A stretch of DNA of 64,000 nucleotides from Woeseiaceae bacterium (GCA_030066735.1 JASJBB010000061.1:1-64000); one strand, 5' to 3'. Shown: positions 1-64,000, numbered from the stretch's first letter. Translations and numbers: made by a program. Notes: generated from the sequence alone by a model not told the origin.

Positions 1-47
1 GGCGAGTGTTCGTAAATGCCACCGAACTTTTCAACGAAGTCGCTCAC
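1..47 (-). CDS. uraD: OHCU decarboxylase (UraD-like), partial, N-terminus only
   Basis: Minus strand reads GTG-AGC-GAC-TTC-GTT-GAA-AAG-TTC-GGT-GGC-ATT-TAC-GAA-CAC-TCG = (M)SDFVEKFGGIYEHS, typical OHCU decarboxylase N-terminus; GTGA overlap with the puuE-like stop; truncated by window edge. Confidence 0.7.
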   Translation of the reverse strand, partial: MSDFVEKFGGIYEHS

Positions 48-952
48 CGTGCCTCCGCCGGAAATCGTTCGCGCCAGTGATCGGCGATATCGATGCGGCG
101 AGCAACCCAGACATCGTCGTGTTCCGCAACATAGTCGATGAACCGCGCGAGCGCCGCCGCGCGCCCGGGCCGGCCGGCCAGCCGGCAATGCAGGCCCACC
201 GACATCATTTTCGATCCTTCGGCATACAGCACGTCGAAGGTGTCCTTGAGGTACTCGAAAAACTGCTGACCGGAGTTGAAGCCCTGCGGCGTGGCAAAGC
301 GCATGTCGTTCGCATCGAGCGTGTAGGGCACCATCAGTTGCGGCGTGTGGCAAGAGTAATCCCAGTACGGCAGGTCGTCCGAGTAGCAGTCGGCGTTGTA
401 GCGAAAGCCGCCTTCCTCGGCGATGAGCCTGTGACTGTTCGGGCTGCAGCGTCCGAGGTACCAGCCGGTCGGCCGCTCGCCGGTCACCTCGCTGTGAATC
501 GCGATGGCTTTCTCCAGGTGCGCCCGTTCCGTCTCCTCATCGATGGACTGGTAGTCGATCCAGCGATAACCGTGACTCGCGATCTCCCAGCCAGAATCCT
601 GCATGGCGCCCACGGCCTCGGGGTTGCGCTCGAGCGCCATCGCAACGCCGAAGACGGTGACCGGGAATTCGGCCTCGGCGAACAAGCGATGCAGCCGCCA
701 GAAACCCGCCCGCGCCCCGTACTCGTAAATCGACTCCATGTTCATGTGGCGCTGTCCCGGGATTGGCTGTGCGCCGACAATTTCCGAAAGAAAAGCCTCC
801 GATGCCGCGTCGCCATGCAGGACGCAGTTCTCGCCGCCCTCCTCGTAGTTGACGACGAACTGCACCGCGATGCGCGCTCCGCCCGGCCAGTCCGCCTGTG
901 GCGGATGGCCATGATAGCCGCGCAGGTCGCGCGGATAGGGCCGGTCGTTCAC
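44..952 (-). CDS. puuE: Polysaccharide-deacetylase-fold allantoinase (PuuE type)
   Basis: 302 aa; NYEEGGENCVLHGD, SHGYRWIDYQ and GWYLGRCSPNS motifs; lies in the urate operon; GTG start overlapping puuD stop. Confidence 0.88.
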   Translation of the reverse strand: MNDRPYPRDLRGYHGHPPQADWPGGARIAVQFVVNYEEGGENCVLHGDAASEAFLSEIVGAQPIPGQRHMNMESIYEYGARAGFWRLHRLFAEAEFPVTVFGVAMALERNPEAVGAMQDSGWEIASHGYRWIDYQSIDEETERAHLEKAIAIHSEVTGERPTGWYLGRCSPNSHRLIAEEGGFRYNADCYSDDLPYWDYSCHTPQLMVPYTLDANDMRFATPQGFNSGQQFFEYLKDTFDVLYAEGSKMMSVGLHCRLAGRPGRAAALARFIDYVAEHDDVWVARRIDIADHWRERFPAEAR

Positions 953-2139
953 GGTCGAGCCTCGAGGGCCTGGTACCAGCGGTCGATCAGTTCGCGTTCT
1001 TCCTCGGTGATGTTGGTCAGATTGCCGATCGGCATGACCCGCGTGAGTACCGTTTGCTGGTGGATGCGCTGCGCCTCGGCCAGGATCTGTTCCCCCGTCT
1101 CGAGCACGACACCGCCGGGCGCCGCGGGGAACGCGGGATGGGCAGGCTGGACGGCATGACAGTTCGTGCAGCGGTGCGCAATGACCGCCTGCACGTCCTC
1201 GAATGCAACCGCTTCACCCGCGGCGGCGCTGGCTCGCGGCGCAATCATCGCGGCGACGCCCGCGAGCAGCAGACCTGCGGCTATCAAAGGCACCGGCGAC
1301 GCCTTGCCGGAATGCCGGGCCACGAAGTAGATGCGAATCAGCGCGCCGGCCAGCGAGATAGCAATCAGGATGGCCCAGTTGAACTCGTGGTTGTAGGTCA
1401 TGGCGTAGTGATTGCTCGTCATGACGAACAGCACCGGCAACGTGAAATACGTGTTGTGCACGGAGCGCTGCTTGGCGCGGACGCCGTCCCGCGGGTCGGG
1501 CGCCTCGCCGCGTCCGGCAGCCGCCACCATGCGCTTTTGTCCCGGGATGATCACGAAAAACACGTTGGCGACCATGATCGTGCCGAGTACGGCGCCGAAG
1601 TGAATATAGGCGCCGCGGCCACTGAACAGTTCGCACAATCCCCACGCGAGGAAGCTGACAAGAACGAACAGTACGACGGCGAACAACCGCTCGTTGTTGC
1701 CGAGCGGCGACTTGCAGAGCAGGTCGTACACGACCCAGCCGAGCACGATGATGCCGGCCGCCAGGCCCACGGCCGCGGCGGGAGAAAGCTCCGCGACGGA
1801 CGGGTCGATCAGGTAAACCTGCGCGCCGTACCAGTAGACGAGCGCGAGCAGGGCCATGCCCGACAGCCAGGTGGAATACGCTTCCCACTTGAACCAGTGC
1901 AGCGTTTCGGGAATGAACGGCGGCGCCCCCTTGTACTTCTGGGCATGGTAGAAGCCGCCGCCGTGCACCGACCACACCTCACCGCCGACGCCCACCCGCG
2001 TATCTTCGGGATCGCGTGGGTCCTCGAGGTGATTGTCAAGCCAGATGAAGTAGAACGACGCGCCGATCCAGGCGACGCCCGTGATGAAGTGCAGCCAGCG
2101 GACCAGCAGGTTCAACCAGTCGACGAAATACGCTTCCAT
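949..2139 (-). CDS. puuD: Membrane urate hydroxylase with C-terminal cytochrome c domain (PuuD type)
   Basis: MEAYFVDWLNLLVRWLHFITGVAWIGASFYFIWLD start, multiple TM segments, C-terminal CTNCH haem motif. ORF-track start at 2277 trimmed to ATG 2139, just after xdhC stop. Confidence 0.88.
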   Translation of the reverse strand: MEAYFVDWLNLLVRWLHFITGVAWIGASFYFIWLDNHLEDPRDPEDTRVGVGGEVWSVHGGGFYHAQKYKGAPPFIPETLHWFKWEAYSTWLSGMALLALVYWYGAQVYLIDPSVAELSPAAAVGLAAGIIVLGWVVYDLLCKSPLGNNERLFAVVLFVLVSFLAWGLCELFSGRGAYIHFGAVLGTIMVANVFFVIIPGQKRMVAAAGRGEAPDPRDGVRAKQRSVHNTYFTLPVLFVMTSNHYAMTYNHEFNWAILIAISLAGALIRIYFVARHSGKASPVPLIAAGLLLAGVAAMIAPRASAAAGEAVAFEDVQAVIAHRCTNCHAVQPAHPAFPAAPGGVVLETGEQILAEAQRIHQQTVLTRVMPIGNLTNITEEERELIDRWYQALEARP

Positions 2140-2140
2140 G

Positions 2141-3187
2141 CTAGCGCGACCTCCGGAACGGGCGGACGTTGGCCGAATACCCGGACGGTTGCCGCGCCGC
2201 ATGCTCGTGCGCCCGCAGGACCTCGGCCGCCGCGGCCACCGCGATCTCGGCCGGTTTCTTGCCCGAGATGCCGGCAACGCCGATCGGGCAGGTCAGGCGC
2301 TCGAGGTCCTTGTCCTGCAGACCCTGCGCGCGAAAGCGCTTTTCGAATCGGCGGCGCTTGCTTACGGACCCGATCAGGCCACAGTAGGTGACGTCAGGGC
2401 GCCGCAGAATCCGGTCACACACATCGAAATCGATCGGGTGACTGTGCGTCATGACGAGGTAACAGCTTGCCGGCGGCATCGCGGCAACCTCGAGCGCCGG
2501 TTCCGGGCTCTCGATGGTCCTGACATTCGAAGGCACGGCGCGAAAAATGCCCCGGCGGCTGTCGACCCAGCGAATATTGCAGTCGAGTGACGACAACGTT
2601 TGCACGACGGCAGAGCCGACGTGTCCTGCCCCGAATACGGCGATATTGAAATCGGTGCCGACCACGCTCTCGTAGAACCAGTCGTCAATGCGATGCGCCG
2701 TACGGCCCGACGCCAGCCCCTCGCGCGCCCGCGCCACAGTCTCGGGCGCCACGGACTCGGTCGCGCCGTAAACGTCATTCGCGGTGATGATCGATTTCCC
2801 CGACTGGCCGCGCAGATCGGTCGCGATTACGGCGGCCTCGCGCTGACCGTGCAGTGCGCGAATGTCACGCAGCCACGGCGGCAGCGCGCTCACAATGGGC
2901 TCGAACAGGATGTCGACCACGCCGCCGCAACACTGCCCCATCGTCGAGCCCAGCGGGAACTTGCGTAGCGCCGGCGTCTCTTCGTCGCCCAGCATGTCGC
3001 ACGCGATGCGCGTGCATTGGTACTCGAGCTGGCCGCCGCCGATCGTGCCGAACGTGTCGCGGGCCGTCACCACCATCTTGGCGCCGACTTCACGCGGCGC
3101 GGAACCGCGAATGCCGGCAACGGTGACGAGCACCACGCGTTCGCCGGCTGCGGTCAGGTCGCTGAGTTCGTCAATCCACTCGTTCAC
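2141..3187 (-). CDS. xdhC: Xanthine dehydrogenase accessory protein XdhC
   Basis: GIRGSAPREVGAKMVV and TIGGGQLEYQ motifs, C-terminal Rossmann-like domain (FGAGHVGSAVVQTL); GTGA overlap with xdhB. Confidence 0.9.
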   Translation of the reverse strand: MNEWIDELSDLTAAGERVVLVTVAGIRGSAPREVGAKMVVTARDTFGTIGGGQLEYQCTRIACDMLGDEETPALRKFPLGSTMGQCCGGVVDILFEPIVSALPPWLRDIRALHGQREAAVIATDLRGQSGKSIITANDVYGATESVAPETVARAREGLASGRTAHRIDDWFYESVVGTDFNIAVFGAGHVGSAVVQTLSSLDCNIRWVDSRRGIFRAVPSNVRTIESPEPALEVAAMPPASCYLVMTHSHPIDFDVCDRILRRPDVTYCGLIGSVSKRRRFEKRFRAQGLQDKDLERLTCPIGVAGISGKKPAEIAVAAAAEVLRAHEHAARQPSGYSANVRPFRRSR

Positions 3188-5472
3188 TGGTCGCCCTCGA
3201 TTGCCTTGAGCACCGCCTCGGGCGTGGCCGGCGCCTGCAGGCCGGGCTGCGGGCGATCGTCGGTCGCAATAGCATCGCGAATGGCGAGGAATGCCGAGAT
3301 TGCGAGCATGAAAGGTGGTTCACCGACAGCCTTCGAACGATAGATCGTGTCCTCGCGGTTTGGCGACTTCTGCAGCAGCTGCACGCGGAAGTCGAGGGCG
3401 AGGTCCGAACAGGTCGGAATCTTGTAGGTCGATGGCGCGTGCGTGGTCAGTTCGCCGGCATCGTTCCAACACACTTCCTCGGACGTCAGCCAGCCGACTC
3501 CCTGCACGTAGCCGCCCTCGACCTGCCCCAGGTCGATTGCCGGGTTCAGTGAGTCGCCGCAATCGTGCACGATGTCGGTACGCAACAGGCGGTACTCCCC
3601 GGTCAGCGTATCGACAACGACTTCGGTAACGGCGGCCCCATAGGCGTAATAGAAGAACGGCCGGCCGCTGAAAGTCTCGCGGTCATAGTGAATTTTCGGT
3701 GTCTTGTAGAAGCCGGTCGCCGACATCTGCACACGGTTGAACCAGGCCAGCTGCACGATCTCCTCGAACGGGTACTGCTCGGCGCCTACCGTGACCGTGT
3801 CATCGGCAAAGTCGATCTTGCTCTCCGCCACGTTGTAATGCGCCGCCAGGAACTCCGTCAGCCGGGCGCGAATCTTTCTGGCTGCCTTTTGCGCCGCCTT
3901 GCCGTTGATGTCCGAACCACTCGACGCGGCCGTGGCCGACGCGTTGGGCACGCGGCTCGTGTCTGCCGCATTGTTACGAATCCGGTCGAGGCTGATGCCA
4001 AACTCGTCGGCAACGACCTGCGCGACCTTGATATAGAGCCCCTGCCCCATCTCGGTACCACCGTGGTTGAGGTGTACCGATCCGTCCTTGTACACGTGAA
4101 CGAGCGCGCCTGCCTGGTTCAGGTGCGTCGCCGTGAACGAGATGCCGAACTTGACCGGCGTCAGCGCGATGCCGCGCTTCAGGATCGCATTGCGTGCATT
4201 GAAATTGCGAATTGCCTTGCGGCGTTTCTGGTACTTGGCGTCATTCTCGAGCTTGTCGACGATCTCATGGATAATGTTGTCTTCGATGGTCTGCCCATAG
4301 TGCGTCGTGTCCCGTTCGCCCACTCCGTAGAAGTTGGCGCGACGCACCTCGAGCGGGTCTTTGCCGAGCGCGCGGGCGATGTCATCGATCGCATACTCGA
4401 TCGCGAACATGCCCTGTGGCCCGCCGAAGCCGCGAAATGCCGTGTTCGAGACCGTATGGGTCTTGCAGCGATGCGACTCGATGTCGACGTTGTCGAGATA
4501 GTACGCATTGTCGCAATGGAACATCGTGCGATCGTTGACCGGTCCCGACAGGTCCGCCGAGATGCCGCAGCGCGATGCAAGCATGAAGTGAACACCGAGA
4601 ATGCGGCCGTCGTCGTCAAAGCCGACGTCGTAGTCGATGACGAAATCGTGGCGCTTGCCCGTAATGATCATGTCGTCGTCACGATCGAGCCGCAGTTTGC
4701 AGGGACGCCCGGTCTTGACGGCCATGAGCGCCGCCATGCAGGCGATCGTCGCCGCCTGGCTCTCCTTGCCGCCGAAGGCGCCGCCCATGCGGCGGCAGAT
4801 GCAGACGACGTCCTTGGCGCTGCGCGCGGTCGCGGCGGCAACGAGGTGCTGCACTTCGTCGGGGTGCTGCGTGGAGCTATAGACGGTCAGCGTGTCGTCT
4901 TCGCCGGGCACGGCCATCGCGACGTGCCCCTCGAGGTAGAACTGGTCCTGCGCGCCTACATTCAGCCTGCGCTGCAACCGGTGCGGCGCGTCGGCCAGTG
5001 CGGCATCTGCATCCCCGCGCTGCAACCGCTCGCTCGGCAGCACGAATGACTCTTTTTCGACGGCCGTCATCGGGTCGAGTATCGGCTCGCGCACTTCGTA
5101 ATCGATCGTCGCCAGCCTGGCTGCCTTGCGCGCCTGGTCGACCGTGTTCGCGGCGACGGCAAAAATAGCGTGGCCAACGTACTCGACGATCTCGTCATTG
5201 AAGATCTTTTCGTCATGGACGATCGGGCCGCAGTTGTTTTCGCCCGCAATGTCGCTTGCCGTGCAGATATCGACGACTCCGTCGGCCGCCAGGACAGCCG
5301 CGAAATCGATGCCCTTGATGCGCGCGTGCGCCTTGCTGCTCGTGCCGACCGCGAGGTGCAACAGGCCGCGCGGTTCGGGGAGGTCGTCGGTGTACGCGGC
5401 CGTGCCGCTAACGTGCAGCCGCGCGCTGTCGTGCGCCAGTGGTTTTCCGACCGATCGGGACTCAGCGGCCAT
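3184..5472 (-). CDS. xdhB: Xanthine dehydrogenase molybdopterin-binding subunit
   Basis: RLHVSGTAAYTDDLPEPRGLLHLAVG start; RMGGAFGGKESQA, FRGFGGPQGMFAIE, GGTEMGQGL motifs. Start set to ATG 5472. Confidence 0.93.
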   Translation of the reverse strand: MAAESRSVGKPLAHDSARLHVSGTAAYTDDLPEPRGLLHLAVGTSSKAHARIKGIDFAAVLAADGVVDICTASDIAGENNCGPIVHDEKIFNDEIVEYVGHAIFAVAANTVDQARKAARLATIDYEVREPILDPMTAVEKESFVLPSERLQRGDADAALADAPHRLQRRLNVGAQDQFYLEGHVAMAVPGEDDTLTVYSSTQHPDEVQHLVAAATARSAKDVVCICRRMGGAFGGKESQAATIACMAALMAVKTGRPCKLRLDRDDDMIITGKRHDFVIDYDVGFDDDGRILGVHFMLASRCGISADLSGPVNDRTMFHCDNAYYLDNVDIESHRCKTHTVSNTAFRGFGGPQGMFAIEYAIDDIARALGKDPLEVRRANFYGVGERDTTHYGQTIEDNIIHEIVDKLENDAKYQKRRKAIRNFNARNAILKRGIALTPVKFGISFTATHLNQAGALVHVYKDGSVHLNHGGTEMGQGLYIKVAQVVADEFGISLDRIRNNAADTSRVPNASATAASSGSDINGKAAQKAARKIRARLTEFLAAHYNVAESKIDFADDTVTVGAEQYPFEEIVQLAWFNRVQMSATGFYKTPKIHYDRETFSGRPFFYYAYGAAVTEVVVDTLTGEYRLLRTDIVHDCGDSLNPAIDLGQVEGGYVQGVGWLTSEEVCWNDAGELTTHAPSTYKIPTCSDLALDFRVQLLQKSPNREDTIYRSKAVGEPPFMLAISAFLAIRDAIATDDRPQPGLQAPATPEAVLKAIEGDQ

Positions 5473-6976
5473 AGGCGTAGACCGTCGTTTCCACGTCGCC
5501 GCGGCTCTCATGGTAGAAGCGCCGCAGCAGGTTCTGCGCGGCTCGCTGGCGGTAGCCTGCCGAGGCGCGCATATCGGAGATCGGCTCGAAATCCCGGGAC
5601 AGCGCCTTGCAGGCGGCTTCCACGGTCTCCTCGTTCCATGGCTTGCCCGTGACCGCCGCCTCGCAGTGCCCGGCCCGGCGAACAGTAGCGGCCATGCCGC
5701 CGCAGGCCAGCCGGAAGTCGCTAACGACCTCGCCGTCGAGCTCGAGCCGGTAGGCGTTGCAAACGGCCGAGATGTCCTGGTCAAAACGCTTCGACAGTTT
5801 GTGGCTGCCTACCACGACGTGATCGCCGAGCAGCGGGATGCGAATGGTCTCGACAAACTCGGCCGCGCGCAGGTCCTTGACCTGGTAATCGAGATAAAAC
5901 GCCTCGAGCGGCACCTCGCGGCGGCTTCGGCCGCGGCGCAGGACCAGGGTCGTGCCCAGCACCATCAGGGCAGGCATCGTGTCGCCGATCGGCGAGCCGT
6001 TGGCGATGTTGCCGCCGAGCGTGCCTGCATTGCGGATGGGTGGCGACGCGAACCGCCGGAAGAGTTCGTCGAGCCCGGGATAATTGTCCACGATCGTCTG
6101 CATGGCATCGGCCAGCGTCACCGCTGCCCCGATTTCGATATGCGACGCCGTGACCCGGTGCTCGTGCAACTCGGCAACACGACCCGTGTAGATGACGGTC
6201 TCGAGCTCGCGATGCTGCTTGGTGACCCAGAGGCCGATGTCGGTACCGCCGGCAAGAATGGTTGCGCCGGGATGGTTCGCAAGAAGACCGGCAAGTTCAT
6301 CGCCGGTCAGCGGCGCAAACAATGACCGGCCCGCCGTCGAGTATTGCAGGCTCGCTTCCCGCTCGAGACTGCGCAATGCCTCTATTCGCTCGGCCGGCGG
6401 CTTGAAGACGCCATCCTGCGCCGCCGGTTGCCGCAGCCAGTCCTGGTGCGCCTCGCCGTCGTACATCGCCTCGGCGGCCGCAATGATCGGCCGGTAGCCG
6501 GTGCAACGGCACAGGTTGCCGGCCAGCGCGTCGTCAATGGCGCGCCGCGACGGTCTGGGATCGGTTTTGTACAGCGCGAACAGCGACATCACGAAACCGG
6601 GTGTGCAGAAGCCGCACTGCGAACCGTGATGATCGACCATGGCCTGCTGCACCGGGTGCAGGTTGCCGCCGCGGGAGAGGCTCTCGACCGTGATCAGCTC
6701 CTTGCCATCGAGTGTCGGCAGGAACTGGATGCACGAATTGATGGCCCGCACCGTGACGTCATCGCCGTCGCGATTCAGTTCGGCAACGACAACGGTACAG
6801 GCGCCGCAGTCGCCTTCGGCACAGCCTTCCTTGGTGCCCGTGCGGCCGAGATCCTCGCGCAGGAACTGCAATACCGTCCGCGTCGGGTCTACGTTGGCGA
6901 GCTCGTAGCGCTCACCGTCGAGCATGAATCGAATGGAATCGAGCGGTGTATCGATAGCCGAGCCCCCCTGGCTCAA
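5462..6976 (-). CDS. xdhA: Xanthine dehydrogenase small subunit (2Fe-2S and FAD domains)
   Basis: GCAEGDCGACTVVV and CGFCTPGFVMSL...GNLCRCTGYRPI [2Fe-2S] motifs; ILAGGTDIGLW FAD motif. Start uncertain (TTG 6976 proposed; ATG 6925 is an alternative). Confidence 0.9.
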   Translation of the reverse strand: MSQGGSAIDTPLDSIRFMLDGERYELANVDPTRTVLQFLREDLGRTGTKEGCAEGDCGACTVVVAELNRDGDDVTVRAINSCIQFLPTLDGKELITVESLSRGGNLHPVQQAMVDHHGSQCGFCTPGFVMSLFALYKTDPRPSRRAIDDALAGNLCRCTGYRPIIAAAEAMYDGEAHQDWLRQPAAQDGVFKPPAERIEALRSLEREASLQYSTAGRSLFAPLTGDELAGLLANHPGATILAGGTDIGLWVTKQHRELETVIYTGRVAELHEHRVTASHIEIGAAVTLADAMQTIVDNYPGLDELFRRFASPPIRNAGTLGGNIANGSPIGDTMPALMVLGTTLVLRRGRSRREVPLEAFYLDYQVKDLRAAEFVETIRIPLLGDHVVVGSHKLSKRFDQDISAVCNAYRLELDGEVVSDFRLACGGMAATVRRAGHCEAAVTGKPWNEETVEAACKALSRDFEPISDMRASAGYRQRAAQNLLRRFYHESRGDVETTVYAYGR

Positions 6977-6980
6977 TCTG

Positions 6981-7328
6981 TCAACTTCCCCGGTAGGTGG
7001 AGTAACTCCACGGTGACACCAGCAGCGGCACGTGATAGTGCTCGCCCTTGCGCACTGCAAACCGAATGACAACCGTATTGAGGAATGCCGGATCGTCGAG
7101 TTCCGCGCCGCGGCGCCGGAAGTAATCGCCTACGTCAAACTCGAGCTCGTAGTCGCCTGTAACAAGCACCTCGTCGGCGAGCAACGGCTGCTCGGTGCGG
7201 CCATCGTCATTCGTGACGGCAGCTGCCCTGAGTTCGCGGCCACCTTCGAGCGCATACAGGCGAATATCCACGCCGGCCGCGGGAATACCGCTGGCCGTGT
7301 CGAGTACGTGCGTCGTCAGTTTCCCCAT
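6981..7328 (-). CDS. uraH: 5-hydroxyisourate hydrolase (transthyretin-like)
   Basis: MGKLTTHVLDTASGIPAAG...HYHVPLLVSPWSYSTYRGS, including C-terminal YRGS. Confidence 0.93.
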   Translation of the reverse strand: MGKLTTHVLDTASGIPAAGVDIRLYALEGGRELRAAAVTNDDGRTEQPLLADEVLVTGDYELEFDVGDYFRRRGAELDDPAFLNTVVIRFAVRKGEHYHVPLLVSPWSYSTYRGS

Positions 7329-7402
7329 GGGCAACATTATACGTTCCTGTGCTACTGTCTTGCCTCGGATATTTGACCGATAACAACAACAAGGCCAGTG
7401 CC

Positions 7403-7999
7403 ATGAATCATCCGGAGGACCTGTCGCGGCGGCTGTTCCTGCAATCAGCGGGAGCGTTAAGCGGTTCGACCTACCTGCGCATTCTCGCCCCGGGCATCGG
7501 CGCAATTTCCCAGGCAGCCTGCAGCGCCAGGGACGAAGGGGCTGCGTTCGCCGTGCTGGGCGCCGATGAGGCGCGCGATATCGCGGCGATCGCCGCGCGC
7601 ATCATCCCGACCACCGACACACCCGGCGCTGCCGAGGCCGGCGTGATCCACTTCGTCGACAAGGCGTTTGACGCCGAGATGAGCGGACAGCTCGACTTCG
7701 CCCGCGGTGGCCTCGCCGAATTCAACCAGGCGCTCGCCGCGGAACACGGCGATACGCGTTTCGATGAACTCGACGAAGACGCTCAGGACACGTTCCTGGC
7801 GACGCAGGAACAGACGCCGTTCTTCGAAATGATGTGGGTGATGACGATCTTCGGCTTTTTCTCGATGCCGAAGTACGGCGGCAATCGCAACAAGGTCGGC
7901 TGGGATCTGGTCGGTTTCGGACCCGGCCACGGTCCGTGGACTTACCCGTTCGGGTATTACGACGCCCAGGTGCACGGGGAGAACAGCGATGGCGAATGA
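7403..7999 (+). CDS. Gluconate 2-dehydrogenase subunit 3 family protein, Tat-type signal
   Basis: SRRLFLQSAG Tat-like motif; ARIIPTTDTPGAAEAGVIHFVD; overlaps GMC oxidoreductase gene. Confidence 0.82.
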   Translation: MNHPEDLSRRLFLQSAGALSGSTYLRILAPGIGAISQAACSARDEGAAFAVLGADEARDIAAIAARIIPTTDTPGAAEAGVIHFVDKAFDAEMSGQLDFARGGLAEFNQALAAEHGDTRFDELDEDAQDTFLATQEQTPFFEMMWVMTIFGFFSMPKYGGNRNKVGWDLVGFGPGHGPWTYPFGYYDAQVHGENSDGE

Positions 8000-9656
8000 G
8001 ACCACGTTCGCCACGCGCGAAGAAGTCGACTTCGTTGTGATCGGCTCCGGTTCGGCGGGTGGCATCCTGGCCAAGGAGCTGTCTACCGCCGGTTTCTCGA
8101 CGGTCGTCCTTGAACAGGGACCGTATCGGCGGCTCAACGATTTCACGCATGACGAATTGTCGGTGGTCATCCGCTCGGAACTGCACGGTGGGGGCAACGA
8201 GGTCCACGGGCAGACGTATCGCCAGTTTGAGCACGAGGTCGCGGGGCCGACGCCGGACGGCCGTACGCCCATTCGCTACTCCCGCGGCGTCGGCGGCAGC
8301 AGCGTGCACTTCACGGCCAACTTCTGGCGGCTGCGCCCGACGGACTTCAGGGAGCGCAGCCTGCTGGGCGAGATCTCCGGCACCAACTTCGTCGACTGGC
8401 CGATCACCTACGAGGAGCTCGAGCCGTATTACACGAAGGTCGACTGGGAGATTGGCGTCTCGGGAGCGCCGGGCCCGTTTGACGCGCCGCGCTCGAAACC
8501 GTTCCCGATGCCGCCAATGCCGATCAAGTCGTCAGGCGTACTCATGGAGCAAGCTGCCGCCGAACTCGGCTGGCACGCACAACCTGAACCGCACGCGATC
8601 CTGTCGCAACCGCATAACGGCCGCGCCGCGTGCATGAGCTGTGGCTTCTGCATGTGGTACGGCTGCGAGGCCGGCGCCAAGTCCTCGACGCTGGCCGCGA
8701 TGATTCCACTGGCCGAGGCGAGCGGTAGCTGCGAGATCCGCCCCGAATCGACCGTCATTCGTATCGACACCGACGACAAGGGCCGCGCCAGCGAGGTCGT
8801 GTACCTCGACAGGGACGGGGTCGAACAGGCGCAGCGGACCAGAGCGGTCGTGCTGTCGGCCAACGGTGCGGAGTCTGCGCGCCTGCTCCTGATGTCGGCC
8901 AGTTCGCGGCACCCGGACGGTCTGGCGAATTCGAGCGGCTACGTTGGCCGCAACCTGATGTTCAATCAGCACGCACTCGCAATTGGCGTCTACGAGCATC
9001 CGCTCAACGACTTCAAGGGCGTACAGGTCTCGCGCATTATTCACGACTTCTACGAGACCGACGAACAGCGCGGCTTCTACGGGGGCGGCGGTATCGACGC
9101 GCGGCCGCTGTTTTCGGCGACGCCGATTCTGCACGCGCTCCTGGGCCACGACCCGAATGCGCCTCGGTGGGGCCAGGGCTTCAAGGACACGATCGCGCAC
9201 GACTTCTCAAGGTCACTGAGTTACGTAGCCAGCACTACCTCGCTGCCGATGGACCGCAACAACGTCACGCTGGACCCCAATAGCAAGGACGCCTGGGGAC
9301 GGCCTGCGGTGCGACTGACCTACATGGACCACGAAGACGACCTGTCCATGGCCGCCTTCTTTGAAGACCGCTGCGCTGAACTGCACGAGGCGGGGGGCGC
9401 ACAGAAACTGTGGCGTTTCGGCATTCATCCAAGCACGGGCGGCGAACACCTGCTCGGCACCTGCCGCATGGGTAACGATCCCGCGTCCTCGGTCGTCGAC
9501 AGCAAGCACCGCAGCCATGATGTTCCCAACCTGTTCATCTGCGACGGGAGCAGCATGGTGACGTCGGGACGCGGTCAACCCACCCACACGATTATGGCGC
9601 TTGCTTTCCGCGCCGCCGATCACATCAAGGCCGCCGCAAACGCCGGCGACATCTGA
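7989..9656 (+). CDS. GMC family oxidoreductase
   Basis: DFVVIGSGSAGGILAKEL FAD motif; C-terminal GEHLLGTCRMG...VPNLFICDGSSMVTSGRGQPTHTIMALAFRAADHI. Confidence 0.9.
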   Translation: MANETTFATREEVDFVVIGSGSAGGILAKELSTAGFSTVVLEQGPYRRLNDFTHDELSVVIRSELHGGGNEVHGQTYRQFEHEVAGPTPDGRTPIRYSRGVGGSSVHFTANFWRLRPTDFRERSLLGEISGTNFVDWPITYEELEPYYTKVDWEIGVSGAPGPFDAPRSKPFPMPPMPIKSSGVLMEQAAAELGWHAQPEPHAILSQPHNGRAACMSCGFCMWYGCEAGAKSSTLAAMIPLAEASGSCEIRPESTVIRIDTDDKGRASEVVYLDRDGVEQAQRTRAVVLSANGAESARLLLMSASSRHPDGLANSSGYVGRNLMFNQHALAIGVYEHPLNDFKGVQVSRIIHDFYETDEQRGFYGGGGIDARPLFSATPILHALLGHDPNAPRWGQGFKDTIAHDFSRSLSYVASTTSLPMDRNNVTLDPNSKDAWGRPAVRLTYMDHEDDLSMAAFFEDRCAELHEAGGAQKLWRFGIHPSTGGEHLLGTCRMGNDPASSVVDSKHRSHDVPNLFICDGSSMVTSGRGQPTHTIMALAFRAADHIKAAANAGDI

Positions 9657-9667
9657 ACCGGAGAAGA

Positions 9668-10117
9668 ATGATGAAACGACTTGTCGGAGTATTGCTTGCG
9701 GGCGTCCTGGTTGCCTTCAGCACGGCCTCAATGGCGCACAAAGTACAAGTGGAGTGGATCGTGGAACCGGGCGCCGAGAACATGCCCTTCTCCGCGGCTG
9801 TCCGCGTGGGCCACCTGCTGTTCGTGTCGGGCGCGCTCGGCTACGACAGCGAGACGCGCTCGCTTGTCGAAGGCGGCATCGGCCCCGAGACCAGGAAGAC
9901 CCTGGAGAACATCCAGGCGACGCTCGAAGCCAACGGCTCGTCGATGGACAACGTCGTCAAGTGCACGGTGTTCCTGGCCGACATCGATGAATGGGCTGCA
10001 ATGAATGAAGTCTACGTCACGTTCTTCGGCAACAAGCCCGCGCGCAGCGCGCTGGGCGTGAACGGTCTCGCGCTTGGCGCCCGTACCGAAATCGAGTGTA
10101 TCGCCGTCGTTGACTAG
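9668..10117 (+). CDS. RidA/YjgF/UK114 family protein with signal peptide
   Basis: KPARSALGVNGLALGARTEIECIAVVD RidA motif; N-terminal MMKRLVGVLLAGVLVAFSTASMA signal peptide. Confidence 0.85.
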   Translation: MMKRLVGVLLAGVLVAFSTASMAHKVQVEWIVEPGAENMPFSAAVRVGHLLFVSGALGYDSETRSLVEGGIGPETRKTLENIQATLEANGSSMDNVVKCTVFLADIDEWAAMNEVYVTFFGNKPARSALGVNGLALGARTEIECIAVVD

Positions 10118-11907
10118 TCGGCTTCGGCGAGTGCTCGCGCGCGCGCCGCGAGCGCCTTCAGGCGCTTCTTGTCGAGAACGTCGCCCACTGCATCAGCCAG
10201 TGCAGGCTCGCTAAGGTCCGCTACCGCATCCCGCCACGCCTGGCCAACCTCGTAGGGTACCCCCTCGAGGCGGGCCGGTACGCCCCGGCGGGCCCGGAAC
10301 GCACGGTCATGGTTAACCAGCATGAGCTGCCACCAATCCAGGCTGTAGAGAATGTCTTCGCCACCGCGACCCTCGTTGTAGATCAGGGTGTCGAATACGA
10401 ACATTGCATTCCATTGCTCCTGCAATGCACACCAGGCCGCGCCACCGCGGCCGTCCGCCTGGCGCTCGAGTTCATCGATGAAATTCTTCGGGTGAAACCG
10501 TAACGACCCGTCGTCGCCGTCGATCTCGCGCACGACGGCAACCGGCACCATCTCGAGATCGATCAGCTGGTCCAGTCGGTACGCCACAACCTCGGGGTAG
10601 AAACCCTTGCCCTGGCGCTTGTCGAACACCGCCTCGAGCGTATAGGTGCCGTCGCTGACCGTGACGATGTCCTGACCGGAGTCGGATTCGCGCCGGGAAA
10701 CGATGTCGCCACTGCCAAGCACGGCCTCGATCTGCTCGAAACTCATCCTGCCTTGCGGCCGCGTGCCGACATTGCGCGGGCGCGGCTGGGCCAGAGTCGT
10801 GCTGCCGTCCTGGTTGACCGCCGACACGCCGTCGGCGTCGATCACGAGTACGTTGGCGCTGCCGCCATAGTAGTTATTGAGCATGCCGGTATCGATCTGA
10901 ATGATCCGGCCATCGAGCCGCTCCAGCACCTGCCGGCCGGGCGTTGGCGTGTGGCCGATGACAACGCGGTTGGCGCCGATCGCCTGCAGTACGCCCGCCA
11001 GTTTGTCCGACTCGATCAGCTCGCTGCAGACGACATTGCCGCGGTACCACAGCGGTCCCTCCAGGTCGTGAAGACTGGACGCACCGAGCTGTTTCACGGC
11101 TTCGATCGACATCAGCACATCGGCGCTGGTGTCCAGCGCCGGCATGTGCCGCGCGAGTATGGCCGGGTGATCATGAAAATTGTCGGTTGGCAGGAGTATG
11201 CCTTCGGCGAACAGGGCCTCTGCGTGACGCATGTATTCGCCCATCTCACCGATCAGCCGGCCGTTGACGCCTTCGAGGCCGATCTCTTCGACCATTGGCG
11301 ACAGCCCTCCGTGCACGAATGCGGTGCCGTTAACAACCACGATGGCGGGCTTGCCCAGGAGCCAGGCGCCGTACTTGCCGTCGCTTGCAAACGCGCGTCG
11401 ATGGGCGAAATACCCCGCCGGGAATTTCTGCCGAAACAGGGTGGCCAGGCCTTCGGGCGACTGGCCGCCAGGCGCTCGGGCCCGGGCGTACTCCTGGAAC
11501 CAGCGCTCTCGCTCCCCGGCCGTTTCTTCGTCGGCGAATGCGGCGTATTCGCTCGACGAGACGTAACGCAGATCGCCAACGAGGTTCATCGCCTCGTGAT
11601 TACCGATCAGCACGTGAACCTTGCCGCCCGCCAAATCGGCCTCGATCTCCAGCTGCATCAGCAGATCCATTGCCCGCCTGGAGTCGGGCCCGCGATCGAG
11701 GATGTCGCCGACGATGACCAGATGCGCAGACCCGGCCGCCCACGACAATTGCTCGTCCACGACGCTGGCCTTTTGCATGGCTTCGACCATCGCGTCGTAC
11801 GCGCCGTGAATATCGGCAACCGCCACGACCCGGGAGACACCGTCATATTGCCACTGGTTGGCCTGCGCCGGCATTGTGGCCAGCAGCAACCAGGCCAGTA
11901 GCAACAT
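10114..11907 (-). CDS. Exported calcineurin-like metallophosphoesterase with C-terminal kinase-like domain
   Basis: VADIHGAYD, VGDILDRGPDS, LIGNHEAMN, VIGHTPTPG; signal peptide MLLLAWLLLATMPAQA; C-terminus EVVAYRLDQLIDLEMVPVAVVREI...MFVFDTLIYNEGRGGEDILY...LMLVNHDRAF. ORF-track start 12693 rejected because it overlaps the divergent gene. Confidence 0.75.
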   Translation of the reverse strand: MLLLAWLLLATMPAQANQWQYDGVSRVVAVADIHGAYDAMVEAMQKASVVDEQLSWAAGSAHLVIVGDILDRGPDSRRAMDLLMQLEIEADLAGGKVHVLIGNHEAMNLVGDLRYVSSSEYAAFADEETAGERERWFQEYARARAPGGQSPEGLATLFRQKFPAGYFAHRRAFASDGKYGAWLLGKPAIVVVNGTAFVHGGLSPMVEEIGLEGVNGRLIGEMGEYMRHAEALFAEGILLPTDNFHDHPAILARHMPALDTSADVLMSIEAVKQLGASSLHDLEGPLWYRGNVVCSELIESDKLAGVLQAIGANRVVIGHTPTPGRQVLERLDGRIIQIDTGMLNNYYGGSANVLVIDADGVSAVNQDGSTTLAQPRPRNVGTRPQGRMSFEQIEAVLGSGDIVSRRESDSGQDIVTVSDGTYTLEAVFDKRQGKGFYPEVVAYRLDQLIDLEMVPVAVVREIDGDDGSLRFHPKNFIDELERQADGRGGAAWCALQEQWNAMFVFDTLIYNEGRGGEDILYSLDWWQLMLVNHDRAFRARRGVPARLEGVPYEVGQAWRDAVADLSEPALADAVGDVLDKKRLKALAARARALAEAD

Positions 11908-11991
11908 CGTCGTTACAAGGGCTTTATGCAAAGTGAGCGAATCCCGACTAGAATGACGGCAGCCGCTGGAACTGCCCGTCAAGAGGTTGTG

Positions 11992-13038
11992 ATGCTGTTT
12001 CGACATTGGACCGTAGCTTTCGTCGCGTTGTTCCTCGCCGCAGGCGTGGCAAACGCCAAGGATATCAGGGAATACGACCCGCTGTTCTCCGCTCACGACA
12101 CGCTGAAGATCGAAGTCGAGGGGCCGTTCGCCTTCCTGGCGCGCGAGCGTCCCGACGAGGAGGAGGCCGAGGGCAAAGTCCGGTTCACCAATGCCGACGG
12201 CGAGACCATCGAGTTCGACGTGCAGGTTCGCGCACGCGGTAACTGGCGGCGCAATCCCGAGATTTGCGATTTCCCGCCGCTCAGAATCAACTTCAGAAAG
12301 TCGCAGACCGATGACACGCTGTTCCACAAGCAGGACAAGATCAAGCTCGTCACCCACTGCAACAACACGAACCGCTACGCGCAGGCTGTCGTCAGCGAGT
12401 ATCTCGCCTACCGCATCTACAACGCCCTGACCGATTACAGTTTCCGGGTGCGGCTGGTCGACATTACGTACGTCTACACGGACCGCGAAAAATCGGATAA
12501 TTCCTACGCCGTGCTCATCGAGCACAAGGAACGCCTTGGCAAGCGCATTGACGGTGAGACGGTCATGACCGAGCGCGTGCCGGTCGGCTCGATTTATCCG
12601 CAAAACCTGAATCTCGCCTCGATGTTCCAGTACTTCATCGGCAACACGGATTTCTCGCCGGTTGCGGCGCCACCGGACGAAGAGTGTTGCCACAACCAGG
12701 CGTTATTCACGAGCGAGGAAGGTCCCTATCGGACGATACCGTTCGACTTCGACCAGACCGGCCTCGTTGACGCCAAGCACGCGGCGCCCAACCCGCGCTT
12801 CGGCATCTCGACCGTCAAGGTGCGGCTCTATCGCGGCCGCTGCGTGAACAACGAACTGTTGCCGGAGACGTTGCAGCACTTTCGTGACAAGCGCCCGGAG
12901 ATCGAAGCGCTGATCGAGAACCAGCCGGAGCTGACGCCACCGACGAAGCGCAACCTGCTCAAGTACGTCGATTCCTTCTACGGCGTCATCGACAAGCCGC
13001 GGCGCGTCAAGTACCGCATTACCGACAACTGCCTGTAA
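11992..13038 (+). CDS. Exported CotH-like/atypical kinase-fold protein
   Basis: Signal peptide MLFRHWTVAFVALFLAAGVANA; VRARGNWRR, MFQYFIGNTDFS, PFDFDQTGLVD motifs resembling CotH/atypical kinase catalytic motifs. Confidence 0.6.
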   Translation: MLFRHWTVAFVALFLAAGVANAKDIREYDPLFSAHDTLKIEVEGPFAFLARERPDEEEAEGKVRFTNADGETIEFDVQVRARGNWRRNPEICDFPPLRINFRKSQTDDTLFHKQDKIKLVTHCNNTNRYAQAVVSEYLAYRIYNALTDYSFRVRLVDITYVYTDREKSDNSYAVLIEHKERLGKRIDGETVMTERVPVGSIYPQNLNLASMFQYFIGNTDFSPVAAPPDEECCHNQALFTSEEGPYRTIPFDFDQTGLVDAKHAAPNPRFGISTVKVRLYRGRCVNNELLPETLQHFRDKRPEIEALIENQPELTPPTKRNLLKYVDSFYGVIDKPRRVKYRITDNCL

Positions 13039-13041
13039 ACG

Positions 13042-13998
13042 TCAGTGTTGCAGGTCTTCGGTCAGCCAGTCGTTGACGATCTTGCTGACGCGCGGGTGAA
13101 TGTAATAGCCGATCGAACTGTGCGGGTTTGATTTGCCGTAGCGCACGGCCAGGTTGTAGATGCGGTAGTCGCGCACCTCGCTGACCAGCCGCTGGTCCAG
13201 CATCTTCTTGAAATCGTCGGCCAGCGTATTGTCATGACAGGTGTAGTCATCTTCGGCCGCCACGTTGTGCCAGGAGATCACATTGGTCGGATAGCGCGCG
13301 CTCGGATGTTCGCCGGCGCCTTTCAGGTGTTTGCGGATATAGTGGTCGCCCAGCGGTGCGCCGAGCGTTACCCACGCCTCAACCTTGCGCCCTCCATAGC
13401 GTGCAACCAGTTGCTCGTCGTGCGACAGCTCCCAAAGCACGTCGTAGGCGATGATGCAGCCGAGCCCGTGCGACATCAGCAAGACCCTGCCATCGCGCCC
13501 CAGCGCCTCGCACAGCTTCTTGCGCACCCGCTCGCGCACCTTTTCGGCGTAGTCGGTCTTGCCCGCAAGGTACTCTGCAGCCTCGCGTGACACCATCCGG
13601 ATCAGCGGCAGCGTCAGCCCGATTGCACCCAGCACCGGCGCGAGCATGTCGGCTGCAAACTCGCGCAACGCGGACTTGCCCGGCACCCGGTCATACTGGC
13701 GGATGCTGAACTTCTTGCGTGGCTGGATCTGCCGCAGCGCCGCATGCGCATTGCGGCGATCGCCGATGTCGAGCTTCTGGTCGTAGCGCCTGCCAAGGCC
13801 CTCCAGGTAGGCGTTGGTAATGTCGCCGTAATACCCCAGTTCCACCCGTGCCTGTTCCAGCAGCGGCACGGTGTCGGGGTAATCGCGCCGGACGCCGGCG
13901 CGCATAGCCCGGTAGGAAATGTCGAGCAGGTCGTCCTCGGCCGGCTTGAAGTCCCGACCGTGCACGACCACGATGCTGCAGTCGCTACTGGTACTCAT
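13042..13998 (-). CDS. Alpha/beta hydrolase-like protein
   Basis: IVVVHGRDFKP and nucleophile-elbow-like LLMSHGLGCIIAYDVLWEL; overlaps DUF4956-like stop by 14 nt. Confidence 0.55.
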   Translation of the reverse strand: MSTSSDCSIVVVHGRDFKPAEDDLLDISYRAMRAGVRRDYPDTVPLLEQARVELGYYGDITNAYLEGLGRRYDQKLDIGDRRNAHAALRQIQPRKKFSIRQYDRVPGKSALREFAADMLAPVLGAIGLTLPLIRMVSREAAEYLAGKTDYAEKVRERVRKKLCEALGRDGRVLLMSHGLGCIIAYDVLWELSHDEQLVARYGGRKVEAWVTLGAPLGDHYIRKHLKGAGEHPSARYPTNVISWHNVAAEDDYTCHDNTLADDFKKMLDQRLVSEVRDYRIYNLAVRYGKSNPHSSIGYYIHPRVSKIVNDWLTEDLQH

Positions 13999-14635
13999 CC
14001 TCGCCTGCATCCCTGCGCGTCATCATCGTCAGGAAACGTCCCGACAGCGTCTTGCCATACTCGAGCCGCCAGATTCCGAGTGTCGCGAACACGAACGCCA
14101 TCGATATGACGGTCGCCACCCCGAGCGCGCCGATACCCGAGCCGAGGCCGATCGCGATGGCGACGAATATGTACATCGCGTCCGACGGCTGCTTCAGCGC
14201 AAACCGGAAGCGCACGGCCGCCACGATCCCCGCCAGGCTGAACGCGAGCGCCAGGCTGTTGAGCACGATCATGGAGATACCGGTAACGACGACCGGCAGG
14301 ATCATGATCGTCTGTACGAACGACTGGTCGATGCGCCGTGCCCGGCTGGTGATGAAATAGGCCCACGAGACCGGGATCGTCAGGATGATTGCGCCGACGC
14401 TGGCGATCGCCAGTTGCACCGCGCCGTGCGGCGAGCGAACCGTCCGCTCGACGGATGAGTAGATGGGCTCGAAGCCGTCCGTGTTGGACTGGGCCAGGAA
14501 TTCGATGCCGCCAATGGGGAAATACTGGTTCAGCGCCGGGTACCTGGCCAGCAGGTACCACATCGAACCCACCCAGAAGCTGTAGTAAATAACTATCAGC
14601 GTCAGCGGAATTCCCAATCCACCGGATCTTCGCAC
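13985..14635 (-). CDS. DUF4956-like membrane protein
   Basis: Several TM segments; LALAFSLAGIVAAVRFRFALKQPSDAMYIFVAIAIGLGSGIGALGVA matches the DUF4956 style. Confidence 0.65.
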   Translation of the reverse strand: MRRSGGLGIPLTLIVIYYSFWVGSMWYLLARYPALNQYFPIGGIEFLAQSNTDGFEPIYSSVERTVRSPHGAVQLAIASVGAIILTIPVSWAYFITSRARRIDQSFVQTIMILPVVVTGISMIVLNSLALAFSLAGIVAAVRFRFALKQPSDAMYIFVAIAIGLGSGIGALGVATVISMAFVFATLGIWRLEYGKTLSGRFLTMMTRRDAGEDEYQ

Positions 14636-14755
14636 GTTTCTTCTCCCCCTCGGGTTGCGACAAGATACCGCCCGATAATCACTACATCAAATGCCGCGCA
14701 GCGTTAAGTCGGCAATGGTAGGCTATGCGGCGTTTTTGACTACGCCCCTAATCCC

Positions 14756-15733
14756 ATGCCCCATTCCGTTCAGCTGCTCGGTATTTCCAACGCCATCGTC
14801 GACATTCTCGCGCACGTCGACGAGGACTTCCTGAACGCCGTCGGCGCCGTGCCCGGCTCGATGACTCTCGTGGACATGGACAGGGCTCGCGAGATTTATG
14901 CGCAGATGGGGCCGGCAACCGAGATGTCCGGCGGGTCCGTCGCCAACACGATTGCCGGATTCGCCAACCTTGGCGGGTCGAGCGCCTACATTGGCCGGGT
15001 CAAGGCCGATCAGCTCGGCGGCATCTTCAATCACGACATGCGCTCACTCGGTGTCGACGTGCGCCTCGATGCCGCGAGCGACGGTGCGCCGACAGCGCGC
15101 AGCCTGATCCTGATCACCGAAGACGGGCAGCGCACGATGCAGACCTATCTCGGCGCCTGCACCGAGCTGAGCGTCGCAGACATCACGCCGCAAACCATGG
15201 GCACGCCCAGGGCGGTGCTCATCGAGGGCTATGTCTGGGATTTGCCCGAGGGACCGGACCTGACAGCCAGGGCCATCGAGATCGCGAAGCGGAACGGCAC
15301 CGCGGTAGCGTTGTCATTATCGGATTCGTTCTGCGTCGAACGGCACCAGGACTCGTTCGAACATGCCATTCGAAACGGCGTGGACATCGTCGTTGCCGAC
15401 GAAGACGAAGTAGCCGCACTGGTCGGTACCGATTCTTACGATGACACGCTCGAGGCCCTCGAAGGGTACGACAACCTGTTCGCGATGACGCGTTCGGCAC
15501 AGGGCTCGGTAATCGTGCACGGCGACGAACGTATCGTGCAACCCGCGACACCAGTGAATGAGGTCGTCGATACGACAGGCGCCGGCGATGCCTACACGGC
15601 CGGCTTCCTCTATGGCTGGGTGAATGACATGCCGCTGTCCGAATGCGCGAAAATCGGTACCTTCTGCGGCACCACCGTGGTGCAGCAGCTCGGCGCCCGT
15701 ATCGAACCGGGGTTGCTCGACAGCTACTCCTGA
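14756..15733 (+). CDS. PfkB-family adenosine kinase-like protein
   Basis: GISNAIVDILAHVDEDFL, SGGSVANTIAGFANLGG, DTTGAGDAYTAGFLYG motifs. Confidence 0.88.
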   Translation: MPHSVQLLGISNAIVDILAHVDEDFLNAVGAVPGSMTLVDMDRAREIYAQMGPATEMSGGSVANTIAGFANLGGSSAYIGRVKADQLGGIFNHDMRSLGVDVRLDAASDGAPTARSLILITEDGQRTMQTYLGACTELSVADITPQTMGTPRAVLIEGYVWDLPEGPDLTARAIEIAKRNGTAVALSLSDSFCVERHQDSFEHAIRNGVDIVVADEDEVAALVGTDSYDDTLEALEGYDNLFAMTRSAQGSVIVHGDERIVQPATPVNEVVDTTGAGDAYTAGFLYGWVNDMPLSECAKIGTFCGTTVVQQLGARIEPGLLDSYS

Positions 15734-16455
15734 GGCACCGCGAGCGCAACCAGGTCGCGGCGGCTGTCATTACGAATCTCGGGATCGGGCGCCAGGAAAA
15801 CGCGCCGATCGCGCACTTCGTCGACCCAGGGCAGCTCCTGCGGCACGTACTTGTAGTTGCTGCATGTGACGATGTACTGGCCGAATATGCGGAAGAACTC
15901 GTTGCTGCCGACGTTGGGATCGTCGATGACGCGCTGGCAATCGCCATGGACGAGCACCCGGCGTCCGAGCTGGTCTCTTTCGACGTTTTCCCAGATCGGT
16001 TTTTTCACCGGGGCGCGTGACGGCCGGAACTGTTCGGCAGCGGCTCGGCGCCTGGCGTCGAATACCGGGTTTACGGACCAGGTCTTCTGGCCTTCGGCGA
16101 CGACGGCAGCGACGACCTCGTCCATTTCCGCGTACCAGTCGGGCGCTGCCGGCGCCGGCTCGTCGGGCGGGTCGTCCGGAACAGTTGACTCTGCAATCTC
16201 CGCCAGTTCCGGCAATTCCCTGGGCGTATCTTCGACGATCAGCGGTTCAAGCAGTTCGACAGGCGGCCGTGGCGCCTCGACCTCGGGTGGCGCCACTAGC
16301 GTGACTTCGAGCTCATCGATCGGCTTGTCGTCAGCCGTGAATTCGGTCGTGATAATGAAAGTGACGATTGCGAACCCGGCGATGGCCAGGCTCGCGATCA
16401 GCCTCGTGCGCGTACCGCGCTGCCAGTCCGGATGGGTTGCGAGCTCCCTATACAC
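15724..16455 (-). CDS. Membrane-anchored Pro-rich protein of unknown function
   Basis: One N-terminal TM segment, Pro/Glu-rich linker, C-terminal HGDCQRV...VTCSNYKYVPQELPW; GTG start overlaps upstream ALDH-like stop by 8 nt. Confidence 0.6.
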   Translation of the reverse strand: MYRELATHPDWQRGTRTRLIASLAIAGFAIVTFIITTEFTADDKPIDELEVTLVAPPEVEAPRPPVELLEPLIVEDTPRELPELAEIAESTVPDDPPDEPAPAAPDWYAEMDEVVAAVVAEGQKTWSVNPVFDARRRAAAEQFRPSRAPVKKPIWENVERDQLGRRVLVHGDCQRVIDDPNVGSNEFFRIFGQYIVTCSNYKYVPQELPWVDEVRDRRVFLAPDPEIRNDSRRDLVALAVPQE

Positions 16456-17332
16456 CTATCGGGTGCCAGGTCGTCTTCACTTCCTGGGTATCTCGAATCA
16501 GGTACGGATGCTGGGCGCTGTCGCTGGCCCAGTCGGTCTTCGTTCGTGCGATGACATGCTTGATGTTGTCGGCAGCAGCCTCCTGCACCGAGCGGGCCAC
16601 CTTGCGGCCACCATCGCAGTAAACGACCGCGTTGACGTCCATGTGCGATGCAAACTGTCCAGTGAGTTCGTCGCGATAGCCAGTCAGGATATTGACGACG
16701 CCGGCGGGAACGTCCGACGCGTGCAGGACCTCGGCAAAACTGACTGCGGACAGCGGCAACGTTTCAGAGGCCAGCACAACGCAGGTATTGCCGCCCACGA
16801 TCGTCGGCGCGATGTTCGAGATCAGCCCCAGCAGGCCGCTGTCGTTCGGCGCCAGCATCGAGACGACGCCGGTCGGCTCGAGTATCGAGAAATTGAAGTG
16901 CGACGAGCTGACTGGGTTCACGGCGCTGAACACCTGCTGGTACTTGTCCGCCCAGCCGGCGAAATAGATCAGCCGGTCGATTGACGCGTCGACCTCTTTG
17001 TCCGCCGCGCGCGCCGTGGCGCCTTGCAGCACCAGCTCGCTGATGAACTGCTCGCGCCGTCCCTCCAGCATTTCGGCGATGCGATAAAGGATCTGGCCGC
17101 GCAGGTAGGCCGACGCCTTCGCCCACCCCGGCTGCGCCTTGCGGGCCGCAACGACCGCATTGCGGAAATCCTTGCGGCTGCCGCGGCATACGTTCGCGAT
17201 GACGGCGCCACGCTTGTCTTCGAGCGTGAAATAACGGCCCGACTCGGTGCGCGGGAATTTGCCGTTAATGTAGATCTTGTAGGTCTTGGCGACGCTGAGA
17301 CGACCGCTGCCCGACTGCTTTTTCGCTGCCAT
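16448..17332 (-). CDS. Truncated aldehyde dehydrogenase-like protein (N-terminal NAD-binding part only)
   Basis: YINGKFPRTESGRYF...SRKDFRNAVVAARKAQPGWAKASAYLRGQILYRIAEMLEGRREQF; ends TTWHPIGV before any catalytic-Cys region. The 701-aa ORF start is out-of-frame readthrough of the neighbouring gene. Confidence 0.78.
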   Translation of the reverse strand: MAAKKQSGSGRLSVAKTYKIYINGKFPRTESGRYFTLEDKRGAVIANVCRGSRKDFRNAVVAARKAQPGWAKASAYLRGQILYRIAEMLEGRREQFISELVLQGATARAADKEVDASIDRLIYFAGWADKYQQVFSAVNPVSSSHFNFSILEPTGVVSMLAPNDSGLLGLISNIAPTIVGGNTCVVLASETLPLSAVSFAEVLHASDVPAGVVNILTGYRDELTGQFASHMDVNAVVYCDGGRKVARSVQEAAADNIKHVIARTKTDWASDSAQHPYLIRDTQEVKTTWHPIGV

Positions 17333-17334
17333 GA

Positions 17335-18804
17335 CTACGCCTCCAGCCTCAGGTAAGCGTCCAGCCCGTGCAGGCCGCCCTCGCGGCCGACGCCGCTTTC
17401 CTTGTAACCGCCAAACGGCGAGGTTGGATCGAACTTGTTGAACGTGTTCGCCCAGATGACGCCCGCGCGCACGCTCTGGGTCATCCTGAAGATTTTCGCA
17501 CCCTTGTCGGTCCAGACGCCGCCCGACAGGCCGTACGGCGTGTTGTTGGCCTTGGTCAGCGCCTCGTCGAAGGTGCGGAAGGTCTGTATCGCGAGCACCG
17601 GTCCGAAGATCTCCTCCTGGACAACGCGATTCGACTGCGAGACCCCCGTGAAGATCGTCGGCCGGCACCAGTAACCTTCTTTCGGCACCTTGCAGGAACT
17701 CTGGTACATCGTGCCGCCCTCTTCCTGCCCGATGGCAAGGTAACGCTCGATCGTCTCGAGCTGCCGGGCGGAGTTGATGGCGCCGATGTCGGTGTTCTTG
17801 TCGAGCGGGTCGCCGACGATCAGCGTCTCCATCCGGTCCTTCAGCTTCTGGATGACCTCGTCGGCCACGGATTCCTGGACGAACAGCCGCGAACCCGCGC
17901 AGCAGACGTGTCCCTGGTTGAAGAAAATGCCGTTGACGATGCCCTCCACGGCCTGGTCGATCGCGGCGTCGGCGAAGACGATGTTGGCCGCCTTGCCGCC
18001 CAGTTCGAGCGTGTACTTCTTGCCGGTACCGGCCAGCGCTTTCATGATGACGCGCCCGACCTCGGTCGACCCCGTAAACGCGACCTTGTCGACGCCCGGA
18101 TGACCGACCACAGCCGCACCCGTCTCCCCGGCCCCGGTCACGATATTCACAACGCCGTCGGGCAGGCCCGCGTCGCGCACGACCTCGGCGAGTTTCAGCG
18201 CCGTCAGCGGCGTCGTCTCGGCCGGCTTGAGCACGACGGTATTGCCGCAGGCCAGCGCCGGCGCCAGCTTCCAGGCCGCCATCAGCAGCGGGAAATTCCA
18301 CGGGATGACCTGCCCGGCGACGCCGAGCGGCCGCACCTTGCGCCCCGGGAACGCATACTCGAGCTTGTCCGCCCAGCCCGCGTAGTAGAAGAAATGCGCC
18401 GCGGCCAGCGGCACGTCGATATCGCGCGATTCCCGAATCGGCTTGCCGCCGTCGAGCGACTCGATGGCGGCAAACTCGCGCGCGCGCTCCTGCATGATGC
18501 GGGCGATGCGGTAGATGTACTTGCCGCGTTCGGCCGGCTTTATTCGCGACCACTTGCCATAGGCTTTGCGCGCGGCCTTGACGGCCTTGTCCACATCGGC
18601 CTCGCTGGCGAGCGCCACGCGACTGAGTTTCTCCTCGGTCGCGGGATTGATCGTATCGAAGTACCTGCCTTTCTCGGGCGCCAAGAAGTTACCGTCGATA
18701 AAAAGGCCGTAGCGTTTCTTGACCTTGATGTGATCGGTGCTCTCCGGTGCGGGCGAGTATTGCCAACCGTCATCGAAAGCCAGTTTGTTTTCGGGTGTCG
18801 CCAT
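17335..18804 (-). CDS. Aldehyde dehydrogenase
   Basis: IPWNFPLLMAAWKLAPALACGNTVVLKPAE, LELGGKAANIVF, FFNQGHVCCAGSRLFV catalytic Cys motif. Confidence 0.92.
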   Translation of the reverse strand: MATPENKLAFDDGWQYSPAPESTDHIKVKKRYGLFIDGNFLAPEKGRYFDTINPATEEKLSRVALASEADVDKAVKAARKAYGKWSRIKPAERGKYIYRIARIMQERAREFAAIESLDGGKPIRESRDIDVPLAAAHFFYYAGWADKLEYAFPGRKVRPLGVAGQVIPWNFPLLMAAWKLAPALACGNTVVLKPAETTPLTALKLAEVVRDAGLPDGVVNIVTGAGETGAAVVGHPGVDKVAFTGSTEVGRVIMKALAGTGKKYTLELGGKAANIVFADAAIDQAVEGIVNGIFFNQGHVCCAGSRLFVQESVADEVIQKLKDRMETLIVGDPLDKNTDIGAINSARQLETIERYLAIGQEEGGTMYQSSCKVPKEGYWCRPTIFTGVSQSNRVVQEEIFGPVLAIQTFRTFDEALTKANNTPYGLSGGVWTDKGAKIFRMTQSVRAGVIWANTFNKFDPTSPFGGYKESGVGREGGLHGLDAYLRLEA

Positions 18805-18816
18805 AGTTCTGAACCT

Positions 18817-18842
18817 GTAGGAGCCCGCCCCGGCGGGCGATC
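18817..18842 (+). repeat. REP-like palindrome at deoC stop
   Basis: GTAGGAGCCCGCCCCGGCGGGCGATC: GTAG tetranucleotide plus GCCCGCC/GGCGGGC hairpin; near-identical inverted copy at 40170-40197. Confidence 0.75.
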
Positions 18843-19767
18843 AATCCTTGGAGAAATAGTCAGCCGACTGGTAAACGCCTGTCGCCTGTTTTTGCAACTG
18901 CATCAGCACGTCGTTCGCCAGCGAGCTGGCGCCGAAGCGGAACCACTCGGGCGTCATCCAGGCATTGCCCAGCGTCTCACGCAGCATGACCAGGTAGTGC
19001 ACGGCCAGCTTGGCGCTCGAAATGCCGCCCGCCGGCTTCATGCCGACCATGCGGCCCGTTTCATAATAGAAATCGCGGATCGCCTGCAGCATGACAAGCG
19101 TAACCTGCATCGTCGCCGCGGGCTGTATCTTGCCCGTTGAAGTCTTGATGAAATCGGCGCCCGCGTGCATGGCCAGGACGCTGGCCCGGCGTACGCGATC
19201 GAGCGTGCCGAGCTCGCCCGTTTCGAGGATGACCTTCAGGTGAGCGTCGCCGCAAGCCTCCTTGATCGCAACGATTTCATCGAACACGTGGCCGTACTGC
19301 CCGGCCAGGAACTCGCCGCGCGAGATCACCATGTCAATCTCGTTGGCGCCGGCGTCGACGGCCATGCGCGTATCCTCGAGCTTGACCGATAGCGGCGCCT
19401 GCCCGCTCGGGAACGCGGTGGCGACGGACGCGATATTGATGTCCCTGTCCCCGAGCGCCTCTTTTGCGACGCCGACCATCGTCGGGTAGACGCAGACCGC
19501 CGCGACATGCGGCAGCCCGGGCAGCGCATCGTGCAGGTGAATCGCTTTCTGGCAGAGCTGCCGAACCTTGCCGGGCGTGTCCTGCCCTTCCAGGGTCGTC
19601 AGGTCGATCATCGACAGGATCAGCTGCAGCGCCTCGATTTTCGAGGCGGTCTTGATACTGCGGCTCGTGAACCGCCCCACGCGCTCGTTGACACCCACCT
19701 CGTCGACGGCGGGCACCCGGCTCAGGTCCGGCAGGCGTTTCGTTGCTTCGACGGCAGTCAGACTCAT
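18841..19767 (-). CDS. deoC: Deoxyribose-phosphate aldolase
   Basis: CVYPTMV, SVATAFPSGQ, EIDMVISRGEFLAG, KVILETGEL, FIKTSTGK, KPAGGISS motifs. Confidence 0.94.
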   Translation of the reverse strand: MSLTAVEATKRLPDLSRVPAVDEVGVNERVGRFTSRSIKTASKIEALQLILSMIDLTTLEGQDTPGKVRQLCQKAIHLHDALPGLPHVAAVCVYPTMVGVAKEALGDRDINIASVATAFPSGQAPLSVKLEDTRMAVDAGANEIDMVISRGEFLAGQYGHVFDEIVAIKEACGDAHLKVILETGELGTLDRVRRASVLAMHAGADFIKTSTGKIQPAATMQVTLVMLQAIRDFYYETGRMVGMKPAGGISSAKLAVHYLVMLRETLGNAWMTPEWFRFGASSLANDVLMQLQKQATGVYQSADYFSKD

Positions 19768-19777
19768 CGCGGCAGCC

Positions 19778-20485
19778 TCAGGCAATCACGGTCTCGAGCG
19801 CGACCAGGATCATTTCATCGAACGTCGTCGCGCGCTCGTCCGACGTCAGCGCGGCGCCGCTCGGGATGTCGTCGCTGACCGTACAAATCGCCAGCGCCTC
19901 GGCGTCGTGCTCGGCCGCAATCGGGAACATACCGGCGGCCTCCATTTCGAGTCCGTAGACGTTGTACTTCGCCATGGTCTCGAACATGGCCGTATCGGGC
20001 GTGTAGAACAGATCCGCCGAGAACAGGTTGCCGACGTGATAGCGCACGTCGTGCCGCTCGGCGGCGTCGACGGCCTTCCTGACGAGATCAAATGTGGCGA
20101 TTGCCGCGTAGTCGTAACCGCCGAATCGAATCCGGTTGATGTTGGCGTCGGTGCACGCGCCCATGCCGATGACGATGTCGCGCAGCTTGACGTCGGGATG
20201 CGTCGTGCCGCAGCTGCCGACGCGGATGACCCGCCTGACGCCGTATTCAGCGATGAGTTCCGTCGTGTAGATCGATGCCGACGGAATGCCCATGCCGTGC
20301 GCCATCACCGACACCGGGTGGCCCTTGTAACTGCCCGTGAATCCCCACATGTTGCGCACGTCGTTCACGCGGCGCGCGTCGTCAAGGTAGGTGTCGGCAA
20401 TGTAGCGGGCGCGCAGCGGATCGCCGGGCATCAGCACGGTCTCGGCGAAGTCGCCCGGCGCCGCATTCATGTGTTTGGTGGCCAT
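19778..20485 (-). CDS. deoD: Purine-nucleoside phosphorylase (DeoD type)
   Basis: [69 protein letters not shown] motifs. Confidence 0.94.
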
Positions 20486-20600
20486 ACGGCATTGTACCTT
20501 CAGAGCGTCGCCTTGTTGCCACAGATTCGGCCCATTCGGGGTGCACAAATGCCACACAACAGCGCTATACTTCCCGCACGGATCATGAGGAGAAACACCA

Positions 20601-22829
20601 ATGTGTGGCATAAACACAACAACAATTAAGAAGCCTGCATCGCACCCGCTGCTGGGGGTATTTGCCGCAGTGACGGTGGCTTGCACTGGCCTGTATTCGG
20701 GCGCAGTCAGCGCGCAGGGTATCGTGCTCGACGAGGTCATCGTGACCGCGCAAAAACGCGAACAGGCGCTCGAGGACGTACCGGCGTCGGTGTCGGCCAT
20801 CTCGGGTGAGACGGTTCGCGACCTGCTCGGCGCCGCCGAAAATATTCGCGCGCTGACCAACCGTGTACCGAGCCTCAACGTCGAGTCGTCGAACGGTCGC
20901 ACGCAGCCGCGTTTCTACCTGCGTGGCCTCGGCAACATCGACTTCGATAACAATGCCGCACAGCCGGTGGGCATGGTGCTGGACGACGTCTTCCTCGAGA
21001 GCAACGTCCTGCGCAGCCTGCCGCTTTTCGATATCCAGCGTGTCGAAGTCCTCAAGGGACCGCAGGGCTCCCTGTTCGGCCGCAACACCAACGCCGGCCT
21101 GGTCAAGATCGACTCGGTCCGCCCGTCGGACGATCGTAACGCCTACGTCAGCTTCGCCTACGGCGACAATGACACGACGGCAGTCGAGGCCGCGACCAAC
21201 GTCGAGGCTTCCGACAGCGTCGATATGCGCTTCTCGGCCAAGTACCAGCGCCGCAGCGACTGGATCGACAACATCGAGAACGGACCGGGCGACGACTTCG
21301 GCGGCTTCGATGAGTACGCCTATCGCCTGCAATTCCTGTACGACGCGGACGAATCGTTCCGGGCGCTGCTGAAAGTCCACGGCTTTCACCAGGACGGCTC
21401 GCAGCCGCAGGTTTTCTATGCGAACGGCCTCGAGGTCGGCAAGAAGGGCCTGCGCAAGGGATTTGACGAGACGATAGCCCGCCACGACCCCGGCCAGGCC
21501 GGAATGGAACTCGACCACTTCGGCGCCATGCTCAACCTCGAGTGGGATCTCGACAACTTTACGATCACGTCGATCACGGGCTACGACTCGGTCGAGAACT
21601 TCCAGTCGACCGACGTTGACGGCGGCGTTTCGGACGGCTGCTGCGGCACTCTCGGTCAGAGCACGTTCCCGGTCGCCACGGGCGACGGCCTCGACAATCA
21701 CGACCAGATCACCCAGGAGATTCGCCTGTCGACCGAAAGCGACGACTACTTCTTCCAGGGTGGCGTCTACGTGCTCAATGAAGACATGAAGATCCGCAGC
21801 TACGACTTGCTGGCGGATTCTACGACCTGGGTCGATCAGCAGACGGACTCCTTCGCCCTGTTCGGCCAGGCCGAGTTCATTGCATCCGAGGAGTTCTCGA
21901 TCACCCTGGGCGCGCGCTTCACGTTCGACGAAAAGGACCTCAAGGTCATTCCGGGTCCTAACTCGACGGCGCCTGCCGATTCGATCAGCGTTGACGACGA
22001 CTTCCTGAGCTGGGACCTCGCCTTCACGTATGACGTCAACGATGACTGGAGCCTTTACGGCCGGCTGGCCAACGCTTCGCGCGGCCCGGTCACCATTGGC
22101 CGCTTCGGTTTCGTCAGTTCTGCAGAGACTGAATCATCCGATTCGATCGAGTTCGGGTTCAAGAGCACGCTGTTCGGCGGCCGCGCGCGCTGGAACACGT
22201 CGGTTTACGCATTCGTGAACGACGACCAGCAGCTGTCGGCGACGGGCGGCGGCGCCAACGTCAACCGCCTGCTGAATGCCCGCGAGGTCAAGGGCAACGG
22301 CATCGAGACGGACTTCGAAATGCTGATCACCGACAACTTCCTGCTGATTGCAAATGCCAGCTACAACAAGACCGAGATCAACGATCCGGATCTTGCCGAC
22401 CTGGCCTGCGGTTCGGCGCCGAGTTGTACCTACCTGGACCCGCTCATCGAAGCCGGCGGCGGCCCCTTCGGTGAAGACGTAGTCTCCATCGACGGCAACC
22501 CGCTGCCGCGCGCACCGGAAGTGATGTACAACATCGCCCTGCAGTACAACCTGCCGGTGGGCGATGGCGACGTCTACTTCCATACGGACTGGAACTACCG
22601 TGACGACTCCAACCTGTTCCTGCACGAGTCGATCGAGTTTGTTGCCGACTCGCGGTGGCTTGGCGGCCTTCGCGTAGGGTATCGTTCGGACGATGGACTG
22701 GACATTGCACTGGTTGGCCGCAATATCACCGACGAACTCACGGTCGACGGTGGCATCAACTTCAACAACCTCACGGTGTTCATCAACGAGCCCGCTTACT
22801 GGGGCGTCGAGTTCCGCAAGGACTGGTAA
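20601..22829 (+). CDS. TonB-dependent receptor
   Basis: Signal peptide; [45 protein letters not shown] plug motif; C-terminal beta strand ending [10 protein letters not shown]. Confidence 0.93.
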
Positions 22830-22848
22830 GCCCCGCACCGATCGGTGT

Positions 22849-23769
22849 TTGAAAGAGGCCCGGTACCGCTGGTACCGGGCTTTCTTTTTGCCGGTGTTCC
22901 TGGTGTCAGGGTGCTCGCCCGCCGGGGAACCGCCGTCGTCCGTCGTCGGCCAGTTGCAAAACCCGAAAATCGACGAGGCCAGCGGACTGGCGCGATCGCA
23001 GCGCTACCCGGACGTGTTCTGGGTCGCCAACGACGACGGCCCCTCGGTCCTGTACGCGATCGACAGTACCGGCAAGGATCTCGGCAGAGTCACGGTCAAG
23101 GACGCCAGCAATCGTGACTGGGAGGACCTGGCGTCGTTTACGTTTGAAGGCGTGCCCTACCTGGTCGTGGCCGACATCGGCGACAACGAAGGCCGCCGCA
23201 AGGACGTGCGCCTGTACGTGATCGAGGAACCCGAGGCGGGCGACGACAAGGTCAAACCTGCCTGGCGCATCGAATTCACCTACCCGGAGGGGCCGCGAGA
23301 CGCGGAGTCGGTAGCGGTCGACGTCGACAACGAGCGCGTCCTCGTTTTAACCAAGCGCGACGTGCCTGCCCTGCTCTACGCGCTGCCGCTGCGTCCGGGC
23401 ACGAAGAAGCGTATCGATGCGGAGCGCCTCGGCGTCGTCGCCAGCCTGCCGCAGCCCGGCCGCTCGGACCTCGAGTTCGCTTCCAGGGTCAACAGCTGGC
23501 ACTGGCAGCCCACGAGCATGGACATCTCCGCTGACGGCTCGAACGCTGTCGTGCTGACTTACGGGGGCGTCTACCTGTACCCGCGCACGGCAGGCCAGGG
23601 CTGGCTGGAGGCGCTCCAGCAACCGCCGCGCGTCGTGAGCCGCAGCAGTAACCGGCAGGCCGAGTCCGTAGCTTTCGACACTACCGGTAACTCCATTTAC
23701 ATCACGATCGAGCAGCGCCATGCACCGCTGTTTCGCTTGCCCGTCAGGAAACCCGACCCGGAAGACTGA
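22849..23769 (+). CDS. Predicted lipoprotein, beta-propeller-like, unknown function
   Basis: In-frame TTG gives (M)KEARYRWYRAFFLPVFLVSGC lipoprotein signal; repeated ASGLARSQRYPDVFWVANDDG, VPYLVVADIGDNEGRRKDVRLYVIEEP, DAESVAVDV blocks. Start codon inferred. Confidence 0.62.
   Translation: MKEARYRWYRAFFLPVFLVSGCSPAGEPPSSVVGQLQNPKIDEASGLARSQRYPDVFWVANDDGPSVLYAIDSTGKDLGRVTVKDASNRDWEDLASFTFEGVPYLVVADIGDNEGRRKDVRLYVIEEPEAGDDKVKPAWRIEFTYPEGPRDAESVAVDVDNERVLVLTKRDVPALLYALPLRPGTKKRIDAERLGVVASLPQPGRSDLEFASRVNSWHWQPTSMDISADGSNAVVLTYGGVYLYPRTAGQGWLEALQQPPRVVSRSSNRQAESVAFDTTGNSIYITIEQRHAPLFRLPVRKPDPED
22852..22889 (+). terminator. Intrinsic terminator downstream of TonB receptor gene
   Basis: Perfect 10-bp stem GCCCGGTACC-GCT-GGTACCGGGC followed by TTTCTTTTT. 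Confidence 0.85.
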
Positions 23770-23772
23770 ATC

Positions 23773-24828
23773 ATGCCAAGACGTTTAATGCCCCTCGCAG
23801 CAGCCATTACGCTCGCTGCCTGCAGCGCCGGTGAGGCACCTGACAGCCCCCCGCCACCGTCCGTCACGGTGATGGCCTTCAATGTCCAGAATCTGTTCGA
23901 TACCGTCGACGACCCGGGCAAGGACGACAAGGCCTACCTGCCGATCGAGGCCAAGCAGGACGAAGCGCACATCGCCGAGTGCAATGAGATCGCCGTGGAG
24001 TCCTGGCGCAACGAGTGCCTGTACCTCGACTGGGACGACGCAGCGCTCGAGCACAAGCTCGGCGTGATCGCCGAGAGCATACTGCAGGTGAACGACGGTC
24101 GCGGACCGGACATTGTCGCGTTGCAGGAGATCGAGAATGTCGCTGTCCTCGAGCGGCTGCGGCAGGAGTACCTGCAGCCGGGCGAGTATCTTCCCGCGAT
24201 CCTGATCGAGGGCGCGGACACGCGCGGTATCGACGTGGCGTTCCTGACGCGACTGCCACTTGATGGCGATCCGGCGCTGCATCCGCTGGACCTGCCCGCG
24301 GACTACGTCGAACGCGAGGGCGATACGCGCGGTCTCATCGAAGCCACGTTCATATTGCCTGACGGCGCCCTGCTCACCGGCTATTCCGTGCACTTCCCGG
24401 CGCCTTTCCACCCTACCGAGATGCGCGTCCGCGCGTATGAGCACCTGCAGCAGGTGCGCAACGCGATACCGCCGGAACATAACGTCTTCGCCGCGGGCGA
24501 TTTCAACACGACCAGCAGCGAGGATGCTGCCGAGGGCCTTCTGGACCGCTACCTGCGGCCGGGCTGGGTCGTCTCGAACGACCTCTGTGAAGGCTGTTCC
24601 GGTACCCACTATTACGCCAGGGACGACCGCTGGTCGTTCCTGGACATGGTGATCTTTGCGCCAGCGGAAGACCCGAACACCGCGTGGTCGGTTGCCTCGA
24701 TTCACATCGCCAACGCCGTGCCGGCCCAGGTCACGGCCGACGGCACACCGAACCGTTATCGCTCGGCCGAGCGCACGGGCGTCTCGGACCACTGGCCCGT
24801 CGTCATGACGCTCAAGAAACGTCCGTAA
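23773..24828 (+). CDS. Endonuclease/exonuclease/phosphatase (EEP) superfamily lipoprotein
   Basis: LAACSAG lipobox; VMAFNVQNLFDT, IVALQEIEN, FAAGDFNTTSSE, GVSDHWPVVM motifs. Confidence 0.85.
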   Translation: MPRRLMPLAAAITLAACSAGEAPDSPPPPSVTVMAFNVQNLFDTVDDPGKDDKAYLPIEAKQDEAHIAECNEIAVESWRNECLYLDWDDAALEHKLGVIAESILQVNDGRGPDIVALQEIENVAVLERLRQEYLQPGEYLPAILIEGADTRGIDVAFLTRLPLDGDPALHPLDLPADYVEREGDTRGLIEATFILPDGALLTGYSVHFPAPFHPTEMRVRAYEHLQQVRNAIPPEHNVFAAGDFNTTSSEDAAEGLLDRYLRPGWVVSNDLCEGCSGTHYYARDDRWSFLDMVIFAPAEDPNTAWSVASIHIANAVPAQVTADGTPNRYRSAERTGVSDHWPVVMTLKKRP

Positions 24829-24840
24829 GTTGCGCCCATA

Positions 24841-24872
24841 AAAAAGGCCAGCCCGAAGGCTGGCCTTTCTTT
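24841..24872. terminator. Bidirectional intrinsic terminator between convergent genes
   Basis: AAAGGCCAGCC-CGAA-GGCTGGCCTTT, A-run upstream and TTT-C-TTT downstream. Confidence 0.88.
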
Positions 24873-24892
24873 GCTACTGCAATCGACGCCGG

Positions 24893-27800
24893 TTAGTTAA
24901 ACCGGATGTCGAGGCCGAGGCGAATCTCCCACAGTGAACGGAAAGTCTGTACGTCCGAAACGCTGCGAGGCGTGAAGTCCTCGTAGATGTACTGACCGGT
25001 GGGTGTCAGGCCGTCGACGTCAACCACGTCTCGCGAGAAGAAGCTGGAGTCGTACTGCCAGCCCCAATCGTCGTTGAGCAGGTTCGTGAAGTTGTAGATC
25101 TTCACGAACGCGCGGGCCTTGAGCTCCGGCATGCCCAGCGGAATTTCCTGGTCGATGCGCAGATCGAGGCGCGAACTGCTGTGCGAGTCGATCGAGTTGC
25201 GCGAGACGAACTGGCCGCCTTTGAGACCTCTCTTGCGAGTCCAGTCCAGGAACTCCGTTACCGGGAAGTTCGGGTCATAGACCACGTTCGGGTCGTTCGG
25301 GCCGTCCGGCACGTACAGCAGGTGACGACGTGAACGGCCTGTCTGGAGGACGTCATCGGAGTCGATCGTGTACGAGTTCGGCTGGCCTTCGCTGTAGTAA
25401 CCCATCAGCGTGAAGCGCGTCATGTTGTCGCCAAAGAGCTCGTTTGCGTAGCTAAGACGCATCGTCAAGCGGTTGCGAACGACGTAGTTCGACGGGCCCG
25501 GGCCCGGGAAGTTGATGTCGTTCGTCGCCAGGTTGTCGAAGCTGCTGCCCGCCGTGAACGAGGTCATCGGGCTGACGTCTCTCGCATCGGTCCAGGCATA
25601 GCCCAGCAGCGCGTCGAGACCGAAGTCCCAGCTCTTCTGGAACACGGCCGAGATGACGTGCGCCCGGCTCGTCCGGCTCGTGTTCGTCAACATCAGGTTG
25701 CCTTCACCGCGACCTGGAACGGACTGATAGATGGGCGCGCCGACGATCGTCTGGCCGACAATCTCCTGCGTAACGTCGCGGTAGATCGCGCCCTTCTTCA
25801 ACTCGGTGTACATGTAGTCGAAGTCGGCCGTGATACCGCCCCACGGCATCTCCCACGTGCCGCCCAACGCGTACTTCCATTCGCGCGGCTGCTCGTAGTT
25901 CGGGTCGATCAGGTTGTTGAAGAACGTCGAACCGTTGGCTGGGCCGGCAGCCGCAACCTGGTCGAACAGCTCTTGCGGGATCTGGCCGCCCGGCGTACCG
26001 GGAATCAGCGGCAGGTAGTCCGCTCCGTTCGGGTCCAGTACCTGGCTGTTACCGAAGTAGTTGCCGCGAACCTGGACGTTCGTCACACCGTCACGGCTCC
26101 AGGCGTTCGAGAGCCAGACGTTCGGGTTGCCGCCCGAGAACAGGCCAACGCCGCCACGCAGCGTGAGGTCGCCCGTGACGCCCCAGTTGAAACCGAGGCG
26201 CGGCATCAGCACGCTCAGGCCGTCGAGGCCCGTGTCGTTGGGAGTTCCAATTGCGTTCGACAGGTTCTCGTTGAAGTTCGGCGAGTCATCGCTGCGGATC
26301 CAGTCGAAGCGCAGGCCGGCAACGAGCGTGAAGTCGTTGGTCGGGAAGTAGATCTCGTCCTGCACATACAGCGAGTGCTTCACGTTGGTGAAGTTGGCCG
26401 CCGCGTCGATCGGGTTGTTCGTTCCGCCGCCGCTGCCGTAATAGACGCGGCTCGGGCGACCGAGCACGAACTTGTCGATACCGGAGGTGCCGCAACCGAG
26501 CGCCAGGATGTCGTCGTGACGCTCCTGCGCCGTCAGCGCGTCGCAGGCCGGGTCATTACCGGACGAATCGTCCCAGTAATCCCACTCGCCGCCACGAGAG
26601 TGCTGCACGAAGATGTTGAACACTTCGAGCTCTTCGCGCTCGTAGCCTGCCGAGAACACGTGGTCGCCGGCCAGCCACTTACCGGACAGCTTGAGCAGCG
26701 ACGCGTCGGTGAACAGGCGGTTGGCCTGGCGCGAGTCGTCGGCGCCGAGGTAGACCGTATTCCCGTCGATTTCGATCTGGTGGTCGCCAACGTCCTTGGG
26801 ACCTACCGTCACCTGCGAGTCGTTCATGCGCGTGTCGGTGTAGTAGATCTGCGTCGAGAACGCGTCGGTCCACTGCGAGTCGAGCCACACCGTCGTCGTC
26901 TTGGACTCGGAACCTTTCACGTAGAAGTGATTGGCGAACTCGAACTCATCCGGGTCGGAGTCGGACGAGCGGGTCTGGAAGCCGTCGTAGTAATTGTAGA
27001 TACCGGTCAACGCGTGCGAGTCGCTGATCTGCCAGTCGAGACGCACGAGGTAGTTTTCGGTCTCCTGCGCGCCGTTACCGGGCTGACCGCCCGTGTCGTA
27101 ACCGTAGTTTGCCTGGGAGGCGTCAACGATGGTCTGGTAGTCCGCCTGCGAGAACCAGGGGCGCTCTTCGCCGTTACCCGAACCCGCGTAGCCTGCTGCG
27201 AGGAAACGCGGCTCTTCGGTCTCTTCGTAAGCGGCGAAGAAGTGCAGGCGATCCTTGAGGATCGGGCCGCCGATGCTGAAGCCGATCTTGTCGCGCCTGT
27301 AGTCTTCGCTCGAGATGTCCTGCCCGTCGAACTTGTCGTTGATCATGCTGTCGGTCGTGTACTCGTAGAACGCATTCGCCTGGAATTCGTTCTCACCGCG
27401 CTTGGTGACAGCGTTGACGTTACAGGCCGAAAAACCGCCGTAGTTGGTGTCGAACGGAGCAAGTTCGACCGACACCATCTGGATGGCGTCGTACGGGAAC
27501 GGCATGCCGGTCGCCGTGGAGTAACCGTTCGTGTTCAGTCCGAAGCGGTCGTTGTGGCTCACACCGTCCAGCGTGATGCTGTTGAAGCGCGGGTGCTTGC
27601 CGGCACAGTTGACCTGGAAGCCGTCTGCCTCGAGGTTCAGCCGCGGGTCGATCGTGTAGACATCTTTGATGTCGCGCGCGAACGCTACGGCGCTGTCGAG
27701 ATCCTGGAGGCCAAACGTTGCTGCCGGGCCAACCGCGGTCTCGATGATCTCCTGCGCCTGGCCGACCGTGACGATCTCCTCCATCGCGGGACGCAGGTTG

Positions 27801-28111
27801 ATCGCCAGGTTCAACGTGTCGCCCAGTGCGAGCGATGACACCTGGACCTGGTCCGCGCCATCGACGCTGACGACGTACGGGCCACCCGGCGCCAGGCTGG
27901 TTGCCAGGAACGTACCAGTCGAGTTCGTCTGGAACGGCCGTGAGATACCGGTGCGCGTATCGGTCACGACTACCGATGCGCCAACTACTGGGCTGCCGGC
28001 CTGGTCGAGAACCCTGCCACGAATGGCCGAGTCTGTCTCCTGGGCTTGCGCGAATGCCGGCAACAGCAAGATCGCAGCAAGCGGCAACAGCTTACTGAAC
28101 ATTCTCTTCAT
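24893..28111 (-). CDS. Oar-like TonB-dependent receptor with carboxypeptidase-like regulatory domain
   Basis: MKRMFSKLLPLAAILLLPAFAQAQETDSAIRGRVLDQAGSPVVGASVVVTDTRTG; large beta-barrel, C-terminal IRLGLDIRFN. Confidence 0.9.
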   Translation of the reverse strand: MKRMFSKLLPLAAILLLPAFAQAQETDSAIRGRVLDQAGSPVVGASVVVTDTRTGISRPFQTNSTGTFLATSLAPGGPYVVSVDGADQVQVSSLALGDTLNLAINLRPAMEEIVTVGQAQEIIETAVGPAATFGLQDLDSAVAFARDIKDVYTIDPRLNLEADGFQVNCAGKHPRFNSITLDGVSHNDRFGLNTNGYSTATGMPFPYDAIQMVSVELAPFDTNYGGFSACNVNAVTKRGENEFQANAFYEYTTDSMINDKFDGQDISSEDYRRDKIGFSIGGPILKDRLHFFAAYEETEEPRFLAAGYAGSGNGEERPWFSQADYQTIVDASQANYGYDTGGQPGNGAQETENYLVRLDWQISDSHALTGIYNYYDGFQTRSSDSDPDEFEFANHFYVKGSESKTTTVWLDSQWTDAFSTQIYYTDTRMNDSQVTVGPKDVGDHQIEIDGNTVYLGADDSRQANRLFTDASLLKLSGKWLAGDHVFSAGYEREELEVFNIFVQHSRGGEWDYWDDSSGNDPACDALTAQERHDDILALGCGTSGIDKFVLGRPSRVYYGSGGGTNNPIDAAANFTNVKHSLYVQDEIYFPTNDFTLVAGLRFDWIRSDDSPNFNENLSNAIGTPNDTGLDGLSVLMPRLGFNWGVTGDLTLRGGVGLFSGGNPNVWLSNAWSRDGVTNVQVRGNYFGNSQVLDPNGADYLPLIPGTPGGQIPQELFDQVAAAGPANGSTFFNNLIDPNYEQPREWKYALGGTWEMPWGGITADFDYMYTELKKGAIYRDVTQEIVGQTIVGAPIYQSVPGRGEGNLMLTNTSRTSRAHVISAVFQKSWDFGLDALLGYAWTDARDVSPMTSFTAGSSFDNLATNDINFPGPGPSNYVVRNRLTMRLSYANELFGDNMTRFTLMGYYSEGQPNSYTIDSDDVLQTGRSRRHLLYVPDGPNDPNVVYDPNFPVTEFLDWTRKRGLKGGQFVSRNSIDSHSSSRLDLRIDQEIPLGMPELKARAFVKIYNFTNLLNDDWGWQYDSSFFSRDVVDVDGLTPTGQYIYEDFTPRSVSDVQTFRSLWEIRLGLDIRFN

Positions 28112-28438
28112 CAGATTTCCTCTGCTTTCCGTTTTATACGAATCGTTTTTTCTTGGACGTGCCGCAGGACGTTGGAGCGTTGTCGGACAAATACAACAAA
28201 CGTCTCGAGCGGCAGACCGAGGATGCACAGTATTGTCGCTCTTTGAATACAACGTGACAAGGTTGTTACTGGCTTGTGACATTGCGGCAAGTGCCTACGT
28301 TCGTTGAGAATCTGCAGTCTGAAACGACGCCAAGCAATTGATTATTATTTAAAATTCACGGGTCGGACGCGACGGTCCACTGCGGCCGACTGGCCGGCGC
28401 CATAATGTTGTTTTTTTACGACACGGGGCCGGCGGGCA

Positions 28439-30052
28439 CTATCCGGCAAAACATTGCGCATCCGGTCCTTCGTGGACCTCGATTCGAGGCGTCGCAGGAT
28501 CCACCGGCTCCCCTACGGTCTGGCCTGCTCCCTGCGCTCGCAGGATCGCATCGAGCACAAGATACTTCAGCTCAGCCCCGGTCCTCGAACCCTGCCGACC
28601 TGCGGGCAACTGGTAACCGTCGCCGCCCCTGTAAAGAAAATCCGGCAATACGAGCGTGTAGTCACGGTCGTCGATGATCTCGCTCCAGCCTCCGCGACCC
28701 GGGACCTGCAAACTCACGATCCTCGACAGCGACTCGCGACTTTGATCCACGCACAGCCGAAATCCGGAGATTTGCGGGAAGTAGCCCTGGCTCGAACCGT
28801 CACCGCGGAAACCGGCTTCCATCAGCTGCCGGAACTCCGCGCCGGACACGGTCACGTAGCGCAGGAAAGACGAGAACCCGAACGTTCGCGCGATGTCCTC
28901 GAACGTAATGTCGTTCGCGACGTAATCGTCAATGCGCAGCGAGCCGCTGTTGATGAACGCGAAGTCCGCGACCGGTTCTCCGAACGCGCCCCGCATCTGG
29001 TCGACGATGAAGTTGGCCCACGCGGCCTCGCGCGTACGGACGGTTTCCTCGGTTGCATCCATGGGAAATGCCGCGGCGCCAACCCGCGCCTCGAGAAACG
29101 GGAACTTCTCAAGCAGGCGCTTGCGCCACTTTTCATCGAGCACCGCATAATCGGGATCCGGCGCAATGCCCGTGCCGAGTTCGATGACGTCGGTTGCAAC
29201 CAGCGGCAATCCGTCCGCGTCGAAATCCAGGTCGATGCGCCAGATAACCCTGGCATTCGACGCACCTTTCATGACGGGCGCCTGCGTTGCGTTACCGGGA
29301 ACGAACTGCGGTTCATGCTCATGACCGCCAACGATGAAAGCGAGCCGCGGGTAGTCACGCTTGAGCTTCGCCATCCGGGCGTCTGTCCACAGGTGCACGT
29401 GTGTAATGCCGATGATCGCGTCCACGCCCTGCTCGTCGAGTGCCGCTATCGTACGCTCGGCCACCGCCAGGTAATCCGGATCGGTGGGCACGTAGTCACG
29501 GTCGTTGCCACCGTCGTTGGCATGCAGCGTCACCGAGAAAACGCCGATTCTCCTGCCAGCGGCTGCGAAGACGAAGGCGCTGCGCAACGCGTCGTCAACC
29601 GCCGCGTCGCCGGTCCGGAAGACCACATTGTCGCTGACCCAGTCGAACGTAGAGGCGCTGACTGCATTGACCAGTGACTCGGGCGTGCGCCGGTCGAACT
29701 CGTGGTTGCCGAGCGTCACGTACATCGGCGCCAGCGCGTCCAGGTAGTTCATGGCGTCGACCATTTGCAGGCCGTTCCAGAGCTGGCTCTCGAGCGACGG
29801 ATAGAGAAAATCTCCACCGTGCGTAATGTGCACCTCGCGGCCCTCTGCCTGCAGGTCCTTTATCAGCGTCACCACCCGGCCGAAACCGCCGCGCGCGCCG
29901 TCCTCGACGGCGCCAACGCGATAGGTGTCGTTGAGATGCAGAAAGGTCAGTCCCGTTGGCGTGTCTGCAGTAGACTGAGCAGTCGCGGCGCAAGCCGAAA
30001 CTACAAGTAGTACTGCAAGCAGGAAGCCCGAAATGCCGAATCGTTTGTTCAT
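28439..30052 (-). CDS. UshA-type 5'-nucleotidase/metallophosphatase lipoprotein
   Basis: LLVVSAC lipobox; TFLHLNDTYR, THGGDFLYPS, LGNHEFDRR, GGHEHEP, C-terminal 5_nucleotid_C-like INSGSLRIDD. Confidence 0.87.
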   Translation of the reverse strand: MNKRFGISGFLLAVLLVVSACAATAQSTADTPTGLTFLHLNDTYRVGAVEDGARGGFGRVVTLIKDLQAEGREVHITHGGDFLYPSLESQLWNGLQMVDAMNYLDALAPMYVTLGNHEFDRRTPESLVNAVSASTFDWVSDNVVFRTGDAAVDDALRSAFVFAAAGRRIGVFSVTLHANDGGNDRDYVPTDPDYLAVAERTIAALDEQGVDAIIGITHVHLWTDARMAKLKRDYPRLAFIVGGHEHEPQFVPGNATQAPVMKGASNARVIWRIDLDFDADGLPLVATDVIELGTGIAPDPDYAVLDEKWRKRLLEKFPFLEARVGAAAFPMDATEETVRTREAAWANFIVDQMRGAFGEPVADFAFINSGSLRIDDYVANDITFEDIARTFGFSSFLRYVTVSGAEFRQLMEAGFRGDGSSQGYFPQISGFRLCVDQSRESLSRIVSLQVPGRGGWSEIIDDRDYTLVLPDFLYRGGDGYQLPAGRQGSRTGAELKYLVLDAILRAQGAGQTVGEPVDPATPRIEVHEGPDAQCFAG

Positions 30053-30833
30053 CGTTTTTGTTGCCAGTCTGCTCGGCGCCGCGTGCACGACGCAGTCGGT
30101 GACGCATTCACCCGAAGACGACCTCGGTATCCTCTGGGTGAAGCATGCCGCCGAATACCCGGCGATCACGAGGCAAGTCTACCAGTCTGCGCAACAGGAC
30201 CTCGATGCATTTATCGCCGACGAAAGCTGGACCGCGATGCCGGGTCATCCCGTCGACACGTCCCTGCCGCCGGCCGTAATTCTCGACGTTGACGAAACCG
30301 TCGTCAGCAACGTCGACTTCCAGCTCGCGTTCGAGCGGCCATTTACCAACCGCAAGATGTACGACTATTTCCAGGAACACGATGCTATCCCGGTCGCCGG
30401 CGTCGTCGAGTTCGTCGCCGCCGCGCGCGCCGCCGGCGTGACGGCGTTCTTCGTCACCAACCGCCCCTGCGAGCGCATCGAAGGCGTGCCCGGCGACTGC
30501 CCGCAGAAAGACTGGACGATCGGGGAGCTGCGCTCGATCGGCATCGAGACCGATGCCGATCACGTTTTGCTCGCCGACGAGCAGGGCTGGGACCGCGCCA
30601 AGATCGCGCGCCGCGAGCACGTCGCCGAGAACTACCGTGTCATCATGCTGTTTGGCGACGACCTCGGCGACTTTTCGCCGTGCGTCCGCAGGACGCTGTA
30701 CGGCCCCTGCACCGAGCCCGCGACGAAGGAGAGCCGCGCGCAGATCATCGAAGAGCACAGCGAGCGCTGGGGACACGGCTGGTACATTCTGCCCGGACCG
30801 ATGCACGGGTCCTGGACGTCGTTTGCTGAGTGA
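30033..30833 (+). CDS. Class C (e(P4)-like, HAD IIIB) acid phosphatase lipoprotein
   Basis: LLGAAC lipobox; AVILDVDETVVSN DxDxT motif; FFVTNRPCE; MLFGDDLGDF. Confidence 0.88.
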   Translation: MPNRLFIVFVASLLGAACTTQSVTHSPEDDLGILWVKHAAEYPAITRQVYQSAQQDLDAFIADESWTAMPGHPVDTSLPPAVILDVDETVVSNVDFQLAFERPFTNRKMYDYFQEHDAIPVAGVVEFVAAARAAGVTAFFVTNRPCERIEGVPGDCPQKDWTIGELRSIGIETDADHVLLADEQGWDRAKIARREHVAENYRVIMLFGDDLGDFSPCVRRTLYGPCTEPATKESRAQIIEEHSERWGHGWYILPGPMHGSWTSFAE

Positions 30834-30837
30834 CGGC

Positions 30838-30928
30838 ACGTCGTTGCGAGCCCGAAGGGCGCGGCAACCTCTTGATATTGTGGTAAATTCAACGGATTGC
30901 TTCGTCGCTGCGCTGCTCGCAATGACGT
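30838..30928. repeat. MITE-like palindromic intergenic repeat
   Basis: Ends ACGTCGTTGCGAGC / GCTCGCAATGACGT are inverted repeats (13/14 match); internal GGATTGCTTCGTCGCTGCGCTGCTCGC; spurious translation LRAAQRRSNP is typical of a widespread bacterial repeat. Confidence 0.75.
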
Positions 30929-30953
30929 AGTCTGCCAATAAGGGGGAAGAACG

Positions 30954-31824
30954 ATGGCGAAAGTGAAATGCGGCCTCATCCAGATGTCGCTCAAGGGTGA
31001 TGGGGCAATGGAGCCCGATGCCATTCGCGACGCGATGATCGAGGCACATATCCCGTACATCGAGGATGCCGCCAGCCAGGGCGTGCAGGTCCTCTGCTTC
31101 CAGGAAGTCTTCACGCAGCCGTATTTCTGCCCGAGCCAGGACAGGAAGTGGTACGCCGCCGCCGAATCGATCCCCGACGGCCACACGACGTCACTCATGC
31201 GCGAGTACGCGAAGCAGCACAACATGGTCATCGTGGTGCCGATTTACGAGGAAGAAATGCCGGGCGTGTACTACAACACGGCGGCCGTGATCGACGCCGA
31301 CGGATCCTTCCTCGGCAAGTATCGCAAGACCCATATCCCGCAGGTCGACCCCGGCTTTTACGAAAAGTTTTTCTTCAAACCGGGCGATTCGGGCTGGCCG
31401 GTATTCGACACGGCCTACCTGAAACTGGGCGTATACATCTGCTATGACCGGCACTTCCCCGAAGGCTGGCGCGCGCTCGCGCTGAATGGCGCCGAGTACA
31501 TCGTCAATCCGTCGGCGACGGTTGCAGGGCTGAGCAAGTACCTCTGGGAGCTCGAACAACCGGCATCGGCGGCCGCCAACGGCGTCTTTATCGGCGCGAT
31601 CAACCGGGTCGGGTCGGAAGAGCCCTGGGCAACGTCCCACGACATGGGCGAGTTCTACGGTTCCAGCTACATCGTCAACCCGCGCGGTACGATCGAGGCA
31701 CAGGCGAGCTACGGCGACGACGAACTGCTGGTGCACGAGATCGATCTCGACATGGTGCGCGAGGTTCGCAACACCTGGCAGTTCTTCCGCGATCGTCGCC
31801 CCGAAACCTACGGTCCGCTCACGG

Positions 31825-31832
<8 letters not shown>
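30954..31832 (+). CDS. Beta-ureidopropionase/N-carbamoyl-beta-alanine amidohydrolase (nitrilase superfamily)
   Basis: CFQEVFTQPYFC, KYRKTHIPQ, GVYICYDRHFPEGWRALALNGAE catalytic Glu/Lys/Cys motifs; first gene of pyrimidine operon. Confidence 0.88.
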
Positions 31833-34742
<2,910 letters not shown>

Positions 34743-34754
34743 AGCGCCGACCCC

Positions 34755-36074
34755 ATGGCCAGCCATCCGGACATTCGCTCCCACCGGCTCGACGCGGCCG
34801 AGATCGACCGGAATTTCGTCGACCTGCACCCGCCGCTCAAACGCTCCGAGGCGCTGATCGAGGCCGATCGCTGCTACTTCTGCTTTGACGCACCCTGTAC
34901 ACAGGCGTGCCCGACCGGCATCGACATCCCGGCGTTCATCCAGAAGATCCGCTCGGACAACATCCGCGGCTCGGCCCGCACGATTCTCCAGGAAAACATC
35001 ATGGGTGGCATGTGCGCGCGCGTATGCCCGACCGAGGTGCTGTGCGAGGAGGCCTGCGTGCGCAACACGCATGAAGACAAGCCGGTCGAGATCGGGTTGC
35101 TGCAACGCTACGCCACCGACCCGGTCATCGACGCCGGCACGCAGCTCTTCGCGCGTGCGCCGGCCACCGGCAAGCGAGTGGCCGTGGTCGGCGGTGGGCC
35201 CGCCGGGCTCTCCTGTGCGCACCGGCTCGCGATGCTGGGTCATGACGTCAAGGTATTCAACCGCGACCCGAAGCGCGGCGGTCTCAACGAATACGGCATT
35301 GCCGCCTACAAGACGGTTGACGACTTCGCCCAGAAAGAAATCGAGTACATCCTTGCGATTGGCGGCATCGAATTCGAGGACGGCGTGGCGCTCGGCAAGG
35401 ATTTTTCAATGGCTGCACTGCGCGATGCCTACGACGCCGTGTTCCTCGGCATTGGTCTCGCGCTCGTCAACGACCTCAAGATCGACAATGAGGATCTGCC
35501 CGGCGTCGAAAATGCCATCGACTACATTGCGCAACTGCGCCAGGCCGGGGACAAGTCGACGTTGCCCGTCGGCCGCAACGTCATTGTTATCGGCGGCGGC
35601 ATGACGGCGATCGACATTGCCGTGCAGTCCAGGCGACTCGGCGCCGAAAACGTCGACATCGTGTACCGGCGCGGACCGGACGACATGAGCGCGTCGGAGT
35701 TCGAGCAGCAGCTCGCGCGAACCAGCGGCGTATCCGTGCACCACTGGCTGCACCCCAAGGCCATGCATGGCGCCGGGCACGTCGAGTCCGTCGAGTTCGA
35801 CAAAAACGGTCAGCCCGTGACCATGCCGGCCGACGTGGTCTTCAAGGCGATCGGCCAGCGGCTGGCCGACAGGGAACTCGCCGGCGAACTCAGGGGTATC
35901 GACCTCGACTACGGCCGTATCCTTGTCGACGAAGACCAGGCGACCTCGCTGCCCGGCGTCTGGGCCGGGGGTGACTGCGTGCTAGGCGGCGACGACCTGA
36001 CGGTGAGCGCCGTGCAGCACGGCAAGATAGCCGCGCTCGCGATCGACCGCCACCTGGGAGGCAAGAATGGCTGA
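34755..36074 (+). CDS. preT: NAD-dependent dihydropyrimidine dehydrogenase subunit PreT
   Basis: CYFCFDAPCTQACPTGIDIPAFIQKI, GMCARVCPTEVLCEEACV FeS motifs; VAVVGGGPAGLSCAHRLAMLGH. Confidence 0.92.
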   Translation: MASHPDIRSHRLDAAEIDRNFVDLHPPLKRSEALIEADRCYFCFDAPCTQACPTGIDIPAFIQKIRSDNIRGSARTILQENIMGGMCARVCPTEVLCEEACVRNTHEDKPVEIGLLQRYATDPVIDAGTQLFARAPATGKRVAVVGGGPAGLSCAHRLAMLGHDVKVFNRDPKRGGLNEYGIAAYKTVDDFAQKEIEYILAIGGIEFEDGVALGKDFSMAALRDAYDAVFLGIGLALVNDLKIDNEDLPGVENAIDYIAQLRQAGDKSTLPVGRNVIVIGGGMTAIDIAVQSRRLGAENVDIVYRRGPDDMSASEFEQQLARTSGVSVHHWLHPKAMHGAGHVESVEFDKNGQPVTMPADVVFKAIGQRLADRELAGELRGIDLDYGRILVDEDQATSLPGVWAGGDCVLGGDDLTVSAVQHGKIAALAIDRHLGGKNG

Positions 36075-37338
36075 CCTGACCTCCGGCTTTCTGGGCATCA
36101 AGTCCCCTAACCCGTTCTGGCTGGCGTCCGCGCCGCCGACCGACAAGGCCTATAACGTGAACCGTGCGTTCGAAGCCGGCTGGGGCGGCGCCGTCTGGAA
36201 AACGCTGGGCGAGGCCGGCCCGCCGATCGTCAACGTCAGCGGACCGCGTTACAGCGCGTTGCACAGTAATGAACGCCGCGTCATCGGCTTCAACAACATC
36301 GAGCTGATCACCGACCGGCCGCTCGAAACCAATCTCGAGGAAATCCGGCAGGTCAAACGCGACTGGCCCGATCGCGCTGTGGTCGTTTCCGTGATGTTGC
36401 CCATGAACGAGAAAGCCTGGGCGGACCACGTGCCGATGATCGAGGATACCGGCGCCGATGCGCTAGAGCTCAACTTCGGCTGCCCGCACGGCATGTCCGA
36501 GCGCGGCATGGGGGCAGCCGTTGGGCAGGTCCCCGAGTACATCCAGATGGCGACCGAGTGGGCCAAGGCTGCGGCATCGATTCCCGTCATCGTCAAGCTG
36601 ACGCCGAACGTGACGAACATCCTGCCGCCGGCCAAGGCGGCAAAGGACGGCGGCGCCGACGCCGTATCGCTGATCAATACCGTCAATTCGATCATGGGCG
36701 TCAACTACGACACCCTGACGATGTACCCCACCACCGACGGCAAGGGCACCCATGGCGGTTACTGCGGCGAAGCCGTCAAACCGATTGCCCTCAACATGTG
36801 CGCCGAGATCGCGCGCACGGCCGAGACTTCCGATATCCCGATTTCGGGCATCGGCGGCATCACCGACTGGCGCGATGCCGTCGACTTCCTCGCATTGGGG
36901 GCCAGTAACGTGCAGGTCTGCACGGCGGCCATGGTATACGGCTTCAAGATTATCGACGACCTGACCGATGGTCTGAGCACGTTCCTCGACGACAAGGGTA
37001 TGACATCGGTCGACGAACTCGTCGGCAAGGCTGTGCCGTCGGTCACCGATTGGCAATACCTCAATCTCAACTACGTGGAAAAGGCCGTCATCGACCAGGA
37101 GCTTTGCATCAAGTGCGGCCGCTGCCACATCGTTTGCGAAGACACCTCGCACCAGGCCATCACCCATACCGTCAATGGCGAGCGCCGTTTCGAGGTTATC
37201 GATGACGAGTGCGTCGGCTGCAACCTGTGCGTCAGCGTGTGCCCGGTCGACAGTTGCATTACGATGACGCACGTCCCCGACGACGAGCCACCGCTCGACT
37301 GGACGCGGCACCCGAACAACCCGATGAGGAAATCCTGA
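36067..37338 (+). CDS. preA: NAD-dependent dihydropyrimidine dehydrogenase subunit PreA
   Basis: FLGIKSPNPFWLASAPPTDKAYNV; LELNFGCPHGMSERGMG; C-terminal CIKCGRCHIVCEDTSHQA...CVGCNLCVSVCPVDSCI. Confidence 0.94.
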   Translation: MADLTSGFLGIKSPNPFWLASAPPTDKAYNVNRAFEAGWGGAVWKTLGEAGPPIVNVSGPRYSALHSNERRVIGFNNIELITDRPLETNLEEIRQVKRDWPDRAVVVSVMLPMNEKAWADHVPMIEDTGADALELNFGCPHGMSERGMGAAVGQVPEYIQMATEWAKAAASIPVIVKLTPNVTNILPPAKAAKDGGADAVSLINTVNSIMGVNYDTLTMYPTTDGKGTHGGYCGEAVKPIALNMCAEIARTAETSDIPISGIGGITDWRDAVDFLALGASNVQVCTAAMVYGFKIIDDLTDGLSTFLDDKGMTSVDELVGKAVPSVTDWQYLNLNYVEKAVIDQELCIKCGRCHIVCEDTSHQAITHTVNGERRFEVIDDECVGCNLCVSVCPVDSCITMTHVPDDEPPLDWTRHPNNPMRKS

Positions 37339-37733
37339 TGACCGACGACGAACTGCTCGACCTCGCGCGCGAGGTGCGCGACAAGGCGCACTGCCCGTAT
37401 TCGGGATTCAGCGTCGGGGCAGCACTCATCGACGAAAACGGGGCCGTGCACCTCGGCTGCAACGTCGAGAACGCCGCCTACTCGAACGTCAGTTGCGCCG
37501 AGGCCGGTGCAATCAGCGCCATGGTTGCGGGCGGCGGAACTCGGATCGTCAAGATCGCGGTCGCCGGCGGCGGCAGCGGCGAGAAATCGAGGGCCTGCAC
37601 GCCGTGTGGCGGGTGCCGCCAGCGTATCGACGAGTTTGCCGACGAAAACACCCGCATCATCGTCAAGGACAACGACGAGAACTGGCACAGCTACTCGGTG
37701 GCCGAACTGCTGCCATCGTCCTTCCACTTGTAG
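37338..37733 (+). CDS. cdd: Cytidine deaminase
   Basis: AHCPYSGFSVGAAL, CNVENAAYSNVSCAE, CTPCGGCRQRIDEF zinc motifs; ATGA overlap with preA. Confidence 0.93.
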   Translation: MTDDELLDLAREVRDKAHCPYSGFSVGAALIDENGAVHLGCNVENAAYSNVSCAEAGAISAMVAGGGTRIVKIAVAGGGSGEKSRACTPCGGCRQRIDEFADENTRIIVKDNDENWHSYSVAELLPSSFHL

Positions 37734-37751
37734 GCGCGGCGCGCTCGTTGC

Positions 37752-38261
37752 ATGAATAGCGAGGAAAAACAGCGGCACTACGACCGGGCAGAATCGCTGC
37801 TTGCGGAACAGAACTTCGCTGCCGCCGTCATCGCGGGCGGCATAGCGACCCTCCTCGCCGCGACCGCCTATGGCATCACGGTCGCTACGTGGCCCATTGC
37901 TCACGGATTCGCGGCAGCCGGCGTCGGAATCTTCATTGGATTTACGATCGGCTTTCTGGGGCGGGGGATCTCGACGAAGTTTCCCGTGATTGCGACTGGC
38001 TTCACGATCGCCGGCCTGCTTCTGGGCAACCTGTTCAGAGTCGTGATGGTGCTGGCGATAGCATCGTCGACATCGCCCATTGACGTGCTCCGGAACGAGT
38101 CCTTGTCGATGCTCACGGAGCGGGCGATGTCCCACTTTTCCTTTGTCGGCCTGGTCTACGGGTTTGTTGCAGTCGTTGCCGCAGTCTTTCTCGCCAGAAG
38201 GCCGCTGTCCCGCGCGGACAGGCTAGCGATCGGACTGTTCGAAACGAGGGGCTACGAATAA
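37752..38261 (+). CDS. Small multi-TM membrane protein of unknown function
   Basis: 169 aa with about four hydrophobic segments, immediately downstream of cdd. Confidence 0.6.
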   Translation: MNSEEKQRHYDRAESLLAEQNFAAAVIAGGIATLLAATAYGITVATWPIAHGFAAAGVGIFIGFTIGFLGRGISTKFPVIATGFTIAGLLLGNLFRVVMVLAIASSTSPIDVLRNESLSMLTERAMSHFSFVGLVYGFVAVVAAVFLARRPLSRADRLAIGLFETRGYE

Positions 38262-39121
38262 GGGTGCTCGAATTTCGGCGGAGTTCCCAGCCCGCCGAAT
38301 CCGCCTCGAAGAACATGTAGCGCAAGCGCCCAGTAAAGAGCGGCCACGCCGAGGTAGGGCCCCATCAGACCATCCGGCAGCCACACCATTGTGATCAGGT
38401 CCGGGGTGATGGGAACGTCATGCTCCATCGGCAGGAAAGCCGTATAGCTGAGCGTGGCGCCCATGGTCGCGTGGAAGAACACGGCGACCAGTATGCTGCC
38501 GTTCGATTTGTTGTACGCCCAGGTGAACAGGATGGTCCAGGGCACGATGAAGAAGGCCGCCCAGATCGCCGGCACGTTGTGCATGCCGGTTCCCAACCAG
38601 TATGTGGGTGCGTGCCAAAGCAAGTGCAAGAACGCTATCAGCAGCGTTGCCTTCAGCGGCGTCGTGATGTGCTGGAGCCGCTGCAGCGCAAACCCGCGCC
38701 AGCCGAACTCCTCCCCCAGTCCGGGAATCAGCAGCTGCTTGATCATGACTGACGCGACCCACGCCCAGCCCCAGAACTGCGGGTCAAACTCGATCCCGAC
38801 GGCCAACGAGCCAAGGAAACGCCCTGCGAGTCCTATCGCCAGGAAGAACGCGAGCAGCGGCAGGAACCACCTGAACCCTGTCCGGGCATCGATACGGGCA
38901 AAGAAACGTCTCAGGCCGGCTTTGCCGTAGAACAAGGCGGTAATTGCGACGGCTGCGAGCGTGGGGCCCCAGACACCGAGAATCAGGAGCGGCGACTCGG
39001 CATCACCCAGGGCCAGGACGATTGCAAACAGGCCCCACGAAAATGCGAATGTTGTCAGAAAGAATGCTGCGAGTTGGCGGCGCAGCTGCGCCCGCGCTCC
39101 TGCGGGTAACGTTCCGTCCAC
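38252..39121 (-). CDS. CPBP family intramembrane metalloprotease-like protein
   Basis: GLGEEFGWRGFALQRLQ and LLIAFLHLLWHAPTY motifs; multiple TM. GTG start at 39121 proposed in place of ORF start 39190. Confidence 0.85.
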   Translation of the reverse strand: MDGTLPAGARAQLRRQLAAFFLTTFAFSWGLFAIVLALGDAESPLLILGVWGPTLAAVAITALFYGKAGLRRFFARIDARTGFRWFLPLLAFFLAIGLAGRFLGSLAVGIEFDPQFWGWAWVASVMIKQLLIPGLGEEFGWRGFALQRLQHITTPLKATLLIAFLHLLWHAPTYWLGTGMHNVPAIWAAFFIVPWTILFTWAYNKSNGSILVAVFFHATMGATLSYTAFLPMEHDVPITPDLITMVWLPDGLMGPYLGVAALYWALALHVLRGGFGGLGTPPKFEHPYS

Positions 39122-39208
39122 AATGCCCCCTTGTTCACGATTGATTGTCGCTGTGGCTAATTGATGCCTGGGAAGCGGGATCGGATGCAAAGACAGGGAA
39201 TGGCCGGC

Positions 39209-40147
39209 TCAGATATCGACCTCGGCGATAACCTCCTGCAACAGGGCTGCCGATTCTTCGAGCGCGGCCAGTTCCCCCTGCTCGAGGTTCAGGCTGATCT
39301 GCCGGCACACCCCGTCTGCGCCGACGAGCGTGGGTACGCTGAGACACACGTCGCTGATCCCGTACTGCCCGGTCAGCAGCGAGCTCACGGGCTCGATCGA
39401 GCGGCGGTTGTCCAGGATGATGCCGACCAGCGTAGAGATCACCATGCCGATTGCCCAGTTGGTGTAACCCTTCGCCTCGATGATCTCGTAGGCCGAATTG
39501 CGGACCCTGGCAACCAGGTTGTCCATGTCTTCATCGTTCCAGGGAATGCCGAGGATCGCCGAACGCACCGGGCTTTTGCCGCCGATTGTCAGGGTGCTCC
39601 AGGCCGCGAATTCCGAGTCACCGTGTTCGCCGAGGATGTAGCCGTGAACAGAACGCGGGCTCACGCTGTAGTACTCGCCGAGCAGGCTGCGAAACCGCGT
39701 GGTGTCCAGCATGGTCCCGGTACCGATGACCCGATGATGCGGCCGGGCGCTCAGCCTTTGCATGATGATGGTGAGCACGTCGACCGGATTGGATGCGACA
39801 ACGACGATCGCATCCGGCGCGTATTTGTCCAGCCCTTCGGCGATGCTGCGGAAGATCTTCGCATTGCGATTAAGCAGGTCGAGGCGCGACTCGCCTGGTT
39901 TCTGCGAGGCGCCGGCGGTGACGACGACAATCTGGCAACCGGCGAGATCCGAGTAATCGCCCGCCTGCACGATGATGCGGCCAACGTAGGCCTGCCCGTG
40001 CATCAGGTCCAGCGCCTCGCCGCGGGTCCGTGTTTCGTCCACGTCCACCAGGACAATCTCGCTGCAGTTCTTCTGCACGAAGAGCGCGAACGCTGCTGCC
40101 ATGCCGACATTGCCGGCGCCAATGATCCCTACGCGTTGAATACTCAA
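39209..40147 (-). CDS. ldh: L-lactate dehydrogenase-type 2-hydroxyacid dehydrogenase (LDH/MDH family)
   Basis: GIIGAGNVGMAAA; TAGASQKPGESRLDLLNRN (Gln at specificity position gives LDH-like); VVASNPVDVLT; GEHGDSEF. TTG start with AGAGGA RBS. Confidence 0.87.
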   Translation of the reverse strand: MSIQRVGIIGAGNVGMAAAFALFVQKNCSEIVLVDVDETRTRGEALDLMHGQAYVGRIIVQAGDYSDLAGCQIVVVTAGASQKPGESRLDLLNRNAKIFRSIAEGLDKYAPDAIVVVASNPVDVLTIIMQRLSARPHHRVIGTGTMLDTTRFRSLLGEYYSVSPRSVHGYILGEHGDSEFAAWSTLTIGGKSPVRSAILGIPWNDEDMDNLVARVRNSAYEIIEAKGYTNWAIGMVISTLVGIILDNRRSIEPVSSLLTGQYGISDVCLSVPTLVGADGVCRQISLNLEQGELAALEESAALLQEVIAEVDI

Positions 40148-40169
40148 AACGCTATTCCTCTGTTTTCCA

Positions 40170-40197
40170 GATCGCCCGCCAGGGCGGGCTCCTAAAC
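40170..40197 (-). repeat. REP-like palindrome containing rbsK stop codon
   Basis: Minus strand GTTTAGGAGCCCGCCCTGGCGGGCGATC; same core TAGGAGCCCGCCCyGGCGGGCGATC as 18817-18842. Confidence 0.75.
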
Positions 40198-41034
40198 CAG
40201 GGCCATTACCTGGTCACGGTTCGGCAATGACGGCTGTGCGCCGAGTTTCGTACACGCGGCCGCGCCGGCCGCACACGCAAATTCCAGCGCCTGCTGCGGC
40301 GACTGGCCTTCGACCAGCGCGACGGTGAGCGCTGCCGTAAACGTGTCGCCGGCCGCGGTCGTATCGACCGCTTCGATACGCGGCGGCTTCGCGACCGCAA
40401 TGTCCTCGCCACCTTTGCTGATGGTCGCGCCGGCCGCACCGACCGTGGTGGCTATCATCCCCGGGCACGCGTTCAGGGACTCACCGTACCAGGCGGACTC
40501 GATCTCGTTGACGATTACGAGATCTGCGCGCTGCAAGACCGTGACGTCGACCTGCTTGGCGGGCGCGAGGTTGACGCAAAAGAAGCCGTCGAACTCGGCG
40601 GCAGCCCTGGCGACCGTTTCGGTGGGCACTTCGAGCTGGCAGATCAGCGCATCGGCCGCCGGCACCGACAGCACCTCGGGAGTCAGGCTTCGATTCGCGC
40701 CCGGCGCCACGACGATGTGGTTTTCGCCCGATGGGGCCACCGCGATCAAGGCCGTGCCCGTAGGCGCGTCGGCCGCAACCCGCAAGTCGTCCAGGCCGAC
40801 ACCGCCATCCCGCAGCAGCGCCAGCGCCTCCTCTGCGGCCGCATCATCGCCGACGCAGCCGATCAGCCGCACATCGGCGCCCAGCCGTTTCGCAGCCAGC
40901 GCCTGGTTGGCGCCCTTGCCGCCGGGAAACCGGTTGAGCACGGCGTCGGTTACGGTCTCGCCGGGCGCCGGCAGCTTCTTCACGGTCGCGACCAGGTCGA
41001 GATTCACCGACCCAATGACTGCAATGTTGCTCAT
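40192..41034 (-). CDS. rbsK: Ribokinase
   Basis: VIGSVNLDLVATVKKLPAPGETV, FPGGKGANQALAAKRLG, DTTAAGDTFTAAL. Confidence 0.92.
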   Translation of the reverse strand: MSNIAVIGSVNLDLVATVKKLPAPGETVTDAVLNRFPGGKGANQALAAKRLGADVRLIGCVGDDAAAEEALALLRDGGVGLDDLRVAADAPTGTALIAVAPSGENHIVVAPGANRSLTPEVLSVPAADALICQLEVPTETVARAAAEFDGFFCVNLAPAKQVDVTVLQRADLVIVNEIESAWYGESLNACPGMIATTVGAAGATISKGGEDIAVAKPPRIEAVDTTAAGDTFTAALTVALVEGQSPQQALEFACAAGAAACTKLGAQPSLPNRDQVMALV

Positions 41035-41975
41035 GTCACGTCTCCGTACCTGGCGAGCCGCTCCGTCAGCAACTCGTAGAACCCGTCACTATCGACCTGG
41101 TACACCCAGTGGACGTTCCGCGGCCGGTCGGTGACATGCCAGAAGTCCACGGCCGTGTGTCCCAGCGTAAGGTCCGACTGCGTCTCGACGGCGACGTTGC
41201 AGTCCTTGCCCGTAAACAGCCCGGGTTCGATCAGGAAGGCTACCGTGCACGGATCATGCAGTGGCGCGCCCGGCGCGGAGTACTTGCTCATGTCGTAGCG
41301 CTCGAAAAACCCGATCATGCCGGCCACGGCGTCGGCTACGGGATTGTCGAGCGCGCGGATGCGCTCGATGCGCTCTCGCGTCGAGAGCACCTGGTGCGTC
41401 ACGTCGAGGCCCATCTGCACGATCGGCCGGCCGCAGCGAAACACGATGTCCGCCGCCTCGGGATCGACAAGGATGTTGAACTCGGCAGAGGGCGTTCGAT
41501 TACCACCCTCACGCATTGCGCCGCCCATCAGGACGATGCGCTCGATCTTCGGCAAGACGCCCGGCTCGCGCTCGATGACCGTGCCGATGTTCGTCAGCGG
41601 CCCTGTCGGCACGAGCGTGATCGAGCCGTCGTCGGCCGCGAGCAGGGTTTCGATGATGAAGTCCACGCCGTGCCGGGATTGCAACGGCGTATCGGGTTCG
41701 AATATGTCGATGCCGTCGATGCCGGTTTCGCCGTGGATGTACTCCGCGGTCCTCAGCGGCCGGCGCATCGGCTGGTCGCATCCCGCGAATACGGGCGCCT
41801 TACTGTCCGCGATGTCGCACATCATGCGCGCGTTGCGGTGGGTCAGTTGCAGCGGCACATTACCGCCGACCGTCGTAATGCCCAGCACATCGAGCTCGGG
41901 GGAGGCAAACGCGAGCAACAGGGCGACCGCGTCGTCCTGCCCCGGGTCGCAGTCGATGATGATCCTCCGCGCCAC
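41031..41975 (-). CDS. Inosine/uridine-preferring nucleoside hydrolase
   Basis: IIIDCDPGQDDAVALLLAFASPELDVLGITTVGGN; LVPTGPLTNIG; VLMGGA; ATGA overlap with rbsK. Confidence 0.93.
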   Translation of the reverse strand: MARRIIIDCDPGQDDAVALLLAFASPELDVLGITTVGGNVPLQLTHRNARMMCDIADSKAPVFAGCDQPMRRPLRTAEYIHGETGIDGIDIFEPDTPLQSRHGVDFIIETLLAADDGSITLVPTGPLTNIGTVIEREPGVLPKIERIVLMGGAMREGGNRTPSAEFNILVDPEAADIVFRCGRPIVQMGLDVTHQVLSTRERIERIRALDNPVADAVAGMIGFFERYDMSKYSAPGAPLHDPCTVAFLIEPGLFTGKDCNVAVETQSDLTLGHTAVDFWHVTDRPRNVHWVYQVDSDGFYELLTERLARYGDVT

Positions 41976-41979
41976 CGCG

Positions 41980-43203
41980 TCAGAACGTGAGCATCAGTCC
42001 GGCGAGGGCCGCACTCATCAGGTTGGACAGCGATGCGGCGAGCACGGCCTTGATACCGAGTACGCCAATCAGTTCGCGCTTCTCGGGAACCAGCACGCCG
42101 AGACCGCCGAGCAGGATCGCAATCGACGACAGGTTGGCGAAACCGCACAAGGCAAACGTCGTGACCGCCACCGTGCGCGGGCTCATTCCCGCAAGGTAGT
42201 CGTTGAGGTGCGAGAACGCGACGAACTCGTTGAGAATGAGTTTCTCACCGAACAGCGCGCCCGCCGCCTGTGCCTCTTCCCACGGCACGCTCAGCAGGTA
42301 CATCAGCGGCTGGAAGATCTTGCCGAGGATCAGCTGCAGCGTAACGCCTTCGACGCCGAACAGGCCGAACAGGCCGCCGATGAGGCCGTTGAACAGGGCG
42401 ATCAGGGCGACAAAAGCCACCAGCATGGCGCCGATGTTGACGGCCAGCTTCAGGCCGTCACTCGTACCCGAAGCCGCGGCGAGAATCACGTTCTTGTGCT
42501 GGCTCGGCTCCATCTCGAACTTCTCGGGAGCGCTCGCGGGCGCGACTTCGTCGTCGGGCATGATGATCTTGGCCATGAGCAGTCCGCCCGGCGCCGCCAT
42601 GAACGCCGCGGCCAGCAGGTACTTCAGCTCTGCGCCCATGAGGGTATAACCCGCCAGTACCGTGCCGGCGATCGATGCGAGCCCCGATACCATGACGGCG
42701 AACAACTGCGGCTCTGTCAGGCTGCGCAGGTAAGGTTTTACGACGAGCGGCGCCTCGGTTTGGCCGACGAAGATATTCGCGGCCGCATTCATGGACTCGA
42801 CCGTCCCGGTGCCGATGATCTTGTGCAGTGCCCCGCCAACGCCCTTGACGACCCACTCCATGATGCGCAGGTGATACAGGACCGACATCAGTGCGGCGAA
42901 GAAAATGATGATCGGCAGCACGTTGATGGCAAAGCTGAAGCCCACGATATCGGCATCGGCCAGTGGGCCGAAAACCATATCGATGCCGGCGTTGGCGAAT
43001 TCGATAACCGCCAGTACGCCCTTGCTCAGCATGCCGATGAACGCCTGGCCGCGATCCCAGAACAGCACGATGGCGGCGACGACGGTCTGCAGCGCGAATG
43101 CGGACCCGACGATACGAAGGTTGATGGCCTTGCGGTTGCTCGAAAACGCGTAAGCGATGGCAAGAATCGCGATAATGCCCAAGATGCCGATGTAGTTGCC
43201 CAC
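41980..43203 (-). CDS. CNT-family (NupC type) nucleoside:cation symporter
   Basis: [63 protein letters not shown] start 43203. Confidence 0.9.
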   Translation of the reverse strand: MGNYIGILGIIAILAIAYAFSSNRKAINLRIVGSAFALQTVVAAIVLFWDRGQAFIGMLSKGVLAVIEFANAGIDMVFGPLADADIVGFSFAINVLPIIIFFAALMSVLYHLRIMEWVVKGVGGALHKIIGTGTVESMNAAANIFVGQTEAPLVVKPYLRSLTEPQLFAVMVSGLASIAGTVLAGYTLMGAELKYLLAAAFMAAPGGLLMAKIIMPDDEVAPASAPEKFEMEPSQHKNVILAAASGTSDGLKLAVNIGAMLVAFVALIALFNGLIGGLFGLFGVEGVTLQLILGKIFQPLMYLLSVPWEEAQAAGALFGEKLILNEFVAFSHLNDYLAGMSPRTVAVTTFALCGFANLSSIAILLGGLGVLVPEKRELIGVLGIKAVLAASLSNLMSAALAGLMLTF

Positions 43204-43264
43204 GTCCCTACCCCCGTTTGTTCTTGTTTTTACGCGGCGGCCTAAGCATACCGCAAAGGCCTGT

Positions 43265-44578
43265 TCAGCCCGATATTTTCTCGTGGACGACAGGCGCGGC
43301 TCGCGTCGCCTCTTCCTGGACCGTGCAAGCCTCGAGCAGCAGCCGTTCCGCGAGCGCGGCGTCATCGTCGCTGGCCGCATGAATCACCGCGAGCGGTGTC
43401 TCGCCGTCCAGCAGGGTGCCGATACGGGCCACGTCACTGAAGCCCACGGAGAGGTCCAGCGCCTCACCTACCTGCCGGCGACCGCCTCCCAGTTCGATAA
43501 TGGCGTTGCCGACGGCGCGAACGTCCACCGCCGCCAGGAAACCCGACGCATGTACCGCTCTCGTGACCGGCGCCTGCGCAAGGTGCTTGCCATCGTTCGC
43601 GACGAAGCCCGCGGGTCCACCCAGCGCCACGCACATTTCGTCAAAACGCTCGGCGGCCTTGCCGCTCGTCACCGCCTGGCCGCAGCGATCGAGCGCCTTG
43701 TCGAGATCGCTCTCCATACCGGTAAGCAGCAGCATCTCGGCACACAGCGCCATGACGACGTCGTCGAGCCGCGAGTCGCGGTACTCGTTGCGCAGGTAGG
43801 CCATTGACTCGGCAATCTCGAGCGCATTGCCGGCCGTCGTGCCGAGCACTTCGTTCATGTCGGTCAGCACGGCGCTCGTCCGGAGGTCGGCCTGCGCCGC
43901 GGTCGCGATGATGCTCCTGGCGAGGTCGACCGACTTGTCGTGGCTCGGCATGAACGCACCGCTGCCGACCTTGACGTCCATGACCAGCGCATCGAGGCCC
44001 GCCGCGATCTTCTTCGACAGGATCGAGGCCGTAATCAGGGGGATCGACTCGACCGTGGCCGTCACATCGCGAATGGCGTACAGGCGGCGGTCCGCCGGCG
44101 CAAGGTCGGCCGTCTGCCCGATGACCGCGCAGCCAACCGACTTGACCACGTTCCTGAACGTCTCGAAATCGGGCGCCGTGTTGTAGCCCGGAATGGCTTC
44201 GGCCTTGTCGGTGGTGCCGCCCGTATGGCCGAGACCCCTGCCCGAGATCATCGGCACGAAGCAGCCGCACGCGGCAGCGATCGGCGCCAGCAGGAAGCTC
44301 ACCTTGTCGCCCACGCCGCCGGTGGAGTGCTTGTCGACGACAGGACCGTCGAGTCCCGCATCGCTCCAGTCGAGCACGGTACCCGAGCGCGACATGCCGA
44401 TCGTGAGCGTCGCCGCCTCCTCGAACGTCATGCCGTTCAGGAAAACCGCCATCGCCAGCGACGAGACCTGCTCGGCGGGCAGCGACTCATCGGCGAGGCC
44501 GTGGACGAAGAACCGGATCTGCTCGGGCGACAGCTCCGCGCCGTCGCGCTTGGCGCGAATGACGTCAGTAAACAGCAC
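43265..44578 (-). CDS. deoA: Thymidine phosphorylase
   Basis: DKHSTGGVGDKVSFLLAPIAAACGCFVPMISGRGLGHTGGTTDKAEAIPG; LMDVKVGSGAFM-like motif. Confidence 0.94.
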   Translation of the reverse strand: MLFTDVIRAKRDGAELSPEQIRFFVHGLADESLPAEQVSSLAMAVFLNGMTFEEAATLTIGMSRSGTVLDWSDAGLDGPVVDKHSTGGVGDKVSFLLAPIAAACGCFVPMISGRGLGHTGGTTDKAEAIPGYNTAPDFETFRNVVKSVGCAVIGQTADLAPADRRLYAIRDVTATVESIPLITASILSKKIAAGLDALVMDVKVGSGAFMPSHDKSVDLARSIIATAAQADLRTSAVLTDMNEVLGTTAGNALEIAESMAYLRNEYRDSRLDDVVMALCAEMLLLTGMESDLDKALDRCGQAVTSGKAAERFDEMCVALGGPAGFVANDGKHLAQAPVTRAVHASGFLAAVDVRAVGNAIIELGGGRRQVGEALDLSVGFSDVARIGTLLDGETPLAVIHAASDDDAALAERLLLEACTVQEEATRAAPVVHEKISG

Positions 44579-44591
44579 CGGTCAGGTGCCC

Positions 44592-44621
44592 AAAAGAAGA
44601 ATGGCGCACATGGCGCCATTC
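44592..44621 (-). terminator. Probable intrinsic terminator after ompW-like gene
   Basis: Minus strand GAATGGCGC-loop-GCGCCATTC followed by TTCTTTTG; between ompW-like stop and deoA start. Confidence 0.6.
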
Positions 44622-44672
44622 TCCACGTTGCGCGTTGAAGCGCAAACCCCGGCCACCGGGCCAGGGCATTTA

Positions 44673-45290
44673 TCAGAAGCGTTTGCCTACCGAGATCGAA
44701 TACACAAACGGGTTGATGTCGACCGTACCGAGCTTGGCGCCGTCCAGCTTGGCGTCGGTTTCGATGTTGATGTAGCGGAAATCGAAGTTGATGACCCAGT
44801 CGTTCTGCAGCACGACGTCAGCGCCGAGTTGCGCCGCAAAGCCGAATGAATCGTCCAGGCTGAGGCTCGAGGCGGCCAGGGGTCCCGTGGTGTCCGTGCT
44901 GAAAAACGTCGTGTAGTTCAGGCCCAGACCGACGTATGGCTGGAATTTACCGTCGGGCAGGAAGTGATACTGCCCAGAGAACGTCGGCGGCAGGTGGTCC
45001 GTAGAGGCGACCTTGACGCCACCCAGCTCGATGTCGTGGCTGAAGGGCCACGCCGCGAGAATGTCGAACGCCCAGTTCTTGGTGAACATGTAGGTACCGG
45101 TCAGCGTCAGGCTGGTGCCGTCGTCGACCTCGATCGTTCCTCCCGGGCCGAGGTCCAGGTTGTTGCTTTCCGGGGCGACCATGCCGACGCCGGCGCGCAG
45201 GATCCAGGAGCCCTCCTCATGGGCCGTGGCCGGTGCAGCGATCATCAGCGCGACAACAACGGCCGCGACGAGAATAGTGAAGCGTTTCAT
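44673..45290 (-). CDS. OmpW family outer membrane protein
   Basis: Signal peptide MKRFTILVAAVVVALMIAAPATA; SWILRAGVGMVAPES, LTLTGTYMFTKNWAFDILAAWPFSHDI, YVGLGLNYTTFF, terminal ISVGKRF. Confidence 0.9.
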   Translation of the reverse strand: MKRFTILVAAVVVALMIAAPATAHEEGSWILRAGVGMVAPESNNLDLGPGGTIEVDDGTSLTLTGTYMFTKNWAFDILAAWPFSHDIELGGVKVASTDHLPPTFSGQYHFLPDGKFQPYVGLGLNYTTFFSTDTTGPLAASSLSLDDSFGFAAQLGADVVLQNDWVINFDFRYINIETDAKLDGAKLGTVDINPFVYSISVGKRF

Positions 45291-45375
45291 GGTGATTTTC
45301 CTTGTAGGCGAGTGTTTCTGTGCAATGGCACCACCGCCGACGAGGCCGGGCAATGCGGGCTTTCACGTACGTGGA

Positions 45376-46260
45376 TTAGGGCAGAAACCCCCGCAGCGGA
45401 AGCTCGTCGCTCCGCTGCAGCCAGTTGTTCGCCGGGTAATGGCAGGCCTGGTCGATGACGTGCAGCGTATAGGCGTGGCGGGACCTGTCGGACAGGTTGG
45501 GCCCGCTGTAATGCGGGGCGCGGCCGTCGAAGACCACCAGTGTGCCTGCCGGCGCCTCGGCAGGCACGGTATCGGCAAGGTCGAATGGAGTGCCGTCCAG
45601 GATCTCGTTGACCAGTCGGCCCTGGTCGTTGCGGAAGTTACGCTTGCGGAGGGGCGCCCGGTGCGCGCCCGGGATAAAGCGCATGCAGCCGTTCTCTGTC
45701 GTGGCGTCCTCGAGCGCGAACCAGAAGCCCACGCAGGATTCGGGCTCGGTGTAGATGTAAGTGGAGTCCTGGTGGCAAACGACCTCGCCACCGATGCGCG
45801 GCGGCTTGAAGATGTACATCGACTGGATGATGCCCGGCTGCTCGAAGCCAAGGCTGTCTGCGACGCCTGCCAGTTCGGGCGTGCGCGAAAACGCGTCGAA
45901 GACCGGGTCGAGGTCGTGCATGGCGTGGCCGACCTTGTTCAGGCTGTCGACCTTCGCCTGGCGCAGACTGCCGTCGGCGTCGAATGCACCGGCTTCGAGA
46001 AAGAACCGAATCTTGTCGCCTGAAGTGATGAAGTAGTCGTCGGCCTGGTGCGCGTCGCTGGTCGTCGAAAACACGCTGCGCACCGTGCCCGGATCAAACG
46101 CGTCGACCATTTCCTGCATGCGTTGCCTGAGCGCCTTGCAGGCTTCGAGACTGACGAAATCCCGCAGAATCAGCACGCCGTGTTCCTCGAAGTCCGCCAG
46201 CATCCCGGGCGTCAGGATTCCCGCTTTCGGCGCAGCATATGTTGGTAAATCTACGGACAT
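45376..46260 (-). CDS. Phytanoyl-CoA dioxygenase (PhyH) family protein
   Basis: CHQDSTYIYTEPESCVGFWFALEDATTENGCMRFIPGAHR; downstream His in APHYSGPN; Fe(II)/2OG HxD...H layout. Confidence 0.88.
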   Translation of the reverse strand: MSVDLPTYAAPKAGILTPGMLADFEEHGVLILRDFVSLEACKALRQRMQEMVDAFDPGTVRSVFSTTSDAHQADDYFITSGDKIRFFLEAGAFDADGSLRQAKVDSLNKVGHAMHDLDPVFDAFSRTPELAGVADSLGFEQPGIIQSMYIFKPPRIGGEVVCHQDSTYIYTEPESCVGFWFALEDATTENGCMRFIPGAHRAPLRKRNFRNDQGRLVNEILDGTPFDLADTVPAEAPAGTLVVFDGRAPHYSGPNLSDRSRHAYTLHVIDQACHYPANNWLQRSDELPLRGFLP

Positions 46261-46369
46261 GAATGCCAATGCAAATCCCTGCGGTTTAGCTATAGTGCAG
46301 TTTAGAACACCGAAACGATAGTAATGAAGAAATCTCGGGTTCGACCACTATCCACTAGGGGGATCAAGA

Positions 46370-48508
46370 ATGAAGAAGAAACACCCTGGCGCCTATTGGT
46401 GGGCGCCTGTACTGCTCACGCTCGGCCTGCCGCAGCTCGCGTCTGCACAAGACGATGAAGACTCCCGGTTCGAGGAAATCACGGTAACCGCGACCAAGCG
46501 CGAGGAAAGCATCTACGAAGTGCCCATCGCCATGAGCGCCTTCCAGGGCGACAACCTCGCCGCTCAGGGCATCACCGACATCACGGACATCGGCAAATTC
46601 GTGCCGAACATGAACGTTACCGGTTTCTCGGCCGGCCATGTCTCGTCGGTGAACCCGTTCATCCGCGGCATCGGCCTGCAGGATCACCTGATCCTCACCG
46701 ACCCGGGCGTCAGCGTCTACGTCGATGGCGTCTACCTGGGCCGTCAGGTCGGGCAAAACTGGAGCCTGTCCAACATCGAGCGCGTCGAAGTCCTGCGCGG
46801 CCCGCAGGGCACGCTGTACGGCCGTAACTCGATCGGCGGCGCCGTCAATATCATCACCAAGACGCCGGGTTCTTTCGACGGCTCCCGCGTTGGTCTCGAG
46901 ATCGGCTCGCGGGGTCGCCTGAACGGCGACTTCTATGGCGACGCCAACCTCACGGAAAACTTCGCCGTTTCATTCACGGGTGGTTACAAGAGCCGCGACG
47001 GCCTCGGCAAATTCGTCAACCTGCCGAACGCCGACGTCGAAGTCGGCGAGTCGCAGGAAGTTTTCGGCCGGCTGGCGTTCCGCTATTCGAACGAGAACTT
47101 CTCGATCGTGGTCGCCGCTGACGCGAACGACCTCAAAGGCGGCCTGCGCCCGTATACGACGCTGATCGACGAACTGCCGAACGGCGCGGTCTACCAGGCC
47201 GGCTACCGCAATTCGGATGTCGCCTCCAACGTGTACAACAACAACACGGGCCAGCAGAGTCAGACGCACGTGAGCAACTCGGCAGAAGGTCTGTCGATCA
47301 CGGCCGACTGGGAATTCAACGACAACCTCTCAGGCCGCGTCATTGCGAGCACGCGCTCTTCGGAATACAAGTCGGGTCTCGACGACGACGCGTTCTTCGA
47401 CGATTTCCTGTCATTCCCGGAAACGGGCGAGGCCGACCAGGACTCGTTCGAATTCCAGGTGAACGGCGACTTTGGCAGCTGGGATTTCGTCTCGGGCATC
47501 TACTACTTCACCGAAGAAGGCGAAAACCGCCAGGTCGATTACACGTTCAACGGCGGCGCCCCCTCGTTCTTCCTCGTGGACCAGGACGTCACGAGCCAGG
47601 CGATCTTCGCCAATTTCGGATTCGACCTCTCGGACACGGTCCGCATTGCAGCAGGTGCGCGCTACACCGAGGACGAGAAGGACGCGTTCACGCAGTGCTG
47701 CATCAACCCGCAGGACGACGGCTCGGCTGACTTCGACGAACTGAGCTGGGACATCTCGATCAACTGGGACCTGAGCGGCGGCCTGAGCCTCTACGGCGCC
47801 ATCCAGAATGGCTACCAGTCGGGCCAGTTCCCGGCGCGGCCGTTCTGCCTGTTCGGTGCTCCGGGTTGCTTCCAGGCCACGGACAACATCACGGCCATCA
47901 ACTTTGAAGCCGGCATCAAGGGCCAGCCTACCGATTGGCTGCAGATGAGCGCCGCGGTCTTCAATACCGAGTACTCGGACCTGCCCTACCAGGTCAGCAC
48001 GACCGTCGGCGGCGGCTTCTCGACCGTCAACCTGGTTGTCGACCAGACGTCGTTCGGCTTCGAGTGGGAAAGTACGGCGTTCTTTTCGGACGACTTCCTG
48101 CTCCACTTTACGCTCGGCTACATCGATGTCGACGTCGAGCGGCAGCAGGGCGTGAAACCGGTGGCGCCGCTGACGCCTGAGCTTACGTACTCGCTGAGCC
48201 CGGAATACCGTATTGCGCTCGGCAACGGCGGCACTGTGACACTGCGCGCAGACTACGCGTATCGCGACGAGATGTGGGGCGAGCCGAGCTCCGACCCGGG
48301 GCGCTTCACGAAGATCGAGGACCGCAGTCTCCTGAACGCGAACATCGCTTATCGCACGCCGGATGACAGCATGACGATTGCCGTGTACGGGCGAAACATT
48401 ACCGACGAGCGGTATTCGAACGCCAAGCTGAACACCGGCGACTATGTCTTGCGGATCATGAGCAATGACGCGAGCGAGTTCGGCCTGAGCATCACGAAAG
48501 ACTTCTGA
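46370..48508 (+). CDS. TonB-dependent receptor
   Basis: Signal peptide; EEITVTATKREESIYEVPIAMSAF; RVEVLRGPQGTLYGRNSIGGAVNIITK; C-terminal FGLSITKDF. Confidence 0.94.
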   Translation: MKKKHPGAYWWAPVLLTLGLPQLASAQDDEDSRFEEITVTATKREESIYEVPIAMSAFQGDNLAAQGITDITDIGKFVPNMNVTGFSAGHVSSVNPFIRGIGLQDHLILTDPGVSVYVDGVYLGRQVGQNWSLSNIERVEVLRGPQGTLYGRNSIGGAVNIITKTPGSFDGSRVGLEIGSRGRLNGDFYGDANLTENFAVSFTGGYKSRDGLGKFVNLPNADVEVGESQEVFGRLAFRYSNENFSIVVAADANDLKGGLRPYTTLIDELPNGAVYQAGYRNSDVASNVYNNNTGQQSQTHVSNSAEGLSITADWEFNDNLSGRVIASTRSSEYKSGLDDDAFFDDFLSFPETGEADQDSFEFQVNGDFGSWDFVSGIYYFTEEGENRQVDYTFNGGAPSFFLVDQDVTSQAIFANFGFDLSDTVRIAAGARYTEDEKDAFTQCCINPQDDGSADFDELSWDISINWDLSGGLSLYGAIQNGYQSGQFPARPFCLFGAPGCFQATDNITAINFEAGIKGQPTDWLQMSAAVFNTEYSDLPYQVSTTVGGGFSTVNLVVDQTSFGFEWESTAFFSDDFLLHFTLGYIDVDVERQQGVKPVAPLTPELTYSLSPEYRIALGNGGTVTLRADYAYRDEMWGEPSSDPGRFTKIEDRSLLNANIAYRTPDDSMTIAVYGRNITDERYSNAKLNTGDYVLRIMSNDASEFGLSITKDF

Positions 48509-48530
48509 TTCACGACAATCAGCGGTAGCG

Positions 48531-48558
48531 AAGAGCCGGCCACCGGGCCGGCTCTTTT
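48531..48558 (+). terminator. Intrinsic terminator of TonB receptor gene
   Basis: GAGCCGGCC-ACCG-GGCCGGCTC followed by TTTT. Confidence 0.85.
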
Positions 48559-48612
48559 GTGGCGCGGGGAATCGCGGGGCCCGATGCTACAATTGCGCGA
48601 CTAGGAGCGCCG

Positions 48613-50016
48613 ATGACAAGAATAACTTTCTGTTTTATAACGATTTTAATGGCAATGGCCCCCATCGCCTGCCAATCGCAGGACTCGATCGACCTGATCG
48701 TGCAGGGCGATCACCTGGTGACGATGGACGAGGCGATGACCGTCATCGAGAACGGCGCCGTCGCGATCGACGATGGCGTCATCCTGGCCGTTGGCCCGGC
48801 CACTGAGATCAGCGCCTCGTATTCGGCTGCCAAGGTGCTCGCCGGGGACAATCGCATCGTCATGCCGGGACTCGTCAACGGCCACTCGCATGCCGCGATG
48901 ACCCTGCTGCGGGGCGTCGCCGACGACCTCGCCCTCATGGACTGGCTCAACAACTACATCTTCCCGGCCGAGGTCCAGTTCGTGGACGCCGAGTTCGTCC
49001 GCATCGGCACCGAGCTGGCGTGCTGGGAAATGATCCGCGGCGGGACAACGACCTTCGTCGACATGTATTACTACCCCGATACGATCGCCGGGGTCGTGGA
49101 CAGCTGCGGCATGCGCGCGCTGATCTCGGCGACCGTCATCGACCAGCGCAGCCCTGACGCCGAGGACGCCGGCGATTCTATCCGCAAAGGCAGCGGCTTC
49201 ATCGAGCGCTGGCTCGGCAAGAACGATCGCATCACGCCGATCTTCGGCCCGCACGCCAACTACACGCTGAACGCGGACCAACTCAAGGCGACGCGCGCGG
49301 CGGCCATGGCATTCGGCGTGCCGATCAGCATCCACATGTCCGAATCGCCGTTCGAGGTGCAGTACTCGAAGGACACCTACGGCGTGACGAGCATCGAGCT
49401 GTTCGAGTCGATCGGCTTCTTCGAGGGACCCACGATTGCAGCCCACGTCGTGTGGCCGACCGATGCCGAAATTCCGATCCTGGCCGAGCGCCGGGTCGGT
49501 GTCATTCATAACCCGACCTCGAACATGAAGATCGCATCGGGCATCGCACCCGTTACCGAGATGCTGGCCGCCGGCGTGCGCGTCGGTCTCGGCACCGACG
49601 GCGCGGCCAGCAACAACGACCTCGACATGTGGGAAGAAATGCGGCTGGCGGCGTTCCTGCAGAAGGTCGAACAGATGAACCCGGAGGTGCTGTCGGCGGA
49701 GACCGTACTGCGCATGGCGACCAGCGGCGGCGCAACGGCAATCGGTCTCGGCGACACGATCGGCTCGCTCGAGCCCGGCAAGCGAGCCGACCTGATCCAG
49801 GTCGCCTTCGAGGATGTGCATCACATTCCGACCTATGACGTCGTATCGCACCTGGTCTACGTCAATGACGAGCAGGACGTCACGTCAGTCGTTGTCGATG
49901 GCGCTGTTCTCATGGAGGAACGTCGGATGTTGACTATCGATACGCAGCGCGTCACGCGCGAAGCGACCGAACTCGCCGCGCGCATCCAGAGCGCGCTCGA
50001 AGAGAGGAACCAGTAA
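48613..50016 (+). CDS. Amidohydrolase, MTA/SAH/adenosine deaminase-like, with lipoprotein-type signal
   Basis: MTRITFCFITILMAMAPIACQSQ N-terminus; VMPGLVNGHSHAAMTLLRG, HMSES, GLGTDGAASNNDLDMWEEMR. Confidence 0.85.
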   Translation: MTRITFCFITILMAMAPIACQSQDSIDLIVQGDHLVTMDEAMTVIENGAVAIDDGVILAVGPATEISASYSAAKVLAGDNRIVMPGLVNGHSHAAMTLLRGVADDLALMDWLNNYIFPAEVQFVDAEFVRIGTELACWEMIRGGTTTFVDMYYYPDTIAGVVDSCGMRALISATVIDQRSPDAEDAGDSIRKGSGFIERWLGKNDRITPIFGPHANYTLNADQLKATRAAAMAFGVPISIHMSESPFEVQYSKDTYGVTSIELFESIGFFEGPTIAAHVVWPTDAEIPILAERRVGVIHNPTSNMKIASGIAPVTEMLAAGVRVGLGTDGAASNNDLDMWEEMRLAAFLQKVEQMNPEVLSAETVLRMATSGGATAIGLGDTIGSLEPGKRADLIQVAFEDVHHIPTYDVVSHLVYVNDEQDVTSVVVDGAVLMEERRMLTIDTQRVTREATELAARIQSALEERNQ

Positions 50017-50432
50017 TGCTAAGGAACGTACTTGCGCTCGTCGCAGGCCTGGTTGTTTCTATCGGCGTGGTCAAAGTTGTTGAGATGATTGGTCACACGA
50101 TATGGCCGCCGCCCGCCGATCTGGATTGGACTGATGGCGACGCTATACGAACCTACACGTCTCAGCAGCCATTTCTGGCACTCTTGTTCCCAATTCTTTC
50201 CTACTTCCTGGGAACCATTGCGGGACCGCTCATCGCCTGTCGGATAGGCACAGCTCGACCGCTTTTGTTTGTTGGGGTAATCGGTATTGTCATGCTCGCA
50301 GCAACGATCGCAACCCTGATTTGGATTCCGCACCCGATCTGGTTCTCGGTCCTTGCAATTGGAGCGGTGATTATCGGTGGGTGGCTGGCCTTGCAGCTGG
50401 CATGCCGGCGAACCGGGGAACCCGCCGCCTAG
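50016..50432 (+). CDS. Small membrane protein of unknown function
   Basis: 138 aa, four predicted TM segments; TAATG overlap with deaminase gene. Confidence 0.65.
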
Positions 50433-51637
50433 CCGCGGGAATCGAGGAAGCTCGTGCCGTACTCGGTCGGCGGCAGGCCGAAGAACGACGCCACGGTCTG
50501 CCCGATATCGGCAAACGTCTCGCGCTTGCCCAGCGCGCCGGGCTCGATGCCCTTGCCATACGCCAGCACCGGGATGTGCTCACGGGTGTGGTCGGTGCCC
50601 TGCCAGGTCGGGTCGCAGCCGTGATCCGCGCACAGAAACAGGATGTCATCGTCCCGCATGACATCGAGAATTTCGGGCAGCCGCCGGTCGAAGTACTCGA
50701 GGGCTTCCGCGTAGCCGTCCACGTCGCGGCGATGGCCGTACAGCATGTCGAAGTCGACGAAATTCGTGAACACCACGGTGCGATCACCCGCGCTCCCCAG
50801 CGCGTCGAGGGTGGCGTCGAATAACGCGGCATTGCCGCTCGCCTTGACCTTCTTCGTTATGCCCTTGTGCGCATAGATGTCGGCGATCTTGCCGATGCTG
50901 ATGACGTCGCCGCCTGCAGCCACCAGCTTGTCGAGCACGGTATCGGCATGGGGCGGCGTGGTCAGATCGCGGCGGTTGCCCGTGCGCACGAAGGTGTCCG
51001 GGCCGTCGCCGACGAATGGCCTGGCGATTACGCGACCGATGTTGTACTCGTCGACGAGTTCGCGTGCGATGTCGCAGAGCTCATAGAGCCGGTCGAGCCC
51101 GAAGGCGTCCTCGTGAGCGGCAACCTGGAAAACGCTGTCCGCGGACGTGTAGAAGATCGGCTTGCCGGTACGCACGTGCTCGTCCCCGAGTTCGGCAATG
51201 ATCTCCGTGCCCGACGAATGACAGTTGCCCAGGTAGCCGGGCAGGTTCGCGCGTTCGACCAGCGCGTCGAGCAGCTCCCGGGGGAACGTGTCCTGTTTTT
51301 CGGCGAAATAGCCCCAGTCGAACATCACCGGCACGCCCGCGATTTCCCAGTGGCCGCTTGGCGTGTCCTTGCCGCTCGAAAGCTCTTCGGCAAAGCCGTA
51401 GGCGCCGATGATATCGGCATCGGTGATCGCCCCGTCGGGAAACTGGCCGGTGCTGTCGCGGCTGGCGTGGTAAAGGCCGAGGCGTGCGAGATTGGGCAGG
51501 GACAGCGGTTTGCCGGCGGCGGCGCGCTCACGGGCTATGTGGCCGAACGTGTCCGACCCGGCGTCGCCGAACTGCGCGGCATCGGCCGTAGCGCCGATGC
51601 CGAATGAATCCAGTACCAGTATGACCGCTCGGCCCAT
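50429..51637 (-). CDS. deoB: Phosphopentomutase
   Basis: [73 protein letters not shown]. Confidence 0.95.
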
Positions 51638-51647
51638 GAGTCCCTCA

Positions 51648-52874
51648 TCACGCCTGCAGGGCAAAGAACAGCCCGGCGAGCGCAGCATTCATCAGGTTGA
51701 CGAGTGTACCGCCAATCACTGCCTTTAGACCAAGTCTGGCGATATCGTGCCGTCTCTCGGGCACGATCGCACCAAGCCCGCCCAGCAGGATGGCGATTGA
51801 CGACAGGTTGGCGAAGCCGCACAGCGCAAACGTGACGACCAGCTGGGTGTGTGCAGACAGCGTCTCCTTGATCTGCACGAATGACAGGTAGGCATAGAAT
51901 TCGTTGATCACGAGCTTCTGCCCGATCAGGCTGCCTGCCGCCGCCGCCTCGGCCACGGGCACACCGATGATCAGCGCGATCGGCATGAACAGCTTGCCAA
52001 GCAGCCATTGCAGGGTCAGGTCTTCGATACCGAACCAGCCGCCGATGCCGGTCAGCGCACCGTTGACCAGCGCCACCAGCGCGACGAACGCGATCAGCAT
52101 GGCGCCGACGCTGAACGCAACCTGCATCCCCGTCATCGCGCCATTGCCGATGGCTTCGAAGATATTCACGGGTTTGTCGGTCTCGCCCACGTTCTTCGGA
52201 TCGAATGTCTCCTGGCGCGGCTCGGTTTCCGGGATCATGAGCTTGGCCATGAGCAGGCCGCCGGGCGCCGCCATGCAACTGGCCGTTATCAGGTACTTCA
52301 GCTCGACACCGAGCTGCGCGAAACCCATCATGACCGCGCTCGCGATCGTTGCGCACCCGCCGACCATCACCGCGAACAGCTCCGACTCGGTCATGTCCTT
52401 CAGGTACGGCCGGATCACGAGTGGCGCGTCAGTATGGCCCACGAAGACGTTGGACACGGCCGATATCGACTCGGGATGGCTGGTCTTCAGCAGCCGGTGC
52501 AGCCAGCCACCCACGGTGCCGACCACAACCTGCATGATGCCGAGGTAGTAGAGCACCGACATCAGGGCGCCGACGAACACGATGACCGGCAACACGTTCA
52601 GGGCAACCGTGAATCCCAGGTTCTCTTCGAAGTTCTCACCGAAAACGAACCTGACGCCGTCCATCGCGAAGTTGAGGACGTGGCGGACGCCGCGCACGGC
52701 GGCGTCGAGCACGACGCCACCCTGCGGCACGTAAAGAACCAGGGCGGCGATGGCCGCCTGCAGCAGCAGCGCGGTACCAATGGTCCTCCAGTTGATGCTG
52801 CCGCGTGCGGTCGACGCGGCATAGCCTATGCCGAGCATCGCGAGCACCCCGGCGATGCTCGTGAGAATGGTCAT
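51648..52874 (-). CDS. CNT-family (NupC type) nucleoside:cation symporter, second copy
   Basis: [68 protein letters not shown]; start overlaps coxIV-like stop (ATGA). Confidence 0.92.
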
Positions 52875-53215
52875 CAGTGGTGTGGCGTCTCCGGCTCGAA
52901 CGTGCTCTCGCCATAGTACTCGGTGCGCGTGTCCTGGACGTACAAGCCCTCATAGGCCATCAGCCAGATCAGCACGATGATCGCCACCGGCGGCCCGAGT
53001 ATTGCGATCTTGAGTGCGAGCCGCTCCCAGCCCATGTGCATGAAAATCCAGACAATGCCGCCGGCTTTGGCAAACATGAACAGCAGGATCAGGAAATGCC
53101 GCAGCGCGCCCCGGTCCATGAAGTCGGTCGCATAGGAGAACGCGCTCAGCACGAACAGCGCGCCCCACATGATCCAGTAAATCTTCAGTGGATGTTGTTG
53201 TCCTTCGGCAGCCAT
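52874..53215 (-). CDS. Cytochrome c oxidase subunit IV-like small membrane protein
   Basis: 113 aa, three TM segments (LKIYWIMWGALFVLSAFSYATDF...FLILLFMFAKAGGIVWIFMHMGWE), downstream of subunit III. Confidence 0.8.
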   Translation of the reverse strand: MAAEGQQHPLKIYWIMWGALFVLSAFSYATDFMDRGALRHFLILLFMFAKAGGIVWIFMHMGWERLALKIAILGPPVAIIVLIWLMAYEGLYVQDTRTEYYGESTFEPETPHH

Positions 53216-53226
53216 GCGGGCGCTCC

Positions 53227-53898
53227 TTACCAGAGATAGAAGAATGCGAAGATGAAGACCCAGACGAGGTCAACGAAGTGCCAGTAGAGGCCGGCGATCT
53301 CGACGATCTCGTATTTTCCGCCGCGTTTCTCGTAGAAGCCGCTTCGGACCCTGAAAGCGACCACCAGCAGGTAGATAACACCGGCAGACACGTGCATGCC
53401 GTGGAAGCCGGTAATCATGAAAAAGCTCGCGCCGAACTGAGCGGCGCCGAACGGGTTTTCCCAGGGACGCACGCCTTCCATGATGAGCTTGGTCCACTCG
53501 AAAGCCTGCATGCCCACGAACGTCGCGCCGAGGGCAGCCGTCGCGACCATCAGCCAGAATGTCTTCTTGCGGTCCTTGCGATAACCCATGTTGACGGCGA
53601 GCGCCATCGTGCCGGACGAAGTGATGAGCACGAATGTCATGATCGCGATCAGCAGCAGCGGCACGCTTTGACCGAAGACGGTCAGGCCGAACACCTCGGA
53701 CGGGTTCGGCCACGGATCGGTCGTGGAAATCCGCACCTTCATGTAACCGACCAGGAAGCAGCTGAAAATGAACGTGTCCGAGAGCAGGAAAAACCACATC
53801 ATCGCCTTGCCCCACGGCATGCCGAAGACCTGCTTGTCCCGCGACCAGTCGTGAACGACGCCCGCGCTGCCTTGTGGTTCCGCTACTGCTTCTGACAT
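53227..53898 (-). CDS. coxC: Cytochrome c oxidase subunit III
   Basis: FFLLSDTFIFSCFLVGYMKVR; AFEWTKLIMEGVRPWENPFGAAQFGASFFMITGFHGMHVSAGVIYLLVV; YWHFVDLVWVFIFAFFYLW. Confidence 0.93.
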   Translation of the reverse strand: MSEAVAEPQGSAGVVHDWSRDKQVFGMPWGKAMMWFFLLSDTFIFSCFLVGYMKVRISTTDPWPNPSEVFGLTVFGQSVPLLLIAIMTFVLITSSGTMALAVNMGYRKDRKKTFWLMVATAALGATFVGMQAFEWTKLIMEGVRPWENPFGAAQFGASFFMITGFHGMHVSAGVIYLLVVAFRVRSGFYEKRGGKYEIVEIAGLYWHFVDLVWVFIFAFFYLW

Positions 53899-53926
53899 AG
53901 ATAACCCCGGATAGTGCGAATTGGAC

Positions 53927-54589
53927 CTAGGTCGCCAACATGAAACCGAACAGCACGAGCCAGACCAGCAACAGGAAGTGCCAGTAGATCGTGCACAGCT
54001 CCACACTCTGCTTCACGGCATCGGCCTCCCGGCCGCCGAAAGCCCTCGCGGTCGCCCGCAGCCACACGTACATGCCGCCCAGGATGTGCAGGCCGTGAAC
54101 CGCGGTCAACAAATAGAAGAACGCATTCGACGGGTTGAGCGTCAGCGTCTGGCCCGCCGCATAAAGCTGGCGCCACGCCACCACCTGGCCGACGAGGAAC
54201 GCGATCGTCAGGGCGCCCGTCACCAGCAGCCCCGACCGGATGCGCGCCGCGTCGCCGCGGACGGCCTGGTTGCGTGTCCACTGGAAGGCGGCGCTCGCCA
54301 GGATCAGGATCACCGTGTTCGCCCACAGTAACCGCGGCTCTGTCATCGGGATCCAGTCGCCAAGCTCCATGCGCAGCGCATAGGCACTCAGTATCAGCGC
54401 GAAGAACGACGATACGACGGCGAGAAACGTGACCAGGGCGACCAGCTTCGGCCGCGCGTTGAACGGCGCCTGGTAGGCGGACTCCTCGACGGCCTCGGCC
54501 ACCCACGGCTGGGTGTTGAAGGACTGCTTCAGGAGCCATCCGAGCAGCGTGGCAAGCATGATCGCCAGGATGATGAGCCCGATTTCCAT
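53927..54589 (-). CDS. Second cytochrome c oxidase subunit III-like protein
   Basis: NAFFYLLTAVHGLHILGGMYVW and ELCTIYWHFLLLVWLVLFGFML match COX3 helices; multiple TM. Confidence 0.87.
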   Translation of the reverse strand: MEIGLIILAIMLATLLGWLLKQSFNTQPWVAEAVEESAYQAPFNARPKLVALVTFLAVVSSFFALILSAYALRMELGDWIPMTEPRLLWANTVILILASAAFQWTRNQAVRGDAARIRSGLLVTGALTIAFLVGQVVAWRQLYAAGQTLTLNPSNAFFYLLTAVHGLHILGGMYVWLRATARAFGGREADAVKQSVELCTIYWHFLLLVWLVLFGFMLAT

Positions 54590-54591
54590 CT

Positions 54592-54858
54592 AGGGTTCAC
54601 CCCGGGCAATGGGACGCATTCTGCCGGAGCCGGTTGATGCGCCCGGCAAGGCAGAACTCGCGCCGTGTAGCACCGCTACATTAGCGAGTGATAACGCCGC
54701 CGGCGGTACAACCGGCCCGGCCCAACGGGTTGGCGCTGAGTGAGCGCCACTCATCGTTACTCGTCGTTCATTTGATCTGACCAAACATCTCTCCTCGTGC
54801 CTCGATTGGCGCTCACTCAACGCCAACAGAATTCGCCCCATTGCCCGGGGTGAACCCT
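54592..54858. repeat. Nested inverted-repeat element (MITE/REPIN-like)
   Basis: Perfect 22-bp inverted ends AGGGTTCACCCCGGGCAATGGG (54592-54613) / CCCATTGCCCGGGGTGAACCCT (54837-54858), plus inner inverted pair GTTGGCGCTGAGTGAGCGCCA (54729-54749) / TGGCGCTCACTCAACGCCAAC (54807-54827; 20/21). Confidence 0.85.
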
Positions 54859-56627
54859 CAGTGCTCTGCGACCCCGTGCTGACGTCCGGCCGGCGCCTCC
54901 TCGGGCGGCACGTTCTGCGGAATAAAGTCGTCCGGGTAGCCCGGCACGCTGTAGTCGTAGGCCCAGCGATAACAGACCGGCAATTCATGGCCCCAGTTGC
55001 CGTGCTTGGGCGGGGTATCCGGCGTCTGCCATTCGAGCGTCGTCGCCTTCCAGGGATTCGGGTCGGCCTTCTTGCCGCTCTTCAGGCTGATAAAGACGTT
55101 GACGAAGAACAGGATCTGCGTGAACGCGACGAACAGCGCAAAGATCGTGATCCACGCATTGAGATCCTGTGCCGACGCCGGCATGAAGTCGGTGTCGCCC
55201 ATCGCGAAGTACCGCCGCGGCACGCCCTGGAAGCCGAGGTAATGCATTGGCAGGTATATCGCGTAGGTGCCGAGGAACGTCATCCAGAAGTGCCACTTGC
55301 CGAGCGTCTCGTTGTACATCCTGCCCGTGATCTTGGGCCACCAGTGATAGATTGCGCCGAACACGACGAGAACGGGCGAGACACCCATCACCATGTGAAA
55401 GTGCGCCACGACGAAATAGGTGTCCGACAACGGCAGGTCGATCGTCACGTTACCCAGGAACAGCCCGGTCAGACCGCCGTGAATAAACGTAAAGATGAAC
55501 CCGATGGCGAACAGCATGGGCACGCGGAGGTGGATGTTGCCTTCCCAGAGCGTCAACACCCAGTTGTAGACCTTGAGCGCGGTCGGCACCGCGATGATCA
55601 GCGTGGTGGTGGCGAAGAAGAAGCCGAAGTACGGGTTCATGCCGCTGACGTACATGTGGTGCGCCCAGACGATGAAGCTCAGACCACCGATTGCGATGAT
55701 GGCCCAGACCATCATGCGGTAGCCGAAAATGTTCTTGCGCGCGTGCGTCGACAGCAGGTCGGAGACGATGCCGAACGCGGGCAGCGCGACGATATACACC
55801 TCGGGATGACCGAAGAACCAGAACAGGTGCTGGAACAGGATCGGGCTACCGCCCGTGTAATTCTCGGGCACCTGCCCCATCGAGCTGATCGCCGGCATGA
55901 AGAAGCTCGTCATTACCGTCTTGTCGAGCAGCATCATGATGGCGCTCACGAGCAGCGCCGGGAAGGCCAGCAGGCCCAGGACCGTCGCAATGAAGATGCC
56001 CCACACCGAGAGCGGCATGCGCATCAGCGTCATGCCCTTGCAGCGCGCCTGCAGCACGGTCGTGACGTAGTTGAGGCCGCCCATCGTGAAGGCGATGATG
56101 AAGACGCCCAGGGACGCCAGCATCAGCAGGATGCCCCAGTCGGTGCCCGGGGTGCCCTGCATGATGGCCTGCGGCGGGTACAGCGTCCATCCGGCGCCCG
56201 TCGAGCCGCCCGGCACGAAGAAGCTCGCGAGCAGAATGATGACCGACAGCAGGTAGACCCAGAAGCTGAGCATGTTCATGTACGGGAACACCATGTCGCG
56301 CGAACCGCACATGAGCGGGATCAGGTAATTGCCGAAACCGCCGAGAAAGAGTGCCGTCAGCAGGTAGATCACCATGATCATGCCGTGCATCGTGACGAAC
56401 TGGTAATAGTTTTCGGGAGTAATGAACGAGAACGTGTCCGGGAAGCCCAGTTGCAGCCGCATCATCGCGGACAGGATCAGGGCGATGACGCCCACGAATA
56501 TCGCCGTTATGCCGTACTGGATCGCGATGACCTTGTGGTCCTGGCTCCAGATGTACTTGGTGATGAACGTGTCCGGATCGTGATGTTCCTCTTCGTGATC
56601 GCGATCGGCGATAGCAACGTATCCCAT
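54858..56627 (-). CDS. coxA: Cytochrome c oxidase subunit I
   Basis: FFGHPEVYIVALPAFGIVSDLL; WAHHMYVSGMNP; HFHMVMGVSPVLVVFGAIYHWWPKITGRMYNE. Confidence 0.96.
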   Translation of the reverse strand: MGYVAIADRDHEEEHHDPDTFITKYIWSQDHKVIAIQYGITAIFVGVIALILSAMMRLQLGFPDTFSFITPENYYQFVTMHGMIMVIYLLTALFLGGFGNYLIPLMCGSRDMVFPYMNMLSFWVYLLSVIILLASFFVPGGSTGAGWTLYPPQAIMQGTPGTDWGILLMLASLGVFIIAFTMGGLNYVTTVLQARCKGMTLMRMPLSVWGIFIATVLGLLAFPALLVSAIMMLLDKTVMTSFFMPAISSMGQVPENYTGGSPILFQHLFWFFGHPEVYIVALPAFGIVSDLLSTHARKNIFGYRMMVWAIIAIGGLSFIVWAHHMYVSGMNPYFGFFFATTTLIIAVPTALKVYNWVLTLWEGNIHLRVPMLFAIGFIFTFIHGGLTGLFLGNVTIDLPLSDTYFVVAHFHMVMGVSPVLVVFGAIYHWWPKITGRMYNETLGKWHFWMTFLGTYAIYLPMHYLGFQGVPRRYFAMGDTDFMPASAQDLNAWITIFALFVAFTQILFFVNVFISLKSGKKADPNPWKATTLEWQTPDTPPKHGNWGHELPVCYRWAYDYSVPGYPDDFIPQNVPPEEAPAGRQHGVAEH

Positions 56628-56641
56628 GGGCCTGTCCTGCC

Positions 56642-57994
56642 TTAGAGCGTGTTGATGTAAGCGACGAGGTCCTTGACGGCCTGCTCATCGCGAAGCGACT
56701 GGGCCATGAAGCTCATCTGGAAGCCGTAGAAATCGGTCGGGTGTGCGCCGCGAACGCCGTCGCGGAAAAGGGTCAGCTGGCGTTCGATGTACCAGTCGGT
56801 CATGCCCGCGAGGCGCGGCGCGTTCAGCGCCTGGATGCCCATGCCGTCGTCGCCGTGGCAATAGGCGCACAATCGGTAGGAACGCTTGCCGTTGGTCGCA
56901 TCGCCGTCGACCGTGTGCGGCGCCGGCGCGTCGGGGAACGTCCCGATGTAGGCGATGACGTTCTCGACCGCCGCATCGTTGACCAGCGTTGCCGCCATCG
57001 GCGCCATCTGCTGACCGTAGGTATCGTCCGAACTGGACCCGCGGATGCCGGCCTTGTAGCTGTTCAGCGCGTTGCGCAGGTACCAGGCGTCCTGGCCGGC
57101 GATCTTGGGCGCATTGAGCGGCGCCAGGCCTTCTCCCTGCTGCCCGTGACAGGCCGTGCAGACGGCGTAGTTCGCGGCGCCGGCGGCGGCATTGCCGCCC
57201 GGGCGCGCATTGAGTTCGGCGTACGTCGGCTGGGAAGCCAGCCAGGCGTCGTAGTCTTCCTGCTCGTCCACGATAACGGCGCCGCGCATGGCGAAATGGG
57301 CGATCCCGCACAGTTCTTCGCACAGCACTTCGTAGCGGCCGGTCTTCGTCGGCGTCAGCCACTGGAAGGTCTGCATGCCGGGGACGAGGTCCATCTTCAC
57401 GCGAAACTCGGTTACCGTGAAGTTGTGCAGCACGTCCTTTGATCGCAACAGCCACTTGACGGGTTTGTCGACCGGTATGTGCGCCTCGGGATGATAGACG
57501 AGCACGTCATCCTGGCCGTTGGGATCGTCCGGGTCCATGCCGAACGGGTTATCGTTGGAGATGCGTTCGGCGTCGACTTCGCCGAACTTGCCGTCCTCGC
57601 CCGGATAGCGGTAGGTCCAGTGCCATTGCTGACCGACAGCCTCGACGACGTGCGCCTCTTCGGGCACGTCGACAAACTTGGCCCAGACGAACAGCCCGGG
57701 GGTCAGCATCGCGGCAACACCGACCGACGTGAGGACGGTCAACCAGGTCTCGAGTTTCTTGTTCTCCGGCTCGTAAGTCGCCCGCGCGTCTTTCTTGTAC
57801 CGGAACTTGACAACGCAGTACGCCATGAACAGGTTGACCGCGACGAATACGGCGCCTGTGACCCAGAAGGTGATGTCGATGGTGAAATCGACCATCGACC
57901 AGTTGGAGGCAAGTTCGGTGAACGTCCAGGGGCTCAGCACATGGAAGATCAGTGAGCCGACCACGAGAAGAATCAAAACAACAGCTAAAGGCAT
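56642..57994 (-). CDS. coxB: Cytochrome c oxidase subunit II with two C-terminal cytochrome c haem motifs
   Basis: CuA motif EVLCEELCGIAHFAMRG; two CXXCH motifs, VCTACHGQQGEG and LCAYCHGDDGMG; two N-terminal TM helices. Confidence 0.94.
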   Translation of the reverse strand: MPLAVVLILLVVGSLIFHVLSPWTFTELASNWSMVDFTIDITFWVTGAVFVAVNLFMAYCVVKFRYKKDARATYEPENKKLETWLTVLTSVGVAAMLTPGLFVWAKFVDVPEEAHVVEAVGQQWHWTYRYPGEDGKFGEVDAERISNDNPFGMDPDDPNGQDDVLVYHPEAHIPVDKPVKWLLRSKDVLHNFTVTEFRVKMDLVPGMQTFQWLTPTKTGRYEVLCEELCGIAHFAMRGAVIVDEQEDYDAWLASQPTYAELNARPGGNAAAGAANYAVCTACHGQQGEGLAPLNAPKIAGQDAWYLRNALNSYKAGIRGSSSDDTYGQQMAPMAATLVNDAAVENVIAYIGTFPDAPAPHTVDGDATNGKRSYRLCAYCHGDDGMGIQALNAPRLAGMTDWYIERQLTLFRDGVRGAHPTDFYGFQMSFMAQSLRDEQAVKDLVAYINTL

Positions 57995-58082
57995 ACCCCC
58001 GTATCCTTTTGTTGCGACCTGATTGTAAGACGGCCAGCCGATGGCTGAGCCGGAATCTTCTTATACTTGTTGCCGCAGCATA

Positions 58083-58484
58083 CTAGAACAGTCGCTCGAT
58101 GTCTTGCCTTACAGCCTGCTCGGCTTTTTCGAGATCCGACTGCAGGTTCTCGTACTCCTCTTCGAGCGGACTCACCAGTACAGCCGTCTCCGCCTGCCAT
58201 TCGATCGTCGGCAGCAAAAGCGGCGGCGACGCCGGTTCGGTCGTGGGGGTTCCCGGGCCCGGACTCTGCAGGTTAACGAGTGCGATCACCGCGATCGCGG
58301 CAGCCACGCCGGTCAGGCTGCTTGCCCACCAGAATGTCACCGGGCGCGCCTTGCGTTCGGGTTGCCGGGGTTGCTGTGGCGTAACGTTTTCGAGCGACGC
58401 ACGAATGCGATCGTCGAGTTGCTCCGAGATCGTGGCGTCGATGCGTTCGGCGTCGTCACGGAGTCGATTGGCGAGCTTATCCAT
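58083..58484 (-). CDS. Putative anti-sigma-like single-TM protein
   Basis: MDKLANRLRDDAERID... one TM (FWWASSLTGVAAAIAVIALVNL); overlaps the sigma factor gene end by 8 nt. Confidence 0.6.
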   Translation of the reverse strand: MDKLANRLRDDAERIDATISEQLDDRIRASLENVTPQQPRQPERKARPVTFWWASSLTGVAAAIAVIALVNLQSPGPGTPTTEPASPPLLLPTIEWQAETAVLVSPLEEEYENLQSDLEKAEQAVRQDIERLF

Positions 58485-59025
58485 AGGCCTTACTCTTTTC
58501 GTCAGTAGCGGGAGCAGCAAGTTCCGCCTCGAGGGTCTTGCGCCCTCTCATGAGGTTTACCTTGGTCCAGGAAACGGACCTTTCAAGCACCGCGGCAATG
58601 TCGTTCACCGACATGTCCTCGACGTAGCGCAACCACATGGCCGTGTACACCTCGTCGGACAGTCTGCGCCGGGCCGACAGCCAGAGATTCTGGCGGTCCT
58701 GGTGCTGTATGCAGTGGCTCAGCGGGTCGTTTTCCTCGTCGCTGAGATCGCCCAGCTCCACGGTATCCGCCGTTTTCAGTTTCGCGGCGTTATTAATCGC
58801 GATTCGATACAGCCAGGTGCTGAAGCGCCACTGCGCGTTATAGCTGTGCAGATAGCGATAGGCATTGATCAGGGTGTCCTGCAACGCGTCCTCGGCATCG
58901 GCATAGCTGGCCGAGCGCGTCAGCAGGAAACGCAGCAATCCCTCGCGATAAGCGCTCACGAGATCGGAAAAGGCTGCGGCGGAACCTTTTCTTGCCGCTT
59001 CGATGAGTGCCGTTTCGCTACTCAC
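58477..59025 (-). CDS. ECF sigma-70 family RNA polymerase sigma factor
   Basis: SAYREGLLRFLLTRSASYADAEDALQDTLINAYRYL (region 2), FSTWLYRIAINNA, MWLRYVEDMSVNDIAAVLERSVSWTKVNLMRGRKTL (region 4). GTG start 59025 proposed. Confidence 0.9.
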   Translation of the reverse strand: MSSETALIEAARKGSAAAFSDLVSAYREGLLRFLLTRSASYADAEDALQDTLINAYRYLHSYNAQWRFSTWLYRIAINNAAKLKTADTVELGDLSDEENDPLSHCIQHQDRQNLWLSARRRLSDEVYTAMWLRYVEDMSVNDIAAVLERSVSWTKVNLMRGRKTLEAELAAPATDEKSKAYG

Positions 59026-59026
59026 A

Positions 59027-59953
59027 TCAGTCGATGGCGGCGACCACGACTTCCGGGTCAAGGGCTACGCGAATCGTCAGCTTCTTGTCGTCGACGTCGA
59101 CGTTGGTGTTCTGCAGGAATGACGCAACCTCGGGGTCCATGTCGTCATTGAAAACCTGCAGGCTGATCAGCCCGCGTACGATGCTGGCCAACGACTCCGC
59201 CATCTCGGGTTCCGCCGTGACCAGCTGCGTCTCGATCGAGATCTTGCCCTGCTTGTCGGCGACCACCAGGGCGGCGTGCTTCGTATTGCGCAGGATATTG
59301 GAGTTCCAGGCACCGTTGCCATCCAGGCCCGCCGTGTGCGCGCCGGCCTGGATCAACCCACGCTCGGCGCTCAGCACGAACAGCTGCCCTTTCTCGGACC
59401 TGGCGCCCGAAATGCGGCCCTTGTTATCCAGCAACTGTTCCATCTTCGCGCGCGTTGCCGTGACCAGGAGCTTGTTCCTGACGGCAAAACTCAGGTACAC
59501 GCCGTTGTCGAACGAATCGACGTCGATATCGATATTCTCACCGTCAAGGTCGATGTCATCGTTATCCTTGATGTGATAGAACGCCTTCTTCCCGGAGCCG
59601 TACCGGTCCATCGAGACCGACGACGCGCCCATCGCCACGATCTTGTCTTCGGTCTGCTGGCTGATATTGCCTTCGATGACAATGACCGTGCCATCCCCTT
59701 CGGTCGCGAATGCGGTCAGGCTGTCGGCCTCCTTGTCGAGATCGAAACCCGCGTCCTCGCGAATGTCCTCGAACACCTCGTCCTGCAGCCAGGCGTAGAG
59801 GTGCCTCCCCGCTTCGCTCGAGCGCATCTGCTCGAAATCGACGTGGAAGTACCATTTTGACGCGCCCGGCAGGTCGTCCGCGCTAATGGCCGACAACGCC
59901 GCAACCGGCGCCAGGAACAGGAATGAAAGCAACAGGGATCTGAAGTGCCGCAT
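59027..59953 (-). CDS. Secreted protein of unknown function upstream of ECF sigma factor
   Basis: Signal peptide MRHFRSLLLSFLFLAPVAALSAISA; WYFHVDFEQMRSSEAGRHLYAWL; stop is 1 nt from sigma GTG. Confidence 0.7.
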   Translation of the reverse strand: MRHFRSLLLSFLFLAPVAALSAISADDLPGASKWYFHVDFEQMRSSEAGRHLYAWLQDEVFEDIREDAGFDLDKEADSLTAFATEGDGTVIVIEGNISQQTEDKIVAMGASSVSMDRYGSGKKAFYHIKDNDDIDLDGENIDIDVDSFDNGVYLSFAVRNKLLVTATRAKMEQLLDNKGRISGARSEKGQLFVLSAERGLIQAGAHTAGLDGNGAWNSNILRNTKHAALVVADKQGKISIETQLVTAEPEMAESLASIVRGLISLQVFNDDMDPEVASFLQNTNVDVDDKKLTIRVALDPEVVVAAID

Positions 59954-60024
59954 GATCGTGACCTCACGAATTGAGTGTTGATACTTGCTTGTAGTCGCGC
60001 CGCGGCGAAAAGGTTACAGGCGCG

Positions 60025-61479
60025 TTAGTTCTCAGTATCGCTGGCACGACCTGACAACGTCCGGGACCGGTGAGTAAGCACGCTAACGCCCAGCGTGACG
60101 GCGAAAGCGGCGATGAAGCCCGGGATGGCCTCGTAGAGGTCGTGGGTCTGGGCCTTGAACACTTCTACCCAGATGATGCTCGTGGCAAAACCGGCAATCA
60201 TCCCCGCGATGACGCCCGCCCAGGTCGTCCTCTTGTAGTACAGAAGACAGATGAGGGTCGGGCCGAAGGCCGCTCCGAGGCCGGACCACGCATACAGGAC
60301 GAAGTCGAAAATCTTGCGCTCGTCGTCCCAGGCGACAACGATGCCGAAAATACCGATCACGATTGTCACGATCTTGCCGAAAACGGCGAGCTGGTGATCG
60401 CTCTTGGTGCTACCCATGATCTTCTGCATCGTGTCGCGCACGACCGCCGAGGACGCCAGCAGCAGCAGCGAATCCGCCGTGGACATGATCGCCGATATGA
60501 CGATGACCAGCAGAACGCCGGCAACCAGCGGCGAGAACAGTTCGCTGGATAGCGTGGGGAAGATCTGCTCGGGGTCGTCGAGACCCGGAAACAGCGCCCG
60601 GCCTGCAATGCCGGCCGTGACGGCGCCGAACGTGAATACGAACAGGACGATCACCGACACCCACCGCGCTTTCTTGAGCTCCTCTTCCTCGCGGATGGAC
60701 ATATAGCGAACGAGCAGCTGCGGTACGCCGAGGAAAGGCAGGCCGATGCCCACGAAACTCGCTATCGCGATCCACCCGGGAAAACCGTCGCTGGTCAGCG
60801 AAAACATGTCCGTCAGCCCCGGATCCTCGGCCGCCAGCGTCGCCATGATCGTGCCCCAGCCGCCGGCCGCGTTGATGGCGACGATCGGCACGAACAGCAA
60901 ACCGAGAAACATCAATACGCCCTGCAGCACGTCGGTGTAGGAGACGGCCTTGTGGCCGCCGATAAACGTGTAGGCGATGATGATGACGGACCCCGCCACA
61001 ATGCCCCACTCATACGGAATGTCGAGGAACCCGTCGAGCGCCTTGCCGGACGCCACCATCTGCGCCGTCACGTAGATCGTCACCATCGACAGGATGATGA
61101 TGACCGCAACACCGCGGACCAGGTGCCACCTGTCCCTGAACCTGGCTGCCAGCACGTCGGGCACGGTGATCGAGTCGTGTTCGTCGGAAAGGCGTTTGAG
61201 CCGCCTCGAGACAAGCCACCAGGATCCCGCGATGCCCAGGATCTCGCCGACGACCACCCAGTAGGCCTGCGCCCCGACGGCATAGCCCATGCCCGTGAGG
61301 CCGAGCAGCAACCAGCCGCTCTCGCCGGTCGCATTGGTGCTGAATGCGACGACCCAGTACGGCAATTTCTTGCCTGCGAGATAAAAACCCTTGAGCGTCT
61401 TGGTCTCGCGGCGGCTCCAGATCGCAAAACCGACCAGCAGGCCGAGGTAGACGATCATGACCGCAATGACGGAGTTCAT
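60025..61479 (-). CDS. putP: Sodium/proline symporter (SSS family)
   Basis: GFYLAGKKLPYWVVAFSTNATGESGWLLLGLTGMGYA; many TM segments. Confidence 0.9.
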   Translation of the reverse strand: MNSVIAVMIVYLGLLVGFAIWSRRETKTLKGFYLAGKKLPYWVVAFSTNATGESGWLLLGLTGMGYAVGAQAYWVVVGEILGIAGSWWLVSRRLKRLSDEHDSITVPDVLAARFRDRWHLVRGVAVIIILSMVTIYVTAQMVASGKALDGFLDIPYEWGIVAGSVIIIAYTFIGGHKAVSYTDVLQGVLMFLGLLFVPIVAINAAGGWGTIMATLAAEDPGLTDMFSLTSDGFPGWIAIASFVGIGLPFLGVPQLLVRYMSIREEEELKKARWVSVIVLFVFTFGAVTAGIAGRALFPGLDDPEQIFPTLSSELFSPLVAGVLLVIVISAIMSTADSLLLLASSAVVRDTMQKIMGSTKSDHQLAVFGKIVTIVIGIFGIVVAWDDERKIFDFVLYAWSGLGAAFGPTLICLLYYKRTTWAGVIAGMIAGFATSIIWVEVFKAQTHDLYEAIPGFIAAFAVTLGVSVLTHRSRTLSGRASDTEN

Positions 61480-61488
61480 GATTCGCGC

Positions 61489-62217
61489 TTACTCGGGCCG
61501 TGAAATCCGCCCGGCGATGATGCCGGCGATGAGCAGGAATACGCCGATCCCGAACAGGTATTCGGGGTACACGCGAAAGATCCCGCAGTAGAAGATCAGC
61601 GCAATGTTGACGAACATGAAGGCATTGATGATGTTGCTCTTGCGGATCACGGCTTTCGGGAACCGCAGCCGCGAGACCATCAGGATGGCGAGCATGAACA
61701 TCACGATCGGCAGGTAGCGGTGCAATGGCAGCAGGTCGGCAATGTCCGGATGGTGGATCAGAACCAGCACCATGGACGACAGCAGCCCCCCGCCGGCCGC
61801 CGTGATTGGCACACCCATGAACCAGCCGTGGCCCGGCGAGTGCGTCCCCAGGTTGAAGCGCGCGAGGCGCATGGCGCCCGCCAGTACGAAAACGCCACAG
61901 GCCAGCGTCAACACCCAGAACTGACCGCTGCCGACCTGGATGTTTGCAATCTCGAGGCCCACATTGAAGACCAGCACGCCCGGGGCCACCCCGAACGACA
62001 CGAGGTCGGCCATCGAGTCGAACTCGGCGCCGAAATCGGAGGTCGCCTTGAGCAGTCGTGCGGCCAGCCCGTCCATCGTGTCCAGCAAGCCGCACCAGAC
62101 GATGAGCCAGGCCGCGAACTCGAGGTCGCCGAGCTGTGCGCTCACGATCGAGCCGAGGCCGAGCAGCAGGCTCAGCGCAGTAAAGCTATTCGGTATCGAA
62201 TATCGGAGTCTTCCCAT
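61489..62217 (-). CDS. pssA: CDP-diacylglycerol--serine O-phosphatidyltransferase
   Basis: CDP-alcohol phosphatidyltransferase motif DTMDGLAARLLKATSDFGAEFDSMADLVSFGVAPGVL. Confidence 0.92.
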   Translation of the reverse strand: MGRLRYSIPNSFTALSLLLGLGSIVSAQLGDLEFAAWLIVWCGLLDTMDGLAARLLKATSDFGAEFDSMADLVSFGVAPGVLVFNVGLEIANIQVGSGQFWVLTLACGVFVLAGAMRLARFNLGTHSPGHGWFMGVPITAAGGGLLSSMVLVLIHHPDIADLLPLHRYLPIVMFMLAILMVSRLRFPKAVIRKSNIINAFMFVNIALIFYCGIFRVYPEYLFGIGVFLLIAGIIAGRISRPE

Positions 62218-62250
62218 CCCGCGGCATATTCTGCCTGAAAACGGGATGCG

Positions 62251-63084
62251 TTACCTGCGGCCCGGACGCATGTAGCGGTTGTTCGAGATACCGATCGGGC
62301 CACCCTCGATCACGACCTGCATCGGCACGCCGTCGCGGACGATGTCGACGACCACCGGCTGACCCGGAGCAGCGGCCATCGTCCGCCCGCTCAGGTCGTC
62401 GTAGCTGAAGACACGCTCGCCGCCATAGGCCATGATCTCATCGCCCGGCTGTATGCCGGCGCGCTGCCCGGGCGAGGACTCGAGCACAGAACCAACGGTC
62501 ACCGAGATCGAACGGCCGAAGGCCTTGAGGTACTGCTCGTACTCGGCGTCGCCAACCTCGGTCCGGAGCGCCGCGTCGGGGTCCATTATCTGCCGAAAAT
62601 TCGGCGGGCGTTCGCCGGTTCGGCGTACTTCGTACATGACCTGCATGCGCTGCATCAGCAGCTCCGATTCGCGCCGGAGAATCCAGTCGGCCCGGTCCTC
62701 CGAGAATCCGGCAGTGACGAGCCGGTCACGACGCCACGCGGCGTCCGCCTCCGAGCCCTGCCGAAGACCATCCTGGAACCGGAACCCCGCGTCGCGCCCG
62801 TCTTCGCCGGAAACGTTACCGGTCCGCGTCTCGCCGAGCTCGTCGAGCGCGGCGTACAGTGCCTGAAGCTCGTCCTCGAGGAGCATGCGGGCGTTGCGCT
62901 CCTCGGCAACCGCGGCCTCGAGCGCCCTGATGCGCTCCTCGGTACCTGCGTTCTGGTCGAAATGCAGGGCCGGGCGGGCCGCCGGCGCGGCGACCGGCGC
63001 AGGTTCGCGAACGAGCAGCGTGACCGCCAGTGCCAGCGCAACGGCCAGCAGACCGCTCGCTATCAACAGGATGCTCTTGTTCAT
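62251..63084 (-). CDS. Membrane-anchored PDZ-domain protein
   Basis: N-terminal TM; coiled region; VGSVLESSPGQRAGIQPGDEIMAYGGERVFSYDDLSG PDZ-like motif. Confidence 0.8.
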   Translation of the reverse strand: MNKSILLIASGLLAVALALAVTLLVREPAPVAAPAARPALHFDQNAGTEERIRALEAAVAEERNARMLLEDELQALYAALDELGETRTGNVSGEDGRDAGFRFQDGLRQGSEADAAWRRDRLVTAGFSEDRADWILRRESELLMQRMQVMYEVRRTGERPPNFRQIMDPDAALRTEVGDAEYEQYLKAFGRSISVTVGSVLESSPGQRAGIQPGDEIMAYGGERVFSYDDLSGRTMAAAPGQPVVVDIVRDGVPMQVVIEGGPIGISNNRYMRPGRR

Positions 63085-63215
63085 GCTACGACCCCGGGTT
63101 TGCAACCTATTCTAACGGTTCACGCATCTAACGGATGACACGTACAGCGTTCGACAACGGAACGCGGATAAAATTGCGTGTCTAACCGGTTACCAATTGT
63201 CTGGGGGATCCCTAC

Positions 63216-64000
63216 ATGCGTAAGTTCTTACTGCCTGCGGCAGCGCTGCTGCTCGCATTCTCATCATCGTTCGCCGACAACCACGAAGCGGCCGAAGTCG
63301 ACCCGAGCGCCACCTGGGACCTGACCGCGCTGTTCCCGACCGTCGAGGCCTGGGACGCGGCCCGCCAGGAAGTCCTGGCGGAATTTCCGAAAATCGAGGC
63401 AAGGCGCGGCACACTTGGCGACAGCGCCGACTCGCTCTACGAGGCGTATCGGCATGTCTCCGACACGCTCAAGAAAGGCGGTCGCGTGTTCGTATATGCG
63501 TCCCTGAACGCGGACGAAGATCTTCGCGAAGGCGAGACGCAGGAGCGCCGCCAGCTCGCCCAGATCATGTTCTCGCAGTTCAATGAGGCGACAGCCTGGA
63601 TGCAGCCCGAGTTGATCGAGGTCGGACGTGAGGTCGTCGAGTCGTTCATCAACGAAGACGAGCGCCTGGCGCCGTTCGCGTTCCAGCTCGATAACAGCCT
63701 GCGCAATGCGCCGCACACACTGGGTGCGGAAGCCGAACAGACGTTGTCGTACCTGACCCAGACGTTCGGCGCGCCGAACAACATTTACAGCCTGATCGCG
63801 AATTCGGACATTCCCTGGCCCACGATAACGACGTCGGATGGCGAAGAAGTGACCATCGACTCACAGGGCTACGGCCGCGTTCGCAGCAGCCAGAATCGCG
63901 ACGATCGCAAACTCGCGTTCGACACGTTCTGGAGCAAGTGGGAGGAGTACCGCGCCTCGGTGGGCATGGTCCTGAACTCGCACGTCCAGACCCAGGTCGG
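63216..64000 (+). CDS. pepF: M3-family oligoendopeptidase F-like peptidase, N-terminal part (truncated at window end)
   Basis: Own translation from ATG 63216: MRKFLLPAAALLLAFSSSFADNHEAAEVDPSATWDLTALFPTVEAWDAARQEVLAEFPKIEARRGTLGDSADSLYEAY...; PepF-like N-domain with signal peptide; ORF open to the window edge. Confidence 0.8.
   Translation, partial: MRKFLLPAAALLLAFSSSFADNHEAAEVDPSATWDLTALFPTVEAWDAARQEVLAEFPKIEARRGTLGDSADSLYEAYRHVSDTLKKGGRVFVYASLNADEDLREGETQERRQLAQIMFSQFNEATAWMQPELIEVGREVVESFINEDERLAPFAFQLDNSLRNAPHTLGAEAEQTLSYLTQTFGAPNNIYSLIANSDIPWPTITTSDGEEVTIDSQGYGRVRSSQNRDDRKLAFDTFWSKWEEYRASVGMVLNSHVQTQV

Follow-up and report, generated by a model that had tools for sequence, protein, structure and literature searches.

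In a marine gammaproteobacterium, two genes for predicted exported proteins lie back to back: one encodes a phosphatase with intact motif residues, fused to a degenerate FAM20-like kinase domain, the other an apparently intact, distant CotH-type kinase, and their linkage is conserved. The pair may form an exported (periplasmic or surface) phosphorylation–dephosphorylation module in which a pseudokinase docks the phosphatase or tunes the kinase, a reading that we hold with even weight for and against. The CotH-like protein would act as a kinase, passing phosphate from a presumed donor to an exported substrate, and the Shewanella-like PPP phosphatase would strip the phosphate from the same substrate. 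In this lineage the FAM20-like part of the fusion would have lost catalysis; now a pseudokinase, it would most likely dock the phosphatase to kinase or substrate, or tune the kinase by allostery, much as FAM20A does with FAM20C.

The window (the whole stretch of DNA analysed, 64,000 nucleotides) is contig C144 of a draft genome of 3.34 Mb that is 85% complete. The features are given by window position:

10114–11907, minus strand: predicted exported PPP phosphatase (Shewanella-like) and predicted FAM20-like pseudokinase domain in one protein, 597 aa
11860–11907, minus strand: predicted signal peptide of the fusion, residues 1–16 (...MPAQA/NQW), from sequence
10783–11850, minus strand: metallophosphoesterase domain, residues 20–375 (Pfam Metallophos; PDB 2z72)
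10117–10776, minus strand: predicted FAM20-like pseudokinase domain, residues 378–597 (profile match to FAM20A; G513 in the catalytic-Asp column, N532 in the metal-Asp column)
11908–11991, no strand: divergent intergenic region, 84 bp from start codon to start codon
11992–13038, plus strand: CotH-like atypical kinase, predicted exported, 348 aa (Pfam CotH matches of relatives; hhalign; AF2/Foldseek)
13042–14010, minus strand: conserved neighbour, alpha/beta-hydrolase-like by motif alone (synteny and motif alignment)
13985–14635, minus strand: DUF4956 membrane protein, conserved neighbour (Pfam PF16316, 5.2e-9, over the cut-off; synteny)

The fusion ORF begins with the ATG at 11907 and its stop codon ends at 10114; a second in-frame ATG lies upstream of this start, at 11926. 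The gap of 84 bp between the divergent genes, as given in an earlier note on this DNA, is correct for ATGs at 11907 and 11992. The motifs quoted there were all recovered from the translations: VADIHGAYD, GDILDRG, GNHEAMN, GHTPTPG and the C-terminal stretch in the minus-strand ORF, and FQYFIGNTDFS and PFDFDQTGLVD in the plus-strand ORF (11992–13038). The same note had ascribed signal peptides to both proteins, and hydrophobic N termini with A-x-A sites were found in each. By a simple hydropathy test, which is a heuristic, 68/68 aligned relatives of the fusion and 28/32 aligned relatives of the CotH-like protein have a hydrophobic stretch ahead of the mature start; export of both is predicted accordingly from their sequences.

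Phosphatase and FAM20-like domains of the fusion

The phosphatase region was matched over the cut-off by Pfam Metallophos (residues 26–274, 3.1e-11), and its best solved matches are 2z72, 1v73 and 2zbm (each about 1e-33). The Shewanella cold-active protein-tyrosine phosphatase 2z72 was matched with 8.8e-34 in three collinear stretches. The GDxHG-type motif (which reads ADIHG here), GDxxDRG, GNHE and two downstream His motifs are all intact, and D32, H34, D68, R72, N103, H104, H199 and H319 are identical in 32/32 relatives, which bears out the calcineurin-like phosphoesterase with intact motifs claimed earlier. Given the match to 2z72, with which it shares the order of motifs, the protein is predicted to belong to the Shewanella-like (Shelph/SLP) PPP phosphatases, bacterial and Plasmodium members of which act on phosphotyrosine (PMC5658161). 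Unlike 2z72, whose chain of 342 residues is too short for one, the window protein has an extra FAM20-like C-terminal domain of ~220 residues, which is also absent from the phosphatase relatives L041 and L034.

This C-terminal domain alone matched zero Pfam families. When an alignment of 31 relatives was compared with the PDB, the pseudokinase FAM20A came first (7.1e-6), and Pfam HipA_2 was matched by 7/31 relatives of the window-type domain (best 4e-4). Distant relatives in four other families (f4, f7, f10 and f12) carry the complete atypical-kinase signature, namely FK, E or D in the alpha-C motif, NxDRxxxN and L-I-D-(H/Q)-S-R. The profile of these intact sister domains matched FAM20A (4e-8), FAM20B (3.6e-6) and FAM20C (2.6e-5) in the PDB; in Pfam, the domains themselves matched HipA_2 (11/14), Fam20C (10/14) and PI3/PI4 kinase (7/14). 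Profile comparison (hhalign, 7e-66) leaves no doubt that window-type and intact domains are homologous. These matches support the Fam20/PI-kinase-like resemblance proposed in the earlier note. Similarity to the FAM20 family (FAM20A/B/C; PMC5865150) is strongest around the alpha-C and the catalytic and metal segments. An AlphaFold (AF2) model of the full fusion, built from a three-sequence alignment, reached a pLDDT of only 40.3, so the kinase-like fold of the domain is predicted from sequence profiles.

The catalytic Asp is replaced by Gly513 and the metal Asp by Asn532, and these columns are rarely Asp in relatives (1/32 and 3/32, respectively). This makes the domain a predicted pseudokinase, a possibility already raised in the earlier note; in 31/32 relatives the catalytic column holds a residue other than Asp. 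The Lys430 column is K in 19/32 relatives and the Glu439 column E in 18/32; N511 and R514 are invariant, and H533 and F537 nearly so. A predicted exported pseudokinase adjoining a predicted exported kinase resembles the pairing of FAM20A with FAM20C, the precedent for such a partnership (PMC5865150, PMC7948968). The window domain differs from FAM20A in that it is bacterial and fused to a phosphatase, and both Asp residues are lost, whereas FAM20A has Asp at both aligned positions; its partner is CotH-like, whereas that of FAM20A is a FAM20 paralogue.

The CotH-like neighbour

The window CotH-like protein falls below PF08757 detection and had zero Pfam matches; searches of Pfam/NCBIfam and the PDB with its sequence, and of the PDB with its alignment, gave no useful match. 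Two relatives, from a Bacteroidetes and a Saprospirales MAG, exceed the Pfam CotH (PF08757) cut-off of 23.8 bits with 35.1 and 24.5 bits (E 1.4e-8 and 2.3e-5). By using hhalign, a 51-member profile was matched to the CotH profile with P=1e-5 and a probability of 82%, against <=1.1% for control profiles; with just 9 sequences the CotH probability was 28%.

The AF2 model of this protein (pLDDT 80, pTM 0.83) was compared with BFVD by using Foldseek, and phage proteins were matched (E 2e-7 to 3e-4, prob 1.00), one of which (E 1.2e-4) carries the name spore coat protein H kinase fold; TM-scores were modest (0.39–0.47 for the first four). Mostly protein-kinase-like structures were returned from the PDB, none at E <= 0.001. 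The best of them (E > 0.001) was SbnC, which we take to be an IucA/IucC-type synthetase. The IucA/IucC family is placed in the Pfam kinase clan (PMC9758233).

Residues E177, D220, N235, D252, D254, G257 and R278 are invariant (51/51) and K118 is present in 49/51 sequences; with its putative catalytic residues invariant, the CotH-like protein is predicted to be active. In Bacillus subtilis CotH, a Ser/Thr kinase, the catalytic Asp pair is D228/D251 (PMC7821199). The stretch that holds D252 and D254 is aligned with CotH by hhalign, and D220 was assigned from motif order alone. The divergent gene, described beforehand as reminiscent of CotH, thus apparently encodes an intact, distant CotH-type kinase, as judged by the relatives over the Pfam cut-off, the hhalign match, the invariant residues and the structural comparison, in which the model matched phage CotH folds at the modest scores given above. 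With the CotH spore-coat kinases (PF08757; PMC7821199) it has in common a collinear profile match and the RG..R, N and D-x-D motifs, and with the phage CotH proteins a matching fold; it differs from the spore-coat kinases in being cysteine-rich, predicted exported, found in a Gram-negative host and undetected by Pfam itself.

The closest named relative of the CotH-like protein is from a Woeseiaceae MAG (L031, 82% identity), so that the host is most likely a gammaproteobacterium of Woeseiaceae type. Two more CotH-like paralogues are present in the window genome (L042, G000:C109:21040-21987; L043, G000:C80:12048-12992), and a phosphatase fusion was not seen in 1.5 kb on each side of either. In two genomes the phosphatase fusion has a further CotH-like gene on its other side (L052:6133-7056 and L053:9254-10177).

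Gene linkage and alternative readings

Full-length relatives of both proteins (40–80% identity) are adjacent in dozens of genomes, so the gene pair reflects more than chance; by a rough estimate, the probability that one copy would fall within 1 kb by chance is 0.3% for each genome. Across the order, fusion and CotH-like gene lie <=3 kb apart at 38 distinct loci in seven family-level groups, and a DUF4956 membrane gene usually accompanies them. The count adds the window to 38 fetched rows and drops one duplicate, L003 and L045 being from the same genome. The genes are arranged head-to-head (f1, f9), in tandem (f5, f6, f15 and one f1) or with DUF4956 between them (f8, f16), and the order L-PSP, fusion, CotH-like, hydrolase-like, DUF4956, carbohydrate-kinase-like is kept across much of the family. 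Among 196 genomes sampled from the order, the FAM20-like domain occurs in 63 and the CotH-like protein in 46, and 43 genomes have both. Phylum-wide samples (299 genomes) yielded a single further CotH-like relative and, the window's own genome aside, zero relatives of the FAM20-like domain. L041, a distant Pseudomonadota genome, has the phosphatase without the extra domain, followed by CotH-like and DUF4956 genes; in a Bacteroidetes MAG (L034) phosphatase and CotH-like genes stand in tandem, and in a Gemmatimonadetes MAG (L033) the CotH-like gene adjoins DUF4956.

The neighbour at 13042–14010 matches neither Pfam nor NCBIfam families. The expected Ser nucleophile is Gly in f1 and Cys in f8/f16 (SHGLG / HCxG), and the protein is possibly another pseudoenzyme.

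The DUF4956 gene may bear on the nature of the substrate. In Gram-positive Pel polysaccharide clusters, cotH occurs together with DUF4956 and a gene for a polyphosphate polymerase (PMC7112168), and the proximity of CotH-like and DUF4956 genes is common to the window, which differs in having the phosphatase–pseudokinase and in that no VTC polyphosphate polymerase was found in the 85% complete genome. The CotH-like protein might accordingly phosphorylate a surface polysaccharide, a polyphosphate-related compound or a small molecule instead of a protein, with the phosphatase editing the same phosphoglycan; FAM20B, a xylosylkinase that phosphorylates xylose, is a precedent for a non-protein substrate (PMC5865150). 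We regard this as possible and rather doubtful: a VTC polymerase was not found in this draft genome, polysaccharide genes were not recognised directly next to the pair, and the phosphatases of known structure that come closest are protein-tyrosine phosphatases.

The state of the FAM20-like site varies with linkage. Both Asp residues are present in 0/38 CotH-linked fusions and in 16/26 fusions with long flanks and without a CotH-like gene; three further fusion copies at contig ends were kept outside this comparison. The contrast is striking, yet with only 3 changes of intactness and 2 of linkage on the tree built from the phosphatase part, it counts neither as independent replication nor as a statistical test. 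Degenerate sites without a linked CotH-like gene occur in a second f1 clade, L077 and L082, and two genomes (G007 and G048) combine an intact domain with an unlinked CotH-like gene. In most copies of the second f1 clade (L083, L105–L111, L122), which has no CotH-like neighbour, the metal Asp is retained and the catalytic Asp is lost.

That several lineages have degenerate domain columns, some without linked CotH, would also fit two exported enzymes that work independently and have nothing but their location in common, with the FAM20-like domain as a decaying, functionless relic, and plainly metabolic genes (e.g., L-PSP and carbohydrate-kinase-like) do lie nearby too. This we consider unlikely, however: the full-length domain is kept in most of the 63 genomes with non-catalytic N511, R514, C493 and H533 conserved, and the linkage outlasts rearrangement and recurs in distant bacteria. 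Slightly less probable still is a FAM20-like domain alive with another reaction (e.g., AMPylation or glutamylation) through migrated residues, as in SelO and SidJ: altered-site kinase-fold proteins do so according to works cited in PMC7948968, and the conservation of N511, R514, H533 and F537 would suit it, but a conserved nucleotide chemistry is disfavoured because the Lys430 and Glu439 columns vary among relatives.

Nucleotide supply and the proposed module

The periplasm is not expected to contain free ATP. An ATP/ADP-translocase-like membrane gene adjoins the fusion convergently in f4, f7 and part of f12, with eight copies at seven loci (L068, L076, L078 twice, L081, L082, L117 and L120; e.g., L081:4188-6230), mostly beside an intact FAM20-like site; several copies have a C-terminal Ig-like domain. 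Five scanned copies passed the Pfam TLC cut-off (23–35 bits against 21). Three of these five were matched by the NCBIfam NTP/NDP exchange model far below its cut-off, so the transported substrate is uncertain. A TLC-type ATP/ADP transporter was not found in the window's 85% complete genome. The fusion has an OmpA-family gene as a neighbour in f7, f10 and part of f12. At L064:5907-7229, and also at L066, L068, L072, L074 and L075, it encodes an OmpA-family outer-membrane protein with thrombospondin type 3 repeats next to the intact-type fusion, for which this protein is possibly substrate or envelope context. TLC and OmpA neighbours together suggest that the intact-type enzyme has a supply of nucleotide and works in an envelope setting; they carry nothing direct on the window.

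The conserved gene linkage strengthens the hypothesis of a periplasmic module, in which kinase and phosphatase would act on one exported substrate. Matching specificity is not assured, because the closest solved phosphatase acts on Tyr (PMC5658161) and CotH on Ser/Thr (PMC7821199). More tentatively, and well short of an even chance, an exported FAM20-like kinase fused to its antagonistic phosphatase may be supplied with ATP by the adjacent ATP/ADP translocase in some Gram-negative lineages, while elsewhere, including here, the fused kinase may have decayed to a pseudokinase once a CotH-like kinase took over in trans. Such a decay would be a bacterial parallel to FAM20A–FAM20C. No report of a metallophosphoesterase–FAM20 fusion, or of its pairing with CotH, was found in the open-licence literature searched; what is new is the combination and its conserved linkage, each component being in, or a distant cousin of, a known family.

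To our knowledge, extracytoplasmic kinases are well established in animals and hardly known in Gram-negative bacteria. One reason for the few known examples is that the periplasm is thought to be ATP-free. If the proposed module is real, the question of periplasmic phosphorylation would become directly testable through the phosphatase–(pseudo)kinase and CotH-like pair and through the translocase-like neighbours in sister lineages, and a bacterial pseudokinase would have arisen beside its replacement kinase.
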